Source of the DNA: an uncultured archaeon
GTDB taxonomy: Archaea; Halobacteriota; Methanosarcinia; Methanosarcinales; Methanoperedenaceae
Reading direction: 5' to 3'
Assembly: GCA_902386205.1 (NCBI GenBank)
Contig: CABMIH010000057.1
Span: forward strand, 1-64,000
Length of the DNA: 64,000 nt
In this document: one piece after another, positions 1 through 64,000 of the stretch
Layout of the letters: each line of letters begins with the position of its first letter
How positions within the stretch are numbered: position 1 is the first letter of the stretch
Notes under the pieces: model-generated
Databases searched by the model: none
What the model was told of the DNA's origin: nothing
What the model saw: only the letters and a program-made list of their open reading frames with translations
Program-made: the position numbers and the translations under genes

Positions 1-236
1 CCGTATCCCGAATGCGCATCAGGCATCGCCATGGAATATTTCTGGATGCCTGGAAGAGTTGCCACGTTGGCCGTCTGTTCAATGGTTTCATGCTCAAGGT
101 TCGAAAGTAATTTCCGGGAAACGAATATGCGGCCCGGAACCCTCATTCCAGGTTTGTAGGTTGTGGGTATGTCCCAGGTGTAGTCATTGATTTTTGTGAC
201 TATGCTTTCAGCATCTTTTTCGATCGGGTTGGGCAT
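1..236 (-). CDS. rtcB: RNA-splicing ligase RtcB, N-terminal part (cut by window edge)
   Basis: The minus strand reads in one open frame from an ATG at 236 to the window edge, giving the first 78 residues of RtcB, the GTP- and Mn-dependent ligase that joins tRNA halves after intron removal and repairs RNA breaks. Recognisable family segments are the MRVPGRIF stretch, NVATLPGIQKY and the motif MPDAHSGYG, which match the N-terminal region of archaeal RtcB closely. The Mn-binding and GMP-accepting histidine regions lie outside the window. A GGAAGA sequence sits just upstream of the ATG. It is divergent from the M42 peptidase. Family assignment is firm although the gene is partial. Confidence 0.9.
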   Translation of the reverse strand, partial: MPNPIEKDAESIVTKINDYTWDIPTTYKPGMRVPGRIFVSRKLLSNLEHETIEQTANVATLPGIQKYSMAMPDAHSGY

Positions 237-318
237 AAATATCTTCCAGTGATGGTACTGGTATGGTATTGTTGCGCCGTGTTATTAAATCTGGTGCATG
301 GCAGGGATTTACTTGCCC

Positions 319-408
319 CTAAGTGATTTTCAAGAGGTCTATTCTCTCTATGCCGCTGCAATTATCGAAATGCCTGTCATCCGTAACGATCTCTTTTATG
401 TTATGCTT
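319..408 (-). pseudogene. C-terminal relict of a PIN-domain (VapC-like) toxin
   Basis: Minus-strand frame with about 29 residues ending in a TAG at 319-321. It contains the segment EIVTDDRHFD followed by GIERIDLL, which is how many PIN-domain VapC toxins end (the acidic D-D-x-x-F element of the fourth PIN motif). Directly upstream in the same frame is a TAG stop at 409-411 and no PIN N-terminus is visible. This is therefore a decayed remnant, not a working toxin. It fills the gap between rtcB and the M42 peptidase; no antitoxin partner is seen. Confidence 0.6.
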
Positions 409-466
409 CTATCTTTTCCCAATACCTTAATTACTCCTCCATACAATTAAAAGCGGAGTGAAAATT

Positions 467-1516
467 ATGAGCGACCTGAAAGCCCTGTTAGAGCGATTAT
501 CCAACGCGCACGGCGTTTCCGGCTATGAAGGAAGCGTCAGGCAGATAATAGAAGAGGAAGTCAGACCTTATGTTGACGATATCAGGACAGACAAGATGGG
601 AAATCTCATTACCACAAAAAGAGGCGGCTCCCCGGCAGTGATGCTCGCGGCGCACATGGATGAGATCGGCCTCATGGTAAAATACGTTGACGAGAAAGGT
701 TTTGCCAGGTTCACAAAGACCGGCGGGTGGTTTGACCAGACGCTTCTTAACCAGAGGATGATACTGCATACGGAAAGCGGACCAATATACGGCGTGCTTG
801 GCTCAAAACCTCCCCATGCCATCAAGGAGGAGGAAAAGAACAAGATAATCAAGGCAGAGGATATGTTCATCGACTTTGGCGCCACAAGCAAGGATGATGC
901 TGACAGGATGGGAGTAAGGGCTGGAACTCCTGTTACATCGGATGCGGAGTTCAAACCGCTGGGCAATGATAGGGTCACAGGAAAGGCCTTTGATAACCGC
1001 GCGGGTTGCGCGATGCTGATTATGGCGCTGCGGCAGATGAAGGATGTGAAGGCGACGGTCCATGCCGTATTCACGGTACAGGAAGAGGTAGGATTAAAAG
1101 GAGCAAAGACTTCAGCCTTCGGATTAAATCCTGATGTGGCTCTGGCTACCGATGTCACCATCACGGGCGACCATCCGGGGATCGAGAAAAAAGATTCGGC
1201 CATCGAAATGGGAAAAGGCCCGTCAGTTACGGTGAGCGATGCCGACGGAAGGGGAATAATAGTTCCCGAACCAGTATTGAAATGGCTGAAAGAAGCCGCC
1301 GAGTCCGGCAACATCCCCTACCAGCTTGAAGTGGGTACGGGCGGAACCACGGATGCCTCAGCCATCCATCTCACGAAAGAAGGCATCCCGACAGGTGTTA
1401 TCAGCATGCCCACACGATACATCCACACCCCGGTATCCGTCCTCTCTATGTCAGACCTTGAAAAGAGCGCCGAGCTGATAGCCAGGGCGGTTGAAATAGT
1501 GGATAGATTTTTCTAA
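467..1516 (+). CDS. M42 family metallo-aminopeptidase (TET-like)
   Basis: A 349-residue cytosolic M42 peptidase, a di-metal enzyme that removes N-terminal residues from peptides produced by proteolysis; archaeal members usually form dodecameric tetrahedral shells. All expected metal and catalytic residues are visible: His63 in AAHMDE, the Asp of KAFDNRAG, the Glu pair of VQEEVGLKGA, the Asp of ATDVTI and the His of YIHTPVS. Length is normal for the family. A GTG at 458 lies in frame, but the GGAG at 455-458 is well spaced from the ATG at 467, which is taken as the start. It lies upstream of the branched-chain amino acid genes with no obvious link. Confidence 0.9.
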   Translation: MSDLKALLERLSNAHGVSGYEGSVRQIIEEEVRPYVDDIRTDKMGNLITTKRGGSPAVMLAAHMDEIGLMVKYVDEKGFARFTKTGGWFDQTLLNQRMILHTESGPIYGVLGSKPPHAIKEEEKNKIIKAEDMFIDFGATSKDDADRMGVRAGTPVTSDAEFKPLGNDRVTGKAFDNRAGCAMLIMALRQMKDVKATVHAVFTVQEEVGLKGAKTSAFGLNPDVALATDVTITGDHPGIEKKDSAIEMGKGPSVTVSDADGRGIIVPEPVLKWLKEAAESGNIPYQLEVGTGGTTDASAIHLTKEGIPTGVISMPTRYIHTPVSVLSMSDLEKSAELIARAVEIVDRFF

Positions 1517-1553
1517 TAGGAAGCATATTTGGAGGCCACACCAAGGTGATACA

Positions 1554-3063
1554 ATGAACAGAAGGGATCGCTTTATTTAACGATATAAAAATCCTTGACA
1601 CGACCTTAAGGGACGGCGAACAGACACCCGGAGTTTCACTCACGACCGAAAACAAGCTTTTGATAGCACGGAAGATCGATAACCTCGGCGTGGATATAAT
1701 CGAGGCAGGTTCTGCCATAACCTCAGAGGGTGAACGCGCGGCCATTAAGAAAATAGCCGGCGAAGGACTGAATGCCGAGATATGCAGCTACTGCCGCATC
1801 CGAAAAGAAGATATCGACAGCGCCCTCGGGTGCGATGTTGACTCCATTCACCTCGTTGTACCTGTTTCAGACCTCCATATACAGGAAAAACTCAAAAAAG
1901 ACAGGGACACGGTGCGCTCGATGGCTGTTAAAATGGTGGAGTACGCAAAATCGCATGGTCTGATCGTAGAACTCAGCGGGGAGGACGCATCAAGGGCCGA
2001 CCTTGATTACCTGAAATCCGTTTATAACGCGGGAATAGATGCAGGCGCTGACAGGCTGTGTTTCTGCGATACTGTCGGCATCCTTGTACCTGAAAGGACG
2101 TATGAGATCTTTAGCGACCTCTCACAGCTTCGCGCACCCCTAAGCATCCATTGCCACAATGATTTCGGGCTTGCCACATCCAACACGGTTGCCGCGCTTC
2201 GCGCAGGCGCAAAGGAAGCGCACGTCACGATAAATGGGATTGGCGAGAGGGCGGGAAACACCTCGCTTGAAGAGGTTGTCATGGTACTGTACTCTTTATA
2301 CAAACACAAGACAAAGATAGACACGAAAGGCCTGTACACTACATCCCGCCTTGTGAGCAGGTTGAGCGGAATCCCCGTTGCCCCGAACAAGGCGATAGTT
2401 GGAGGAAATGCCTTCTCCCATGAGGCAGGCATCCATGTTCACGGGCTTCTTGCCAACACGGCAACCTATGAGCCCATCACGCCTGAACTCGTCGGGCGCG
2501 AGCGGCGCATTGTTCTCGGAAAACATACGGGCAGAAGCTCTGTTGTCCTTGCATTAAAAGAACTTGGCCTTGCTGCCAGTGATAAACAGATCGACGATAT
2601 CCTTACGAGGATAAAGGAACTGGGCGACAAAGGAAAACGGGTAACTGATGCGGACCTCCAGACCATTGCCGAGACGGTGCTTGGGATTTACCAGGAGGCA
2701 AAGGTCAAACTTGAAGAACTCACCGTCGTCGCAGGCAATACCGTGATGCCGACAGCCTCTGTCAGGCTGAAGGTCAACGGAGACCACGTTGTTGAGGCGG
2801 GCGTGGGCACAGGACCTGTCGATGCAGCCATAAACGCCCTCAGGAGAGCCATCTCAGGCGTGGCTGATATCCATCTTGATGAGTACCACGTGGATGCGAT
2901 AACAGGCGGGACTGACGCCCTGGTCGAAGTCTGGGTAAAACTCAGCAAAGGCGGCAGGACAATTACGGCCCGCGGCGCACGCACGGATATCATAATGGCC
3001 TCGGTCGAAGCCGTACTTGAGGGCATAAATAGGCTGATACAGCAGGAAAACAAGGGTCATTGA
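1554..3063 (+). CDS. cimA: (R)-citramalate / 2-isopropylmalate synthase, start region frameshifted
   Basis: Claisen-condensing enzyme of the LeuA/CimA/AksA family. The N-terminus carries the [15 protein letters not shown] signature, the barrel contains HCHNDFG and the HEAGIHVHG motif, and a C-terminal regulatory domain follows; about 500 residues in total. The [13 protein letters not shown] and SIHLVVP segments resemble the archaeal citramalate synthase, which makes isoleucine precursors from pyruvate and acetyl-CoA; LeuA activity cannot be excluded. The frame is open from 1558 but has no ATG, GTG or TTG ahead of the conserved signature. The only well-placed start (ATG 1554, preceded by AAGGTGA) hits TAA at 1578-1580; skipping one base in the TTT at 1576-1578 restores the frame. 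ilvBNC follow, consistent with the pathway. Confidence 0.8.
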
Positions 3064-3069
3064 GAAATA

Positions 3070-3077
3070 TTTATAAA
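3070..3077 (+). promoter_or_regulatory. TATA box for ilvBN
   Basis: TTTATAAA preceded by a purine-rich BRE-like GAGAAA. It sits about 25-30 bases before the ilvB start, so the transcript would be leaderless or have a very short leader. It suggests that ilvB can be transcribed separately from cimA. Confidence 0.5.
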
Positions 3078-3100
3078 CATTAACCAGTTAGGTGAATCAA

Positions 3101-4780
3101 ATGACAAAAGCAAAAATGCCAGGCGCACGCGCTGTTATAGAATCACTTTATAAAGAGGATGCAAGAGTTATTTTCGGATATCCCGGCGGCCAGGTACTTC
3201 CCCTGTATGATGAGCTTTACGATGCGGATATAAGACATATACTTGTCAGGCATGAGCAGGCTGCCGCGCATGCTGCGGACGGTTATGCCCGGGCCACTGG
3301 AAAGGTAGGCGTATGCCTTGCCACTTCAGGTCCGGGAGCTACCAACCTCGTTACCGGCATAGCAACAGCATACATGGATTCAATTCCCATAATAGCCATA
3401 ACAGGGCAGGTCCCGCGATCCATGATAGGTAATGACGCTTTCCAGGAAGCCAATATCACAGGAATAACCCTCCCGATCACCAAGCATAATTATCTTGTCC
3501 AGGACGCAAAAGATATTCCAAAGATATTCAAGGAAGCTTTCTATATCGCAAGGACAGGGAGGCCGGGACCGGTGCTCATTGACATCCCCAAGGATACACA
3601 GGTCGAGACCATCGAATTTGAATATCCGGAAGAGGTAAAACTGCGGGGATACAAACCCACCTATGCGGGAAACGAACAGCAGGTCAAAAAAGCGGCATCC
3701 TTTATACTGAAAGCCGAAAAACCCATTTTATACGTTGGAGGCGGCATTATTTTCTCCGATGCCACAGAAGAACTGCGCCAGCTTGCTGAAAGCATCATGG
3801 CCCCGGTCACGACAACTCTTATGGGAATGGGCGCATTCCCCTCGGCCCATCCGCTTTCGGTCGGGATGCTGGGTATGCACGGGACAAGATCGGCAAACTA
3901 TGCTATCCAGGAATCGGATTTGATAATAGCAATAGGCGTTCGCTTTGATGATCGTGTTACAGGAAAGATATCAGCCTTTGCCCCCAATGCAAAGGTGATC
4001 CACATAGATATCGACCCGGCTGAGATAGGAAAGAATGTCAGGGTAGATATTCCAATAGTAGGGGACGCAAAGAACATACTTAAAACCCTGCTTAAGTACA
4101 TTAAACAGGAACAGGTTAAAACAGAGGCATGGAATAAGAAAATAGCTGCATGGAAAAAAGAATATCCCCTGTCTTATAAAAAGGACAATCTCCTGAGACC
4201 CCAGTTCGTTGTGGAGCAGATAAGTGAGATTTGTCCCGATGCAATAATTGTCACGGAAGTCGGGCAAAACCAGATGTGGGCAGCCCAATTCTTCAACTAT
4301 AAAAACCCACGCACATTTATCTCAAGCGGCGGCCTCGGCACCATGGGCTACGGATTCCCGGCTGCCATGGGTGCAAAGGTTGGAAAGCCTGAATCTACGG
4401 TAATTGATATCGCTGGCGACGGTTCCTTCCAGATGAACTCGCAGGAGCTTGCCACTGTTGTCCAGAACGACATCCCTGTTATCGTGGCGATATTGAACAA
4501 CGGTTTCCTCGGTATGGTAAGGCAGTGGCAGGAACTGTTCTTCAACAGGCGGTATTCTCAGACCTGCCTTTCAGAAAGCGTGGATTTCGTGAAACTGGCA
4601 GAGGCTTATGGCGCACTGGGACTGCGGGCCACCAGGAAGAGCGACGTGAAAGATGTTATCAAGGAAGCTGTGAAATCCGAGCGGCCAACAATTCTCGATT
4701 TTGTTGTCGAGCGGGAAGAGAATGTTTCGCCAATGGTTCCTGCCGGCGCAGCGATAAATGAAATACTTGACCTGGAGTGA
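3101..4780 (+). CDS. ilvB: Acetolactate synthase, large (catalytic) subunit
   Basis: ThDP- and FAD-dependent enzyme that condenses pyruvate with pyruvate or 2-oxobutyrate, the first shared step of valine, leucine and isoleucine synthesis. The N-terminal PYR domain has the conserved [15 protein letters not shown] segment with the catalytic Glu; a central FAD domain follows; the C-terminal domain has the ThDP motif [11 protein letters not shown] ending at NN. About 559 residues, normal for the family. A GTG at 3092 is in frame, but GGTGA at 3091-3095 is correctly spaced from ATG 3101. ilvN starts 5 bases after the stop, so the two subunits are co-expressed. Confidence 0.95.
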
Positions 4781-4785
4781 GATAA

Positions 4786-5286
4786 ATGAAACACACGCTT
4801 GCAGTACTTGTGGAAAATAGATCAGGCGTCCTGACAAGGGTCGCAGGGTTATTCTCAAGGCGCGGATTCAATATCGAAAGCCTCGCTGTCGGGGTTACCG
4901 AGGACCCGGATACCTCGCGCATGACCATTGTCGTAAGTGGCGATGATCATGTGCTTGAGCAGGTAATGAAACAGCTCAACAAACTTATTGATGTTATTCG
5001 TGTCAGTGACATATCGAATGACGAAGCCGTACACAGGGAGCTTGCGCTCATCAAAGTAGGCGTGGACTCCTCAACCCGCGCCGAGGTAATGCAGATAGTG
5101 GACGTATTCAGGGCCAAGATAGTTGATGTCGGCGCAAGGTCGCTTGTTATCGAAGTAACAGGGGATGAGAGCAAGATAAATGCTATCGAGCAGCTCCTGA
5201 GGCAGTTCGGTATCAAGGAAATGGTACGAACGGGCAAGATAGCGATGAACCGCGGGGCAAAGATAGTGCAGAGTGAAAAAAAGTAG
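4786..5286 (+). CDS. ilvN: Acetolactate synthase, small (regulatory) subunit
   Basis: 166-residue regulatory subunit that activates IlvB and gives feedback control by valine. An N-terminal ACT domain (residues about 3-75, with VENRSGVLTRVAGLFSRRGFN) is followed by the C-terminal IlvN-specific domain containing AKIVDVGARSLVIEVTG. Length and domain order match the archaeal/bacterial small subunit. It lies 5 bases downstream of ilvB. Confidence 0.95.
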   Translation: MKHTLAVLVENRSGVLTRVAGLFSRRGFNIESLAVGVTEDPDTSRMTIVVSGDDHVLEQVMKQLNKLIDVIRVSDISNDEAVHRELALIKVGVDSSTRAEVMQIVDVFRAKIVDVGARSLVIEVTGDESKINAIEQLLRQFGIKEMVRTGKIAMNRGAKIVQSEKK

Positions 5287-5303
5287 CCCGTTTTTATGAA
5301 ACA

Positions 5304-5311
5304 TTTATAAC
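5304..5311 (+). promoter_or_regulatory. TATA box for ilvC
   Basis: TTTATAAC preceded by GAAAC (BRE-like), in the 60-base gap between ilvN and ilvC. Transcription would start near 5332, giving a short leader with the CGGAG Shine-Dalgarno at 5334-5338 ahead of the ATG at 5347. Confidence 0.5.
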
Positions 5312-5346
5312 TATTAATGTAATCAAAGGATAACGGAGTATCAATT

Positions 5347-6342
5347 ATGGTTAAAATATTTTACGACAAGGACGCAGACCTTGATGTGTTGAAAGGTAAA
5401 ACGATAGCCGTCATCGGATACGGTAGCCAGGGAGCCGGGCAGGCGCAGAACCTGCACGATTCAGGGCTTGATGTGATCGTGGGCGTGAGAAAGGACGGAG
5501 AATCCTGGGAACAGGCAAAGAGTGACGGCCTTACGGTCATGGAAATGGCCGCTGCAGCCAAGAAAGGGAACTTGATACAGATGCTTGTGCCGGATGAAAT
5601 ACAGAGCGCCATATATTACAGTGAGATCGCCCCGCATATGAGCAAAGGCAAAACGCTGTGTTTTTCCCATGGATTCAACATCCATTTCAACCAGATTGTG
5701 CCCCCGAAGGATGTGGATGTTATAATGGTCGCACCCAAAGGGCCGGGTTTTCTTGTCAGGCGAACATACACGGAAGGCATCGGTGTTCCTGCCCTTCTTG
5801 CGATATACCAAGACGCATCCGGAAATGCACGGGATACAGGGATGGCTTATGCCAAAGGGATAGGCGCCACACGCGCAGGGGTGCTTGAAACTACTTTTAA
5901 GGAAGAGACAGAGACCGATCTTTTCGGTGAGCAGGTTGATCTTTGCGGAGGATGCACGAGTATGATAAAAGCCTCATTCGAGACCCTTGTCGAAGCCGGG
6001 TATCAGCCAGAGGTGGCTTATTTTGAGACCCTTCATGAATTAAAGCTCATAGTTGACCTTATACATGAGGGTGGCCTCAGCAAGATGTGGTATTATGTCT
6101 CAAATACCGCAGAGTATGGCGGCTTAACCGTCGGCCCCAAAATAATCAACGAACAATCTCGCCAGGCGATGAAAGAGGCGCTTCGAAGAATACAGAGCGG
6201 AGAGTTCGCAAAAGAGTTCGTGCTTGAAGGCAAAGCGAACAGGCCAGTCCTGAATGCGCTTGAAAGACAGGAAAACGAACATCAGGTGGAGAAGGTCGGA
6301 AAAGAGCTGCGCGCCATGATGCCGTGGCTTAAGAAAGATTAA
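5347..6342 (+). CDS. ilvC: Ketol-acid reductoisomerase (class I)
   Basis: 331-residue enzyme that isomerises and reduces acetolactate or acetohydroxybutyrate, the second step of branched-chain amino acid synthesis. The N-terminal Rossmann fold has the nucleotide loop [13 protein letters not shown]; the C-terminal knotted helical domain carries the Mg ligands in [12 protein letters not shown] (Asp and Glu) and in the [15 protein letters not shown] helix. Length is that of the short class I form. It has its own TATA box and SD, and a terminator directly after the stop. Confidence 0.95.
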
Positions 6343-6346
6343 AATG

Positions 6347-6372
6347 CGATGGCAGGATTTCTCATGCCATCG
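6347..6372 (+). terminator. Hairpin terminator after ilvC
   Basis: Perfect 8-bp stem CGATGGCA / TGCCATCG with a 10-base loop, followed by a T-rich tract (TTTTCATTTTTGATTTTTTT). It starts 4 bases after the ilvC stop and separates the ilv genes from the convergent cupredoxin gene. Confidence 0.75.
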
Positions 6373-6417
6373 TTTTCATTTTTGATTTTTTTGTAAGTAT
6401 TTCAGTGAGCGCAGACA

Positions 6418-6873
6418 TCATGTTACTATTATTGTTCCACTCATTGTTGGATGGTTAGTGCATCCGTATACAACTGTTCCTACTTCATTGAAGGTATAGC
6501 TGAATGTCTGCCCCTGATTGAGATTGCCTGAATCGAAATTTTCTCCACTTGTGGCAGTTACAGTATGCTGTACGCTATCTTCTTGCGTCCAGGTCACTGT
6601 TGTCCCTTTTGCGATATTCAGGGTCGCGGGATTGAACTGAAAATTCTTGATCTCTACAGAAACTGCTTGTGCCGTCAATGTTGTTGTTGCACCCGGTTGC
6701 GCTGTTAATGTTTGTGTCGCGCCAGGTTGCGCTGTCGCTGTTACTTCCGGCGTTGCTACTATTGTTTGAGTTGGCGCTGGTTGTGTGGGTTGTGGTGTTG
6801 CTTTCGGTTCAGAAGTGCAGCCGCTTGTTAACACCACAAGCACTAACAATCCGGCAAGCCATGTATATTTCAT
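6418..6873 (-). CDS. Cupredoxin (blue-copper) lipoprotein
   Basis: 151-residue secreted electron-transfer protein. A short signal segment ends in the lipobox-like LTSGC; the next 50 residues are a Thr/Ala/Pro/Gln-rich linker with a near-perfect internal repeat TAQPGAT-TL; then comes a plastocyanin-type domain. The type-I copper ligands are visible: His in VQHTVTA, then Cys, His and Met in YGCTNHPTMSG. It would sit outside the membrane, tethered by lipid or the linker, and hand electrons between membrane and extracellular carriers. GGGAGG lies 8 bases before the ATG. A relict of a second cupredoxin is present at 30.6 kb. The physiological partner is unknown. Confidence 0.85.
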   Translation of the reverse strand: MKYTWLAGLLVLVVLTSGCTSEPKATPQPTQPAPTQTIVATPEVTATAQPGATQTLTAQPGATTTLTAQAVSVEIKNFQFNPATLNIAKGTTVTWTQEDSVQHTVTATSGENFDSGNLNQGQTFSYTFNEVGTVVYGCTNHPTMSGTIIVT

Positions 6874-6931
6874 ATTTATGCCTCCCGCAGTAATGTACTT
6901 ATGACTACTATATATTATTTTTGAAATCTAT

Positions 6932-7681
6932 TCAAACAATCCTTTCCTCGCCTTTCTCCCTGGTCCGTATCCTCACATCCTTTAAAAAAGACACGCTTCC
7001 GGCTAAATCCATAAGCTCTTCCCTTGTAAAGGGATTCTCTTTTCTCAGCTTTTCCTCCGGGGCGTATTCAGGTCTCCCCTGCTGGATGACATAGATAATG
7101 TCGCGTCCAGAAAGAGATCTTGCAATTGCCGATACATCAGCAAACGACCGGAAAACAGTAGTCCTGACCTCGATATCGACATCCCTTATATCCAATGTCC
7201 TCTGAACACGTTCCGCGGCATCCCTCACGCCTCCCGTGATCATCCCGTATTTTTCTGCATCATCCAGCGGGGCTTTGATATCAAGGAAAATCTTATCAAT
7301 GAGTTTTTTTTCAATCAATCCCGCAAGCCTTTCAGGATAGTAACCATTCGTCTCAATTCCCACAAGCAGACCCTGCCCTTTTGCGAACCTGGCAAGATGC
7401 TCAAGTTCTTCAGGATGAGCTGTGGGTTCCCCGCCTGATAATACAACGGCGCTTATGAACATTCTTGAATCGTGAATCTGCTTCTCGATCTCCTCAATAG
7501 CGACAGCATCCCCTCCCCTGTATAGGGGCTCAAGCCTCTGGTTTGCAACCTTGATGAATTTATTATTTGAACAATAAAGACACTTGAAATTACAGCCGTT
7601 GAAGAAAACCACAGATGCAGACCTGCCGTACCAGTCTATTGTGGATACCGGGATCATTATGCCGCTAAAAATCAATTTCAT
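6932..7681 (-). CDS. nrdG: Radical SAM activating enzyme (anaerobic RNR activase-like)
   Basis: 249 residues with the radical SAM cluster motif CNFKCLYC near residue 33, in the context VVFFNGCNFKC typical of glycyl-radical activases, followed by SAM-binding LSGGEPTAHPE. Closest in style to the archaeal NrdG that activates the anaerobic ribonucleotide reductase; other PFL-activase-like roles are possible because the reductase gene is not in the window. It follows the cupredoxin gene on the same strand with a 58-base gap. Symbol is tentative; family is firm. Confidence 0.75.
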   Translation of the reverse strand: MKLIFSGIMIPVSTIDWYGRSASVVFFNGCNFKCLYCSNNKFIKVANQRLEPLYRGGDAVAIEEIEKQIHDSRMFISAVVLSGGEPTAHPEELEHLARFAKGQGLLVGIETNGYYPERLAGLIEKKLIDKIFLDIKAPLDDAEKYGMITGGVRDAAERVQRTLDIRDVDIEVRTTVFRSFADVSAIARSLSGRDIIYVIQQGRPEYAPEEKLRKENPFTREELMDLAGSVSFLKDVRIRTREKGEERIV

Positions 7682-7812
7682 TTTTCTCCTTCATCAAAAA
7701 GATTATCAGTCAATAAGCCAATTTCATATTAGGTGTTCATAATAAATCTTGCGCCCGTAAAGTTAGTGTTTTAGTTATATTGTATCAGTTTGAACATAAA
7801 GGAGTAATACAA

Positions 7813-8130
7813 ATGTCAGAAATGTCAGATATGTTAAAAAAAATGGGATTGTTCGGTATCGGGGTAATTTCCCTGACACAGGAAAAACTTGATGAATTCA
7901 CACAGGAAATGATCAAAAAAGGGGAAATGAGCAGGGAAGAAGGGAAAAAATTCGTACGGGAAGTTCTGTCTGAGAAAGAAAAACAGGTCAGAGAAATCGA
8001 AGATAAAATTAATGAAAAGGTCAAGAAAACCATCGAAGAGAGCGGGGTAGTAATGAAAAGCGATCTTGCCGCCCTTGAGAAGAAGATCGAAAAGCTTGAA
8101 AAAACGATCAATTCCATGTCTAACAAATAA
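7813..8130 (+). CDS. Small coiled-coil (phasin-like) protein
   Basis: 105 residues, highly charged, with a short hydrophobic patch near the N-terminus (MGLFGIGVISLTQEKL) and long helices rich in Lys and Glu that end in a coiled coil with heptad-like LEKKIEKLEKTI. This is the general pattern of phasin-like or PhaF-like helical proteins, which are often encoded beside UbiB/AarF kinases; the UbiB gene here begins 14 bases after its stop, so they form an operon. The start is the ATG at 7813, because GGAG at 7801-7804 is spaced 8 bases from it; a TTG upstream at 7780 has no SD. Exact function unknown. Confidence 0.75.
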   Translation: MSEMSDMLKKMGLFGIGVISLTQEKLDEFTQEMIKKGEMSREEGKKFVREVLSEKEKQVREIEDKINEKVKKTIEESGVVMKSDLAALEKKIEKLEKTINSMSNK

Positions 8131-8144
8131 CGGGCCAGGTTACC

Positions 8145-9830
8145 TTGAACCTGCTGGATAAGGAATACTCCTACGTTAAACGATACCGGGAAATCGTTGA
8201 CGTAATGATGCGGCACGGTTTCGGGTATCTCGTGGACAGGTTCGGCCTTCGACCCATGCGCTCATTCCGCGAGCGCATTTTTAGGCCAGGGCCCCTGAGG
8301 GAACAATTGCTTATACTGTCAGAGGCAGAAAGGCTGCGCCTTGCCCTTCAGGAACTCGGGCCGACATTTATCAAGTTCGGTCAGATATTGAGCACGAGGC
8401 ATGACCTTATCCCTCCCGAATATATAAAAGAGCTCTCAAAGCTCCAGGACAATGTCCCCCCGTTTGAATATGAGCAAGCAAAAAATTTGATAGAAAAGGA
8501 AACCGGGAAGAAAATTGAAGAGATTTTTTTATCCTTCGACCATGAACCGCTTGCTGCGGCGTCAATCGGACAGGTGCATCACGCAAAGCTCCTGGGAGGA
8601 GAAGAAGTAGCGGTCAAAGTGATGAGGCCGGGCGTCGAGGAAATTATTGAAACCGACCTTGCGATCTTGAAGAGCCTGGCAAAATTCGCTGAAAAGCATA
8701 TAAGAGAAAGTAAATTTTTTAATCCTGTTGGTTTTGTGGATGAATTTTCCAGGATAATAAGGCATGAGATAGACTATACCCATGAAGCCCAGAATGCAGA
8801 GCGGTTCTACATTAATTTTTCAGGCAGCACCACAGTTAAAATCCCGAAGGTCTACTGGAAGTACACTACAAAGCATGTCCTGACCCAGGAATATTCGGAA
8901 GGTATCAAGATATCGGATATTGAGCAACTTGATGCAGCGGGGCTGGACAGGAAAAAAATCACTATGGACCTTGCAAATGCTTATTTGAAAATGGTATTCG
9001 AGGATAGTTTTTACCATGCGGATCCCCATCCCGGGAATATCCTCGTTTCCCGTGAAGGCGTTATAATCTTCCTTGATTTCGGGATGGCAGGCCACATCGA
9101 CCCCATGCTTCGTGAGAACCTTGCAGATATGATAATCGCAGTCAAGAGGAATGACGCGGATTTACTTATCGAAAGCCTGATTGAAATGGGGCTGATCAGC
9201 GATGCAGGAGTCGATGACCCCACGCTCAGGATCCAGCTTGAAGAGTTCATAAACAAATATTACAGATTATCAACAAAATTCATAGACCCGACTACGTTTT
9301 TGCGCGACCTGATCGATGTATTTGCAAGAACCAGGGGAAAAATCCCCACGAATTTAATGCTGCTATCAAAAACGCTGATAATAAGGGATGAGATCAGCCG
9401 CAAACTCGATCCTGATCATAATTTTGCAGAGTGCACCGAACCTTATGTTCAAAATATGCTAAAAGAGCGTATTAAATTTTCTTACTTAATGAAAGAGGCT
9501 TCAAAGACAGCCTGGGATCTGGTCCACCTGGCCAAAATCCTTCCACGCAGGATTAATCACATCATTACAAAAGCTGAAAAAGGGACAATGAAATTCAGGC
9601 TTGAACACCAGGGTCTTGATACTTTCGTCGAGGAACTTGATATCATGAGCAACAGGCTTTCTTTCAGCATGATAATCTCGGCGCTGATCGTAGGTTCGTC
9701 TCTTATCATCAATACCAGGATGTCACCAAGTCTTTTTGGCGTGCCCATGCTCGGGATATTCGGGTTTTTTATTGCAGGCTTCTTGGGGCTTGGGCTTCTT
9801 TTTTCTATTCTACGTTCAGGGAAATGGTAA
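8145..9830 (+). CDS. UbiB/AarF (ABC1) family atypical kinase
   Basis: 561 residues with the full UbiB protein-kinase-like signature: KxGQ motif FIKFGQILSTR, Ala-rich loop AAASIGQVH in place of the glycine loop, catalytic Lys in VAVKVMRPGV, HADPHPGN and DFGM. Two hydrophobic segments lie at the C-terminus (about residues 505-525 and 530-555), anchoring it to the membrane. The family supports isoprenoid quinone synthesis or lipid extraction; here the genome appears to make menaquinone (mqnA, mqnB, mqnD in this window), so a quinone role is a fair inference. TTG at 8145 is the only start that covers the N-terminus; a later Met near 8203 is possible. Confidence 0.85.
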   Translation: MNLLDKEYSYVKRYREIVDVMMRHGFGYLVDRFGLRPMRSFRERIFRPGPLREQLLILSEAERLRLALQELGPTFIKFGQILSTRHDLIPPEYIKELSKLQDNVPPFEYEQAKNLIEKETGKKIEEIFLSFDHEPLAAASIGQVHHAKLLGGEEVAVKVMRPGVEEIIETDLAILKSLAKFAEKHIRESKFFNPVGFVDEFSRIIRHEIDYTHEAQNAERFYINFSGSTTVKIPKVYWKYTTKHVLTQEYSEGIKISDIEQLDAAGLDRKKITMDLANAYLKMVFEDSFYHADPHPGNILVSREGVIIFLDFGMAGHIDPMLRENLADMIIAVKRNDADLLIESLIEMGLISDAGVDDPTLRIQLEEFINKYYRLSTKFIDPTTFLRDLIDVFARTRGKIPTNLMLLSKTLIIRDEISRKLDPDHNFAECTEPYVQNMLKERIKFSYLMKEASKTAWDLVHLAKILPRRINHIITKAEKGTMKFRLEHQGLDTFVEELDIMSNRLSFSMIISALIVGSSLIINTRMSPSLFGVPMLGIFGFFIAGFLGLGLLFSILRSGKW

Positions 9831-9884
9831 ATCTGGCCCGGGTCAACAGTAATCTTTAATGCTGTTTATGTAAAATTATGTTGT

Positions 9885-10631
9885 ATGGCGAAGGACATGA
9901 AGGGTGAGCTTAGGGATGCTCTCCAGGGCAAGAGCACTGTCTTTGTAGGCACAATGGAAACACCTGCCGAAAGAATAGTTTACCATATTATGTTTAACTC
10001 TCTCAATGCAGGTGAAAATGTAATATGGGTATGCCTGAAGGAACCTCCCAGCGGCGTTCTCGCCATGTTCTCCCAGTACGGGCTTCCACTGGCTGGTATC
10101 CAGGAGGGATTGTGGTTCGTGGATGTGACAATAACCGGGGATAATCAGGTGATTGAGCGCACTTTCAGGTGTACTTCGCTGGATTATGTATGCCTCACAC
10201 TGCATGTAGTGAATATATTGAAGAAATATCCCCGATCGCTTGTGATGCTGGACAGCATCGGTATGCTTGCTGCTCTGGGGCATCTTGAGACTACGGTTCG
10301 TTTTATAAAATATCTGGATTCCAAGGTACGGATTGCTGGTGGGTGCCTTGTGACCATCCTTGCGAATAGGACCGCGGCGGGCAGTGTGGAATCCGAACTT
10401 GTGGGGCTGCTTAACAATGTTATCAGTGTTAATGAGGAAAAGATACATGCTCATATGGGAAGCATGGAACTGAAAATGCAATATGAGTTTAGCGGTAGTG
10501 AGCTTATCCTGAGCAGCGAGGACATAGGAAAGGATTTAGGAGAGCTATTTAGCCTCACCCCCGAGGAAAAGAAAAAACTGGAGAGCGAAGTTGAGGAGAA
10601 GGCGCATATTTATAAAGAACTTTTGGAATGA
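9885..10631 (+). CDS. KaiC/RecA-superfamily-like protein lacking a Walker A motif
   Basis: 248 residues with the layout of a KaiC/Rad55-type RecA-fold ATPase: a strand at STVFVG, then AERIVYHIMFNSLNAGENVIWVCL where the P-loop helix should be, a Walker B-like SLVMLDSIGM near residue 120, and GCLVTILANR. The expected GxxxxGKT is replaced by VGTMETPAERIV, so ATP binding through a normal P-loop is unlikely. The C-terminus is a charged helix. No SD precedes the ATG; a TTTAAT about 26 bases upstream suggests a leaderless transcript. It converges with the ParA-like gene, overlapping it by 22 bases. It may be a regulatory, non-catalytic relative; partner unknown. Confidence 0.6.
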   Translation: MAKDMKGELRDALQGKSTVFVGTMETPAERIVYHIMFNSLNAGENVIWVCLKEPPSGVLAMFSQYGLPLAGIQEGLWFVDVTITGDNQVIERTFRCTSLDYVCLTLHVVNILKKYPRSLVMLDSIGMLAALGHLETTVRFIKYLDSKVRIAGGCLVTILANRTAAGSVESELVGLLNNVISVNEEKIHAHMGSMELKMQYEFSGSELILSSEDIGKDLGELFSLTPEEKKKLESEVEEKAHIYKELLE

Positions 10632-11350
10632 CTGATCCTTTCCCAGAATTCTTTTATCTGCCTGCTGTATTCTGAGTCTGGATAGGCATGCACCATGATT
10701 TTTCTTGACCATGTGCCTGCCATGGCCTCATCATGTAATATCACTCCGATAGGCATAAGCCCGAACTTCCGGCTCAAGTCCTCCAATGTTTCCTTTGAGA
10801 CCTCAAACTTGTCGTGGGGGAGTTTGTTGAACAAAATGTACGGTTTGATATTCATCCTCCTGGCCACACCGGAAATAACATAGGTACCCCGGATGTCCTG
10901 TTTATCAAGGGTGCATACTATTATACTGAATCCGGTCATGCCCATGACAAGGAGACTTGATCTGTTAAGCCCGGGGCTGCAATCAAATAAAATGTGATCC
11001 AGTTTGTATCTGGATTCAAATTCCCGAAAGAGCGCAGCAAGCTTTTCTTTTGCCTGGGCCGGGTCTTTATTATAACTTACAAGGTCTTCCTCGGTGGCAT
11101 CGGAAGGTATGATATAAAGATCATCTTTTCCGCGCCTGTACACGATATCCGTAAGAGCCGCACTGCCCTGAAGGTAGTCCACCAGTGTTTTGTTGGTCTT
11201 CAGGCTGAAAAGGGCATGGATGCCAGGTCCTGAAACATCGGTATCTACGAGGCCCACCCTGTGGCCCGCCTTTACGAGATAACAGGCAAGATTGCCTGTC
11301 ATGTTAGTTTTGCCGGTACCGCCTTTATAAGAATGAAAACTTATCCACAT
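10610..11350 (-). CDS. MinD/ParA-family ATPase
   Basis: 246 residues beginning almost directly with the deviant Walker A motif YKGGTGKT, followed by switch I VDTDVSGPG and Walker B-like HILFDCSPG. No C-terminal amphipathic membrane helix as in MinD is evident. Members of this class position protein complexes or plasmids by ATP-driven dimerisation. It is the second gene of a minus-strand pair behind the wHTH coiled-coil protein (43 bases apart) and its 3' end overlaps the convergent KaiC-like gene. There is no ParB nearby, so a chromosomal positioning or signalling role is more likely than plasmid partition. Confidence 0.8.
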   Translation of the reverse strand: MWISFHSYKGGTGKTNMTGNLACYLVKAGHRVGLVDTDVSGPGIHALFSLKTNKTLVDYLQGSAALTDIVYRRGKDDLYIIPSDATEEDLVSYNKDPAQAKEKLAALFREFESRYKLDHILFDCSPGLNRSSLLVMGMTGFSIIVCTLDKQDIRGTYVISGVARRMNIKPYILFNKLPHDKFEVSKETLEDLSRKFGLMPIGVILHDEAMAGTWSRKIMVHAYPDSEYSRQIKEFWERISHSKSSL

Positions 11351-11392
11351 ATCATCACCTTCATTAAAACAAATTATGTTTCATCATCATAC

Positions 11393-11797
11393 TTACCCAA
11401 GAATTTTCTCAAGTTTTTTATCCAATTCGTCTATGGTCTCTGCAACCATGGAGGATTCCTTCTCTTTCCTTTTGCGCGGCGAATAGTAGATTTTTTTCCC
11501 GATCCGCTGTCTTGTGAGCCAGCCGGCACGCACAAGTTCATTCAGGTATTTGTTCTCTATTGACCTGTGACGGCCCGTGCGCAGGCATACTTCATCTGCG
11601 GTGGCTTTGGACAGTTCAGAGACTACAAAAAGGGATTTTCTCAAAGAATCCGGCACTGTAAGGAACATAGCCACCCTGTCCTCTATTACGGGATGAAGGC
11701 GCGACTCGATCTCTTCCACCCTCCGTTCAAGTGACTGAAGCTTTCTTTCAAGGTCTTTTATATATGTATTTGTGTCAGCTTCGGTATTCGGATGCAT
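11393..11797 (-). CDS. Coiled-coil winged-HTH regulator
   Basis: 134 residues. The N-terminal third is a coiled coil (YIKDLERKLQSLERRVEEIESRL), followed by a winged helix with a GRHRSIENKYLNELVRAGWL recognition region and a basic wing, then a short C-terminal helix. An in-frame ATG upstream at 11854 would add a Cys-rich N-terminus, but GGAG lies 5 bases before the ATG at 11797, and a TATA-like TTTATATA on the minus strand (about 11869-11878) would start transcription near 11845, after that upstream ATG. It probably senses or regulates the downstream ParA-like gene. Ligand unknown. Confidence 0.7.
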   Translation of the reverse strand: MHPNTEADTNTYIKDLERKLQSLERRVEEIESRLHPVIEDRVAMFLTVPDSLRKSLFVVSELSKATADEVCLRTGRHRSIENKYLNELVRAGWLTRQRIGKKIYYSPRKRKEKESSMVAETIDELDKKLEKILG

Positions 11798-12038
11798 TTC
11801 TTCTCCGGTGCGATGCAAGAGGCGGCCACAGAGTCCTGAGCAACCTTTACACATGTAGATAAAGTGCTTAAATACTATATAAATCTACTCATCAGTTACT
11901 AAAATACGCATTAATTTAGTGCCGGCTGATGTTTATCATATAAATAACAACTTAAAATGCCATACGTCGATATATTAATCAACTGTTACTTTTTTGCACA
12001 ACATTTAAGTACTATTAAGAATATATATACAATTGTGA

Positions 12039-12089
12039 GGAAGTTGCACAATACGCCTCCACCACCACCTTCACCCTTCTGCAACTTCC
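12039..12089 (+). promoter_or_regulatory. Inverted-repeat leader with TTGCACAA repeats
   Basis: A perfect 10-bp inverted repeat GGAAGTTGCA (12039-12048) / TGCAACTTCC (12080-12089) encloses 31 bases rich in C and A. TTGCACAA occurs twice, at 11994-12001 and 12044-12051, flanking an AT-rich TATA region (AATATATATAC near 12020-12030). The hairpin would lie in the 5' leader of the gene starting at 12115, 13 bases before its SD. It may be an RNA control element or a protein-binding site; no known riboswitch was recognised. Confidence 0.5.
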
Positions 12090-12114
12090 CTCTTACAATA
12101 ATGAGGTGATTCAA

Positions 12115-12645
12115 ATGAAAGGAAACGTCAGAAATGAAACGAACTTTGAGATCATGAGCCTCTTATTCCGGTATATCACAAGACGGATAAATGCAATGCA
12201 TATTCTTTTCATACTTGCATTCCTGACCTTTGGGATAGGCGATGGGCTGACATCTGCCATTATGATGGGCAAAAGGGGCGTCAGCGCTGAATCGAACTTA
12301 TTCTTTGCAAACATGTATTCAAGCAGTGGCCTTATAGGGGTCATAACTGCAAAAATCGGTTTTACTGTCCTCCTCCTTATGGCATCGCTTCTTGTTTACT
12401 GGCGTTCCCAGGGTAGAAACTACTGGATGGTCAATGGGTTTCTTATGGCACTTACATTAGCGGGAATAATGGCAACCATTGCGAATCTGCAGGCTGCGGC
12501 CGGCTTGCCTTTTATGAGCCCTGAAAAAATCCTGTTCATATACCTGGGCATGATGTTTGTATTTGTAGAAGCCGGGGATTTCGTTGATACTCGTAAATTC
12601 GAGGCATCAGCCTCTGCCAGGACCGGTGTTAAACCGGTCTATTAA
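12115..12645 (+). CDS. Four-TM integral membrane protein (DUF5658-like)
   Basis: 176 residues with four predicted membrane spans (about residues 26-48, 68-92, 100-124 and 136-156). The pattern GDGLTSAIMMG followed by SAESNLF between the first two spans resembles DUF5658 proteins, a small membrane family of unknown function; this is a pattern impression only. GAGGTGA at 12103-12109 is spaced 5 bases from ATG 12115, preferred over the in-frame GTG at 12106. The upstream region holds the inverted repeat described separately, so the gene is probably regulated. Function unknown. Confidence 0.7.
   Translation: MKGNVRNETNFEIMSLLFRYITRRINAMHILFILAFLTFGIGDGLTSAIMMGKRGVSAESNLFFANMYSSSGLIGVITAKIGFTVLLLMASLLVYWRSQGRNYWMVNGFLMALTLAGIMATIANLQAAAGLPFMSPEKILFIYLGMMFVFVEAGDFVDTRKFEASASARTGVKPVY
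12621..12639 (+). terminator. Hairpin terminator overlapping the gene end
   Basis: 7-bp stem GACCGGT / ACCGGTC with a 5-base loop, followed by TATTAATTTTTTTTT. The stem lies inside the last codons of the 4-TM protein gene, whose TAA stop falls between stem and T-run. Confidence 0.7.
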
Positions 12646-12711
12646 TTTTTTTTTGAGCCCGAACCCCCCGGGTATAAAAGCTTTATTCCATGAAATAGAT
12701 TATATAACAAG

Positions 12712-13419
12712 ATGTCGAGTATCGCACTTATTACATCTACGCCTGTTGAGTCAAAAGAGCTGAGATGTAAAATCGTTCCCCGGCAGAAAGAAGAGACAAA
12801 AACGATTTTTGAAGGCAAATTGCATGGGAAAAACATCGTTTTTACACATTGCGGCGTTGGAAAGGTCAATGCTGCCCATTCCACAACTTTGATGCTTGAA
12901 AATTATGATATAGGTTTCCTGGTACTTTTCGGCATCGGAGGCGCTTATACGCCACAAAAACTCGGTGATATCGCAGTTGCAGAAAGTGAGAACTACGGCG
13001 AAGAGGGTGTATTCACCAAAGAAGGCTGGAGACCAATGGAATTCATGGGATTACCTTTACTGAAAAATGGAAAAGAGTATTATAATACTTTCCCTATGGA
13101 AGCGGAATTATCAAAGCTCGCTGCAAAGGCTTCAAAAGATTGCGGTTTTAATGTAATATCAGGGAATTTTATTACAGTATCGCAGTGTTCGGGAACACGC
13201 GAGCGCGGGGTGATATTAAGGGAGCGCTTCGGCGGCCTGTGTGAGAACATGGAAGGTGCTGCCGTTGCCCACTTGTGCGCCTTTTACAGGGTTCCAATGA
13301 TAGAAATCCGCGGTATAAGTAATATGGTCGAAGACAGAGACCTTGAAAAATGGGACATAGTTAAAGCTGCCTCAAATTGCAGTAAGGCTGTAATTGAACT
13401 GGTAAGAAGGTTGAAATGA
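12712..13419 (+). CDS. mqnB: Futalosine hydrolase
   Basis: 235-residue nucleosidase of the MTAN/PNP fold that cleaves hypoxanthine from futalosine in the futalosine route to menaquinone. The family features seen are the glycine-rich FGIGGAY loop, the GEEGVF and CENMEGAA motifs (the Glu binding ribose, the latter in a typical nucleosidase context) and EIRGISNMV near the C-terminus. The last bases overlap mqnD (ATGA), so the two are translationally coupled. mqnA is 16 kb away. The coupling to mqnD makes MqnB much more likely than a purine-salvage nucleosidase. Confidence 0.88.
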   Translation: MSSIALITSTPVESKELRCKIVPRQKEETKTIFEGKLHGKNIVFTHCGVGKVNAAHSTTLMLENYDIGFLVLFGIGGAYTPQKLGDIAVAESENYGEEGVFTKEGWRPMEFMGLPLLKNGKEYYNTFPMEAELSKLAAKASKDCGFNVISGNFITVSQCSGTRERGVILRERFGGLCENMEGAAVAHLCAFYRVPMIEIRGISNMVEDRDLEKWDIVKAASNCSKAVIELVRRLK

Positions 13420-14243
13420 GAAAAATTTCCCTGGGCTATTCCCCATGCCCGAACGATACTTTTATTTTCTATGCTTTAGTCCATAATAAAATCAAGGCTG
13501 ACATGGTATTTTCTGAAATACTGGAAGACGTGGAAACACTGAACCGGATGGCTTTTCAGAAAGAGCTGGATGTCACCAAAGCTTCTTTCCATGCATTTGG
13601 CCATCTCAGGGAAGATTACTGCCTTCTTCATTCGGGAAGCGCGCTTGGAAGAGGTTGCGGGCCCCTGATAGTGGCAAAAAATCACATAAGAAAAGATGAG
13701 TTATGTGGGAAAAAGATAGCTATTCCGGGCAGGATGACGACAGCATATCTTCTCCTCAAATTGTATGCTCCCGATGTAAATAAAATAGTAGAGATGCCTT
13801 TTGACCGGATTATGAACGCTGTCAGCCTTGGCACTGTGGATGCAGGCTTGATAATTCACGAGAGCAGGTTCACATACCCTGATTACAAACTAATAAAACT
13901 GGTGGACCTGGGGGAATGGTGGGAGGAGGAAACCGGTCTTCCCATTCCCCTTGGCGGAATACTTGCAAAAAGGAACCTGGGCACAGGCGTGATACGGGAA
14001 GTGGATTTGCTTCTGAAAAGAAGTATCGAATATGCTTTCCAGAACCGCGATCTCACCCGCGGCTATATAAAGGAACATGCACAGGAACTGGAAAATGAAG
14101 TGATCGACCAGCATATTAACCTGTATGTGAATGATTATACACTGAATATAGGGGGGGGTATCAAAGCGGTTGAAAAGCTATTTGATACTGGAGAGGAAAT
14201 GAACCTGTTCCCGCACTCTGATAAGCCTTTATTCGTTGATTAG
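13416..14243 (+). CDS. mqnD: 1,4-dihydroxy-6-naphthoate synthase
   Basis: 275-residue periplasmic-binding-protein-fold enzyme that converts cyclic dehypoxanthine futalosine to 1,4-dihydroxy-6-naphthoate in menaquinone synthesis. It opens with the family signature LGYSPCPNDTFIFYAL and contains TKASFHAFGHL and DAGLIIHESRFTY. Length is normal. Overlaps mqnB by 4 bases upstream, and its stop overlaps the stop of the convergent zinc-ribbon gene. Confidence 0.93.
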   Translation: MRKISLGYSPCPNDTFIFYALVHNKIKADMVFSEILEDVETLNRMAFQKELDVTKASFHAFGHLREDYCLLHSGSALGRGCGPLIVAKNHIRKDELCGKKIAIPGRMTTAYLLLKLYAPDVNKIVEMPFDRIMNAVSLGTVDAGLIIHESRFTYPDYKLIKLVDLGEWWEEETGLPIPLGGILAKRNLGTGVIREVDLLLKRSIEYAFQNRDLTRGYIKEHAQELENEVIDQHINLYVNDYTLNIGGGIKAVEKLFDTGEEMNLFPHSDKPLFVD

Positions 14244-14626
14244 AGGAAGTTCTTTATCAACTCATCCCTTGAGGTTTTATTACTGCCACCGTCATTTATT
14301 TTTATGATCTTCTGGGCTTTCCTCTTTCCCGGGGGGCACCCCGAACATTCATAAACAAAATGGATAAAACCTGTATCTGGATTCTCTACTGTGCTTTTAT
14401 GCTCATACTGGGTGTTGCAATCAGGGCACTTCCCCACCTTAGGGACGTTTTCATTGCAATGCCCGCACTTGCAGACAACAACGTCTATGACTTCATTTTT
14501 TGTATTGATGGCAGATAATATGTATTCGTCACTTTTTAATTCAGGAGGCATGTTCCCAATCAACTTAATAATCAAAGGGTATATTAAATCTTGCGAGTTT
14601 ATTACGGTCAATCCAAAAATATGCAC
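14240..14626 (-). CDS. Zinc-ribbon protein of unknown function
   Basis: Up to 128 residues with a zinc-ribbon-like cysteine set: CKCGHC, CPDC and later CSGCPPGKRKAQK. The rest is charged and soluble. The longest frame starts at a GTG (14626) without a clear SD; a shorter start at the ATG near 14553 is equally possible. Its stop overlaps that of mqnD. No family was recognised; a nucleic-acid-binding or redox role cannot be told apart from sequence. Confidence 0.55.
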   Translation of the reverse strand: MHIFGLTVINSQDLIYPLIIKLIGNMPPELKSDEYILSAINTKNEVIDVVVCKCGHCNENVPKVGKCPDCNTQYEHKSTVENPDTGFIHFVYECSGCPPGKRKAQKIIKINDGGSNKTSRDELIKNFL

Positions 14627-14682
14627 AACAGAACGAAACCTTTATTCTTATCCAGGTCGTGACAGCTTTCAAGGTGAAATTT

Positions 14683-14844
14683 TTGAATAGCAACATGTCA
14701 TGCAGGATTGATTATCTCCGCGCCCTTGAAAAAGCGTGTTTAAATTGCGGTGACAAACATCAAGCAGATTGCCCTGTGGGGATGGCAAAAGCGCAGATCA
14801 AGTGCACGAACGACCTGTTAACCGAATTTTACAGGCAAAGATAA
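14683..14844 (+). CDS. Small cysteine-rich protein
   Basis: 53 residues with five cysteines, four of them in the C-L-N-C-G and D-C-P plus I-K-C spacing of a small metal-binding fold. AGGTGA at 14672-14677 is spaced 5 bases from a TTG at 14683, better than its 17-base distance to the ATG at 14695. It lies between the zinc-ribbon gene (opposite strand) and purN, 42 bases before purN. Function unknown. Confidence 0.5.
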   Translation: MNSNMSCRIDYLRALEKACLNCGDKHQADCPVGMAKAQIKCTNDLLTEFYRQR

Positions 14845-14886
14845 ACCAAAACCTATTAGATTCCTGACGCTATATGGGCACTCCAC

Positions 14887-15492
14887 ATGGTTAACATAGC
14901 AGTGCTTGTGTCGGGAAGAGGCTCAAACCTTCAGTCTATAATTGACAATATCGAAAAAGGATATCTGAAAGCTCGAATCGCTGTCGTAATAAGCGATGTC
15001 GGGAACGCATATGCTCTGGAAAGGGCAAGAAAACGTGGTATTGAAGCTGTTTTTGTTGACCCGAAAAAATTCCCTTCAAAAGAATCGTATGAGGAAGAGG
15101 TTATAAAAATCCTGAAATATCATGATGCACAGTTCGTACTGCTTGCAGGTTATATGAGGATAATCGGAAAGACTTTGCTTCTTGAGTATGAGAATCGCAT
15201 CCTCAATATCCATCCCGCGCTGCTTCCCGCTTTTCCCGGTCTTCATGCCCAGAAGCAGGCGTTTGACCACGGTGTAAAGGTGGCTGGATGCACTGTTCAT
15301 TTTGTGGATGACAAGCTTGACGGGGGCCCGATTATCCTGCAGCGATGCGTTGAAGTGAAGAAGAATGACACTGCTGAGAGCCTTGCGAACAGGATACTTG
15401 AACAGGAACACAAGATTTATCCCGAAGCCGTGAAATTGGTCATCGAAAACAGGTTGCGTATAGAAGGAAGGAAAGTGAAGATCGTAAACTGA
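14887..15492 (+). CDS. purN: Phosphoribosylglycinamide formyltransferase
   Basis: 201-residue folate-dependent GAR transformylase of purine synthesis. It starts with the nucleotide-binding [13 protein letters not shown] and has the catalytic Asn/His set in [14 protein letters not shown] and the Asp of DGGPII. Purine synthesis in many methanogens uses formate (PurT); the presence of PurN beside glyA and folD points to a tetrahydrofolate-based C1 supply. First gene of the purN-glyA-folD set, 14 bases before glyA. Confidence 0.93.
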
Positions 15493-15506
15493 AAAAAGGA
15501 ATCATT

Positions 15507-16742
15507 ATGCCATTAAAAACAATCGACCCTGAAATTTATGAAGTAATGAGACACGAAACCGAAAGACAGAGGAATAAACTGAACCTGATAGCCTCTGAGA
15601 ATTATGCAAGCCGGGCAGTTCTCCAGGCAATGGGTTCTGTAATGACGAATAAATATGCTGAAGGTTACCCGGGAAAGAGGTATTACGGAGGATGCGAATT
15701 CGTGGATGCTGCCGAGAACCTGGCAATAGAGAGGGCAAAAAAACTCTTTGGCGCAGAACATGTCAATGTGCAGCCCCATTCAGGGTCGCAGGCTAACATG
15801 GCCGTGTATCTTGCCATGCTAAAGTGCGGGGATACTATTATGAGCATGGACTTATCGCACGGGGGCCATCTTTCCCACGGCAGCCCTGTGAACTTTTCAG
15901 GAAAGTTGTTTAACATAGTTCCATACGGGGTTTCCAGGGAGACAAAAACAATAGATTACGATAACCTGGCCGACCTTGCAAGGAAGCACAGGCCCAAACT
16001 CATCGTGTCGGGTGCAAGCGCTTATCCCCGCGAGCTTGATTTTAAGAGGTTCCGGGAAATCGCCGATGAGGTGGACGCGTTGCTGCTTGCGGATATAGCG
16101 CACATTGCGGGGCTTGTAGTCGCGGGCATACATATCGACCCTGTGCCATATGCGGATTTTGTTACAACGACAACGCATAAGACCCTGAGGGGCCCGCGCG
16201 GCGGGATGATAATGTGCAAATCAGAGTACGCCAAAGAGGTTGACAAGGCGGTTTTCCCCGGCATACAGGGCGGTCCCCTGATGCATATCCTCGCTGCAAA
16301 AGCAGTTTCATTCAAAGAGGCGATGAACAGGGATTTTAACGATTACCAGAAACAGATAGTGAAAAACGCCAAGAAGCTTGCAAATGAGCTTTCATCGGAT
16401 GGTCATGAAATAGTCTCCGGAGGCACAGATAACCATTTGATGCTCGTTGACCTGAATCCTCTTGATCTCACGGGCAAGGAAGCAGAAGCAAGGCTTGGAG
16501 AGGCGGGAATAATTCTTAATAAAAACACAATACCCTTTGAGACAAAAAGCCCGTTTATCACGAGCGGCATCCGCATAGGCACGCCGGCTGCAACCACAAG
16601 AGGGATGAAGGAAGGGGAAATGGCGACCATTGCCGGGGCGATAGATGATATCCTTCGCAACATGAAGGATGAAGAGAGATTAAAAGAAGTGAAGAAAACT
16701 ATTCTTGAGATGTGCAGGCAGCACCCGATCCCATACGAGTGA
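15507..16742 (+). CDS. glyA: Serine hydroxymethyltransferase
   Basis: 411-residue PLP enzyme that converts serine to glycine and passes the C1 unit to a pterin. Seen: the N-terminal LIASENYAS, the substrate loop [10 protein letters not shown], and the PLP lysine in [13 protein letters not shown]. Neighbours purN and folD indicate tetrahydrofolate rather than tetrahydromethanopterin as C1 acceptor. Start at ATG 15507; folD begins 9 bases after the stop. Confidence 0.95.
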
Positions 16743-16751
16743 GGGCCTTGG

Positions 16752-17624
16752 ATGGAGCCGCTTCCAGAGGTCACGGATCCCCGCGTTATAGACGGGAGGA
16801 AAATAGCACAGGATATTGAGGGAGAGGTTAAAAAAGAGGTTGAAATATTCATCAGGGAACATGGTATCAGGCCCGCACTTGCAACAATACTCGTCGGAGA
16901 ACATCCCCCATCAAAATTGTACGTCAAGCTAAAGCACTGGGCATGTAAACGTGTCGGCATCTTATCCGAGGATCACAAGTTCCCGCAGGAGACGCGGCAG
17001 GATGAGATAATCAGGCTGATCGATACACTGAACAGGCGCCCGGAAATACACGGGATACTCGTGCAGTTGCCCCTCCCTAAACACATAGACGAGCGAGATG
17101 TGATGATGCGTATAAAGCCAGAAAAGGACGTGGACGGTTTCAGCCCCGAAAACATGGGAAAAATGCTTATCGGGCGCGAGGGATTTGTGCCCTGCACCCC
17201 AAAAGGCATCGTCCGGGCCCTTTCGGAATTCAATATCGACCTCCAGGGAAAGGAAGTCGTGGTCGTGGGGCACAGCAATGTTGTGGGAAAGCCCGCTGCT
17301 ATCATGCTCCTTAACCGCAATGCAACTGTCAGGATATGCCATGTATATACTAAAGACCTGAAAAGCCACACAAAGGAAGCTGATATCCTTATCGTGGCTA
17401 CAGGAGTGCGCGGTCTGGTAAAAGCCGATATGGTGAAAGAGGGGGCTATCGTGTTCGATGTAGGCATAACCTGGCTGGACGAGCGGGTCTATGGCGATGT
17501 GGATTTTGATGATGTCCTGCCGAAGGTGAAGTTGATCTCACCTGTTCCCGGCGGCGTGGGGCCCATGACGATAGCGATACTGATGGAGCACACGCTGCAG
17601 GCTGCAAGGATGCAGATAAGGTAA
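16752..17624 (+). CDS. folD: Methylene-THF dehydrogenase / methenyl-THF cyclohydrolase
   Basis: 290-residue bifunctional enzyme that oxidises methylene-THF to formyl-THF, feeding PurN. Signatures present are YVKLKHWACKRVGI (with the catalytic YxxxK), GILVQLPLPKHI, and PVPGGVGPMTIAILMEHT. The Rossmann-type NADP segment VVVVGHSNVVGKPAA is intact. It closes the C1/purine operon; together the three genes make a small folate module in an organism whose energy C1 flow uses methanopterin. Confidence 0.95.
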   Translation: MEPLPEVTDPRVIDGRKIAQDIEGEVKKEVEIFIREHGIRPALATILVGEHPPSKLYVKLKHWACKRVGILSEDHKFPQETRQDEIIRLIDTLNRRPEIHGILVQLPLPKHIDERDVMMRIKPEKDVDGFSPENMGKMLIGREGFVPCTPKGIVRALSEFNIDLQGKEVVVVGHSNVVGKPAAIMLLNRNATVRICHVYTKDLKSHTKEADILIVATGVRGLVKADMVKEGAIVFDVGITWLDERVYGDVDFDDVLPKVKLISPVPGGVGPMTIAILMEHTLQAARMQIR

Positions 17625-17627
17625 TAT

Positions 17628-17823
17628 CTTTAAATTCAGGCGTCTGAGTAAATCTGGAGCCTTTACTCTATCATCGCCAAAAATAATTCCTGCCAGGATA
17701 AATCCGAAAGCAAGACCAGCTAATGGTGTGAGTTTTATCCTTTTTATTTACGAAAAAAACAATTAAGGCGATAATAGCCAAGACAACAATAGATATGGCG
17801 ATGTAAATTTGTGATGGATTCAT
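17628..17823 (-). pseudogene. Frameshifted small membrane-protein relict
   Basis: On the minus strand an ATG at 17823 opens MNPSQIYIAIS and a hydrophobic span, then KKDK. The frame then degrades; adding one base shift in the AAAA run after GAT gives LTPLAGLAFGFILAGIIFGDDR, a plausible second membrane span that ends in an acidic motif. The C-terminal span normally expected of such a small 2-3-TM protein is absent and the frame runs into folD. It accounts for the 252-base gap between folD and mmp10. The reconstruction depends on one indel, so a sequencing error plus truncation is the alternative. Confidence 0.5.
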
Positions 17824-17876
17824 AGTATTCTATGAAAACAATACCTTTATTATAATCCTTTGCATTTCGTACTGGC

Positions 17877-19103
17877 ATGGAAATACTCGCAGATATAGGA
17901 GGAAGGCCGGGACATGATTGCCGGGGTTTTTGCAGGTATTGTTATTTCAAAGGTGTAAAGGAAGTCGCCCCCTTTGGTTGCAAATACTGCCCTCCTTTCC
18001 AGAAAGGCTGTAATTACTGTACGAGAAGCGTGAGGGAAGGCTACGCGGGTTTTAAACCGTTCTCTCATGTTGCGCAGGAAGTCAACCAGTCGGTTTATTT
18101 CAATAAGAATTTCTCAAAATTCAATGTGAGCGGCGGAGGGGACGTGAGCTGCTACCCTGAACTTAAATCCCTTGTGAAATTCCTTTCGCAGTATAACAAA
18201 CCGATACACCTTGGCTACACAAGCGGAAAAGGCCTTAATGAAGACGATGCATCGTTCTTCGTAAAGCATGGAGTGAGCGAGGTAACATTCACAGTTTTTG
18301 CCACAGACCCCGAACTCCGGAAAAATTACATGAACGACAGGACTGCAGAGGACTCACTCAAAGCGCTTCGCGTTTTTGCACAGGCGTGCGACGTTTATGC
18401 GGCAGCGGTGCTGATCCCGGGCGTGAACGACGGCAGCGTACTTTTAAAAACGTGTGAAGACCTTGAGGAGATGGGGGTAAAAGGACTCATACTGATGCGG
18501 TTTGCAAACACAGCAGAACAGGGTCTTATCCTGAATAATTCCCCTGTGATCGAAGGTGTTGTCCCTCATACGCTTCTGGATTTCAAATCCATAGTCGATG
18601 AAATAAGCGGGAAATTCAAGTTCCGGGTCACAGGCACGCCCTTATACGACCCCGGAACCGGCTCGCCATTTGCCATCAGGAACGAGAATGAAGTGCTTTC
18701 AAGACTGCCAAAACCCGTAAAAGAAGCGACTGTTATTTCAAGCGAAGTTGCGGCGCCCATGCTAAAAGAGATTTTCGATAAGCTGGGCGGGAAAGTGAAC
18801 GTTATCCCGGTAAAAAAAGATATAGGCTGCCTGATAACTATCGACGATATAAAAGCACTTCCTCTGTCCCTGGTAAAAGAAACCGTTTTCTTCCCCGGCC
18901 GGGCGTTCGTCTATGACCCTGACATCAAGAAAATACTTGCAGGCGACGGGATAGAAAGGCTTGTGCGGCGGGGACCTGACCTGCTTACTGTGGATGGTGA
19001 AATGAGCATCTCCATGACAAAGGAAGAGGTCCTGGCAAAGGAAATAGAGGCTTTCACAGAGTTTATCCAGATGATAAATGTGCTCGGTACGCCTCCAAAA
19101 TGA
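17877..19103 (+). CDS. mmp10: Methanogenesis marker 10: McrA arginine methyltransferase (radical SAM)
   Basis: 408-residue B12-dependent radical SAM enzyme that C-methylates the arginine near the active site of methyl-coenzyme M reductase. The N-terminus [17 protein letters not shown] with CRYCYFK is diagnostic, followed by the second cysteine-rich cluster [16 protein letters not shown] and [14 protein letters not shown]. Occurs only in organisms with Mcr, which supports a methanogen/ANME host. The ATG at 17877 is used. Its stop abuts the convergent proB stop. Confidence 0.95.
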
Positions 19104-20240
19104 TCACAATAATCCTATATTTGTCTTGCGTATGACCTCATCGTAATTCTTGTATCCGAGCATTTTTTCGATCATATCTGAATGCTTCCCTTTGATCTTA
19201 TTCAACTCTGATGAAGTATAATCCGTGATACCCTTGGCGAATATTTTCCCATCACTTTCTATTTCGATTATGTCGCCCCTGTCAAACTGGCCTTCCACCC
19301 CGACTATCCCCGAAGGCAAAAGCCCCATGCTCTTTCTAATGGCTTCCTCGGCGCCCCTGTCAACTGCTATCTTCCCCGACGCTTTTGAAAGTATTATCCA
19401 GCGCGTCCTGTTCTTTTTATATTTTCCATCACGCGCAAGGAATAGCGTCCCGATTTTTTCACCACTCACGATCCTGGCAACAACATTTTCGGCTGCGCTG
19501 TTAGCAATCACCATATGGCAGCCGGATATGGATGTAATTTTTGCCGCCTCTAACTTTGTTCTCATCCCGCCCACGCCTTTCGTACTTGTAGGGCTCCCAC
19601 CATAGCTCTCTATTTCAGGCGTGATTTTTTCTATAATGCTTATTAGCTGTGCATCTTCATTTTTCTTGGGGTTTTTGTTATATAAACCATCAATGTCGGA
19701 TAAAAGAATAAGGAGCTCAGCCTCGACCTTGCTTGCCACCATTGCGGAGAGTTTATCGTTATCCCCGAAGGTCGCTTCTATCTCGTGCACGCAGATAGGG
19801 TCGTTCTCATTAATGATAGGAATGACTCCGAATTCCAGGAGCTCTGAGATGCTATTGCGAAGGTTGAGATAAGTCATCCTGTTGGAGAATGCCTCATATG
19901 TAAGGAGAATCTGCGCCACTTTGAGGTTGTGTTTTTCAAAAGCCGCCTTCCACTCCTGCATGAGGATATTCTGGCCTACGGCTGCTGCCGCCTGCCGGAG
20001 CGGGATTTCTTTAGGGCGCGAAGTCATTTTCAGTTCCTCACATCCTATCCCGATGGCGCCTGAGCTTACGATGATAACGGTTCTTCCCTGTTCCCTGAGT
20101 CTGGTTACCTGCGAGGCAATGTCTTCAGTCAACCTCCGGTTAAAACTTCCATCCTTGTTGGAGAGTGACGAAGTTCCGATTTTCACCACTATTTTATTAA
20201 TATTTTTGAAAAGCTCTTTTCTATTAACAGCGGCGTCCAT
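19104..20240 (-). CDS. proB: Glutamate 5-kinase with PUA domain
   Basis: 378 residues. The amino-acid-kinase domain (to about residue 265) has VVKIGTSSLSN, the IVSSGAIGIG loop, NENDPI and the SPTSTKGVGGMRTKLEAAK segment; a C-terminal PUA domain follows (about 285-365). Phosphorylates glutamate for proline synthesis. Its ATG follows the proA stop with no gap, so the two are translated together. Confidence 0.95.
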   Translation of the reverse strand: MDAAVNRKELFKNINKIVVKIGTSSLSNKDGSFNRRLTEDIASQVTRLREQGRTVIIVSSGAIGIGCEELKMTSRPKEIPLRQAAAAVGQNILMQEWKAAFEKHNLKVAQILLTYEAFSNRMTYLNLRNSISELLEFGVIPIINENDPICVHEIEATFGDNDKLSAMVASKVEAELLILLSDIDGLYNKNPKKNEDAQLISIIEKITPEIESYGGSPTSTKGVGGMRTKLEAAKITSISGCHMVIANSAAENVVARIVSGEKIGTLFLARDGKYKKNRTRWIILSKASGKIAVDRGAEEAIRKSMGLLPSGIVGVEGQFDRGDIIEIESDGKIFAKGITDYTSSELNKIKGKHSDMIEKMLGYKNYDEVIRKTNIGLL

Positions 20241-21596
20241 CTAATCCCTGGCCATTTTTTGAGAGAGGCTTGAATTTAATTTCCTGTGTGTGTACTTCCT
20301 GGCGTTCTTTCCAACATAATCAGCCACTTTATGGCCGTTTCCGAGAAGTGCATATTTGTATATCAAAAGCCCTTCCATACCTACCGGGCCGCGGGCGTGA
20401 ATCTTGTTCGTGCTGATACCGACCTCTGCTCCTTTGCCGTACCTGAAGCCGTCTGCAAACCGCGTTGAGGCATTCCACATCACGCTGGATGAGTCCACAA
20501 GATCTATGAATTTACAGGCAGTGGTCTTGTTTTCAGTAACGATAGCATCGGTATGATGTGAGCCGTATTTGTTTATATGATCAATAGCTTCTTCCGTCGA
20601 ATCCACGATCCTGATCGAAAGAATGAGGTCGTTATACTCTGTTCTCCAGTCCTCTTCAGTGGCATGGAGCATGGCTTTCAGGAATCCCATGCCGGCAAGG
20701 ATATCGAATGAAAACTTGTCACACCTGAGTTCTACACCTGCTGCGTCGTATTTCTTTCCCATTATCGGCAGGAATGTTCCTGCTATATCCTTATGAACAA
20801 GCAGCGTTTCCATCGCGTTGCAGACGGCGGGATACTGTACCTTGGCGTCATAGCATACATCGAGCGCTTTTTCCATATCTGCTTCCCTGTCCACGTACAC
20901 ATGGCATATGCCTGAAGAGTGGCCAAGCACAGGGATACGGGTATTATCCTGTATGTATTTCACGAACTCGTTTGAACCCCTCGGGATGAGGAGATTTATG
21001 TACTCGTCGAGTTTTAGCATCTCGTTGACCTCTTCCCTTGTTTCCATGAGGGCGAATGCCCCGGCAGGCATGCCTTCCGTGCTCTCGATGGCATTTACAA
21101 GAACGTCAAAGATAGTCCTGTTGGAATGCGCCGCTTCGCTTCCGCCCTTGAAGATGGTGGCATTGCCGCTTTTTAAGCACAGCGCCATTATCTGGGGTAC
21201 GACATCTGGACGGGATTCAAAGATTACACCGATCAATCCTATCGGGCAGCTTACCTGGTACAACTCAAGTCCGTTATCAAGCTCAAGGGCAGAAAGAGTT
21301 TTCCCGACCGGGTCTTCGAATTTGATGACATCCTTTATGCCTGTTATCATTTCGTCTATCTTTGTGTCATCAACTTTCAGCCTTTTTGCAAGAGATTTTG
21401 AAAGCTTCCCTGCCTCTACGAGTTTTTCTGCTGCTTCAAGGTCTTTCTTGTTGGCAAGGATTATCTTTTCCCTTTTTGAGTCAAGGGCTTCAGCCATTGC
21501 TGCAAGGGCTCTGTCCTTTAAGACGCCTGGCACGCTTGCGAGGGGGATTGAGGCGGATTTTGCAAGTTTTACTTTGGTAAGGATATTTGAGGACAT
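20241..21596 (-). CDS. proA: Gamma-glutamyl phosphate reductase
   Basis: 451-residue NADPH-dependent reductase that makes glutamate semialdehyde. Seen: IGVIFESRPDVVPQ, GNATIFKGGSEA, the catalytic Cys region in YPAVCNAMETLLVH, and the C-terminal RGPVGMEGL. About 30 residues longer than many bacterial ProA, with the extra length near the C-terminus. First gene of the proA-proB pair. Proline synthesis in many methanogens runs by another route, so this pair is a useful marker. Confidence 0.95.
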   Translation of the reverse strand: MSSNILTKVKLAKSASIPLASVPGVLKDRALAAMAEALDSKREKIILANKKDLEAAEKLVEAGKLSKSLAKRLKVDDTKIDEMITGIKDVIKFEDPVGKTLSALELDNGLELYQVSCPIGLIGVIFESRPDVVPQIMALCLKSGNATIFKGGSEAAHSNRTIFDVLVNAIESTEGMPAGAFALMETREEVNEMLKLDEYINLLIPRGSNEFVKYIQDNTRIPVLGHSSGICHVYVDREADMEKALDVCYDAKVQYPAVCNAMETLLVHKDIAGTFLPIMGKKYDAAGVELRCDKFSFDILAGMGFLKAMLHATEEDWRTEYNDLILSIRIVDSTEEAIDHINKYGSHHTDAIVTENKTTACKFIDLVDSSSVMWNASTRFADGFRYGKGAEVGISTNKIHARGPVGMEGLLIYKYALLGNGHKVADYVGKNARKYTHRKLNSSLSQKMARD

Positions 21597-21674
21597 GATC
21601 GAGTGTGATTTGTTGGTTATATTTTTGGAACTTTATATCCTTTTATTGCTTATAGTTATTTTCGTATTTAACCT

Positions 21675-21938
21675 TCAGATAACTTCCATATCCAGCCCGT
21701 ACTCCTCAAAAGCCTCAAAATCACTATCACCAGTTATCAGGCGCTTATTGTTAGCAATACATGTTGCAGCGATCAGCAAATCCTTTATTTTCGGCGTTTT
21801 TCCCACTTTCTTCAAATCCTTAACAATATTTCCACCGATTCGTCCCGCCTTTTTATTAAAATCACACACTGGAAGGTTGTCCAGCGTTATCACTTCTTTC
21901 TCTTTTAAATCAAATCCATTTCTGGAACTCCTCTTCAA
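21675..21938 (-). pseudogene. vapC: VapC (PIN) toxin lacking its N-terminal part
   Basis: 87 codons matching only the last two thirds of a PIN toxin: CDFNKKAGRIGGNIVKDLKKVGKT, DLLIAATCIANN and RLITGDSDFEAF carry the downstream acidic motifs. The N-terminal strand with the first catalytic Asp (usually LDTxxLI) is missing, and the frame starts inside the end of vapB. An internal deletion of about 50 codons best explains this. A toxin without the first Asp should be inactive. Confidence 0.65.
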
Positions 21939-22125
21939 CTTTTTTAATCTCTGCTTTCAGAACATTTTTTTCTCTGTTATTTCTGCTTCCAAATCCGATT
22001 TCCAGTGTCTTTATATTTCCTTTACCTTTTATTATCTCACCCAAAATTTCTGAAAAACTCCTACTGCTTTTGATTTTTAGAAGTTCTTTATAAACGTCGT
22101 CCGAAACTGCAATGGTTCTTTCCAT
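21910..22125 (-). CDS. vapB: VapB-family antitoxin
   Basis: 71 residues of the archaeal VapB type: MERTIAVSDDVYKELLKIK and RSFSEILGEII make the ribbon-helix-helix-like DNA-binding part, and EEEFQKW the toxin-binding tail, possibly clipped by the deletion that damaged vapC. An AT-rich TATA-like stretch precedes it at about 22131-22150. The neutral expectation is that it survives as a relict of a disabled module. Confidence 0.7.
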   Translation of the reverse strand: MERTIAVSDDVYKELLKIKSSRSFSEILGEIIKGKGNIKTLEIGFGSRNNREKNVLKAEIKKVEEEFQKWI

Positions 22126-22196
22126 AAATATGTATATACAATTATTGTGTATTAAATTTTCTATCTAATCGTTTTATTTAAATATATCAGTATACT

Positions 22197-22778
22197 TCAT
22201 CTTACTTCTCCCAGCCGTTTCTGGATAAGCTTCTTTAACTCCCCTATCATCCCTTTCTTTGCGCTCACAGGCACTACGCTGTCGATCCATTGCTTCCAGG
22301 GAGGAGTCATGCCAAGCCTCTCTGCGATCCCGTTAAGCGTGCTGTCCACATCATCGACTTTATCTATTTTGTTCGCTGCCACGATCACATGAATATCCAG
22401 TTCATGCAAAAACTCAAAAAGCTCAACCTCTACTGGCACTTCGTTCCTCCCGTTCCACCTGTCCACGATCTCTGCAAAGGACGTTGCATTCACGACCATC
22501 ACCGCAAGCACGATATTCTTTGCATTCTTCTCTAAATAATGGACTATGTTATCCTTGATCGCTTCCTGGCTTTCATCTGTTGCGCCTCTCATGAACCCGA
22601 AACCCGGCATATCGGTGACCTGGAAATTCTTATAAGGGATATGCCGGGGTTTCCTTGTCACACCGGGGCGCTTACCTGCCGGGAGTTTCTTACCCGTCAG
22701 GGCTGTGACCAGGGTGGATTTTCCCACATTGGAGCGGCCAACGAATATTATCTCTTTCATGACCAGGTGCATAACCAA
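22197..22778 (-). CDS. engB: Ribosome-associated GTPase EngB
   Basis: 193-residue small GTPase of the TrmE-Era-EngA-EngB group, involved in large-subunit assembly. P-loop GRSNVGKST, switch region RPGVTRKPRHIPY, G3 DMPGFGFM and G4 NKIDKV are all present. A start at the Met immediately before KEIIFVGRS (near 22760) is as likely as the ATG at 22778. Confidence 0.9.
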   Translation of the reverse strand: MVMHLVMKEIIFVGRSNVGKSTLVTALTGKKLPAGKRPGVTRKPRHIPYKNFQVTDMPGFGFMRGATDESQEAIKDNIVHYLEKNAKNIVLAVMVVNATSFAEIVDRWNGRNEVPVEVELFEFLHELDIHVIVAANKIDKVDDVDSTLNGIAERLGMTPPWKQWIDSVVPVSAKKGMIGELKKLIQKRLGEVR

Positions 22779-22922
22779 GATGTTATAAAAATCTTTTTAT
22801 ACCGGATTTCTTGAACATTAATATATTATTTCTTTTTCAAAAAATATTTATATTATAAGTGTAATTATTTATTCGACATATCTTTACATGAAGGAGACTT
22901 TACATGAAGGAGATGAAACACA

Positions 22923-23516
22923 ATGTCTTTACTAAATAAAAATACATTTTTCGTTAAAGAGCATGTGGGCTATTTCAAAGCAGCAAATGCTTATGACGTG
23001 CTTGACCCCGCGACCGGGCAAATTATCGGCACGGTACGTGAGACGATACCGAATTTCTTTATCAAATTTCTCAAGTTCACAAGAATGAAAACAAGCCTTC
23101 CCTTCACTGTGGACATCTTCGATGATGACGGGAAAAAGCTTATGACCCTCAAGCGCGGTTTTACGCTGTTTCGGTCAAGCGTGAACGTTCTTGGGGCAAA
23201 CGACCAGAAACTGGGCCGTTATCAACAGCGTCTGCTTTCACTTGGGGGAAAGTTCGAGATCCATGACAGTACCGACCAGCCTATCGCTATGCTCCAGGGC
23301 GATTGGAAGGGATGGAATTTCACCTTTAAAGACAAACAGGGACGCGAGCTTGCAAAAGTGACAAAAAAATGGGCAGGGCTTGGGAAAGAACTGTTCACAT
23401 CTGCTGATAATTATGCAGTGGATGTGAATCCCCAGGTCACAGAGCAAGGATTAAAGATGCTTGTCCTGTCAGCTGCTTTCTGCGTTGACATGGTGCTCAA
23501 GGAAGGCGGGCGATGA
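22923..23516 (+). CDS. LURP-one / scramblase-related (DUF567-like) protein
   Basis: 197 residues of the beta-rich tubby-like LURP-one fold: repeated short strands (AYDVLDPATGQIIGTVRE, FTVDIFDDDGKKLMTLKRG, KFEIHDSTDQPIAMLQGDW) and the typical ending KKWAGLGKELFTSADNYAVDV followed by one hydrophobic helix. Biochemical role unknown; relatives are called phospholipid-scramblase-related. A direct repeat of CATGAAGGAGA lies just upstream (22888-22913), the second copy including the likely SD. Convergent with hemD. Confidence 0.75.
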   Translation: MSLLNKNTFFVKEHVGYFKAANAYDVLDPATGQIIGTVRETIPNFFIKFLKFTRMKTSLPFTVDIFDDDGKKLMTLKRGFTLFRSSVNVLGANDQKLGRYQQRLLSLGGKFEIHDSTDQPIAMLQGDWKGWNFTFKDKQGRELAKVTKKWAGLGKELFTSADNYAVDVNPQVTEQGLKMLVLSAAFCVDMVLKEGGR

Positions 23517-23571
23517 AACCGGAAATAAGACTCTACTAAAAAAGAGGTTTTTTCTGCGATATTTACTGTAT

Positions 23572-24345
23572 TTAACAATCATGCTCCCTGCATTCCCTTA
23601 GCAGTTCCTCGAAAGTGTAACGTTCTGGCATTACCCCGACCCTTACCCCGAACCCCGATAATGTCTCCGCAGTGGGCTTTCCGATAGCTGCAATGGTCTT
23701 TTCGTTCATTATCCTGATAATCTTTTCCTTTATTCCCATTTCGTCTGCTATCGCCATGAAATTCCTGACCATCATCGAACTTGTAAATGCAAATATGTCA
23801 ATTTCTCCTGAGAGCACCTGTTCCAGGAGCTTCCTGTGCCTCTCGTCCCGCGGGGTTATTATCTGGTAAACCTGCGTCTCATGAACCACTGCCCCTTTGT
23901 CCAGAAGCCCCTTCACAAGTTCGGGCGCGCCGTGGCTGCTCCTTGCTATTTCGATGACTTTCCCTTCTATCCCTGTAAGGTGGTCAACAAGCCCTTGCGA
24001 ACTGTATGATCCAGGTATCATACTTACCCTGACCCCGTTTTTTAAAAGGGCATTTTCAGTCTTTGGGCCGATCGCAACGACATCTGTTTTATTAAGCTGC
24101 TCAATGAATTCTGAGGGATCATCCAGTTTTAAAAGCGTGAACTCAACGCCATTGGCGCTTGTGAATATCACGTAATCCACTTCCCCGCCCATGATCCGTT
24201 CCACAAATCCCCCGAAATTTGAATCGGTCTTATCCAGTACATCGATCATGGGCACGGCAATAACATTGAATCCCGCGGATCTGGCAAGTTTGATGGACTC
24301 TTCAAGATACCCAGCCGGTCTCATTATGGCGATGGATTTCATCAT
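23572..24345 (-). CDS. hemD: Uroporphyrinogen-III synthase
   Basis: 257 residues with the weakly conserved HemD pattern: SIAIMRP at the start, VDYVIFTSANGVEF, VVAIGPKTENAL, and FAFTSSMMVRNF in the second lobe, ending in the expected YTFEELL. Cyclises hydroxymethylbilane to uroporphyrinogen III. A longer frame exists upstream but would lie inside cobA; ATG at 24345 overlaps the cobA stop (TAATG), so it is translationally coupled. Last gene of hemL-hemC-cobA-hemD. Confidence 0.9.
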   Translation of the reverse strand: MMKSIAIMRPAGYLEESIKLARSAGFNVIAVPMIDVLDKTDSNFGGFVERIMGGEVDYVIFTSANGVEFTLLKLDDPSEFIEQLNKTDVVAIGPKTENALLKNGVRVSMIPGSYSSQGLVDHLTGIEGKVIEIARSSHGAPELVKGLLDKGAVVHETQVYQIITPRDERHRKLLEQVLSGEIDIFAFTSSMMVRNFMAIADEMGIKEKIIRIMNEKTIAAIGKPTAETLSGFGVRVGVMPERYTFEELLRECREHDC

Positions 24346-25112
24346 TATCCTTTTGAGAGCACCTTGTGGAGTTTGACTACATCCCCTATGACAGTTATTG
24401 CGGGCGCTTTGACTTTCCTCTTCCTGCACAGTTCTACTATATCTGCTAAAGTCCCTGTTGTAACGCGCTGGTCGGGGCGCGTACCTCTTTCTATGACAGC
24501 CACCGGCGTATCTATGGATTTCCCGTGTTTTAACAGTTCTTTTACATTGCGCTCAAGCATGCTGACACCCATCAGGATGACAAGCGTTCCCTCAAACCTC
24601 GAAAGGAGTTCCCAATCAAGGGCAGTTTCTTCTTTTGTCGGGTCCTCATGGCCTGTGATAAAAGTCACCATTGAAGCAAAATCCCTGTGGGTAACCGGGA
24701 TCCCGGCATACGCAGGGACTGCTATGGCCGATGTAATGCCCGGCACAACCTCGACCTCGATTCCCTCTTCTGCAAGGGTCTGGGCTTCCTCGCCCCCGCG
24801 CCCGAAAAGATAAGGGTCTCCGCCTTTTAAGCGCACCACGATCTTTCCTTCCTTTGCCCTCTTGACCAGTAATTCATTAATCTGCCATTGTGAAAGTTTG
24901 TGGTTCCCGGCGTATTTCCCAACATCTATTTTTTCTGCGGATTCTGGCAGCATTCCAAGAATCGCTTCACCCGGAAGCTGATCAAACAGTACGACCTCTG
25001 CGCTTTCGATAAGCCGTTTGGCTTTTATTGTTAAAAGCTCAGGATCTCCGGGACCTGAACCTACAAGATACACTTTACCTTTAATACCTGATTGGATTTT
25101 CGATTTAGCCAT
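24345..25112 (-). CDS. cobA: Uroporphyrinogen-III C-methyltransferase (SUMT)
   Basis: 255-residue SAM-dependent methyltransferase that makes precorrin-2, the branch point to siroheme, coenzyme F430, cobamides and the alternative (Ahb) heme route. Family motifs: VYLVGSGPGDPELLTIKA, VVRLKGGDPYLFGRGGEEA and VVPGITSA. Overlaps hemC at its start by 8 bases and hemD at its end. Confidence 0.95.
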   Translation of the reverse strand: MAKSKIQSGIKGKVYLVGSGPGDPELLTIKAKRLIESAEVVLFDQLPGEAILGMLPESAEKIDVGKYAGNHKLSQWQINELLVKRAKEGKIVVRLKGGDPYLFGRGGEEAQTLAEEGIEVEVVPGITSAIAVPAYAGIPVTHRDFASMVTFITGHEDPTKEETALDWELLSRFEGTLVILMGVSMLERNVKELLKHGKSIDTPVAVIERGTRPDQRVTTGTLADIVELCRKRKVKAPAITVIGDVVKLHKVLSKG

Positions 25113-26058
25113 GTTTTCCTCTTTTTGCTGCGAATATTTTTACCGCTTCGTCAACGAGTACTCCTCCGCCTCTTTGTTTCAACTCGTTCCCGATGCGTTT
25201 CGCTTCGTATTCATATTCGGCAGGATTTATAAATTCATCTATTTTTACATGGCGTTTACCGTCTGTTGAAAGGACTTCTGTGCGCACATGGATCTTATCG
25301 CCCTCTGTTCGTGCGAAAGCCCCGATAGGTACAAGACAGCCCCCGCCCAGTATCCCGATAATGATACGTTCGATCCTCGTTTCAATACGCGTATTTTCAT
25401 CATCAAGCTGCCGTACCGCTTTTTCAGCGTCAGAGTCTTTCCTTGTAATTATCACCACAGTGCCCTGGTTCGCCGATGGCACAAAATCGTCAGGGTTCAA
25501 ACGCTCTCCCGGAATGTCCCATTTCATACGTTCAAGGCCTGCTTCTGCAAGAAGTATCCCGTCGTACTGCCCTTCCCTGAGTTTCCGAAGACGCGTATCG
25601 ATATTCCCGCGCAGGTCTTTGATCTCAAGGTCAGGCCTGAACCGCAAAAGCTGGGAGCGCCTCCGGAGGCTTGTTGTCCCGATAACTGCTCTATCAGGCA
25701 GGTCTTTTAATTTAGTCCCGTCACGCGTGAGCAGGAAATCGTAAGGAGAATCGCGTTTCATAACAGCAGCAATAGTAAGTTCCACCGGGCGCTCGGTGGG
25801 GACGTCCTTCATACTGTGAACACCTATATCGATCTCACCTGAAAGCATCCTATCGTCAATCTCGCGAACGAAGGCCCCGACCCCGGCAATCTGGTAGAGG
25901 GGTCTGTCTGTGAACGTATCGCCGCTTGTCTTGATTATCTTGAGTTCTGTCCTGACGCCTTTTTCTGCAAGCAGGCCGGATACGAGGTTCGCCTGCGCAA
26001 GGGCAAGTTTACTGCCCCTTGTCCCTATGATGAACGGGCTTGATGATGCGTTTTTCAT
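25105..26058 (-). CDS. hemC: Porphobilinogen deaminase
   Basis: 317 residues. Forms hydroxymethylbilane from four porphobilinogens. [14 protein letters not shown] opens the protein, [11 protein letters not shown] contains the substrate-binding Lys/Asp pair, and [12 protein letters not shown] carries the cysteine that binds the dipyrromethane cofactor. Overlaps hemL by 4 bases (ATGA). Confidence 0.95.
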
Positions 26059-27320
26059 TTCAGGTTCCTTTGATATGCCTGAACAGTCTTATCTATATCG
26101 TCCTGTGAGTGGGCAAGTGATAAAAAGTTCGTCTCATATTGCGAAGGGGGAAGGAAGATACCGTCAGAAAGCATTTTCCTGAAGAATACGTTAAACTTTT
26201 CTTTATCGCATTTTAACGCGTCCTGGTAATCGTATGGCATATCCCCGAAGAACACCTTGAACATGCTTGAGACACCGCTGATGCTGTAATCCAGCCCCAT
26301 GTCGCTTATTACATCCGATAGCGCTCTTCGCATGGATTCACCCGCTTTGTTCACTTTTTCATGAACTTTTTCTTTCTTCAGGGTATTGATAACTGCAAGC
26401 CCCGCGGCCATTGATACCGGGCTGCCGTTGAAGGTTCCGGCCTGGTACACCGCCCCTGCGGGTGAGATGTTCCCCATTATTTCACGCTTTCCTCCTATGA
26501 CGCCTATGTGGAAGCCTCCGCCAAGGATTTTACCAAGCGTGGTCATGTCGGGCGTTATCCCATAATATTCCTGCGCGCCTCCCATAGCAAGGCGGAAACC
26601 TGTGATGACCTCGTCAAATATAAGAACGATATCATTTTCTTTTGTCACTGAACGGACATCCTGCAAGTAGCCTTTTTTTGGAAGTATGGGGCCGATATTC
26701 CCGAGGACGGGTTCAATTATGACCGCTGCAACATCTTCCCTGTGGGTCTTGATCGCTTCTGTCATTGCCTCTATATCGTTATAAGGTACCTGCAATGTGT
26801 TTTTTGTGAAATCCGCCGGCACGCCTGCCGAATCGGGAGTGCCAAGCGTTGTTGCTCCAGAGCCTGCTTTCACAAGCGCAGCGTCGTGTGCGCCGTGGAA
26901 TCCTCCTTCTATCTTGATGAACTTGTTCTTTCCTGTGAAACCCCTTGCAGCCCGAAGCGCCCCCATTGTGGCTTCAGTCCCTGTCGAGACAAACCGCACC
27001 ATGTCAATGCTTGAGTAAAGCTTTATGATCTCCCTGGCGAGAGACACTTCAAGTTCTGACGGGGTCCCGTAAAGCCAGCCATCCTCAAGCTGCCTGACAA
27101 CAGCGTCTTTTATTGCCGGATGGTTATGACCCAGAAGGAGCGGGCCGTAGCCCATGACGTAATCGATATACTCGTTGCCATCAATATCGGTTATCTTTGA
27201 ACCATTCGCACGTTTCGTGTAAAAAGGATACGGTTTTATGGCCCGAACAGGACTGCTTACGCCTCCCGGAAGGAGTTTCTTTGCTTCATCGAATAATTTT
27301 CTTGATTTCTCGGTGTTCAT
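26055..27320 (-). CDS. hemL: Glutamate-1-semialdehyde 2,1-aminomutase
   Basis: 421-residue PLP enzyme that makes 5-aminolevulinate in the C5 pathway. Signatures: [40 protein letters not shown], and the PLP lysine in [11 protein letters not shown]. First gene of the tetrapyrrole operon; hemA and hemB are not in the window. The 124-base gap to the divergent cytochrome gene holds the promoters of both. Confidence 0.95.
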
Positions 27321-27444
27321 GGATTATCAAAATGAGAGGATGACGTAATATAATTTGTGATTTAGCGACACACAATGTCCAGAATAAAAAACGAAAGTAT
27401 AATATACATTGCACGATAGGTATTGAGATAGATGGTGTTATGGT

Positions 27445-28383
27445 ATGAGAATCATAAGAATGACAATTATGCTCATTGTTCTGGCCGCAATATTTACGAC
27501 GGCAGCATATGCAGCGGAAGCAAATTTTTCAGCGTCTTCCCTGACAGCGAAAGATGTAGATTGTAAAAAATGCCATACGGATACTCCGCATGTGATCCAC
27601 GCCAATAAATCTGTGGACTGCGTCCAATGCCACGGGGATAAACTTTCTGTGGCGATACCGCAATGCACGAAATGCCATGACGGGCCGATCCACCAGGTAC
27701 ATGCAGGGAAAGTGGCCACCCAGACTTGTTCATACTGCCATAAAAACATTGAGGGGGTCCATAATGCCCTGACCAGCGATGCAGTATGTTCCCACTGCCA
27801 CAAAGACCTCATCACGGTGCACGGGCAGGATAATTCGTGCACAAAATGCCACAAAACCCCGCCAAATATCGTTAAACCAGTGAAATCACCGGAAATGGTT
27901 CTTATATGTCAGGACTGCCATCCGGCAACCAGCGTGGCGACGATACACGGTGACGTCACTAACAAAACTGGGTGCTATGAGTGCCACAAAGGAACATCAA
28001 AAGCCCAGGGCAGCGAGGTACCACACATCATCCACGCTACGAAAGTAGAATGCAAGGGGTGCCATGAAGAGAACGGAAAGGTTGTCGTGCCGCAATGCAC
28101 ACGATGCCATGATATTGATGCACTTCACGCATTTAACAAGATAGGGAGATTGAACTCGCAAAGCGGATTAAGGTGCTCGATATGCCATCCGGAGATATCC
28201 CAGGCGTCGGGCCCACAAGCTGCACAGCCCACACAGGCCACACAGGCACAATCGCCTGCGGAAACAATCAAAGCCGAATCCACACCCCAGGGGACAGGCG
28301 GGGCAAAAATCCCGGGATTTGGAGCCGCACTTACAATAGGGATACTGATCACGGGATACATGTTCAGAAGACGGATGAACTGA
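27445..28383 (+). CDS. Multiheme c-type cytochrome (11 CxxCH) with PGF-CTERM-like anchor
   Basis: 312 residues. An N-terminal signal peptide ends near the AYAAEA site; eleven CxxCH heme-binding motifs follow between residues about 38 and 255 (the first CKKCH, the last CSICH). A Gln/Ala/Thr-rich linker leads to IPGFGAALTIGILITGYMFRRR, the PGF-hydrophobic-basic arrangement of an archaeosortase sorting signal. It should sit on the outer face of the membrane or S-layer and carry electrons, as in extracellular electron transfer by ANME archaea. Divergent from hemL; a TATA-like TATAATATA lies near 27400. Not a recognised named cytochrome. Confidence 0.9.
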   Translation: MRIIRMTIMLIVLAAIFTTAAYAAEANFSASSLTAKDVDCKKCHTDTPHVIHANKSVDCVQCHGDKLSVAIPQCTKCHDGPIHQVHAGKVATQTCSYCHKNIEGVHNALTSDAVCSHCHKDLITVHGQDNSCTKCHKTPPNIVKPVKSPEMVLICQDCHPATSVATIHGDVTNKTGCYECHKGTSKAQGSEVPHIIHATKVECKGCHEENGKVVVPQCTRCHDIDALHAFNKIGRLNSQSGLRCSICHPEISQASGPQAAQPTQATQAQSPAETIKAESTPQGTGGAKIPGFGAALTIGILITGYMFRRRMN

Positions 28384-28394
28384 TCATCCCGTCT
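28369..28394. terminator. Hairpin terminator between convergent genes
   Basis: Stem AGACGGATGA / TCATCCCGTCT with one bulged base, followed by TTTTTATTTTTGG. It overlaps the stop codon of the cytochrome gene and lies just before the end of the convergent Toprim gene. Confidence 0.65.
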
Positions 28395-28416
28395 TTTTAT
28401 TTTTGGAATATTACTC

Positions 28417-28842
28417 TTAAAATCCGGTAATACCGTGGATCTCATATCTTAGCTTTTTTACGTAATTGTTGAGGCTTTCAATATCTTTGATTCTTTTTTT
28501 CACAAGAGACCCTATCCTTGACCGTATATCAGTGTTGGGCATAATCCCATAAGAAAGAAGATGCTGTATAATTTTGTGCGCCACGATACCGCCTTTTTTA
28601 TCCCAGTCCGTTAACAGGACTATCTTTTTGCCGCTCTTTGATAAAAGTTCAGTGAATTCAAGCAGGGGCTGCTGGGAAGCAAGTTTTATCTCACCATTTA
28701 TTCCAAGGTACCTTAGGGAGTCCATGTCTTTTTTCCCCTCAACTACAATGATCGCCCCATCTTCAGCCAGCGCCCGGAGTTCTAAAAGGGTCTCCTCGAT
28801 CTTCTCCAGGCGTTCTATGTCTTCGAGTGTTCGGGTGTTCAT
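28417..28842 (-). CDS. Toprim-domain protein
   Basis: 141 residues containing a single Toprim domain: IIVVEGKKDMDSLRYLGI carries the conserved Glu, and VLLTDWDKKG the DxD-type metal site. Small stand-alone archaeal Toprim proteins resemble RNase M5/primase-type nucleases; the exact substrate is unknown. The start overlaps the DUF167 gene (ATGA), so both are made from one transcript. Confidence 0.8.
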   Translation of the reverse strand: MNTRTLEDIERLEKIEETLLELRALAEDGAIIVVEGKKDMDSLRYLGINGEIKLASQQPLLEFTELLSKSGKKIVLLTDWDKKGGIVAHKIIQHLLSYGIMPNTDIRSRIGSLVKKRIKDIESLNNYVKKLRYEIHGITGF

Positions 28843-29138
28843 TTTTGGGTTAAGGCATTCAGGATATCAGGAGCATTCATTCCTGCGATCTTAACAGATT
28901 TCTTGCTGTTGGTTGAACCTGTTATTATCTGGATATATCTGGAATTGACCTTAAATATTCTGGCTAAAAACGAAATAAGCTCGGCATTGGCTTTTCCCTT
29001 CTCTGCCCTTTCGGACAGCCTGATCTCGATACGCTTTCGCCAGGGATTATACCCATGCACAGCGGTCTCTTTTGCGCCAGGTGATATCTCAAGATCCAGG
29101 ATAACCCCGTCTTTGGCCTGCCTGACCGCATCTTTCAT
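28839..29138 (-). CDS. YggU/DUF167 family protein
   Basis: 99 residues of the conserved YggU fold: LDLEISPGAKETAVHGYNPWRKRIEIRLSERAEKGKANAELISFLA and ITGSTNSKKSVKI are the family's two signature regions (PGA, GKAN). The role is unproven in archaea. It begins a two-gene unit with the Toprim protein and is divergent from the tandem small membrane genes. Confidence 0.85.
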   Translation of the reverse strand: MKDAVRQAKDGVILDLEISPGAKETAVHGYNPWRKRIEIRLSERAEKGKANAELISFLARIFKVNSRYIQIITGSTNSKKSVKIAGMNAPDILNALTQK

Positions 29139-29200
29139 GATCTTATAGAAGGGATTGGTAATATTTAATCATATTGTTCGCCACCATATGAATTCGCAAA

Positions 29201-29700
29201 GCCGTATAAATGTATATAAACATGCAGATAAATTAAGAGTATTATGTGCATTGGGGATGATCCTGTAGCAAGGACCTTGCCTTATTTAGTATCCGGAATA
29301 ATCTTTGTAATGTTAACTCTGTTATTGTACATTCCGCAATTCATAAAAAACTGGAATCTAAGACACGTAAAATTTTCAAGAGTTGTGCTGCTGCTTATTT
29401 CAGTGATATTGTTATATTCATCAATCGTCCAATATACTCTCAGATATAAATGTATATAAACATGCAGATAAATATGGGATATTATGTGCATCGGGGATGA
29501 TCCTGTAGCAAGAACCTTGCCTTATTTAATATCCGGAATAATCTTTGTAATGTTAACTTTGTTATTGTACATTCCGCAATTAATAAAAGACTGGAATCCA
29601 AGATACGTAAAGTTTTCAAAAATCGTGTTGCTGCTTATTTCAGTGATATTGTTATCTTCAGCAGTTGTCCAATATACTCTCAGGTATCACAGGTTATGTA
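29201..29700 (+). repeat. Tandem duplication, about 240-bp unit
   Basis: Two head-to-tail copies with starts exactly 240 bases apart, each containing a TATA-like box (ATAAATGTATATAAACATGC, at 29206-29225 and 29446-29465), a short leader and one small gene. The copies differ by scattered substitutions and a few insertions near the 3' end. The second promoter lies within the last codons of the first gene. A more diverged partial third promoter-like stretch follows copy 2 (about 29682-29705). Confidence 0.8.
29244..29459 (+). CDS. Small two-TM membrane protein, copy 1
   Basis: 71 residues: a short polar N-terminus MCIGDDPVARTLPY, two hydrophobic helices (about 15-34 and 47-65) linked by a basic loop (KNWNLRHVKFSR), and a short tail. 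No family recognised. Its final codons (RYKCI and stop) are read from the TATA box of copy 2. Preserved reading frame and conservative substitutions between the copies suggest a functional product. Confidence 0.6.
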   Translation: MCIGDDPVARTLPYLVSGIIFVMLTLLLYIPQFIKNWNLRHVKFSRVVLLLISVILLYSSIVQYTLRYKCI

Positions 29701-29705
29701 TATGA
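29484..29705 (+). CDS. Small two-TM membrane protein, copy 2
   Basis: 73 residues, nearly identical to copy 1 in the N-terminus and first helix, with differences such as Lys-to-Asp and Arg-to-Lys in the loop and an altered tail (RYHRLCI). It lies directly before mqnA. Function unknown; the retained duplicate suggests dosage or membrane-stress roles, but there is no direct evidence. Confidence 0.6.
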   Translation: MCIGDDPVARTLPYLISGIIFVMLTLLLYIPQLIKDWNPRYVKFSKIVLLLISVILLSSAVVQYTLRYHRLCI

Positions 29706-29783
29706 AATGTTGTTCTTTAATTCTTTATCCAGGTTATCCAACAGACTAATATGCAAATACAACTATACAATATCCGATAAATT

Positions 29784-30599
29784 ATGATCCACCTTGGCAA
29801 GATCGCTTTCTCTAACTGTGATTTCCCTTATTATGCTTTAGAGAAAAATAAAATCGAAGCTCATGACATCAGTATCACCGAAGCGCACCCTGTCGAGCTT
29901 GCACGCCTCCTTTTTAATGGCGAACTTGACATAAGCCCCATCTCTTCGATTATGTACGCAAAGCGGGACGACCTCCTTATATTGCCTGGACTTTCCATCA
30001 CGTCCAATGATTTCACAAAAAGCGTGTTGATATGCTCGAACGGAGTTTTTGATATTTCGGATTTTGAGGGAAAAACACTGTGCATACCCGAAACCACTGC
30101 AAGTTCAGCCGTCCTTATCAAGATCATATTCCGGCTTTACGGCGTTAATGTTAACATGAAAAATTGCTCAGGAACCGATATCGAGCAAATGTTAACTAAA
30201 GGGGATGCGGCTCTCCTGATCGGCGATAGCGCCATTTCCGCTATCGGGAAATACCGCATCATAGCAGACCTTGGCAACGAATGGAAAAAGCTGACAGGTA
30301 AAAAAATGGTCTATGCATTATGGGCGGTCAGGGAGGATTTCGCAAGGCAGCATCCTGATGAAGTCAAATACGTGCTGGACACACTCCTTCGTTCAAAAGA
30401 TTATGCTTACAAAAACCTTAATGAAGTGGCCAATTACATCGGCAGGAAGAAAAAAATAGACTGCGGTTTTATGCGTGATTATCTGCACACACTGAATTAT
30501 GACTTTGACGCCCAGAGCGTGGAAAGCCTTGAACTATATTTTAAATACGCAAAAGAATGCGGGATCATAAATGATGTGAAACTCAGGTTTTTCAATTAA
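29784..30599 (+). CDS. mqnA: Chorismate dehydratase
   Basis: 271 residues of the MqnA/MqnD periplasmic-binding-like fold; it dehydrates chorismate to 3-enolpyruvylbenzoate, the first committed step of the futalosine menaquinone route. Typical segments: LGKIAFSNCDFPYYAL, ELDISPISSIMYA, IGDSAI and YALWAVRED. Separated by 16 kb from mqnB-mqnD; mqnC and mqnE are not in the window. The gene's end overlaps the remains of a cupredoxin gene. Confidence 0.92.
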   Translation: MIHLGKIAFSNCDFPYYALEKNKIEAHDISITEAHPVELARLLFNGELDISPISSIMYAKRDDLLILPGLSITSNDFTKSVLICSNGVFDISDFEGKTLCIPETTASSAVLIKIIFRLYGVNVNMKNCSGTDIEQMLTKGDAALLIGDSAISAIGKYRIIADLGNEWKKLTGKKMVYALWAVREDFARQHPDEVKYVLDTLLRSKDYAYKNLNEVANYIGRKKKIDCGFMRDYLHTLNYDFDAQSVESLELYFKYAKECGIINDVKLRFFN

Positions 30600-30690
30600 C
30601 AGGACAGGAGTTTTTGAATACAATTGCTCCCTCCATCCTGCAATGCCAGGGGGCAGGATCATCGTTGAGGCGGCAGGAAAAGAGAACTGA
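30598..30690 (+). pseudogene. C-terminal relict of a cupredoxin
   Basis: An open frame ending in TGA at 30688-30690 reads TGVFEYNCSLHPAMPGG then RIIVE, which is the end of a plastocyanin-like domain with the Cys, His and Met copper ligands in the usual C-x2-H-P-x-M spacing. Upstream the frame runs into mqnA, and the N-terminal copper His is absent. This looks like the 3' stub left after a deletion that brought mqnA next to ftsZ. Confidence 0.6.
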
Positions 30691-30765
30691 CGCCGGGGAT
30701 AAATATAATATTATGAAGCATAATAATAGTAAGACGTAATAAATCGAAGGAAAAAGAGGGATTAT

Positions 30766-31743
30766 ATGACACTTGACTCAAGAATTTCTGAACTTGCAAA
30801 GGCTGCAAAGCCCACAGTAGCTGTAATAGGCCTTGGCGGGGCCGGTTGTAATATTGTTACATGGATAGCGCAAAAAGAGATAGGCGGAAGTAAAATAATT
30901 GCGGCAGATACTGATGCAACTCATCTTTTAGGTACAAAGGCCGATGTAAAGATACTGCTGGGAGAGCGGGCCTATAAAGGCCAGGGCTGCGGGGGTTTTG
31001 CTGAACGTGGTTCCGAAGCTGCAAGGGAGAGCCTCGGTGAAATAATACAGGAACTTTCAGGCTCAAACCTTGTTTTCATAATAGCAGGCCTGGGAGGCGG
31101 TTCAGGGACAGGTTCAGCCCCTATAGTTGCCGAGACGGTACATGAAACAGGTGCACTGACAATTGCATGTGTAACCCTCCCCTTCCATTCCGAAGCTGTG
31201 AGGCGCAAAAAAGCGATTTCAGGGATAAAGGCCCTTGCTGCCAATTGCGATTCGGTTGTTGTGATTGATAATTCAAAACTGAGTGTCCCAGCGGGTTATC
31301 TCCCACTTAAGGAGGGTTTTGGTGTTGTGAATGAGCTTGTTGGTGTTTTTATCAAGAATTTGACGGAGACGATAACAGAGGCAAGCCTTGTGAACCTTGA
31401 CTTTTCTGATTTCAGGACCGTTGTGCACAGGGGCGGCATATCTGCAATAGGGATAGGCGAAAGCGAGGGAGGGGACCGCATAGAGAAGGCAGTTGAACAG
31501 GCGCTTTCCACACCTCTTCTTGATGTTACTGACATAAGCGCAGCCTATGGCGTCCTGATACATATCGCAGGCGGTGAGGATATGACCCTGGGCGAGGTCA
31601 CGCAGGCGGGCGAAATAATGCTTGAGAAAGCGCCCAACACAGGCCGTATCGTATGGGGAGCAAAAGTGGATGGATCCCTTGCAGGCCGTGTAAGGGTTAC
31701 TGCCGTGCTGACAGGTGTATCTGACCCGAAAAACTTGAAGTAG
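30766..31743 (+). CDS. ftsZ: FtsZ-family tubulin GTPase
   Basis: 325 residues. N-terminal Rossmann-like GTP site VIGLGGAGCNIV, then the tubulin signature AGLGGGSGTGSAP and the C-terminal domain ending in RVRVTAVLTGVSDP. The T7-like synergy region NLDFSDFRTVV is present. Closest to FtsZ rather than CetZ by signature. It is short: the flexible tail and C-terminal peptide that normally bind partners are nearly absent. TATA-like ATAAATATAATATT lies at about 30700. Role in division or cell shape cannot be separated from sequence alone. Confidence 0.85.
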   Translation: MTLDSRISELAKAAKPTVAVIGLGGAGCNIVTWIAQKEIGGSKIIAADTDATHLLGTKADVKILLGERAYKGQGCGGFAERGSEAARESLGEIIQELSGSNLVFIIAGLGGGSGTGSAPIVAETVHETGALTIACVTLPFHSEAVRRKKAISGIKALAANCDSVVVIDNSKLSVPAGYLPLKEGFGVVNELVGVFIKNLTETITEASLVNLDFSDFRTVVHRGGISAIGIGESEGGDRIEKAVEQALSTPLLDVTDISAAYGVLIHIAGGEDMTLGEVTQAGEIMLEKAPNTGRIVWGAKVDGSLAGRVRVTAVLTGVSDPKNLK

Positions 31744-31870
31744 GTATGGAACAATATTTTGAAGATAAAACAATAATCTTTGCCTTCCCTGCATTGGCAA
31801 GACCGCAAAGTCTGCAATGAACTTTGTTCATAGATAACAAATGAAAAAGAGCAACAAAATAGACATTAGC

Positions 31871-31929
31871 AACGAACCAATACGAACTCCGGTTGCATGA
31901 GTTCGTATCAGTTCGTACCAGTTCGTTGT
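31871..31929. promoter_or_regulatory. Operator-like array of GTTCGTA/TACGAAC repeats
   Basis: The box AACGAAC / TACGAAC appears twice (31871-31887) and its reverse complement three times (AGTTCGTAtc, AGTTCGTAcc, AGTTCGTTg; 31900-31928), all at a 10-base spacing, that is one helical turn. The two halves are separated by CCGGTTGCATG. A TATA-like TTTATATTG follows directly. The arrangement suggests cooperative binding of a repressor or activator over the promoter of the next gene. Confidence 0.6.
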
Positions 31930-31996
31930 TTATATTGTGCTGTTCTTCATATCAGCACGCCAGGGGCGCAAAGTGTTCTCAAAAAGTGGAAATATT

Positions 31997-32962
31997 ATGT
32001 TCCTGACACTAAAAGAACCTGTAGATAACCTGTGCGATTACACATATAATTTCGCATGGCAGGGTAACAAACTGCGACCCGGAAGCATAATACCTTCACA
32101 GGAGGGCACGGGTTACGCTTATAAAGATCTTGTGGATGAATTGAGGAAAGGCAAAGAGGTGCATATCACAGCCAACGCAGGTAAAAGGCTTGGTTACAGC
32201 ATGGGTGTCGATCTTGCTCATTTCGGGGGAACGGGCGCACCTGAAAATGCAGGCAAGCTCTTTATCGACGGTAGCGTTTCATCTGAAATGGGGATGGGCA
32301 TGGTTTCAGGCGCCATATATGTCAAAGGAAGTATAGAAGGACCCATCGGGAACATTGTTGAGGTCGCCTCGGACCAGCCGGGCTACAGGAAGTTCCGGTC
32401 TATAACCGACATTCTGTGCAAAGGGCCGGGGAAAGAAATTCTAATTAAGAACAATTATGATGAGAAGAAAAAGCATTTGCTGCTGGATGATGGAATGCTC
32501 AGGGGAACTGTAGCTGCGCGCTGCGACTGTGAAGCTCTTGTCACAGTAGAAGGCGATGTCTACAACGGCACAGGCCTTTTGATGAAGAAAGGCACGGTTC
32601 ACGTAAATGGAAACGCAGGTATGAACACAGGCGCGCACCTTGGCGGCGGAGTGGTTATCGTTGAGGGTGAGGCAGGCGAGTTTGCAGGTGCGTACATGAA
32701 AAAAGGGGCGCTTATTTTAAGGCAGGCCAGGGGTTTTGTCGGCGCCAATATGAAAGACGGTTTGATCTTTGCGAAGAAGAAGATAAAGACAGCGCCACCT
32801 GTGGAGGAGCTTGCGATGGCGCAAGATGATGGCAATTTAATTATGAGATACCTCGGTTTGGGCCATGTCGAGGCAATGGGCTATCACAAATACGGGATAA
32901 TGAGGGAGAGGTTTGTAAGGATGAGGGATGGGTCGGTGGTGGTGAGGAAGATTGAAGAATGA
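31997..32962 (+). CDS. GXGXG-motif (GltB domain 3 / FwdC-like) protein
   Basis: 321 residues with a right-handed beta-helix pattern: repeated G-x-x-G-x-x-G turns such as GKLFIDGSVSSEMGMGMVSG, AIYVKGSIEGPIGN and VHVNGNAGMNTGAHLGGG. The same fold occurs in formylmethanofuran dehydrogenase subunit C (present at 62 kb) and the third domain of glutamate synthase. It is not in an operon with either, so a structural or scaffold role is inferred. The Met at 31997 is preferred, since a TATA box at 31929-31937 places the transcript start near 31962. Confidence 0.75.
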   Translation: MFLTLKEPVDNLCDYTYNFAWQGNKLRPGSIIPSQEGTGYAYKDLVDELRKGKEVHITANAGKRLGYSMGVDLAHFGGTGAPENAGKLFIDGSVSSEMGMGMVSGAIYVKGSIEGPIGNIVEVASDQPGYRKFRSITDILCKGPGKEILIKNNYDEKKKHLLLDDGMLRGTVAARCDCEALVTVEGDVYNGTGLLMKKGTVHVNGNAGMNTGAHLGGGVVIVEGEAGEFAGAYMKKGALILRQARGFVGANMKDGLIFAKKKIKTAPPVEELAMAQDDGNLIMRYLGLGHVEAMGYHKYGIMRERFVRMRDGSVVVRKIEE

Positions 32963-33015
32963 ATATATAAGGGTTCATACATTAATAATTGGTGTGTATG
33001 ATGAGTTAAAATATT

Positions 33016-33660
33016 TTATTTTTTCTGCGTCACAACAGCCATGTGATCCGATTGATAGGGCTCCAGATTTATTATCTCTTTGATCTCGAAAACATCCTCT
33101 AATTTCTTTATTTCACTATTAACAATTTCATTAATTTTTCTTGCAGAGTCGATGCTCCTGGCTTTTATCATCAATATCAAAAAACCGTTTTCTTTAAGGA
33201 ACATGTTAGAATTCAATACCGCTATCCCCGCCTGGTCGCGCTGGGCAACGTCCTGATAAATGAGATCAACTTCAGGAACCATGTTCTTATATGAACCGGG
33301 CCGCCTGGCATCCGCAAGGATAGGGACAAGGTTCTTCCTCGGGACACTTACCCGGATAAGGTCATGCATCGCCCTTGGTGAGAATTCCACAGCAAAAACA
33401 GTTCCCTGCGATGCGATGTCTGAGACGTGGCCGGCTGTTGTCCCATTGGCTGCGCCAAGATACAGGATGAGGGAATCCTTCTTTATAGGTACTGGTGAAC
33501 CTTTCAGTATTAATGCCGCAAGCTTGCTGTGATAGGGGTCCCATATGCGGAATTCTTCTCCTGGAACAAGATTCCTCGTGGCTAATCTCTTTGAACCATC
33601 CTGTGCGATAAAAGAAAAAACATTATCCAGTCCGGTTTCCGATAATCCGGGTTCGCTCAT
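33016..33660 (-). CDS. flpA: Fibrillarin-like 2'-O-methyltransferase
   Basis: 214-residue SAM-dependent enzyme that 2'-O-methylates rRNA and tRNA in the box C/D sRNP. Signatures: [40 protein letters not shown] (SAM loop), [13 protein letters not shown], and LMIKARSID with the catalytic Lys. The usual Nop5 partner gene is not adjacent. It follows the dehydrogenase gene by 3 bases on the minus strand. Confidence 0.95.
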
Positions 33661-33663
33661 CGA

Positions 33664-34791
33664 TCAGATGTCTTTGACAAGTCGGGTGATATCATCCCCG
33701 ACATCCGAAGTGGTGCTTTCTCCTCCCATATCGTATGTTCTCACTTTTGCGTTTACGATATTCCGCTCGATCGCCCTGACTATTGTGGAGGCGGCCTCTT
33801 TCTCGCCAAGCTGGTCAAGCAGCAGCGCCCCTGCCCAGATGGTCGCAATGGGGTTTACCTTGTTCTGGCCTTTGTATTTGGGCGCGCTTCCATGTATGGG
33901 CTCGAACATGCTTGTCCCTTCGGGGTTTATGTTCCCGCCAGGAGCAAGGCCCAGACCACCCTGTATCATCGCGCCAAGGTCGGTTATGATATCGCCGAAC
34001 ATGTTGGGTGCCACGACCACGTCAAACCACTCGGGGTTCTTGACGAACCACATTGTAATGGCATCTACGAAATTGAAATCCGTTTTCACTTCAGGATACT
34101 CGGAAGCGATGGATGTGAATTCCTCGCGCCAGAATCCGTAAATATCGGATAGCACATTCGCCTTATCCACGGATGAGAGGTGCTTTTTCCTGGCATTTGC
34201 AAGCTCAAAGGCATACCGGATGACCCTGCGTGTGCCCTCTTTGCTTATAAGGCCGAGCTGGTAGCCTATCTCGTCGCTATCAGAATTGATGTCGAGCCCG
34301 AATTTTACATTGTACAGGTTACGTGCGACTTCAAGAGTCTTTTTGCTCTTCCCTTTCTTTGCGCGCCCCCCTATCCCGATATAGAAATCCTCGGTATTTT
34401 CCCGCACGACCATGAAATCTATGTCGCTGGGTGTTTTGTCCTTAAGCGGGGTCCATGCGCCGTCAAGCAATTTCACAGGCCGCAGGTTAACATACTCATC
34501 AAAATAAAAACGGATGGTCAGCAGAATGCCTTTTTCCAGTATCCCGGGTTTGATCCTTTCATCGCCTATGGCGCCGAAATATATTGCTTTGTATCTGGAA
34601 AGATCCTTAAGTGAATCTTCGGATATCAGTTCACCCGTCTTGAGGTAATGGTCTGCGCCGTGCGGATACTCTATCCACTCGATATCAAAACCGAATCTTT
34701 CACCTGCGGCATCAAGCACCTTGCGTCCTTCTCTTATTATTTCAGGGCCGATTCCATCACCGGGTATAACTGGGATATTGTATTGGGTCAT
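33664..34791 (-). CDS. Isopropylmalate/isocitrate dehydrogenase family enzyme
   Basis: 375-residue NAD(P)-dependent beta-decarboxylating dehydrogenase. [10 protein letters not shown] at the N-terminus, [38 protein letters not shown] and [13 protein letters not shown] are the family signatures. The NTEDFYIG loop and the [11 protein letters not shown] phase are shared with archaeal LeuB and tartrate-type enzymes, so 3-isopropylmalate dehydrogenase is likely but isocitrate or homoisocitrate cannot be excluded. It lies just upstream of flpA; cimA/ilv genes are elsewhere in the window. Confidence 0.8.
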
Positions 34792-35060
34792 GTGTAGTCA
34801 TCCTTTTTTCGATACCTCTAAATTTCCTGTTAGGTTATTAAATTAACTAAACAAGTCTGTTTGAATTTTTTTAACTAATTTGACATAAAAATTCGAGGTT
34901 CAACCCCGATGGATCACGACTTCACAAGATATCCCGGCAGATCAGATCAGCCTTTTTACCCCCCCTTTGTAACTCAAGAATAAACAACCAAGTAACCTGA
35001 CAATGCCAAGTTAAATGCATAAAATAAAATAGGTATTGAACACATGATATAGTAGGCATT
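34792..35060. other. Intergenic stretch, possible gene debris
   Basis: AT-rich flanks enclose a more GC-rich core (about 34890-34980). A 24-codon frame starts at ATG 34909 on the plus strand (MDHDFTRYPGRSDQ and so on) and ends in TAA at 34981; no SD or homolog is recognised. A TATA-like GCATAAAATAAAATAGG at about 35018-35034 fits the next gene. A GGTTCAA sequence there resembles a tRNA T-loop but no tRNA fold is present. Confidence 0.3.
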
Positions 35061-35282
35061 ATGAAAAATGTGATCTTTATTGCCGGAATAGTAATTTTCG
35101 CGATTGGCGGCTATTTTTACCTGACAGGATATAACGGTATGCAGGAATTGATTTTGAAATTTGCAGTATATTCTCCTGAAAAGTATCAGGAATATAAAAC
35201 AATGGAAATCATAGGCGGCATCTCGGCGGTTATAGGGATATTAATAGCCCAGGCAGGCATATTCGAAAAAAAAGATGATTAA
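35061..35282 (+). CDS. Small two-TM membrane protein
   Basis: 73 residues with one hydrophobic helix at each end (about 3-24 and 48-68) and a polar middle containing several Tyr and Lys. No family recognised. Its stop overlaps the convergent 109-residue membrane gene by 4 bases. Function unknown. Confidence 0.55.
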   Translation: MKNVIFIAGIVIFAIGGYFYLTGYNGMQELILKFAVYSPEKYQEYKTMEIIGGISAVIGILIAQAGIFEKKDD

Positions 35283-35608
35283 TGTTGCTTTTTATTTTTT
35301 ACCTTTGTCTCCCCAAGCACCCTTTTTATCATGGGCGCATCCCCGAACACGTCCTCTCGCTTGCCTTTTCGATTAAGATAAACAGCGACAAGCACTATTG
35401 TCAGCCCTATCTGGGGATTGTCTGGGTTCGCGGCCGTGACACCCATGCCAACAAGTGCCAGGGCGCCAGCGATCATACCACGCAGCGCGCCTTTCCTGTA
35501 GGATTCAAACTTTGTCCTGTGATAAATCCGGATATCGCGCAGGGTCAGGAAAATGATCGACACAAACCCGAATATTGAAATAAAGACATAAATCTCTTGC
35601 AGGTTCAT
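35279..35608 (-). CDS. Small membrane protein of unknown function
   Basis: 109 residues with three hydrophobic helices (about 5-23, 44-61 and 67-82) and a basic C-terminus (KNKKQH). It starts 3 bases after the HARP RNase P gene and is co-transcribed with it on the minus strand, so a link to RNA processing is possible but unproven. Confidence 0.65.
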   Translation of the reverse strand: MNLQEIYVFISIFGFVSIIFLTLRDIRIYHRTKFESYRKGALRGMIAGALALVGMGVTAANPDNPQIGLTIVLVAVYLNRKGKREDVFGDAPMIKRVLGETKVKNKKQH

Positions 35609-35611
35609 CGG

Positions 35612-36316
35612 CTAAACCATGCTTGCGACTTTCTCGGGTTTTGTGCGCTTCAGGTATTCTTTTATCATTGCGGGGAAGGATTTGGCGTTCACGAAGCGAA
35701 GACCGAGCTGCTCGGCCCATTTCTGGATGCCCATATCGCTTGCCACGACGGCTGCGTCAAGCTCCCTGGCAAGGAGAAGCACATCGATGTCAGGCGCGCT
35801 GTCAAGGATACCATAGCGCAGGGCGTTCCTGTATTTGTCCCTGAACTTGCTTATCACCTCGCCTATGACATTACGCTCTATCTCAGGCTCGATCTCATGC
35901 TTTGTTTTGGCTTTCGTGGTGCGGAAAAGGCACTCGGTAGCCCCTTCCCATATGGCTTCCTCTGCCACGTCCATCCCCTTATTGATGCGCCCGCGCATGA
36001 AATCCACATAGTCGTAGAATATCTTGGATGGTATCTTCACTTCGTACCTGTCCGGGGTTTTCTTGACAAGCCAGGTGTCTATCTTCGCAAGTGTTTCCTC
36101 GTCGCACCCGTTATTCTTCGCAAAATCCCTCATCTCATTATATACCGAAGGAAACGGGATGTAGCAACTTATTCCCAGATGAAGGCGCGCCTCTGCTATG
36201 ATATCAAGGATGCCGCCCATGGCGACGCAAAGAGTGCCGCCTTCAAGCTCGCGTGTCTGCGTATCTGTAAGTGCGCTTGTATCCAGAACGAATCTCTGCC
36301 GTATCATGTATGTCAT
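35612..36316 (-). CDS. RNA-free ribonuclease P (HARP), 'RNA ligase partner' family
   Basis: 234 residues of the PIN-like UPF0278 family, now known as HARP, homologous to the minimal protein-only RNase P of Aquifex. [10 protein letters not shown] at the N-terminus holds the first catalytic Asp; later acidic residues are in [31 protein letters not shown]. It removes 5' leaders of tRNA precursors. Archaea normally keep RNA-based RNase P too, so its role may be accessory. The start is ATG 36316 or the ATG 9 bases later (MIRQRFV). Confidence 0.85.
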
Positions 36317-36398
36317 TATTATCTTTATCGAGTTAAGAAACTTTCTGTACTTTTCAATTATGGAAAACGTTTTTAAGTTTTTCGGCTAAAATAGGCTT

Positions 36399-37568
36399 AT
36401 GCCAGTAGATCCCATCTGCAAAATGCAGGTTGATGAAAAAACCCCATTTAAATCGATATACAAGAACAAAGAATATTATTTTTGCTCGGAAAATTGCAAA
36501 AAGAAATTCGACGAGCTTGATAAAAGTGTTATAAGGGTCAGGCGCTCCCTGAAAGACAAGGAAAAGATCTCTTTTGGCAAGCTCAAGCGAGAGATCATCG
36601 ATCCCGGCATATGTACGCTGTGCGGGGCGTGCGTGGCAAGCTGCGAAGTGCTTACAGTAGCCGGAGGAAAACCCGTGCTTAAGGGGCCGTGCACTGCATG
36701 CGGAGTTTGTTATAACCAGTGCCCGCGCACCATAACCACGGAATCAAGCCTCATCGGGAACGTAAGGGACGTTTTTACTGCAAAGACCATGCTGCCTGAA
36801 GTGAAAGGACAGGACGGCGGGGTCGTGACATCCATGCTGCTGTATGCCCTGGAAGAAGGATTGATAGACAGCGCGGTGGTTACTGTGAAAAGCGAGGAAG
36901 AACCTTGGTGGCCCATGCCGATAATTGCGCAGTCGAGGGAGGACATACTGCGTTCCGCAGGCTCCATATATGTGCACTCCATGACAATGGAAACCCTGAT
37001 GAGCGCAATAAAAAAAGGTTCCCGCTCCATTGGCTTTGTGGGGCCATCGTGCAATATCGATGCAGTGAATAAGATGCAGAATTCCCCGTATGGGTTATTG
37101 CATATGTTCATGCGGGCGAATATACTCAAACTCGGACTTTTCTGCATGGACACATTTGACTATAAAGGGTTGAAACAATTCCTTGAAGAAAAAGGGATAC
37201 CGCTTCCAACTATCAGGGAAATGAAGATACGGAAAGGGAAATTCCAGGTCAAGGCCGATGTTGAGCATATTTTTCCGTTAAGCGACCTGGATGTACACCG
37301 CAACGGCTCATGCACTGTCTGTACAGACCTGACGGCAGAGAAATCAGACCTGTCTTTCGGCGGCGTGGGATCAAAAGAAGGATATTCAACAGTACTTGCC
37401 CGCACAGGGCTGGGTCTTGAACTTTTCCAGGATGCGGCGGACAGGGGATATATAAAGATCGAGCCGCTTGAGAGGCATGACCTTGAAAAAGTGCTGCACC
37501 AGGCAAAAGCCAAGAAAGTGCAGATGTACATGATAAAGAAAAGAATTGAAAAGGGGAAAGGTTTATGA
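36399..37568 (+). CDS. F420 hydrogenase/dehydrogenase beta (FrhB)-like protein with N-terminal YHS domain
   Basis: 389 residues. The N-terminal 45 residues form a YHS/TRASH metal-binding domain (DPICKMQVDEKTP, CSENCKKKF). A ferredoxin-like region follows with CTLCGACVASC and CTACGVCYNQC (two 4Fe-4S clusters), then the FrhB-type flavin/F420-binding domain with GQDGGVVTSML and SCNIDAVNKMQ. The family moves electrons between F420H2 and iron-sulfur or other carriers. The YHS fusion suggests metal sensing or copper/heavy-metal-linked redox. Followed by a DUF5350 gene. Confidence 0.8.
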   Translation: MPVDPICKMQVDEKTPFKSIYKNKEYYFCSENCKKKFDELDKSVIRVRRSLKDKEKISFGKLKREIIDPGICTLCGACVASCEVLTVAGGKPVLKGPCTACGVCYNQCPRTITTESSLIGNVRDVFTAKTMLPEVKGQDGGVVTSMLLYALEEGLIDSAVVTVKSEEEPWWPMPIIAQSREDILRSAGSIYVHSMTMETLMSAIKKGSRSIGFVGPSCNIDAVNKMQNSPYGLLHMFMRANILKLGLFCMDTFDYKGLKQFLEEKGIPLPTIREMKIRKGKFQVKADVEHIFPLSDLDVHRNGSCTVCTDLTAEKSDLSFGGVGSKEGYSTVLARTGLGLELFQDAADRGYIKIEPLERHDLEKVLHQAKAKKVQMYMIKKRIEKGKGL

Positions 37569-37618
37569 ATACATGGAATTATTGAGAAGCCAGACAATTC
37601 ATTGGAGGATAATAATAT

Positions 37619-37798
37619 ATGGGAAAGACAGGCACCACGAAATGGGGCAGGATAAAAGGCAGAAAAGGGAATGTGATACTTGTTCCCGAATCTGAGCTTA
37701 CATATAAGAAACCAGGCCCCGCACAGCGATACACTTCCGCAGGCGCAAAGCGCAAGAAGATCAAGCGCTCACCGAAAGCCATTGTAAAAGCAGCGTAA
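37619..37798 (+). CDS. DUF5350-like small basic protein
   Basis: 59 residues, strongly basic (KRKKIKRSPKA near the end), beginning MGKTGTTKWGRIKGRKGN, then VILVPESELTYKKPGPAQRY. This matches the small DUF5350 family of methanogenic archaea. GGAGG lies 10 bases before the ATG. Function unknown; RNA or ribosome binding is suggested by charge alone. Confidence 0.75.
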   Translation: MGKTGTTKWGRIKGRKGNVILVPESELTYKKPGPAQRYTSAGAKRKKIKRSPKAIVKAA

Positions 37799-37849
37799 TT
37801 TTTTTTCGGATAGATCGCCCCTGGCATCTATCTGTTTTAAGATTTTGGA

Positions 37850-38719
37850 ATGATACCTGAACCAGTACATTTCCTGTTCAGCGAAAACATCAATATCTAC
37901 CTCCAGGGTTTTGGGAACAGTTTTCTTGATTTTTTCTTTATTGCAGTAACAAATGCAGGCAGCGAACAGGTATATATTTTTCTCGCATCGCTCATTTTCT
38001 GGTGCTACAGCAAGAGAATTGGCATAACAGCGATGTATGTTATCCTTTTCTCGGCATTTGCAGCATTATTTGCAAAGAACCTCTTCGGCATGCCAAGGCC
38101 GCCCGAATACCTTCATAAAATCCAGGAAAACGGATTTGGGTTCCCGAGCGGACATGCGCAGGTCTCATCCGGTTTCTGGGGATACATGGGCAGCCGGATT
38201 AAAAAACCGTGGTTTATCATGGTCGCAGCATTGGTAATTTTGTCTATTTCCATATCGCGGATATATCTTGGTGTTCATTATGCAGGGGATGTTGCAGGGG
38301 GGATCATATTCGGACTTGCGATAGCTTATATTTCTTTTGAGGCTGAACCCGTCATCACCAGCAGGTTGCAGAGGATTGGCCGCCGTTCGAAATACCTGTC
38401 AGCTCTGATGATTCCCGCAATAATGATCGCTCTTGCTTCATTACAGAGCAGTTTTTTGATGGAACAGATGGAGATAGGTGTAGTTATGGCAAGCGTCAGT
38501 ATTGGTTATCTTCTGGAAGAAGAGCGCATCTGTTTTGAAGATGCAAGAAATAATAAGCAGAGAATTAAAAGGGCGTTTGCAGGTGTATTAATGCTGGCGA
38601 TGATATATTTAATTTCAGCTCTTGTTTTTCCAGGTTTCATATTTTTCAAATATGCCGCCCTCGGCGTAACTTCGACTCTGGCAGCACCGTGGGTGTTTGC
38701 AAGGATGGAGTCTTCGTGA
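37850..38719 (+). CDS. PAP2-superfamily membrane phosphatase
   Basis: 289 residues with several membrane helices. The three PAP2 motifs are visible: KNLFGMPRP, PSGHAQ and SRIYLGVHYAGD, giving the catalytic His pair and the basic/Arg residues. Hydrolyses lipid phosphates or isoprenyl pyrophosphates such as undecaprenyl/dolichyl-type carriers. The C-terminal 110 residues extend beyond the catalytic core with extra helices. Confidence 0.85.
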   Translation: MIPEPVHFLFSENINIYLQGFGNSFLDFFFIAVTNAGSEQVYIFLASLIFWCYSKRIGITAMYVILFSAFAALFAKNLFGMPRPPEYLHKIQENGFGFPSGHAQVSSGFWGYMGSRIKKPWFIMVAALVILSISISRIYLGVHYAGDVAGGIIFGLAIAYISFEAEPVITSRLQRIGRRSKYLSALMIPAIMIALASLQSSFLMEQMEIGVVMASVSIGYLLEEERICFEDARNNKQRIKRAFAGVLMLAMIYLISALVFPGFIFFKYAALGVTSTLAAPWVFARMESS

Positions 38720-38773
38720 AATGAATCCCATGCCAAATTAGATATTACCCTAAATACAACTTTAAATGGTTTT

Positions 38774-39067
38774 ATGCTGGCAGGAAGAGTCAAACACGAA
38801 CTCGAATTGTTGAAAAGGCATGTAATAGTACTAAAGAAAGTGATGGAGGATGGCCCCATTGGAATAATGAAACTTTCTCTCGAAACAGGCATACCTGACC
38901 ACAGGGTCAGGTACTCGCTGCGGGTCCTTGAGCAGCAGGGATTGATTGCACCTTCGACGCAGGGCGCTGTCGCAACAAAGTCGGCGCATGAAGCTTATTC
39001 CCAGTTCAAGGATGAACTTAATCGGATATCATATCTGACTGAAGAAATCAAGAGGATTGGTTCCTAA
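38774..39067 (+). CDS. Winged-HTH transcription regulator
   Basis: 97 residues with an N-terminal helix, a winged-helix core (GIMKLSLETGIPDHRVRYSLRVLEQQGLI) and a C-terminal helix probably for dimerisation. Resembles small archaeal MarR/ArsR-type regulators. No ligand-binding cysteine is present. Convergent with mfnF. Confidence 0.7.
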   Translation: MLAGRVKHELELLKRHVIVLKKVMEDGPIGIMKLSLETGIPDHRVRYSLRVLEQQGLIAPSTQGAVATKSAHEAYSQFKDELNRISYLTEEIKRIGS

Positions 39068-39089
39068 TCCCTACACTTGGGGAATAGCT

Positions 39090-40058
39090 TCACCTGGATT
39101 TTGCCATGCGGGCGCGAAGTACAGCAACAGCGTATGCAGGAAAAACTTTCGAAATATCCTGTCCATATTTTTCAGATATCAGGACAATCTCCAATCCAAG
39201 TTCACCAGCTGCTTTTCTAACCAGGAATTCCCCGAGGCCGCATGCGACTATCAGGCCAAGCTTATGCTGCCTTACAACATCCCGGATCGCTGCCGCAATA
39301 TCCTTCACCTGTTTTTCCATGACCTGTTTTGCTATCGAAGCAATTTCATCATCGCCTATCTCGGTAAGGTCGGCACACACAATCCGGGCAAGCCGCCTTC
39401 TTGCGTCCAACACTGTTTTTCCCGCGCCATCCGGCGTATCGCATGTGTAATCTTCCGGGTTTATTATACCGAGAACCAGATACGCATCCGCAGTTATCGC
39501 GAAAAGTTCTGACGAGATACGCGAGGAGCCGCCATCAAGCTCGACTATGCCAAGGATGGAGGCGATATTCGTGCGCAAAACCCCTGAATATACAAGTTCG
39601 CTTCTTCTTAAGCGTTCAAAATCAGTTTTACCTGCAAGGGGTTCACCATTTATTATCGGGATTATGTCTGTTGTGGTTGACCCGATATCCACGAAAACGC
39701 AATTCTCATGATCAATTCCTGCCAGGAGGGCGGACGCCATCCAGTTCGCTGCCGCAATGCTGCGTTTTTTTTCTTTTGTAAAGATGCCGTTGCTATCAAG
39801 GAACCATGCATCTTTGAAGGCATTGTTTACTGCGTCGATAATGTATGAAAGACCCGCCTCCTTGTCAGGAAAACAGTCGGCAAGCTCTCCGGTTATTACA
39901 ACCCCCACACTTTCAGGTTCCAGGCGCTTTCCGATATCCGCAAGCACTTCAGGAAGCTTCGATTCCTTCCACAGGGGGAGATAGTGCAATTCAACTATGC
40001 CGCCGTCTGAAGAGGCCACCTTGGTATTTGCTCCGCCAATGTCTATACCGAGAATCAT
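39090..40058 (-). CDS. mfnF: Methanofuran biosynthesis protein MfnF
   Basis: 322-residue ASKHA-fold (hydantoinase/oxoprolinase-like) enzyme that joins the aminomethylfuran phosphate to gamma-glutamyltyramine to build methanofuran. Opening GIDIGGANTKVA and VFVDIGSTTTDIIPI are the ATP-fold phosphate loops; ACGLGEFLV near the C-terminus is also conserved. It serves the cofactor of the fwd operon in the same window. TIGR family 'H4MPT-linked C1 transfer pathway protein'. Confidence 0.85.
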   Translation of the reverse strand: MILGIDIGGANTKVASSDGGIVELHYLPLWKESKLPEVLADIGKRLEPESVGVVITGELADCFPDKEAGLSYIIDAVNNAFKDAWFLDSNGIFTKEKKRSIAAANWMASALLAGIDHENCVFVDIGSTTTDIIPIINGEPLAGKTDFERLRRSELVYSGVLRTNIASILGIVELDGGSSRISSELFAITADAYLVLGIINPEDYTCDTPDGAGKTVLDARRRLARIVCADLTEIGDDEIASIAKQVMEKQVKDIAAAIRDVVRQHKLGLIVACGLGEFLVRKAAGELGLEIVLISEKYGQDISKVFPAYAVAVLRARMAKSR

Positions 40059-40165
40059 ATTGTATGAGTGGCAGAGGTGATTAAAAAAGATTATGATTTG
40101 AAATGGGATTCCTGTTAAAAAATAAAAAATATGATGCTTGGCATCATATTATTCCTTTTTAAAAC

Positions 40166-42043
40166 TTACGCTGGCAGTCCCAGGGCAGACCTTTTCTTCA
40201 TTATATGGGCTTCTATCCCATCCGCAGCTTCCACCATATCTGTCTGGACAGCGATCTTACCGCCAGTGATCCCTTCGAGGTCCTGCGTGAGCAGTTTCAC
40301 AAGGCGTGGGGCTCCTCCGACAGGCGGCATGGGTGCCACATGGGTGTACAGGCCGAAAGCCAGGGCAAAGATAGCATCTATGGTTGCCTTTTGTTCCATA
40401 TACTCTGGAGCTGTTACAGCAACAGGCAGGGCAGAAGGATCGACTCCAAGAGCATCCGCAACGGCTGTGACAAGAATAGCAATTCTCCCGGTGTCCGTGC
40501 ATGTGCCAAAGGAAAGGACAGGCGGGATCTTGAGAAGCTCGCATACTGCCTTAAGACCCGGACCTGCCTCCTGCTTTGCCTCAAGCGTGGTGAGCCCGCC
40601 TACCTGAAGTGCGGCATTCCCGCATCCTGCGCTGATTACCAGTATATCCCGCTTGATAAGTTCACGGGCCATCTTTAATGTGTTGATATCCTGGCCGCTA
40701 TCGCGAAGCGTTGTACAGCTTACAAGGGCCACAACACCTTTTAGCGTTCCTTTCTTGATAACATCGAGCAGCGGCTCAAGTGTTCCACCCAGCGCGCCAA
40801 GGCATGCTTCGGCCGAGAAACCGATCACTGCGTTCTGCTTCCTGCCTGACGGGTTTACGGCTTTTCCCTTTCGTTTCTTGAAGTTCTCGATAGCCATATC
40901 TATGAGTTTCTGTGCTTGGGTAGCGGCATCTTCAGGTTTGTACACTATCTGGCCTTTCATTCCCGGGACGTTAACGAGTTTTGAAACTGAGACAAGGGTG
41001 GTGTTATATTTATCCTGGTATTCGCCCATTGCCGGAGGCGAGCAGTTCATGTCCATGGCAAAAACATCGATGCCGCCTGTTGCAAGCGCCGGCTCGATTG
41101 ACAACCAGTTCCCTGTCATGCCCACGAATACATCATCAACCTGGAATCTCTGGACAAGCTCCTGCCCGGTTTCGATAGAACCGATGATGTGGAGCCCCCT
41201 GGCGCCCGCTTTCCTGGCATTTTCCTGGTTCTTTGCCTCATGCGCGGCCCTGATGAGGGCTGCGCCGATGAAGGGCTCATGGCCGTTCACAACCACATTC
41301 ACATACGAGGGGTCTATTATTCCAATATCAACGTCCATCCTGTGGGGCGCGGGCGTGCCAAAGAGAATGTCCTGTCCCAGTTCAAGCGGAACCTGCGCGC
41401 CATATATACAGGATATGCCAAGGCGCAGGGCTTTTTTCGCGAGCGAAACGTAGTCCCCGTCCACATTGGTCTGGGAGCTTGAAACCGAATCCATTATCTC
41501 ATGAAGAGGGCCTCCTGGCAGGATACCGAGTTTTCGCCACAACTCTATCCTCGATTTCGGGGCAAATATCAGGACATTGGACAGTTCGCCATCCGAATCT
41601 GAATTTATTCCCGCAGAAATGGCATCGGCCACTGCGATTGCAAGATCTTTCGTGCTTTTATCGGTTTTTATCCCGAACTTTCCTGCAAGGCTTCTGAGTT
41701 TTGATTCGTCCTTGATCTGGAATGGCGTTTTTCCAAGGACAGTTGCTTTCAGGGTTCTGGCTACTTCATTGGCATGGAAGGTGTACGTTGAGGTCCCCAT
41801 TGTGTTCAGGAACAGCATGTTCCTCATAGCCATAGCATCCGCATCTATGCCGCATGCCCCGCGTTCTGCCCCAGGCTTTATCCTGCACGGGCCGTTGCTG
41901 CAAAGCTGGCAGCTTATACCCTGCTCGCAGAATGAGCATCGTTTTCCCTGGGCATCGAACCTGTCAAATGTGTTCGTGATCTTATCTTTTTTCAATATAT
42001 TATATTGTTCTTTTACTGATTGGTGTGCACTAACGGTTTCCAT
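40166..42043 (-). CDS. cooS: Ni-containing carbon monoxide dehydrogenase, catalytic subunit
   Basis: 625 residues. N-terminal CSFCEQGISCQLC and SNGPCRI bind the B and D clusters. C-cluster candidates are the His of VNGHEPF, Cys of MDMNCSPP, VALVSCTTLRDSG, VISAGCGNAA and SFGTCTDTGR. It interconverts CO and CO2. No CooF ferredoxin or acetyl-CoA synthase genes adjoin it; the preceding 37-codon ORF ends at its SD. AGGAGG at 42051-42056 precedes ATG 42043. The SCTTLRDSG context differs from the GCNN pattern of bacterial CODHs; activity cannot be judged from sequence alone. Confidence 0.9.
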   Translation of the reverse strand: METVSAHQSVKEQYNILKKDKITNTFDRFDAQGKRCSFCEQGISCQLCSNGPCRIKPGAERGACGIDADAMAMRNMLFLNTMGTSTYTFHANEVARTLKATVLGKTPFQIKDESKLRSLAGKFGIKTDKSTKDLAIAVADAISAGINSDSDGELSNVLIFAPKSRIELWRKLGILPGGPLHEIMDSVSSSQTNVDGDYVSLAKKALRLGISCIYGAQVPLELGQDILFGTPAPHRMDVDIGIIDPSYVNVVVNGHEPFIGAALIRAAHEAKNQENARKAGARGLHIIGSIETGQELVQRFQVDDVFVGMTGNWLSIEPALATGGIDVFAMDMNCSPPAMGEYQDKYNTTLVSVSKLVNVPGMKGQIVYKPEDAATQAQKLIDMAIENFKKRKGKAVNPSGRKQNAVIGFSAEACLGALGGTLEPLLDVIKKGTLKGVVALVSCTTLRDSGQDINTLKMARELIKRDILVISAGCGNAALQVGGLTTLEAKQEAGPGLKAVCELLKIPPVLSFGTCTDTGRIAILVTAVADALGVDPSALPVAVTAPEYMEQKATIDAIFALAFGLYTHVAPMPPVGGAPRLVKLLTQDLEGITGGKIAVQTDMVEAADGIEAHIMKKRSALGLPA

Positions 42044-42052
42044 AATATCCTC

Positions 42053-42166
42053 CTAAATCTTACAGGCAGCAAACCCCGCCGCTCCAAAAATACATTGGAA
42101 CTGATTTGTATTATACCTATTCGTTTTGTCTTTCAAGATTGTGGTGTCATTTGATATTACAAACAT
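42053..42166 (-). CDS. 37-codon ORF upstream of cooS (possible leader or small protein)
   Basis: ATG at 42164-42166 is preceded by GGAGG at 42174-42178 with a 7-base spacer, a strong SD. The 37-residue product has two Cys near its end in the segment CIFGAAGFAACKI. The TAG stop lies within the AGGAGG SD of cooS, so translation of the two would be coupled. It fills the leader between the cooS promoter and the gene. No family is recognised; it may be a leader peptide or a small CODH partner. Confidence 0.5.
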   Translation of the reverse strand: MFVISNDTTILKDKTNRYNTNQFQCIFGAAGFAACKI

Positions 42167-42364
42167 TTATTTACCTCCGACCTGGATCAGTATCCTGAAG
42201 GAGACTATAATGTATATATTTTATTACTATATAATATATGAAAATTTTACAAAATAGCTATATTTCATAGATGTAAGCTTATACGCTTGAACATTTACAA
42301 GTTTGTTATTTTTCATCTATCCATTAATCCGCTTAATAAACAGAGAATCTACATCTCTTGGGTT
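42167..42364 (-). promoter_or_regulatory. cooS promoter region
   Basis: Very AT-rich gap between cooS and tgtA, both on the minus strand. The minus-strand TATA-like AAAATATATAC lies at 42214-42224, which would start transcription near 42190, just ahead of the 37-codon ORF. A second TATA-like stretch lies near 42230-42240. No gene was seen in the rest. Confidence 0.45.
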
Positions 42365-43825
42365 CTACCCCACCCACTCTCTGTTGTCATAAATTAGAGC
42401 TTTTTGTGCTATCCGGGCCATCAGCGGATGCTCTTTCTCATACACGAACGTGAACTCGGCATCCGGATTCAACTCCACCAACTCCAGGGTATTTTGAAGA
42501 GCAACTGTCAGGGATTCATAATCCGGCTCATCTGTCACTTCCGCGTTAAAGGGATAGGTTTCCTTAAGTTCCATAGGATATGCCCCAAAAGGCGGTTTAA
42601 AATCAAGCACCCGGTCAAAATCATCTTCTTCCAAAAGCCTGTGGGTCCTTATCAATACCCTGCCCTTTAAATCAAAATTCTTAAGCTTTTTCCTGTACCT
42701 TATCACCTCAGGGCGAAGCGATGACTCGGGACCGCTATAAAAGAACGTGGAGCTGGGCACGGGCTGGAACCGTTCAAGCCAATCCGAATGGGAAAGCATG
42801 CGTTTTAAGCCATCAAGGAGACGGGGATGTGTCCTGCATCTTTGCTCGACGAGTTCCCACAGGCTTCCTTCCTTTATTGCCTGTTTTACTTCCCTCATCT
42901 CGGCAAAGGTAACGTACAGGTTGTGGCGCGCAAGCAGTTCTATCTGTTTTTCGCTCTTTATCAATTCTTCGGCATCATTAGAGGCGCACACGGGGCAGGA
43001 GCACGGCAGGTACTGGAGTTTATCCACATGATAAGTTCCGCGCACTGTCATGTAACGCCCTTCCCTTGCGTAGAGTGCATATGAGGCCGAGTCGAACAGA
43101 TCGCACCCCAGCGCCACTGCCAGGGAGAACATCATCGGGTGCCCGGCGCCAAAAAGATGGACCGGTGCCGAAGCCGGGAGGCCCTTTTTTGAGGCCACGA
43201 TGACATCTGCAAGGTCGGAATAACGGTAGGACTCCATGAGCGGCACAACTGCACCCAGTGGATACACATCAAAATCAAATTCACCAAGCTGCTGCGCCGC
43301 TCTCTCCCTGAGATCGGGATATGTGGAGCCCTGCACAGGTGCAGCCAGAAGCATGTCCTTTTTCAATCCCAGGGCTTCCTTTGCCCTCTTTATTGTAATA
43401 TCAAGTTCGGATTCCGCGCGTTCGCGCGAAACATCAGGCGGCGTGGGAATGTCAAGGGGCACTCCGATATCAGAGCCGATCTCCTGCTGGAATTTCACTA
43501 TCTGTTCATTATTTACTTCAACCTCGCCGTAAATTGATAACTGGTATGAACCGGAATCAGTCATTATCGGGCCGTCAAAACCAAGAAGCGAGTGCAACCC
43601 ATGGCTCCTGGCGCGCGCAGCGAGTTCAGGCTTGCGAAAAATTATATAAGAATTAGTGATAATAATATCTGCTCCTAACTTTCGAAGTTCGGCAGGTTTG
43701 AGTGTCTGTATATTGGGATTGACAACAGGCATGATGGCAGGCGTTTCAACGATGCCGTGCGGTGTTTCAAGTCGCCCGATTCGGCCGCAGATGTCCTTGT
43801 GTGTGATTTCAAAGATTGGGGGCAT
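42365..43825 (-). CDS. tgtA: Archaeosine tRNA-guanine transglycosylase (split form)
   Basis: 486 residues. Exchanges guanine-15 of tRNA for preQ0. TDSGSYQL contains the catalytic Asp; LAAPVQGSTYPDLR, the HLFGAGHP barrel strand and the Zn motif CSCPVC with a further His are visible. The C-terminal PUA domain of long archaeal TgtA is absent; the sequence ends after the C1-type region, as in methanosarcinal split forms where a separate gene carries the rest. That partner is not in the window. Confidence 0.92.
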   Translation of the reverse strand: MPPIFEITHKDICGRIGRLETPHGIVETPAIMPVVNPNIQTLKPAELRKLGADIIITNSYIIFRKPELAARARSHGLHSLLGFDGPIMTDSGSYQLSIYGEVEVNNEQIVKFQQEIGSDIGVPLDIPTPPDVSRERAESELDITIKRAKEALGLKKDMLLAAPVQGSTYPDLRERAAQQLGEFDFDVYPLGAVVPLMESYRYSDLADVIVASKKGLPASAPVHLFGAGHPMMFSLAVALGCDLFDSASYALYAREGRYMTVRGTYHVDKLQYLPCSCPVCASNDAEELIKSEKQIELLARHNLYVTFAEMREVKQAIKEGSLWELVEQRCRTHPRLLDGLKRMLSHSDWLERFQPVPSSTFFYSGPESSLRPEVIRYRKKLKNFDLKGRVLIRTHRLLEEDDFDRVLDFKPPFGAYPMELKETYPFNAEVTDEPDYESLTVALQNTLELVELNPDAEFTFVYEKEHPLMARIAQKALIYDNREWVG

Positions 43826-43894
43826 GATGGGCTATGATAGGACGGGGGAGTATATTAAAATGAGGATAGAAAGTATGCAGAGGATAAGAAAATG

Positions 43895-44473
43895 CTATGG
43901 AATAAGCGGCTTCAGATCAAAACTATGCTCTTTCTGATTCCCATTCGCTATCATCTTAATATACATTACCGGGTCATCGCTTTTGTCTACTGTTGGAAAA
44001 CAAAGGCCAGTATTTGTGCGCGCGTTTGGGAACAATTTAAAATAAACAGAAGAATCGCATTCCCCGTTCAATTGCTTGGTGTTGAACAATCCGCCGTACC
44101 TTTCAATCTGTTTTCCATCGTTGGTAACAATTGTTTTCCCTGCCATCTCAAAATCCACCCTTTCACTGTGATTATTAAAAATTTCAAGATTGACAAAAAG
44201 ACATGGTTCTTTTTTATCAATAGTTATCTCAATACACTCTTTAAGATACCGGGTTTCTGTTATATGAAGTTCGTAATCAGGGGGTGGCTTTGAGATCTTT
44301 CCCATAATTATATCGAAGACTTTCGAGAGGTCGCCTGCGACCATACGGTAATTGTTTGAGATATTCTCAACACTGAAATCACCAATGCCGGGCCTGCCAT
44401 CTTTGATTTTGATAAAACCTGAAAAACCGGCTATCAGAATTAACAGCAGCGCAAAGATTATTATTGTTCTCAC
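43895..44473 (-). CDS. Membrane-anchored extracytoplasmic protein (DUF4352-like)
   Basis: 192 residues: one N-terminal hydrophobic helix, then a polar beta-rich domain with LFVNLEIFNNHSERVDFEM and DGKQIERYGGLF, a pattern like the Ig-like DUF4352 domain of secreted telokin-type proteins. GTG start with GGAGGGTGA directly before it. It probably faces the outside of the cell. Ligand unknown. Confidence 0.65.
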   Translation of the reverse strand: MRTIIIFALLLILIAGFSGFIKIKDGRPGIGDFSVENISNNYRMVAGDLSKVFDIIMGKISKPPPDYELHITETRYLKECIEITIDKKEPCLFVNLEIFNNHSERVDFEMAGKTIVTNDGKQIERYGGLFNTKQLNGECDSSVYFKLFPNARTNTGLCFPTVDKSDDPVMYIKMIANGNQKEHSFDLKPLIP

Positions 44474-44476
44474 ATT

Positions 44477-44578
44477 TCACCCTCCGCCGATGTTCCATTT
44501 TTTGGCCCATTCCCCGTACTGACCAGAGGTGAGAATCACATAGTACTGATCTATGGAGGAAAAACCAATGCCTCTCAT
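44477..44578 (-). CDS. 33-codon ORF, possible gene fragment
   Basis: Starts at ATG 44576-44578 and ends in TGA at 44477-44479, its last codons forming the SD of the DUF4352-like gene. The segment QYYVILTSGQYGEWAKKW looks like a secreted-protein C-terminus rather than random translation, but no upstream extension was found. It may be a relict or a short coupled leader. Confidence 0.3.
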   Translation of the reverse strand: MRGIGFSSIDQYYVILTSGQYGEWAKKWNIGGG

Positions 44579-44656
44579 ACATGAGAGAGAATCTTCCTAA
44601 CTACTTAAAGTCCTTTGTGATATTTTTGTGAAAAAAATTACCGTACTAAAAGGAAA

Positions 44657-44676
44657 TATTCAGATTAAACTGAATA
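44657..44676 (-). terminator. Hairpin terminator
   Basis: Perfect 7-bp inverted repeat TATTCAG / CTGAATA with a 6-base loop, 7 bases after the end of the minus-strand gene at 44683; on that strand it is followed by TTTCCTTTT. Confidence 0.55.
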
Positions 44677-44682
44677 AAACCT

Positions 44683-44925
44683 TTATTTTTCTGCCATTAC
44701 TTCTTTTATAAGGTCCTTCAGGGCATCTTTCAGCCTGCCTTCCGGGTTTGACAGGTCTTCTGCTATTACATCGAGAATGAGGTCTAAACCTCCGGGACTC
44801 GAAGCAAGGTAATCCCTGACCACTGTATCAAGATTATCACAGCAGTCAATGCACAGATCGACCCCTTCAATCTCAGAATCGTTAACCGGTTCAAGGGCAG
44901 TATGGCAAAGGAAACATTCACTCAT
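44683..44925 (-). CDS. Small two-CxxC protein of unknown function
   Basis: 80 residues with two CxxC pairs near the N-terminus (CFLC, CIDC plus a following Cys), the pattern of a small zinc or iron-sulfur binding fold, then a helical acidic C-terminus (LKDALKDLIKEVMAEK). No family recognised. Lies between uvrC and the DUF4352-like gene, in the same orientation. Confidence 0.6.
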   Translation of the reverse strand: MSECFLCHTALEPVNDSEIEGVDLCIDCCDNLDTVVRDYLASSPGGLDLILDVIAEDLSNPEGRLKDALKDLIKEVMAEK

Positions 44926-44988
44926 TAAATCACCAGCGCCGTTAATGAATGTTTGGTCATATGAATGTTATGATTGGAACTATTATTC

Positions 44989-46764
44989 TCAGGTATGAAA
45001 ATATCTATAAACCGACTCGGCATCTTTCGCCGTTATCCCGGGAACTTTCCTTATCATGGAAACCTCTGCATTCTTTAATGCTTCAACTGACCCGAAATAT
45101 TTCAAAAGCGCATGTTTTTTCGTTTCACCGATCCCTTTTATCCTCTCAAGTTCGGATTCCGTTAGACTTTTCCCCCGCAATTTCCTGTGATATGTAAGTG
45201 CGAACCTGTGGGCTTCATCCCGAATCCTTTGCAAAAGTGAAAGAGCAGGTGAATCCCGGGGGAGAATTACAGGCGCATCCCTTTCAGGAATGAAAATATG
45301 TTCAAACTCTTTTGCAAGCGCTGCCGTGTTCAGCTTCAGGTCAAGCCCGGAAAGTGAAGAAATAGCGGCATTTAACTGTCCCTTGCCCCCATCCAGTAAT
45401 ACCAGGTCTGGCATCCTTTTTCCTTCTTCCTTTCGGCGCGAATATGCGCGCGAGACCACCTCTGCCATCATGGCAAAATCATCCGCACCGCCGATTGTCT
45501 TTATCCTGAACCTCCGGTAGTTCTTTTTATCCGGCTCACCGTTCTCAAATGCTACAAGAGAACCGGTCGCGTATGCACCTCCTATGTTTGAAATATCAAA
45601 AGCCTCGATTATCGAAGGCGCAACAGGCAGTCCAAGAGCCTTCTGCAGATCAAGGATCGCCCCGTTCCTGTCTTTTGTTCCCTCGATCATTTTCTGATTT
45701 AACAGCATGCGGGCGTTCTCCTGACCGAGGTCCATAAGTCCCCGCTCGGCTTTATTTTTCGGCGTTTTCAGTTTTGAACCCCTGTCCGAGAGCCAGCGTG
45801 ATATTGCCTCATCAGCGAGTTCGATCGGGATGATAATCTCTTCCGGGGGGTTTACATCCTGGTAGTACTGTTTAATAAAGCTCGACAGCACTTCATTCTC
45901 ATCCGAACCTGCCGTGTTTAGCGAAAAAGTGTTCCGACCTCTCAGTTTTCCTTCGCTTATATGGAATATCTGCAAGCTGCCGGTATTTCCCGAGACCGCG
46001 TATGCTATTAAATCCTGTTCTTTCCGGCCTGCCGTGCTCACACGCTGTTTTTCAGATAATTCCTCAAGTGCGTTTATCTGGTCGCGTAAGCGCGCAGCAG
46101 CTTCATATTCCTGCATCCCCGACAGCCTGTCCATCTCTTTTTTCATGGACTGGATGAACTCTGTGCGTTTTCCTTTCAGGAAGTCTGAAATGTTTTTTAT
46201 AATATCCAGGTATTCTTCACTGCTCACCTTGCCGATACAGGGGGCTGCACATTGTTTTATGTGATAGTTCAGGCATGGTGGACATGGTATTTTTTTTTTG
46301 CACCTTCTGATGCCGAAAGTTGATGCCATTTTTATAAGTTCCCGTGCCGCCTTTGCATCCGGATAGGGGCCGAAATACCGGGCGCTATCATGCTCTTTCC
46401 TGCGAGTGATACAGATGCGGGGGTATTCTTCATCTGTTATCTTTATGAAAGGATATGCCTTATCATCCCTCAGGCGCACATTATACCTGGGCCTGTGTTC
46501 TTTTATGAGGTTTGATTCAAGCACAAGGGCTTCGACTTCGTTTTCTGTCACTATGTATTCGAAATATTCCATATTCTGCATAAGCATCCGGGTTTTTGGG
46601 GAATCGTATCCCCTGAAGTACTGGCTCACCCTGTCACGGAGCGATACCGCCTTTCCCACATAGATCACCCTTCCATCCTTATCTTTCATAATATAAACAC
46701 CGGGGGACGCAGGCAGTTTTTTTGCATCTTTGGAGAACCTGTCCGGCTTTATGGCGATACTCAT
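44989..46764 (-). CDS. uvrC: Excinuclease ABC subunit C
   Basis: 591 residues with the full UvrC layout: GIY-YIG nuclease domain (PASPGVYIMKDKDGRVIYVGKA), a cysteine-rich FeS-type segment (CKKKIPCPPC, C-AAPCIG), UVR motif, the RNase H-like domain (IEAFDISNIGGAYATGSLVAFENG, then LVLLDGGKGQL) and C-terminal HhH repeats. Makes both incisions in bacterial-type nucleotide excision repair; many methanogens carry uvrABC. uvrA and uvrB are not in the window. Confidence 0.95.
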   Translation of the reverse strand: MSIAIKPDRFSKDAKKLPASPGVYIMKDKDGRVIYVGKAVSLRDRVSQYFRGYDSPKTRMLMQNMEYFEYIVTENEVEALVLESNLIKEHRPRYNVRLRDDKAYPFIKITDEEYPRICITRRKEHDSARYFGPYPDAKAARELIKMASTFGIRRCKKKIPCPPCLNYHIKQCAAPCIGKVSSEEYLDIIKNISDFLKGKRTEFIQSMKKEMDRLSGMQEYEAAARLRDQINALEELSEKQRVSTAGRKEQDLIAYAVSGNTGSLQIFHISEGKLRGRNTFSLNTAGSDENEVLSSFIKQYYQDVNPPEEIIIPIELADEAISRWLSDRGSKLKTPKNKAERGLMDLGQENARMLLNQKMIEGTKDRNGAILDLQKALGLPVAPSIIEAFDISNIGGAYATGSLVAFENGEPDKKNYRRFRIKTIGGADDFAMMAEVVSRAYSRRKEEGKRMPDLVLLDGGKGQLNAAISSLSGLDLKLNTAALAKEFEHIFIPERDAPVILPRDSPALSLLQRIRDEAHRFALTYHRKLRGKSLTESELERIKGIGETKKHALLKYFGSVEALKNAEVSMIRKVPGITAKDAESVYRYFHT

Positions 46765-47064
46765 GGATTTAAAACCTCAATATTTCCGTATAGATTTTTT
46801 CCATAAAAAAAGAAATGATGTGGCAGACCACCACATCCCCAACCTGCACCAACTATATTTCGACAAGTTCACACATTGATTTTATAGTATTTAATATTTG
46901 CGGTTAAGGCAGCACAAAAAAATTGTAGCATGTATAAATAAATATAAGTTTTTTAATCGGTATTTAAGCTTTGGTCTAAAAATCCAGACCTCCTAAAAAA
47001 AGATAATGTTATATAACAAAAAAGATAATCTTATATAACAATGAGGTCAAATTAATACACTGAT
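46765..47064. promoter_or_regulatory. 300-base gap with tandem palindromic operator repeats
   Basis: Mostly empty. Near its right end (46998-47041) two 22-base direct repeats AAAAGATAATGTTATATAACA and a copy with C for G occur back to back; each contains TTATATAA, and the first is a perfect 10-base palindrome GTTATATAAC. They lie 25-65 bases before the wHTH gene and overlap its TATA region, an arrangement expected of autoregulation. The remaining part shows no gene. Confidence 0.55.
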
Positions 47065-47373
47065 ATGCCAGTCTCCAATTTTCTTGAAAAAATCTTTGGG
47101 AAAACCGCACAACTCATAGTTTTAGAATACCTGCTCAATAATAAAGACACAGATACTTATCTTTCAGGGATCGCTGCTGAGACAGGTCTTTCGCATTCCA
47201 CGGTGTCAAGAGTGATCGAGCCGCTCCTGGATATGCATATTATAAAAGAGACGCCGCTTGGCAAGCAGATACGCGTTTTTAAATTAAACCAGGAAAATGA
47301 ACTAACAAAGTATTTACTTAAAATCAATAGTGATTTAAAAAACATGTTGAATCATGGCGGTGATAAGCGATGA
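47065..47373 (+). CDS. Winged-HTH regulator
   Basis: 102 residues with a winged-helix core (LSGIAAETGLSHSTVSRVIEPLLDMHIIKE) and a basic helix and C-terminal dimer helix. Similar to small archaeal ArsR/MarR-like proteins. First gene of a four-gene signalling unit: it overlaps the next gene by 4 bases. Its promoter has the two 22-base palindromic repeats, so it may autoregulate. Confidence 0.75.
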   Translation: MPVSNFLEKIFGKTAQLIVLEYLLNNKDTDTYLSGIAAETGLSHSTVSRVIEPLLDMHIIKETPLGKQIRVFKLNQENELTKYLLKINSDLKNMLNHGGDKR

Positions 47374-47882
47374 ACAAGGATGCTATTGATGAGAAGATCC
47401 TTGAACTGGTCAGGAAGGATGAAAAGATACCAAATAAAGAGATATCCCGGATACTTGGAATACCCGAGGAAGAAGTTGCAGCACGGATAGGGAAATTCTC
47501 TGATACCAGATATAAGATACTGATAGTTGACGATGAGATGGATACACTATTGCCTTTAAAGAGATCACTTGAAGTCGAGGATTATCTTGTTATTGAAGCA
47601 TTTGACGGTCAGGAGGCCATTAACAAGACAAGAACCGAAATACCTGATATTATACTTCTTGACCTTATGCTTCCGGGGATGGACGGTTATGAAGTATGCG
47701 CCAGGTTAAAAAAAGATGAGTTTACAAAAAATATCCCGATAATCATGTTAACAGCCAGAGACACAAAAAGAGATACCGTAAAAGGCCTGGAAACGGGCGC
47801 GGATGATTACGTAGCAAAACCTTTCAATCTTAACGAGTTAAAAGCCCGGATAAAAAGCGTGCTTCGAAGATCTGGAAACTAA
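47370..47882 (+). CDS. Response regulator with N-terminal AsnC-type HTH and C-terminal REC domain
   Basis: 170 residues. Residues 1-45 form an Lrp/AsnC-like HTH (DEKILELVRKDEKIPNKEISRILGIPEEEVAARI); residues about 50-165 are a complete receiver domain with the acidic pair VDDE, phosphoryl-acceptor Asp in LLDLMLPGMDGYEV, the conserved Thr in MLTARD and Lys in VAKPF. Output on the N-terminal side is the reverse of most bacterial regulators. It precedes the histidine kinase by 25 bases and is probably its partner. Confidence 0.8.
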   Translation: MNKDAIDEKILELVRKDEKIPNKEISRILGIPEEEVAARIGKFSDTRYKILIVDDEMDTLLPLKRSLEVEDYLVIEAFDGQEAINKTRTEIPDIILLDLMLPGMDGYEVCARLKKDEFTKNIPIIMLTARDTKRDTVKGLETGADDYVAKPFNLNELKARIKSVLRRSGN

Positions 47883-47907
47883 TAATTCTTAAACCCCGGA
47901 GAGATAT

Positions 47908-49716
47908 GTGAGCATCAGGTCCGAACTGATATTCTTTTTTCTGATAATATCAGTGATACCACTGTCCCTTGTGGTTTATTTATCATATGAATACAGCAAA
48001 GAACCCATCAGTGATTCTGTTATTGCAAACCTGCGCGGCGCGACCGAGAATACCGGGAATGCAATTGATAACTGGATGGATGCAAGAAAAGACGATATCC
48101 GTGTAATTTCCCAGTCCAGGATAGTCAATTGCACCGAAAAAAAACAGCTTTACGAATACCTGGGAACATTTGAAAACGAATACCAGGGAGTGTACAGGGA
48201 GTTCTTTATACTCGATATGAGTGGGAATATAACATTCTCGACCCTTTCCCGCACTGGAAACGAAGGCAAAGCACCTTATTTTACTGAAGCTGCAAAAGGA
48301 AAAATGTATATATCCGATGTATCTCTCTCAAAATCCACAAATTCCCCGGAACTTATTATTACAAACCCTATTAAAAAGAATGGTACGACAGAAGGAATCC
48401 TTGCTGCAAGAGTAAGCATGGAAAACCTTTACAGGATAATTGAAAGTATAGACATCGGGAGATCCGGGAAGGTATTTATAGTCAATAATAAAGGGGATAT
48501 AATCTTCCAGGAGAACAGATCCGGGATCCTGCTTACAAACATCAAGGATAATTTCGCTGTAAAAGAAGTTACGTACGAAAAGAACGGGATAGCCGAATAT
48601 GTAAATAACGAGGGTGAAAAAGTAGTAGCTTCCTATTACTGGTTACCGCTGTACAGGTGGGGACTTGTCGTTGAAAAGAATATAGATGAGGCCTATGCGG
48701 GATTTCTGACCCTTGGCCGACAGATGATACTCATATCGTCTTTTGCGGTTACAGGGGTCGTTTTTCTTGCCATTATAATTTCAAGAAGACTTACACAACC
48801 CATAAAGTCCCTTGAAGACGGGGCTCTTGGTCTTGTTGAGGGGAACTTCAAACCCATCCCCGTATCCTCAAGAAATGAGATCGGCAAACTGACAGATATA
48901 TTCAACGAGATGGCTTCCGAACTCCTGGAGATCAGAAAAAAACTTGAAGCAAAAATCGAAATTGCGAATAAAGACCTGGAAGAAAAAAACAGGGAACTTA
49001 TTGTAGCCAATGAAGAGTTAAAAAAACTCGATGAACTAAAATCCGATTTTATCTCTCTTGTTTCGCACGAATTAAAAACTCCCCTGTCAGCCGTCAGGAT
49101 ATCTGCAGAATTTCTCGAATCCCAGGGTAATGTGGATACCGACATAAAGAAAGAACTGCTGCAGATAATAATCCGGAATATCGACCGACAGACGCGCCTG
49201 ATCAACGATATCCTTGACCTTTCAAAGATCGAAGCCGGGAAACTGGAACTTCAATTGAACCACACGGACATCAATGAAATTTCGAAAGTGGCTCTTGAAA
49301 CTATCGGCCAGCTCGCTTTGAAAAAAAATATCACAGTTTCAGTGAACATCCCGGAGGAGCTTTCTCCTGTAATGGCAGATAGGGATAAGCTTATTATTGT
49401 GTTGAATAATCTATTCGAGAACGCATTGAAATTCACCCCGGCTGGAGGAAATATAATTTTATCTGCAAAAGATGACGGGGACAGTATAGTGGTCAGTATG
49501 AAAGATACGGGTATCGGGATAGAGAAAGAAAAACTGGATAAGATATTTGATAAATTTTACCAGGTGGATAGCTCGTCGAGGAGGAAAATAGGCGGCTGCG
49601 GACTTGGGCTTTCAATATCAAGCGGGATCATAAAAGCCCACGGGAGTGAAATCCAAGTGGAAAGCGAACCTGGAAAAGGAAGTTCATTCAGTTTCAGATT
49701 GAAAAAGGCAGGATGA
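47908..49716 (+). CDS. Membrane-bound sensor histidine kinase (Cache, HAMP, HisKA)
   Basis: 602 residues. TM1 at about 6-26; a large extracellular double-Cache-like sensor (SRTGNEGKAPYFTEAAKGK, RSGKVFIVNNKGDI); TM2 at about 272-292; HAMP to about 345; coiled coil; HisKA with phosphorylated His387 in SLVSHELKTPLS; HATPase with NNLFENALKF, DTGIGI and GGCGLGLSI. GTG start with GGAGAG upstream. The last 4 bases overlap the next gene, so the signal is probably ligand binding of the neighbouring substrate-binding-like protein. Confidence 0.9.
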   Translation: MSIRSELIFFFLIISVIPLSLVVYLSYEYSKEPISDSVIANLRGATENTGNAIDNWMDARKDDIRVISQSRIVNCTEKKQLYEYLGTFENEYQGVYREFFILDMSGNITFSTLSRTGNEGKAPYFTEAAKGKMYISDVSLSKSTNSPELIITNPIKKNGTTEGILAARVSMENLYRIIESIDIGRSGKVFIVNNKGDIIFQENRSGILLTNIKDNFAVKEVTYEKNGIAEYVNNEGEKVVASYYWLPLYRWGLVVEKNIDEAYAGFLTLGRQMILISSFAVTGVVFLAIIISRRLTQPIKSLEDGALGLVEGNFKPIPVSSRNEIGKLTDIFNEMASELLEIRKKLEAKIEIANKDLEEKNRELIVANEELKKLDELKSDFISLVSHELKTPLSAVRISAEFLESQGNVDTDIKKELLQIIIRNIDRQTRLINDILDLSKIEAGKLELQLNHTDINEISKVALETIGQLALKKNITVSVNIPEELSPVMADRDKLIIVLNNLFENALKFTPAGGNIILSAKDDGDSIVVSMKDTGIGIEKEKLDKIFDKFYQVDSSSRRKIGGCGLGLSISSGIIKAHGSEIQVESEPGKGSSFSFRLKKAG

Positions 49717-50759
49717 TGAGGAAATATTTTTACATACTTATATTAGTTCTAATACTCCTATCCGCCGGGTTTATCGGATACGAGAGATCACGCGTCCAAA
49801 AGTCGATTTATGTTGTTTCCATGACTGCAAATGAGATGTCGGCGGCCCTGGCCAACGGCACGATCGATGGTTTTATCATATGGGAACCTTTCCCGGCAAA
49901 AGCTGAATATGAAGGTATTGGCAGGTATCTTGTTAATTCCAAAGACGCTTGGGAAAACCATCCTTCATGCGACCTGGCAATCTCGGATGACATAACAGAT
50001 GAAGACACGATCAAAGCCCTTGTCTGGGTGCATGTAAAAGGAACAAGATTTATCAACGATCCGGCAAACAGGGAGAAAGTCATTGGATACGCCCAGGAAT
50101 TCTCAGGGCTTGACAGGGACACGGCGACCAAGGCGATCGATAATACAATGTATATTGAATTCCCTGACCTGAACCAGACTAAAAAAGGATTTGAGATACT
50201 GGATACAGCAGGCGCGTTCAAAAATCCCGTAACTTCAATGGGATATAACAGTGTTGATGATTTCCTGTCCGATATTTTCGTTGATAAATATTACAAAGAG
50301 ATCAGGAATAAACTGGAAGAGGACCCCGGGTGGACGCCTCCAGCAGTCAACGGCAGCCTCAGGTTCGGATATATTGAGGGCAATATACATTATCTCGGGA
50401 TGTACATAGCCCGGAAAGAGGGTTATTTTGATAAAGTCGGACTTACACCAGGAAAAAATATCCAGTTCACGGGTTACCGAAACGGCCGGGCAATGACAGA
50501 CGCTTTCAAGCACAGGGAACTGGACGTGGCAAACCTGGGCACGGTGGTGCTGTTAAGGTACAGGATAAACGATAATGGAAGGATTCATATAATAAACGGG
50601 GTGAATACGGGCGGGTCGGCACTTGTGGTGAGGAAGGATTCTAATATAAAGTCCCTTGATGACTTCAACGGCCGCAAGATCGCCACAACAGGTTTTGGCT
50701 CATGCCAGGACACAATAATGAGAGAGATGTTTGAGGGTTTTGAGATAAAGACGATTTGA
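49713..50759 (+). CDS. Membrane-anchored NMT1/nitrate-type substrate-binding protein with swapped lobes
   Basis: 348 residues: an N-terminal TM anchor, then the C-lobe of a nitrate/taurine-type (NMT1/THI5-like) binding protein (SMTANEMSAALANGTIDGFIIWEPF, NHPSCDLAISDD), then the N-lobe (LRFGYIEGNIHYLGMYIARKEGYF, KIATTGFGSCQDTIMREMF), ending at EGFEIKTI. In ordinary family members the order is N-lobe then C-lobe, and here the end of the N-lobe would join the start of the C-lobe without a gap. This may be a circular permutation or the leftover of two fused domains. No ABC transporter genes are adjacent; it overlaps the kinase gene. Confidence 0.7.
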   Translation: MMRKYFYILILVLILLSAGFIGYERSRVQKSIYVVSMTANEMSAALANGTIDGFIIWEPFPAKAEYEGIGRYLVNSKDAWENHPSCDLAISDDITDEDTIKALVWVHVKGTRFINDPANREKVIGYAQEFSGLDRDTATKAIDNTMYIEFPDLNQTKKGFEILDTAGAFKNPVTSMGYNSVDDFLSDIFVDKYYKEIRNKLEEDPGWTPPAVNGSLRFGYIEGNIHYLGMYIARKEGYFDKVGLTPGKNIQFTGYRNGRAMTDAFKHRELDVANLGTVVLLRYRINDNGRIHIINGVNTGGSALVVRKDSNIKSLDDFNGRKIATTGFGSCQDTIMREMFEGFEIKTI

Positions 50760-50779
50760 TCTATTCGGATTTCCGGATT

Positions 50780-52138
50780 CTATCCCTGATCAAGCAGCAG
50801 GAACAGCCATGCTGGAATGAACCGGATATCGATATCATCGACCTTGCGCGTTTCCATCATATCTCTGGTTACAATGACCCCTTTCTTGACCCCGAATTTT
50901 TTGCAGAATTTCAAGACTGAGGCTGCGTCGGAATTGGTTATATAGTGCTGGTATTTCACTTCGATGGGAAGAATGTTTTCTTTCTCTTTCAGAACGATAT
51001 CCACTTCGTCTTTTTGCGGCGTTCTCCAGAATGAGGTCTTTCCAAGATTTCCCGCTATCGCAGCTTCCACCAGATGTCCTGCAACTTCTGTATTAAGGAT
51101 ATCAAAAGGATAGTCAAGTAAAGCGATAACGATTGAACTGTGAGCAGAATACTGCTTCTTGCTTGCTCTTACCTGCCTTGCGATACTTGCCGTGAAATTA
51201 TAAGCAACATTTACCAGGAATGATCTCTCAAGCAAATTCACATAATTCGATACGAGGTTCCTGTTGATTTTCAATATACTCGAAAGGTTCAGTATTTCAA
51301 ATAATCTTGCATTGCTGTTTGCCAGAAGCCTGAAAAGCTCGTAAATAATTTTTTCATCTTCACCTGCAAGCCTTGCTGTATCAACTATTGCCTTTTCTAT
51401 TACTGATTCTTTTATGTATTTTTTTATAAATTCTTCATTATTTATATCAAGCAATTCAGGAAATGCCCCTTTTAACAGGTAACTTTCAAATAATTCATTG
51501 TATCTCTCTTTTTTCCCGGCGAATTTGAGATCATATTCCCTGATGAAAGCCTCCTTTGATGATGAAAATTCAATTATGGATGAAACTGGTGATTTCTCTC
51601 CTTTCAGACTATCATCAAACATGAAATATCTCGCAAATTCCTTGAATGTCAGGATAGGCATATGAAATGTCAGTATCCTTCCGGCAAGTGTTTCTTTAAA
51701 TTTGTTCAACTCCAGGCTTGCTGAACCTGTAATGAAGAACTTCAGGTTTTCTTCAGAATCATAATACGTTTTCAGCAGGTCTGGCCAGTTTGGAAGCTTC
51801 TGCACTTCATCCAGAAACAGGTATCTCATTTTGTCTTTATCAGAGAATTCAAGAAAATAATTTATTAATTCTTCTACAATGTTATACTTTTGAAAATCAA
51901 TGTCATCCAGGGAAATATAACACAGGTTATTTTTCAGTGCTTTCAATTTCTGCATCATCTGCTTCATCAAAATTGTCTTGCCAACCCTTCTCAGGCCGAT
52001 CACAGCTATTATTTGTTTATATTCAACATATCTTATGAGAGTATTGATAATATCTCTCTCAAAATCCGGCAGTTTCACTTCTTTATCGACCCACCACGGA
52101 TTCTGTTTTACTAATAAAGCCCGATGTCTTTCTTCCAT
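50780..52138 (-). CDS. AAA+ ATPase with DUF4143 (AAA_14) domain
   Basis: 452 residues. Walker A GLRRVGKTILM near residue 47, Walker B RYLFLDEVQKL, a DUF4143 wHTH-like region and an archaeal-type nuclease-like C-terminus (ILPIEVKYQHY). Common in archaea, often mobile and present in many copies; function unknown. It converges tightly on the SBP-like gene. The start is the ATG 52138; the upstream palindrome is described separately. Confidence 0.8.
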   Translation of the reverse strand: MEERHRALLVKQNPWWVDKEVKLPDFERDIINTLIRYVEYKQIIAVIGLRRVGKTILMKQMMQKLKALKNNLCYISLDDIDFQKYNIVEELINYFLEFSDKDKMRYLFLDEVQKLPNWPDLLKTYYDSEENLKFFITGSASLELNKFKETLAGRILTFHMPILTFKEFARYFMFDDSLKGEKSPVSSIIEFSSSKEAFIREYDLKFAGKKERYNELFESYLLKGAFPELLDINNEEFIKKYIKESVIEKAIVDTARLAGEDEKIIYELFRLLANSNARLFEILNLSSILKINRNLVSNYVNLLERSFLVNVAYNFTASIARQVRASKKQYSAHSSIVIALLDYPFDILNTEVAGHLVEAAIAGNLGKTSFWRTPQKDEVDIVLKEKENILPIEVKYQHYITNSDAASVLKFCKKFGVKKGVIVTRDMMETRKVDDIDIRFIPAWLFLLLDQG

Positions 52139-52173
52139 ATATTCAGTAGATTAGTTTTCATATTAATAATACT

Positions 52174-52192
52174 ATGCATAAAATTTATGCAT
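52174..52192. promoter_or_regulatory. Palindrome between ATPase and polB
   Basis: ATGCATAAA-A-TTTATGCAT is a perfect 9-bp inverted repeat with a single central base. A further TGCATAG lies about 22 bases downstream, pairing with CTATGCA at the left edge. It lies in the divergent intergenic gap, 36 bases before the ATPase start, a likely operator. No regulator is assigned. Confidence 0.5.
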
Positions 52193-52260
52193 AAAATTAA
52201 TATTGTGCATAGTACACATATTAAGAAACCTATAAACCCATTAAACCAAATCTAACCATC

Positions 52261-54849
52261 ATGAACTTCCAGATCCTCGACGCCGATTACACATACAGCG
52301 ACGGTAAGCCTGTTGTAAGGCTTTACGGGAGAGATGGATCCGGGAACAGTGTCTGCTGCTTTGTACCTGGTTTTGAGCCTTATTTTTATGCAAAAGCAAA
52401 GCCTGAAATGGCAGAGATCCTGAAGGAAAAATTCAAGGAGCATATAAAAAATATCGAGCCTGTTTTACGGTTTGAACCTGTCGGCTATTTCAAAAATCCG
52501 GTAAACATGCTTAAAATAACTCTTTTTGACCCGAAGGGCGTGCCCGTCATCCGCGATGAAGTGAAAAAAATGGTGGATGAGATATATGAGACCGATATCC
52601 TTTTCAGGAACAGGTACATGGTTGACAAAGGGCTTGGCGGGATGGGCTGGGCAATCGCGGAACCCGAAGGAAATCTAACAGTAACAGAAGTAGAGAGCAG
52701 CATTAAAATAACCTCGGAAAAGGTCGAGCCTGTGGACATACTGAGAAATGCCCCGCTTCGCCATCTTGCATTCGATATCGAGTGCCTGCCGGTAAATGGC
52801 GCAATGCCGACTCCTGAAAAATCACCTATTATCCTCATAAGCCTTGCATTTGAGCCTGATTTTGGGGGTAAGAAAACACTTGTGCTCATTGGGAAGGATG
52901 CAAAAACCGGCGTAGAGACAGAGAGCTGTGGCAGCGAAGAAGTTATGCTGCAGCGTTTTTTCGATATTATTAAAGAATATGATCCCGACATACTTGTGGG
53001 CTACAATTCCAACAGTTTCGATATTCCGTATATTGTTGACAGGATAAAAGCACTGAACAAAAAAAGAGCACGGATAGAGCCGGCAGCAGGGCGGGACGGC
53101 AGGTCGCTCTATTACCGCAAAATCGGGAATGTTACAAGAGTAAGTGTAATGGGTCGCATCGCAGTGGATGTACTTCCGCTCCTGCGCAGGGAATTCTCAC
53201 TTAAACAATACACCCTCAGGAACGCCGCAAAAGAACTCCTTTCCAGTGAGAAACTTGAGATCCCGTTCCTTGAGATGGAAACATACTGGAACGACGGCGG
53301 CGAAAAGCTTTCAAAATTCATTGAATATGCAAGGCGAGACGCTGAACTTGCGCTTCTTTTCCTTTTAAAACTCAGGCTCATTGACAAATACATCGCTCTT
53401 GCAAAGGTAAGCGGGACCCTGCTACAGGACATCCTTGATGGGGGCCAGACCCAGATGGTCGAGAACCTGATGCTCCGGGAGTACATGAAAAACAATCGTG
53501 TCCTGCCTGCACGCCCCACGGGCGAGATGTCGGATGAGCGCTATGATGAAGGGGAGGAACTGGCGGGCGCGGAGGTGCTTCCGCCGAAGAAGGGACTGCT
53601 TGAGCATATCGTGATACTGGATTACAAGTCGCTTTACCCGACCATAATGATGGCGCACAACCTGTGCTATACCACAGAGGTGGTAGGAGAGAGGCCCGAC
53701 GATGTAGTCGTTGCGCCTACAGGCGGGGTTTTTGTTTCCCGCAATATTGTAAAAGGCATTGTGCCTTCCATACTTGAAGATTTATTAAACCGCAGGCAGG
53801 AGACGCGCGCAAGAATGAAGGACGCCAGCGAGGAAGAAAAACGTGTACTTGACGCCACGCAGCTTGCTCTCAAGATACTTCTTAACAGTTTCTATGGCTA
53901 TTCAGGATATACAAGGGCGCGGCTCTACAGTCTGACACTTGCAGGCGCCGTGACAAGTTTCGGGCGCGAAAATATCCTGCGCACGAAGGATTTGATAGAG
54001 AAAGACATACGAGAAATAATCCTGAAGGACGGGAAAGCTTTCAAAAAAGATGAAACCACAGGCGGTAAACACATCGGCCTTTCTGTGGTCTATGGGGATA
54101 CGGATAGCGTTTTTGTGCATCTCCTTGATAAAGGGATAACTTTTGACGAGGCGCAGCTTGTGGGAAATTCGATCGCAAATACGGTGACAGGTTCACTTGT
54201 AAAGCCGATGGAGCTTGTTTTTGACTCATTTGCCAAGCGCGCCATATTCCTTGCCAAGAAACGGTATGCACTTCTCATAATGGAAAAAACGGCGCAGGGA
54301 GTGAAAGAAAAGATAAAAGTGAAGGGAATGGAGACTGTCCGCCGCGACTGGTGCGAATTGACTACGAAAACCGTGGAAAAAGTCCTTGAGCTTGTGCTTA
54401 AAGAAGGAAAAGTGGATGATGCAGTGGAACTTGTCAAAAACACCATCAGTACCTTAAGGTCAATGGATACAGGTAAAGACAACAAGCTTTTTGATGAGCT
54501 GATCTTGACCCGCCAGTACACAAAAAAGCCGGACAGCTACAGGAGCAGGCAGCCGCATATAACCGTTGTGGATAAATTAAGAAACCGCGGAATAATAGCC
54601 AATATCGGGGACCGCATACCTTTTGTGATCCTTGCAGGTAAAGGCTTGTTCGTTGAACGTGCGGAAGACCCGGATTATGCACGGGAAAAAAACCTGCCCC
54701 TGGATGTGGATTATTACATAAATAAACAGATACTTCCACCTGTTGAGAGGATATTATCTGATTTCGGTGTGACTGGGGAAATGTTAAGATGGATGGGAGA
54801 AAAGAAGATGCAGGCCGAAACAAAGCAGAAGCAATTGTTCGAATTCTAA
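52261..54849 (+). CDS. polB: Family B DNA polymerase
   Basis: 862 residues. N-terminal domain, then 3'-5' exonuclease motifs FDIECLPV, VGYNSNSFDIPY and YARRDAEL, then polymerase motifs DYKSLYPTIM (A), KILLNSFYGYSGY (B) and YGDTDSVFVH (C), and a C-terminal PCNA-binding peptide of the type QKQLFEF. This is a replicative or repair polymerase of euryarchaea. Slightly longer than the typical 770-800 residues through inserts. DUF89 follows after 10 bases. Confidence 0.95.
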   Translation: MNFQILDADYTYSDGKPVVRLYGRDGSGNSVCCFVPGFEPYFYAKAKPEMAEILKEKFKEHIKNIEPVLRFEPVGYFKNPVNMLKITLFDPKGVPVIRDEVKKMVDEIYETDILFRNRYMVDKGLGGMGWAIAEPEGNLTVTEVESSIKITSEKVEPVDILRNAPLRHLAFDIECLPVNGAMPTPEKSPIILISLAFEPDFGGKKTLVLIGKDAKTGVETESCGSEEVMLQRFFDIIKEYDPDILVGYNSNSFDIPYIVDRIKALNKKRARIEPAAGRDGRSLYYRKIGNVTRVSVMGRIAVDVLPLLRREFSLKQYTLRNAAKELLSSEKLEIPFLEMETYWNDGGEKLSKFIEYARRDAELALLFLLKLRLIDKYIALAKVSGTLLQDILDGGQTQMVENLMLREYMKNNRVLPARPTGEMSDERYDEGEELAGAEVLPPKKGLLEHIVILDYKSLYPTIMMAHNLCYTTEVVGERPDDVVVAPTGGVFVSRNIVKGIVPSILEDLLNRRQETRARMKDASEEEKRVLDATQLALKILLNSFYGYSGYTRARLYSLTLAGAVTSFGRENILRTKDLIEKDIREIILKDGKAFKKDETTGGKHIGLSVVYGDTDSVFVHLLDKGITFDEAQLVGNSIANTVTGSLVKPMELVFDSFAKRAIFLAKKRYALLIMEKTAQGVKEKIKVKGMETVRRDWCELTTKTVEKVLELVLKEGKVDDAVELVKNTISTLRSMDTGKDNKLFDELILTRQYTKKPDSYRSRQPHITVVDKLRNRGIIANIGDRIPFVILAGKGLFVERAEDPDYAREKNLPLDVDYYINKQILPPVERILSDFGVTGEMLRWMGEKKMQAETKQKQLFEF

Positions 54850-54859
54850 GGAGATAAAA

Positions 54860-55720
54860 GTGAAAATCCATCCGAGGTGCGCACCGTGCTTGTTATCAAG
54901 GGTGCAGTTTGAGGCAGAGCTTTCAACTGATGATATAGCCCTGCAAAAGAAGGCAGTGCTTGCGGGAATAGAAGTGCTTCGGAAATATCTCGCCGACGGC
55001 GCGCCTGCAACACACCTGAGCACCAGGATACACAGGGAAGCCTACAGGATACTCGGCGACATCGATCCTTATAGATTAAAAAAGCAGCAGAGCAATGAAG
55101 CTGCCAGGAAGCTATTGCCTTATGCAAGGGATTTCGTGTCCGAAAAAGATTCTTTCAGGCGCGCGGTGCTCGTATCGATCGTGGGCAACTCGTTCGATTT
55201 CGGGGTGCTCGGCTTTGATGCTGACAAAGAGATAGGAAAAGAAATGATACTGAAGCAATTCGAGCACGGGCTTGATGTGAATGATTCTGATAGGATGAAG
55301 GGATTGCTGGGGAATGTTGTATATCTTGCCGACAACTGCGGTGAGATAATATTTGACACCCTGTTGTTCGAAGAGATAAAAAAAATGGGGGGAAGAATAA
55401 CCCTCGTAGTGAGGGGCGCGCCCATACTCAATGATGTTACCATGATAGAGGTAATCGACCTCGGCCTTGATAAAAAGGTTGACAGGGTACTGACGACGGG
55501 TTCAAACGCCATCGGAGTATGCCTGGAAGAAGCGCCCGGGGAGCTTGTTGAGGCACTGGGCAGTGCATCGCTTGTTATCAGCAAGGGCATGGCTAACTAT
55601 GAGACCATGTCAGAGTATGGTTTCAGGCCGATAGCATACCTCCTGAAGACAAAATGCGAGTCTGTGGCAGAAGCGATGGGGCTTTCAAGGAATATGAATG
55701 TGGCGCGGGTGGAGGAGTAA
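54860..55720 (+). CDS. DUF89 (ARMT1-like) damage-control phosphatase
   Basis: 286 residues of the DUF89 metal-dependent phosphatase family. Metal and substrate motifs: YLADNCGEIIFD, VVRGAPILNDVT, and ISKGMANYETM. An N-terminal helical part with CAPCLLSR precedes. Family members hydrolyse phosphorylated metabolites such as damaged phosphosugars. GTG start with GGAGAT, 10 bases after polB, so the two are co-transcribed. Confidence 0.85.
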   Translation: MKIHPRCAPCLLSRVQFEAELSTDDIALQKKAVLAGIEVLRKYLADGAPATHLSTRIHREAYRILGDIDPYRLKKQQSNEAARKLLPYARDFVSEKDSFRRAVLVSIVGNSFDFGVLGFDADKEIGKEMILKQFEHGLDVNDSDRMKGLLGNVVYLADNCGEIIFDTLLFEEIKKMGGRITLVVRGAPILNDVTMIEVIDLGLDKKVDRVLTTGSNAIGVCLEEAPGELVEALGSASLVISKGMANYETMSEYGFRPIAYLLKTKCESVAEAMGLSRNMNVARVEE

Positions 55721-55743
55721 GAGATTGGTTACTATTATACATT

Positions 55744-55872
55744 TTAAAAATATTCATCAAATTCTTCAGTACTTTTGAATCTAATGCCTTTCTGTTCTTT
55801 TATTTTTTCTAGTTTCATAAGGTATGCGGGATTTACTTCTTTATAGAGGTCCTGATCAATTTCATTATGCAT
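55744..55872 (-). CDS. 42-codon small ORF (antitoxin-like)
   Basis: Starts ATG 55870-55872, overlapping the end of the XPD gene by 8 bases, and stops at TAA 55744-55746. The product is charged, with LEKIKEQKGIRFKSTEEFDEYF at the end, a pattern like short archaeal antitoxins and DUF2683-type proteins. No toxin gene is adjacent; it could equally be a relict. It occupies most of the 144-base gap between DUF89 and XPD. Confidence 0.4.
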   Translation of the reverse strand: MHNEIDQDLYKEVNPAYLMKLEKIKEQKGIRFKSTEEFDEYF

Positions 55873-58033
55873 TGTCTTTATTTTTCCTGATATCATTGAA
55901 AAAGTTCATGAGCGAGTACTTCACCCGCCCGGGTTCCACATCGATGATCTCGGCTCTCTCATTCTCAGGAAAAATATTGAACACTGAATATTTCCCCCAG
56001 CGCTTAACGGATGAGGATGTATATCGTCCGTCAAGGAGCACCCTGACACCGTAGTCCCCCGGTGAGCGGACAACGCGGCCAAGCGCCTGTCTTACTTTTC
56101 GTATCGTTGGGATCTCGATTGCATAATCCCAGCCGTGCCCGAACTCTGCCTCATAAGCAGATTCAACGGCGCGTGTCCTGTCAGAGAGAGCAGGGTAACC
56201 CACACCGACGATGACAACGGTCCTGCCCCGTCCGTCCTTATAGTCCACCCCCTCGGTCAGCGTTCCCCACATGTAGGATATAAGTACGGCTTTCTTGCCT
56301 GCTTCGCCTATGCTGAAGAACTCTTCCCTGATGGCCTGCGCTGAAACCCCAACTTCATCAAGGAAAACCGGGACATCGCATTTAAGCCTCTTTTTATAAT
56401 GGCTGGCTTCGTTGAAACTCGGGAAAAAGATGAGCACATTGCCATCCGATTGCTCTATTATTTCAGTCAGTACTTTTGTAAGTAGTTCCTTTGTTGCAGG
56501 ATTGTCCCTGTCCTTGGCGAATAAAGCCGGGATGGATGCTGCAATCGTAAGCCTTTTTTCTTTCGGGAACGAAAAACCGAAAGACAGTTCGCAGGTTTCC
56601 CTGGTTATACCAAGAGTGGTCTTTATGGTCTCAAACGGGGCAAGCGTGGCAGACATCAGTATGGCCGAATGTACGGGGTTAAATAGGGGCGCAGTTACAT
56701 TTTTCGGTATGCAGGTAAATAACTCAAGTCTGCCGTATATCTCGTTGTTCTGGCGCCTGACGCTCAGGATGGGGTAATAGTTCCTGTCATTTGAGTATTT
56801 CATGTAATTTGATAAAAACTCAGCCGCTATCAAGCTGCTGCATAATTTCTTGACAGGGCTTTTCCCTTCTGCGAATTGTTTCTCATAGAAAGCATCGATT
56901 TTTAACCCCAAGCTTCGGATATGTTCTATTGTTTCCTCGGGTTTCTTGATCCCGGCTCTCTCCATTTCTTTTAAAAGCTTGACTCTGAAAAGATCGATGC
57001 GTTCATCCGGGTCTGCTATCCGCAGGTCGTACCATTCACTTCCCACCCTTTCCCGTTCACCGAACTTGAACCGTGCATTATAAGTGGATTTCATCGTATC
57101 AAGAAGAACGTGTAAAAATGTCTCAATATCTTCTGACGTCAGGGTGTCCCTGTTCGCTTCTACCTCGTCAAGCGCCCGGTTTATTGTGAGTTCAGTAAGC
57201 GTCATGGATGAATGAGAACGAGCGGCAGATTCGATGTTATGGGCCTCGTCAAAAATGACGATAATATCTTTCAGGCTTTTATCCATCCACCCCAGAACGT
57301 TCGTGCGAATATCCTCATTGAGAAAATGGTGGTAATTGCATATCAAAAGGTCTGCTTCTTTCATGTAGCGTTTTAACAATTCATACCCGCAGCTATTATT
57401 TGACAGAGCCCATTCTGCAACTTCTTCAGGTGTCCGGACGCCTGAAAAGAGCCAGCTCCTAAAATCGTCGTTATCGTTTTTCAATAATTCAAGGAGCTTA
57501 TCGCATGAATTCTTTTTTAGATCATGGAGCTGCCGCTCGTATTTATCAGATTCCCGGCTCAATTCCCTCTGTAGATCGACAAGGCCCGTATCTTTTATCC
57601 TTTTTTGCTTGTCTTTGACAGACCTTATTTCGTTCTTAAGCTGTGTGTGGTCTTTTTCCTGTTCGATCAATTTATAGGTGTTGTCCCGAAGCAGGCTGCA
57701 TGTATCATAGTCCATGTTCGGCCTGGGGCACATCAGCATTTTACCTTTCAGGACGACGACCCTGATATCGTTCTTTTTTTGTATCTCCCGCGCCTCTTCT
57801 ATGAACTGCGCCATCTGCTGGTGGACATTGGTGGCAATGACCACTGTTTTTTTCTCCTGTTTTGCGATATGAAGGGAAGGTGCAAGCGCGCTCAGGGTTT
57901 TCCCGGTGCCGCATGCCCCCTCGAACAGGACGATCTGTTTTTTGGTCAGCGCCAGGTGTATGGAATCCATTGCTTCAAGCTGGTTCGGGTAGCATGATTT
58001 TTTTGGGAAATAAGCTGTATAGTCCCTGTTCAT
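55865..58033 (-). CDS. xpd: XPD/Rad3-family DNA helicase
   Basis: 722 residues of the superfamily 2 FeS helicase that opens 5'-3' DNA in repair. Walker A EGACGTGKTLSAL, Walker B DEAHNIE, and motif VI QALGRVVRSPGDYG are visible. Candidate FeS cysteines are those in MLMCPR, DTCSLL, SNNSCGY and LLICNY. Archaea use XPD, unlike bacterial UvrABC; the same window has uvrC. Divergent from the unknown gene at 58167. Confidence 0.9.
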   Translation of the reverse strand: MNRDYTAYFPKKSCYPNQLEAMDSIHLALTKKQIVLFEGACGTGKTLSALAPSLHIAKQEKKTVVIATNVHQQMAQFIEEAREIQKKNDIRVVVLKGKMLMCPRPNMDYDTCSLLRDNTYKLIEQEKDHTQLKNEIRSVKDKQKRIKDTGLVDLQRELSRESDKYERQLHDLKKNSCDKLLELLKNDNDDFRSWLFSGVRTPEEVAEWALSNNSCGYELLKRYMKEADLLICNYHHFLNEDIRTNVLGWMDKSLKDIIVIFDEAHNIESAARSHSSMTLTELTINRALDEVEANRDTLTSEDIETFLHVLLDTMKSTYNARFKFGERERVGSEWYDLRIADPDERIDLFRVKLLKEMERAGIKKPEETIEHIRSLGLKIDAFYEKQFAEGKSPVKKLCSSLIAAEFLSNYMKYSNDRNYYPILSVRRQNNEIYGRLELFTCIPKNVTAPLFNPVHSAILMSATLAPFETIKTTLGITRETCELSFGFSFPKEKRLTIAASIPALFAKDRDNPATKELLTKVLTEIIEQSDGNVLIFFPSFNEASHYKKRLKCDVPVFLDEVGVSAQAIREEFFSIGEAGKKAVLISYMWGTLTEGVDYKDGRGRTVVIVGVGYPALSDRTRAVESAYEAEFGHGWDYAIEIPTIRKVRQALGRVVRSPGDYGVRVLLDGRYTSSSVKRWGKYSVFNIFPENERAEIIDVEPGRVKYSLMNFFNDIRKNKDNA

Positions 58034-58106
58034 CAGGGGGTATAATAAGCTGGCATGATATAAACCGTGCGTTTATTCGATATTCGAACATAAAGGTAAT
58101 AAACCT

Positions 58107-58160
58107 GTACTACTTAATTAGTACCAGTGTATATATTGGTGTTACTAGATAGTACAGTGT
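58107..58160. promoter_or_regulatory. Operator-like palindrome and repeats
   Basis: GTACTA / TAGTAC form an 18-base palindrome (58107-58124). TAGTAC plus AGTGT occurs again at 58150-58160, and ACCA / TGGT flank the central ATATAT. A TATA-like GTGTATATATTGG lies at 58127-58139, so the boxes cover the promoter of the gene at 58167, which would be leaderless. Confidence 0.5.
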
Positions 58161-58166
58161 GAAAAA

Positions 58167-58586
58167 ATGGAAGTATTTCAAAAACAGGGTGAAAAAATCA
58201 ATTCCTTGGCAGTGGTCAGGGCGGATGATATGTCTAAAGTCAAGACCGCCTTATGTGACTTGGTAAGGTATGGCCATCTGAGTTTTGCTGACAAAGCCAG
58301 GAGGCTGGAACCGGGTTTTGCAGATAATATCCTGATCCAGGTAATGAAAAGCCCGCTAAGGACATGCTGCGAAGCCGCATCAATAGTGCCCCTGGCCGAT
58401 GAGCCAAGCGCAGCAATAGGGAGGCTTCGGAAGATCCATCCGCCGGCCCACGTAATAATCGTAAGTCCAAGGCATGAAATATTCCATGAACTGGTTAATT
58501 ATGTAGATATTTTGCCTGAAGTGGACCTGACGTTTGAGCCAAAGGCGGAATATGCCGCTCAACAGACGGCAGATGTTGAAATATAA
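58167..58586 (+). CDS. Unknown protein linked to fwd operon
   Basis: 139 residues with no recognised family. Features: VVRADDMSKVKTALCDLVRYGHLSFADKARRLEPGFADNIL in the first half and CCEAASIVPLADEPSAAIGRLRKIHPPAHVIIVSPRHEIFHELV in the second, a predicted mixed alpha/beta fold, with a Cys-Cys pair near residue 71. It lies 138 bases before fwdD in the same direction and has operator-like palindromes over its own promoter. It may be a regulator or an accessory of methanofuran metabolism; there is no direct proof. Confidence 0.6.
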   Translation: MEVFQKQGEKINSLAVVRADDMSKVKTALCDLVRYGHLSFADKARRLEPGFADNILIQVMKSPLRTCCEAASIVPLADEPSAAIGRLRKIHPPAHVIIVSPRHEIFHELVNYVDILPEVDLTFEPKAEYAAQQTADVEI

Positions 58587-58606
58587 TCTTTTTTCTTTGT
58601 CCTTTA

Positions 58607-58646
58607 GGTGGTTACCAATGGTTTTGAGTACGCATTGGTAACCACC
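58607..58646. repeat. Perfect 14-bp inverted repeat upstream of fwdD
   Basis: GGTGGTTACCAATG (58607-58620) and CATTGGTAACCACC (58633-58646) pair perfectly around a 12-base loop. It is not followed by a T-run on the plus strand, though a T-rich tract precedes it, and a TATA-like TTTTAAGTA at about 58674-58682 lies after it. It may end the upstream transcript or be a regulatory site for fwdDBAC. Confidence 0.6.
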
Positions 58647-58724
58647 CGTTATGTTTGAACAGAATAACACACCTTTTAAGTAAGAACGTAATTAACGAAA
58701 CTATAGTTAAAAAAGAGGGTTCAG

Positions 58725-59099
58725 ATGACATTAAAAGTAACTTTGATAACAGGACGAACCATCGATCAGGGAGCAACTATTGAAAATAAGACTTCTTCTG
58801 ATTATATGGATGCAACAGCGTGTTGTGAATTGAATTCAAAAGATGCAGGGCTTTTAGGAAAAGCAGGGAGCAACGTGCGCGTGGAGACAAAACACGGGGA
58901 CGTGGTCGTTAGATTGAAAGAGAACAACGGCAATCCTGACGGCATGGCATTTATCCCCATGGGCCCCTGGGCGAACGCTGTGGTTGATCCCGATACAAAG
59001 GGATGCGGGATGCCAGGTTTTAAAGGAATCCAGGCTGAGATTGAAACAACGAAGGATAAGGTATTATTAATGAAAGAACTGATCGCGAGGTATAAGTAA
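58725..59099 (+). CDS. fwdD: Formylmethanofuran dehydrogenase subunit D
   Basis: 124 residues of the small molybdopterin-binding subunit, homologous to the C-terminal domain of formate dehydrogenase: VTLITGRTIDQGA, CCELNSKDAGLLGKAGSNVRV, and MGPWANAVVDPDTKGCGMPGFKG. It contributes to the pterin site together with FwdB. fwdB begins at the stop codon (TAATG). Confidence 0.93.
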   Translation: MTLKVTLITGRTIDQGATIENKTSSDYMDATACCELNSKDAGLLGKAGSNVRVETKHGDVVVRLKENNGNPDGMAFIPMGPWANAVVDPDTKGCGMPGFKGIQAEIETTKDKVLLMKELIARYK

Positions 59100-60397
59100 T
59101 GACAGTAATAACCGATGCTCTCTGCCCTTTCTGCGGCTGCATGTGCGATGATATCACGGTCGTGACAGAGAATAACAAGATAATCGAGGCAAAACATGCC
59201 TGCAGGATCGGTGCGGCAAAGATAATGGGGCATCACAGGATAGAAGCGCCCATGATGAGGACAGACAAGAAAAGCGATTTCAAGGAAGTCTCATATGATG
59301 AGGCCATAGATGCAGCGGCGCATATCCTTGCTAAGTCAAAAAGACCCCTGTTGTATGGCTGGGCCTCCGCATTATGCGAAGTCCATAAAAAAGGCATTCT
59401 CCTTGCCGAAGAAATTGGCGCGATAATAGACAATACCGCTACTGTCTGCCACGGTCCCTCAACGCTTGCAGTCCACGAGAAAGGCCTGCCGTCTTCTACA
59501 CTTGGCCAGATAAAGAACAGAGCCGATGTAGTTGTGTTCTGGGGATGCAATCCAGTCCATGCCCATCCCAGGCACATGGGACGCTATTCAGTTTTTGCAA
59601 AGGGATTTTTCCAGGACAAAGGAAGGAGGGGACGTAAGATCATCGTAGTGGACGTGCGAAAGACGGACACTGTTAACGTGGCCGATGAATTCGTACAGGT
59701 GCAGCAGGGAAGCGATTACCTTGTCATCTCAGCCATGCGGGCAATACTTTCAGGGCATGCGGATGTTTTCCCGGATTCCGTGGGCGGCGTCCCGAAAGAA
59801 CAGCTCGTAAAACTTGTTGAAATGTTAAAAGCTGCAAAATTTGGCGCGACTTTCTTTGGTATGGGGCTTACACAGAGCCAGACAAGGTATAAGAATATCG
59901 ATAATGCCGTATCCCTGATAACAGAATTGAACTCGTTCGGGAAACATGTTATCACGCCCATGCGCGGACACTACAATGTTACGGGTTTCGGGCAGGTCTG
60001 CACATGGGAGACAGGGTATGCAACTGCCGTCGATCTCGCACGCGGGGCTCCATATTATAATCCGGGCGAGACAGCGGCTAACGATCTGCTGACCAGGAAA
60101 GAAACAGACGCAGCGATGATCATCGCAGGCGATGCAGGGGCGCATTTCCCGGCGGATTCGGTGCGCCACCTTTCCAGGATACCTGTGGTTCAGGTTGACC
60201 CGTACTGGAATCCTACGACAGAAGTGGCAAATGTTGTGATACCTGTGGCCATCTGCGGCGTTGAAGTTGAGGGAACGGCTTACAGGATGGATGGCGTATC
60301 CTTGCGGTACAGGAAGATGATCGAACCCACACATCCGACTGATATTGAGATACTTGAAAAATTAACTGAACGCATTAAAGAGATAAGGGGTGAGTAA
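59099..60397 (+). CDS. fwdB: Formylmethanofuran dehydrogenase subunit B (tungsten/molybdenum site)
   Basis: 432 residues. CPFCGCMCDDI binds a 4Fe-4S cluster; ATVCHGPSTL contains the active-site Cys that ligates W or Mo (Cys version, not selenocysteine); ADVVVFWGCNPVHAHPRHMG and VTGFGQV complete the bis-pterin site. Reduces CO2 to formate or oxidises formate in the methanofuran cycle; in methane oxidation it runs in the CO2-forming direction. Translationally coupled to fwdD. Confidence 0.95.
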   Translation: MTVITDALCPFCGCMCDDITVVTENNKIIEAKHACRIGAAKIMGHHRIEAPMMRTDKKSDFKEVSYDEAIDAAAHILAKSKRPLLYGWASALCEVHKKGILLAEEIGAIIDNTATVCHGPSTLAVHEKGLPSSTLGQIKNRADVVVFWGCNPVHAHPRHMGRYSVFAKGFFQDKGRRGRKIIVVDVRKTDTVNVADEFVQVQQGSDYLVISAMRAILSGHADVFPDSVGGVPKEQLVKLVEMLKAAKFGATFFGMGLTQSQTRYKNIDNAVSLITELNSFGKHVITPMRGHYNVTGFGQVCTWETGYATAVDLARGAPYYNPGETAANDLLTRKETDAAMIIAGDAGAHFPADSVRHLSRIPVVQVDPYWNPTTEVANVVIPVAICGVEVEGTAYRMDGVSLRYRKMIEPTHPTDIEILEKLTERIKEIRGE

Positions 60398-60399
60398 TC

Positions 60400-62112
60400 A
60401 TGGAACTTCTAATAAAGAACGGCGCCGTATTTGACCCTGTGAACGGCATCAAAGGCGACAAGACCGATATCCCGATCAAAGACGGGAAAATCGTGAAAAA
60501 TGTCAGCAGCAAAGCCGCGGTGATAGACGCAGGCGGAAGGCTTGTCATGGCAGGAGGCGTTGATGCCCACTCCCACATAGCCGGGGCAAAGGTGAATATA
60601 GGGAGAATTATGCGCCCCGAAGATACGCGGTCAGGAATAAAGCCCAGGACCAAGATCACAAGACCCTGGACGGGATATACGGTTCCCAATGTCTATGCTA
60701 TGGGATATCGCTATGCTCAGATGGGCTATACCACGGTTTTTGAGGCCGCCCAGGCAATAATGAAAGCGCGGCATACCCATGAGGAACTTGAGGAGATCCC
60801 GATAATAGACAAAGGCGCGCTCACCCTTTTCGGAAGCAACTGGCCCACAATGGACTACGTGCGCGAAAAGGATATGGATAAACTTGCAGCTTACGTTGCA
60901 TGGGGACTGCTTGCATCAAGAGGCTTCGGCGTCAAGGTAGTGAACCCTGGAGGTGGCGAGATGTGGGGATTCGGCAAGAACGTCACAAGTCTTGATGATG
61001 TTGTCCCGAATTTTGATGTCACGCCACGGGAAATTATCGTATCATTGATGAAAGTCAACGAGATGCTCGGACTTCCGCATTCCGTGCATCTTCACTGCAA
61101 TAATCTTGGAAAACCCGGCAATTATACAACCACACTTGCGAGCCTGGAGCTTGCAAAACAGGTGAAACCCAGCAAGGACAGGCAGGTGTTGCATGTGACA
61201 CATCTCACGTTCAACGTGTGGGGCGGGACGAACTACGGTGATATGGATTCCCGTGCAGATGAGATCGCCAATTATCTGAACAACAATGAAAATATAACCA
61301 CTGATATGGGGCAGCTAATATTCGGAAGCGCCACGACCATGACCGCAGACGGCCCCGTCCAGTATGCAAACGCAAAATTATTGCATGCAAAGTGGGCTAA
61401 CGGCGACGTTGAGCTTGAAGATGCATCAGGTGTTGTACCCATTTACTATGTCAAACAGATATCAGTCCATGCTATCATGTGGGCTATGGGGCTTGAACTT
61501 GCCCTGCTTACAAAAGACCCATTCAAAGTCTTGCTGACCACGGATCATCCGAATGGAGGGCCATTCGTGAATTATCCAGAGGTCGTCGCACTTCTGATGA
61601 GCAATAAGAAACGTCAGGAAGAGATCAAGACGCTCCATGAGGCTGTCCATAAAAGGACAAAGATACCAGGAATTGACCGTGAGCTTGGCTGGAGCGAGAT
61701 AGCAGCAATGACGCGGGCAGGCCCTGCAAAGGTACTCGGGCTTCTTGATACCAAAGGGCATCTTGGAGTCGGCGCAGATGCGGATATATCAATATTCGAT
61801 ATCAAACCCGACCAGGTTGACCCATCGGTTGAATATGCAAAAGTAAAGAGCGCTCTTTCATCTGCGGCGTACACTATAAAAGGCGGCGAGGTTGTTGTGA
61901 AAGACGGGCAGATAACAGCCACACCCATGGGCAGGACATACTGGGTTGATGCATCCGTGCCTGAGCAGCATACCGAAATAATGATGAAGGATATCCGCAT
62001 GAAATTCAAGAATTATTACTCAATAAATCTTGCAAACTATATGGTGCAGGATGCATACCTCACGCACCCGCAGGTCGTTAAGGCCGGAGTTATCCCTGTG
62101 GAGGTGAGCTAA
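60400..62112 (+). CDS. fwdA: Formylmethanofuran dehydrogenase subunit A
   Basis: 570-residue binuclear-metal amidohydrolase that joins formate to methanofuran. GGVDAHSHIAG at the start has the His pair; HSVHLHCNNLGKPG, VLHVTHLTFNVWGGTNYG and LTTDHPNGGP contain the remaining metal and catalytic residues. A tunnel links it to FwdB in the known complex. fwdC begins 1 base after the stop. Confidence 0.95.
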   Translation: MELLIKNGAVFDPVNGIKGDKTDIPIKDGKIVKNVSSKAAVIDAGGRLVMAGGVDAHSHIAGAKVNIGRIMRPEDTRSGIKPRTKITRPWTGYTVPNVYAMGYRYAQMGYTTVFEAAQAIMKARHTHEELEEIPIIDKGALTLFGSNWPTMDYVREKDMDKLAAYVAWGLLASRGFGVKVVNPGGGEMWGFGKNVTSLDDVVPNFDVTPREIIVSLMKVNEMLGLPHSVHLHCNNLGKPGNYTTTLASLELAKQVKPSKDRQVLHVTHLTFNVWGGTNYGDMDSRADEIANYLNNNENITTDMGQLIFGSATTMTADGPVQYANAKLLHAKWANGDVELEDASGVVPIYYVKQISVHAIMWAMGLELALLTKDPFKVLLTTDHPNGGPFVNYPEVVALLMSNKKRQEEIKTLHEAVHKRTKIPGIDRELGWSEIAAMTRAGPAKVLGLLDTKGHLGVGADADISIFDIKPDQVDPSVEYAKVKSALSSAAYTIKGGEVVVKDGQITATPMGRTYWVDASVPEQHTEIMMKDIRMKFKNYYSINLANYMVQDAYLTHPQVVKAGVIPVEVS

Positions 62113-62113
62113 A

Positions 62114-62872
62114 ATGCAGACAGTAACATTAAAACCCAAAAAAGAAATAAAAATATCGGTTGAAGCTGAGAATATCTCACCCGATAGATTCGCAGGCAAA
62201 TCCGAAAGCGAGATAAAGGCCATAGAAACCTGGATGGGAAATCAGAGGACAACGCTTGGAGACCTTTTTTCCATCAATGTTGAAGGGTCAGGCGCTGCTG
62301 CGGACACTAAAATCGTTATGGAAGGCGATTTCTCGCGCATCAAGAGGATCGGTGAAGGTATGACGGGCGGGCTTATAATCATCAAAGGAAACGTTGACAT
62401 GCATCTTGGCGCCAAAATGAACGGCGGTAAAATTACCGTATCAGGAAACGCCGATTCCTGGGCAGGAAGGGAAATGAAAGGCGGCGAGATAATCATCGAA
62501 GGGGATGCAGGATATTACCTCGGAGGAGGAGCAAGGGGTGAGACATGCGGCATGCGCGGAGGAAAGATCACGGTTATGGGCAATGCCCTTGATTATGTTG
62601 GTGATCACATGTGCGGCGGCGAGATTGTCGTTAAGGGCAACGCGGGGATACTTCCCGGCCTGAGCAACAACGGCGGAAAGATCGTGATCGAGGGCAATAC
62701 CAGCAGGCCCGGAAGCGAGATGGCCAAAGGCACGATAATTGTCAACGGGACAGTAGAAGAAATGATGCCTGTTTTCAAGCTTGAAGGCAATGAAGCTGTG
62801 GACGGTGTCACTTACAGGAAATATACCGGCGATGTCATTATCTCAGGGAAAGGGCTGCTGTACGTCAAGTAA
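62114..62872 (+). CDS. fwdC: Formylmethanofuran dehydrogenase subunit C
   Basis: 252-residue right-handed beta-helix with repeated GxGxxxG turns: GGLIIIKGNVDMHLGAKMNGG, KITVSGNADSWAGREMKGG, IIIEGDAGYYLGGGARGETCGMRGG. It is the scaffold that contacts FwdA and FwdB. Closes the fwdDBAC operon; fwdE/F/G are not in the window. A similar fold is found in the protein at 31997-32962. Confidence 0.93.
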   Translation: MQTVTLKPKKEIKISVEAENISPDRFAGKSESEIKAIETWMGNQRTTLGDLFSINVEGSGAAADTKIVMEGDFSRIKRIGEGMTGGLIIIKGNVDMHLGAKMNGGKITVSGNADSWAGREMKGGEIIIEGDAGYYLGGGARGETCGMRGGKITVMGNALDYVGDHMCGGEIVVKGNAGILPGLSNNGGKIVIEGNTSRPGSEMAKGTIIVNGTVEEMMPVFKLEGNEAVDGVTYRKYTGDVIISGKGLLYVK

Positions 62873-62877
62873 TAAAA

Positions 62878-62896
62878 GGCAGGTTCAGGGCCTGCC
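62878..62896. terminator. Bidirectional hairpin terminator
   Basis: Stem GGCAGG / CCTGCC with a 7-base loop, followed by GCTTTTTTATT on the plus strand and by TTTTATTA on the minus strand. It separates fwdC from the convergent VTT gene. Confidence 0.7.
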
Positions 62897-62911
62897 GCTT
62901 TTTTATTGAAT

Positions 62912-63427
62912 TCAAAGATATCCGGCTGAGAATTTTCCAAGATAAGCCAGCAGGATATACCTTAACGTCCTTCCGATTATACAGGCTATAATAAATCTCC
63001 ACATTTTGATACCGATACTTCCTGCGGCCAGGCCTGCCACGTCAAATAACGGGTTCGGGATAAATGCAAGGATCCCGATAGCCAGCATATCATTTCTCTC
63101 GATCCAGTCTTTATAGTTTTTGAAATTCTTATGGATTAAATTTGAAGCACCCCGCCCGGCTACGTATCCTGTAATTTCTCCTATCCCTGAGCCAAGCCCG
63201 GCTGCGATCCCGACCAGGTAAGGATTCAATACCCTGCCCATGCTGACTACCAGTGCCCAGGAGGGGACCGGGATCAATACAGTGGCTGCGCCCAATAAAG
63301 AAATTATAAAGACTCCTAAATAGCCTAAAGTCGCGAACTTTTCAAGATAGCTGCTGGCATACAGGACAATTATAACAATAAAAATCGCAAAAAGAATTTG
63401 CAGCAGGCCTTTTACTTTTTCTTGCAT
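62912..63427 (-). CDS. VTT-domain (SNARE-associated/DedA-like) membrane protein
   Basis: 171 residues with about five hydrophobic helices. The core ISLLGAATVLIPVPSWALVV and GLGSGIGEITGYVAGRG is the VTT/YqaA fold, with FIPNPLFDVAGLAAG and RTLRYILLAYLG near the end. The family is involved in lipid scrambling or small-molecule transport; substrate unknown. Confidence 0.8.
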   Translation of the reverse strand: MQEKVKGLLQILFAIFIVIIVLYASSYLEKFATLGYLGVFIISLLGAATVLIPVPSWALVVSMGRVLNPYLVGIAAGLGSGIGEITGYVAGRGASNLIHKNFKNYKDWIERNDMLAIGILAFIPNPLFDVAGLAAGSIGIKMWRFIIACIIGRTLRYILLAYLGKFSAGYL

Positions 63428-63584
63428 AGCTAATAGAGTTTATTTCGCCGATATAAATGTTGACATTGTGATTGTGGCGAAAGTTAGCTGATTTTCATTG
63501 AAATTTGGAAGGGTCTTGAGGAAAAAACTTTAATTGCAAGGAAATGATAGTAATATATTAAATGGATGGCACATTTGAAAGTAT

Positions 63585-64000
63585 ATGATAAAATCCGGCG
63601 GCTCTTTTTTCTTTGGAGAAACTCGCTATACCATTGGCGCGATACTCTCAATCAATGGAAGAACATATATAGCCGCAGCTGCTCATATATTTCATAAGAC
63701 AGGGAACAGGGTACAGGTAAATGGCAGAGAAGGTATTATGAAGAGATTTCTGGAAGATTTTGATGTGGCGCTGATTGAACTTCCTTCTGGTTGTGAGGCT
63801 CATATCACTGAGCTTGGCAATGCGGTTGTAATGGAAGATGCCTTGCTCATAAATGAGCAACACAGCATAGCATGTCGGGTTATCCGCGCCGGTACCTCGC
63901 TTCTTTCTCTTCTTTTTCCCTGTTTTGACATGCCGCAGCCTGGGGACAGCGGGTCGCCCATCGAGCAGGAAGGAAAAGTCATAGGGCTTCTATCCTCAGT
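63585..64000 (+). CDS. Trypsin-like serine protease, N-terminal part (cut by window edge)
   Basis: An open frame from ATG 63585 to the right edge encodes 138 residues of a chymotrypsin-fold protease without a signal peptide. The catalytic triad is visible: His in IAAAAHIFH, Asp in EDFDVALIELP and Ser in QPGDSGSPI. The last segment EGKVIGLLSS begins the beta strand after the active site. SD is weak, so a leaderless transcript is likely. Substrate unknown; the C-terminus is outside the window. Confidence 0.75.
   Translation, partial: MIKSGGSFFFGETRYTIGAILSINGRTYIAAAAHIFHKTGNRVQVNGREGIMKRFLEDFDVALIELPSGCEAHITELGNAVVMEDALLINEQHSIACRVIRAGTSLLSLLFPCFDMPQPGDSGSPIEQEGKVIGLLSS

Follow-up and report, generated by a model that had tools for sequence, protein, structure and literature searches.

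The window analysed here, a stretch of 64,000 nucleotides from an uncultured archaeon of the Methanoperedenaceae, carries an operon encoding, in this order, a winged-helix regulator, a response regulator, a membrane histidine kinase and a membrane-anchored substrate-binding protein (hereafter SBP) of the NMT1/SsuA type (Table 1). The reading frame that the initial annotation had given for the SBP (49713-50759) and its overlap with the Cache kinase gene were both found to be correct, the stop codon of the kinase gene and the start codon of the SBP gene sharing the bases ATGA. The response regulator has its AsnC-type helix-turn-helix (HTH) domain ahead of the receiver, which is the reverse of the common receiver-then-output order. 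Genes for an importer permease or an importer ATPase are not found adjacent to the SBP gene. Further downstream, the stretch 50760-52220 contains an AAA_14/DUF4143 ATPase gene lying between the SBP gene and a DNA polymerase gene; in the near relative MnB_21 (L003) the SBP and the DNA polymerase genes are about 50 bases apart and the stretch is absent, a difference that suggests either an insertion or a loss.

Table 1. Features of the operon and of its substrate-binding protein, with positions counted from the first nucleotide of the window.
Feature	Position	Strand	Basis
Winged-helix (MarR-like) regulator, small, 102 aa; opens the conserved operon	47065..47373	+	ORF; weak MarR_2 match, E 1.5e-4, below cut-off; an orthologue occupies the same place in most kinase-linked operons whose flank is long enough
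Response regulator, 170 aa	47370..47882	+	Pfam: HTH_AsnC-type 5.2e-9 (residues 4-42), Response_reg 1.6e-30 (residues 50-162)
Membrane histidine kinase, 602 aa	47908..49716	+	Pfam: dCache_1 6.5e-25, HAMP 5.3e-9, HisKA 7.8e-19, HATPase_c 2.9e-28
Overlap of kinase stop and SBP start, ATGA, 4 nt	49713..49716	+	Sequence
SBP gene: circularly permuted NMT1/SsuA-type, 348 aa, membrane-anchored	49713..50759	+	ORF, Pfam, alignment, rotation scores, model, standard-order HMM
N-terminal anchor helix, residues 2-26, no lipobox cysteine	49716..49790	+	Model helix H2-26; N-termini compared
First segment, residues 26-199, equivalent of the C-terminal half in standard-order SBPs (standard HMM 165-333)	49788..50309	+	HMM; Pfam NMT1_2
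Linker, residues 200-214, from the former C-terminus to the former N-terminus	50310..50354	+	Gap between HMM matches; confidently modelled
Second segment, residues 215-347, equivalent of the N-terminal half in standard-order SBPs (standard HMM 32-160)	50355..50753	+	HMM; Pfam NMT1

The SBP scores well above the cut-offs of both Pfam families concerned, with 79.7 bits for PF13379 (cut-off 24.7) and 43.2 bits for PF09084 (cut-off 20.5). Positions 151-248 of the NMT1_2 profile fall on its residues 29-124 and positions 2-116 of the NMT1 profile on residues 225-344, so that the C-terminal half stands ahead of the N-terminal half. A phmmer search against the PDB sequences aligned residues 39-125 with residues 201-289 of CmpA, and a second, weak match was obtained between residues 214-246 and residues 36-67 of CmpA. 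A further profile of 344 positions, for which standard-order relatives alone were used (nine of the same archaeal family and three from bacterial plasmids), matched the first and the second segments of the SBP (Table 1) with iE values of 9e-29 and 3e-21, respectively. The reversed lobe order proposed in the initial annotation is confirmed by these matches.

The two halves of the SBP tile the standard-order HMM once, with a gap of 4 positions and no overlap. Two swapped matches were likewise obtained for all the permuted homologues tested (54/54), the breakpoint lying at about the same place in each, while the 12 standard-order proteins, which are the same 12 that built the HMM, gave one colinear match each. 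Rotation of seven standard relatives raised their local alignment scores with the SBP from 142-176 to 191-269, with shuffled controls scoring at most 43. Tiling and rotation scores together show that a rotated standard protein matches the SBP over its full length, with nothing missing and nothing repeated. The SaoX profile of NCBIfam, which is independent of the above, agrees, as its positions 4-125 are placed in the second half of the permuted protein of L113 and its positions 129-228 in the first half of that of L106. These results, along with a single-chain model of high confidence and a one-to-one correspondence of secondary-structure elements after rotation (see below), support the circular permutation put forward in the initial annotation; the gene encodes a complete NMT1/SsuA-type SBP. 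In the permuted chain a short linker connects the old N- and C-termini, and the opening lies just past the first helix of lobe 2.

The AlphaFold2 model of the SBP, computed with an alignment of 54 sequences, is one compact protein (pLDDT 94.8, pTM 0.87), and for L052, a relative of standard order belonging to the same family, the model has a pLDDT of 90.0 and a pTM of 0.85. If the elements of L052 are read starting at E162, through to the last one, and continued with those between E31 and H142-153, they give the order found in the SBP from E31-36 to H331-339; the SBP has in addition a short C-terminal strand at residues 344-347. Duplication of a strand at the junction was considered on account of this modelled strand, yet the profile matches do not overlap and a duplication is not claimed. 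Judged solely from the model confidence and the order of the elements, a single bilobed domain is strongly suggested. A Foldseek search of the PDB with the L052 model retrieved TauA, SsuA, CmpA and NrtA with TMt values up to 0.87 (1,361 hits at E<=0.001), and the permuted model retrieved 37 hits at the same threshold, with OpuAC first and TM values of about 0.3-0.46. Such low values are expected, since a sequential search here meets a permuted chain. Sequential structure searches thereby miss the kinship with SsuA and NrtA, and permuted SBPs are easily misread as truncated proteins.

An intact copy of the SBP at no less than 58% identity (58-93%), with the same order and termini, is present in 24 of the 34 genomes of the family, and one further genome has a copy with an in-frame stop; the swapped order, whose conservation the initial annotation had proposed to examine, is therefore kept in other Methanoperedens genomes. 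The 33 proteins aligned share their start and end points; the mean column identity is 69%, and 65 columns are invariant. A pattern scan of genome contigs returned Methanoperedens only, the named carriers being Candidatus Methanoperedens MnB_21 (93%) and STD1_19 (68%), and the window is thereby assigned to Methanoperedens or its vicinity, as the initial annotation had supposed. Relatives of the SBP were not found in the viral contigs scanned, and the three bacterial plasmid relatives examined (from Methylocystis, Agrobacterium and Deinococcus) are all of standard order; the distribution beyond the Halobacteriota was covered by the plasmids and the one scan of genome contigs.

The association with the kinase is similarly conserved. 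A gene of the same kinase family lies immediately upstream of the SBP gene, a few bases apart, in 31 of the 34 copies of the kinase-linked type, L051, L044 and L046 being the kinase-less copies. The 4-nt overlap was found at 10 of the 14 junctions measured, with gaps of 2-7 nt at the other four, and the gene order HTH, HTH-receiver, dCache kinase and SBP is retained in most operons with enough flank. Distances among the kinases are correlated with those among the SBPs (r = 0.78), a value nearly reached by the response regulator (0.72), and this correlation denotes co-inheritance rather than contact and may only reflect common descent. The genome of the window also carries a second permuted SBP (L051; G000:C71, 172-5419), located directly after HTH and response-regulator genes, the kinase gene being absent. 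A MacB/FtsX-type ABC system lies divergent from this second SBP, and L048 likewise has a MacB/FtsX-type gene next to its operon.

A distant, colinear family of permuted proteins, with 27-32% identity to the SBP of the window, was identified in most Methanoperedenaceae genomes. These proteins carry a lipobox-like GC. In 11 of the 12 loci inspected (one of the 11 being truncated where its contig stops), genes for products of about 268 and 252 amino acids come next; in L037 these are BPD_transp_1 and ABC_tran. In the rest of the Halobacteriota, permuted homologues with E < 1e-50 occur in 24 genomes from six other family-level groups; the next gene encodes a permease in all 19 loci inspected outside the family, and an ATPase gene comes after it in 18 of them. 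Across the Halobacteriota, then, the distant permuted relatives are the lipoprotein SBPs of ABC importers. A kinase-linked form was also found in another family of the same order (L121, genome G417).

A tree of 50 proteins unites the kinase-linked genes and the three copies lacking a kinase in a single clade (100/100), which stands next to the ABC-linked groups and is separated from them by a long stem branch; the root, provided by rotated standard proteins on long branches, is tentative. L121 is placed inside the Methanoperedens clade with moderate support, and this placement suggests a transfer. The permutation did not originate together with the link to the kinase: it is a property of a broader family of ABC-importer SBPs, and the kinase-linked branch appears to have come from these. 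The history is most simply read as a single permutation in an importer SBP of the Halobacteriota with later recruitment to signalling, in the course of which one copy would have lost the lipobox, retained the N-terminal helix to anchor it in the membrane and become translationally coupled to the kinase gene.

The neighbourhoods of the ABC-linked permuted SBP operons are varied. Methyltransferase-type genes (URO-D and B12-binding, in L117 also RACo and MtrH) adjoin these operons in L117, L119 and L122, hinting at a methylated substrate in those archaea, and a gene of the IF-2B family (possibly MtnA-like) follows them in L104, L114 and L118. As the former set is found in some genomes and the latter gene in others, the context fixes no single ligand. 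The published methoxydotrophy cluster of Archaeoglobus, which contains similar enzymes, lists MFS transporters and not an importer with an ABC-linked permuted SBP.

The membrane anchor predicted in the initial annotation is borne out by the hydrophobic N-terminal helix, and a lipobox is absent in nearly all the kinase-linked copies. At thirty positions, including W57-E58-P59, H83-P84, N298, G301 and Q332, the kinase-linked and the ABC-linked groups have the same residue with a conservation of 90% or more in each, so that the fold is retained, and probably a ligand site too. Position 300 is a glutamate in the ABC-linked group and a glycine in the kinase-linked group, and at position 85 the latter has mostly serine or glutamate for the first cysteine of the HPCC motif. 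The two changes suggest a different ligand or affinity, and the glycine at position 300 may have changed or weakened the pocket. The ABC-linked permuted SBPs and the standard-order proteins of L052, L065, L136, L137 and L138 contain two vicinal cysteines within a conserved (H/N)PCC or HACC motif, and the first of these cysteines is lost in nearly all of the kinase-linked group. By analogy with the NMT1/SsuA/NrtA-type proteins, the SBP of the window is likely to bind a ligand of the same class, which includes small anions, sulfonates and thiamine-precursor-like molecules.

The initial annotation had allowed for a protein truncated at both ends with close homologues of standard order, and for a frameshift hiding a normal second half. 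Neither was found, the frame of the SBP being intact and its close homologues having the same swapped order and the same ends. Decay into a truncated or frameshifted, non-functional remnant does affect other copies, which are visibly broken or partial with in-frame stops (G009:C226, G004:C43 and G013:C12), but the homologues with identical order and ends, conserved over their full length with intact frames and many invariant columns, rule it out for the window and leave it virtually no probability. It is also unlikely that two half-genes of tandem ordinary SBPs were fused after the loss of their outer halves, with the product acting as a sensor or as a swapped dimer: the halves tile one profile a single time, a single chain is modelled with high confidence and all the members break at about the same place. 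Tandem SBP genes do exist in these archaea, L118 having a short standard-order SBP beside the permuted one, and permutation by duplication and fusion of tandem-gene halves cannot be separated at the level of the product, which is the same for both.

The permuted SBP could also still serve an ABC importer encoded elsewhere, its adjacency to the kinase giving co-regulation only, as its relatives are importer SBPs and the ABC-linked type is present in most Methanoperedens genomes as well. This is distinctly unlikely in view of the absence of the lipobox and the replacement of one conserved loop glutamate in the kinase-linked group, the long stem branch between the two groups, and the failure of a profile search to find a cognate-type permease in the genome of the window (95.3% complete) or in G001, when the same profile finds one in six relatives; at 95.3% completeness it is possible that a permease was missed in the genome of the window. 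The only other NMT1_2 protein detected in this genome by profile search is unanchored and of standard order, and a neighbouring gene resembles, by eye, that for a radical-SAM enzyme. The conservation of the operon and the missing cognate permease together favour a dedicated sensor over a transporter part, as the initial annotation had suspected, a role that is supported and not proven; the dCache domain of the kinase may sense by itself. The reading preferred here, to which we assign a probability of about 0.78, is that the SBP is a circularly permuted importer SBP co-opted as the membrane-tethered ligand sensor of an HTH-response regulator-histidine kinase-SBP system. Its two lobes would shut around a small ligand outside the cytoplasm; once loaded, the tethered protein would touch the dCache sensor domain of the kinase and change the kinase output.

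The NMT1/SsuA/NrtA-type class II SBPs (PF13379, PF09084; TauA, SsuA, NrtA, CmpA) are homologous to the SBP of the window in both halves and share the same set of elements once rotated, from which the latter differs in its swapped halves, its N-terminal membrane helix and the lack of an importer alongside. A natural circular permutation of a membrane-tethered importer SBP is known from TpMglB-2 (Tp0684) of Treponema pallidum, a permuted class I SBP for which the designation 'Type Ic' was proposed; its authors noted that Type Ic-like permuted proteins tend to be tethered and suggested a second role in chemotaxis (PMC4990184). TpMglB-2, however, is a bacterial protein with a class I sugar-binding fold, another breakpoint and no tie to a histidine kinase. 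Among the class II SBPs, the glycine-betaine-binding proteins OpuAC and ProX form a published circular-permutation family (PMC2395249), and OpuAC structures (2b4m, 2b4l) head the list of hits obtained with the permuted model, at low TM; OpuAC and ProX belong to another sequence family, though, and are transport proteins. Experimental precedent for sensing by an SBP and a kinase comes from AioX of the AioX-AioS-AioR system (PMC5908839), and CuaD of the CuaD-CuaS-CuaR system has been found by experiment to bind the kinase CuaS (PMC10384115). Both systems have an SBP gene beside kinase and regulator genes, and their SBPs are sensors and not transporters, but they are bacterial, with SBPs of other families that are not described as permuted, and the contact of CuaD with CuaS is experimental whereas that of the pair in the window is putative. 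An sbp gene beside a kinase gene is no guarantee of a functional link: no interaction was seen for the neighbouring pairs of P. aeruginosa that have been tested (PMC11113362).

In the literature searched, which left subscription papers mostly outside its scope, neither a description of a permuted NMT1/SsuA-type SBP nor a report of a permuted SBP in a two-component operon was found. Permuted SBPs and SBP-kinase systems are each already known, and it is their combination that is apparently unreported. On balance, we lean towards regarding these proteins as an undescribed permuted subclass of the NMT1-type class II SBPs, with a single origin in importers of the Halobacteriota, that was recruited in Methanoperedens, with a membrane helix in place of the lipid anchor, as a dedicated tethered kinase sensor, and as the first permuted SBP to signal with a histidine kinase. 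Natural permutations that can be traced through many genomes with the standard, the permuted-importer and the permuted-sensor forms are uncommon, and such a set of three forms allows asking whether the moved chain termini alter the docking of an SBP on a permease or a kinase. Methanoperedens is a genus with nitrate- and metal-dependent methane oxidation, and the present analysis points to an environmental sensor conserved across it.
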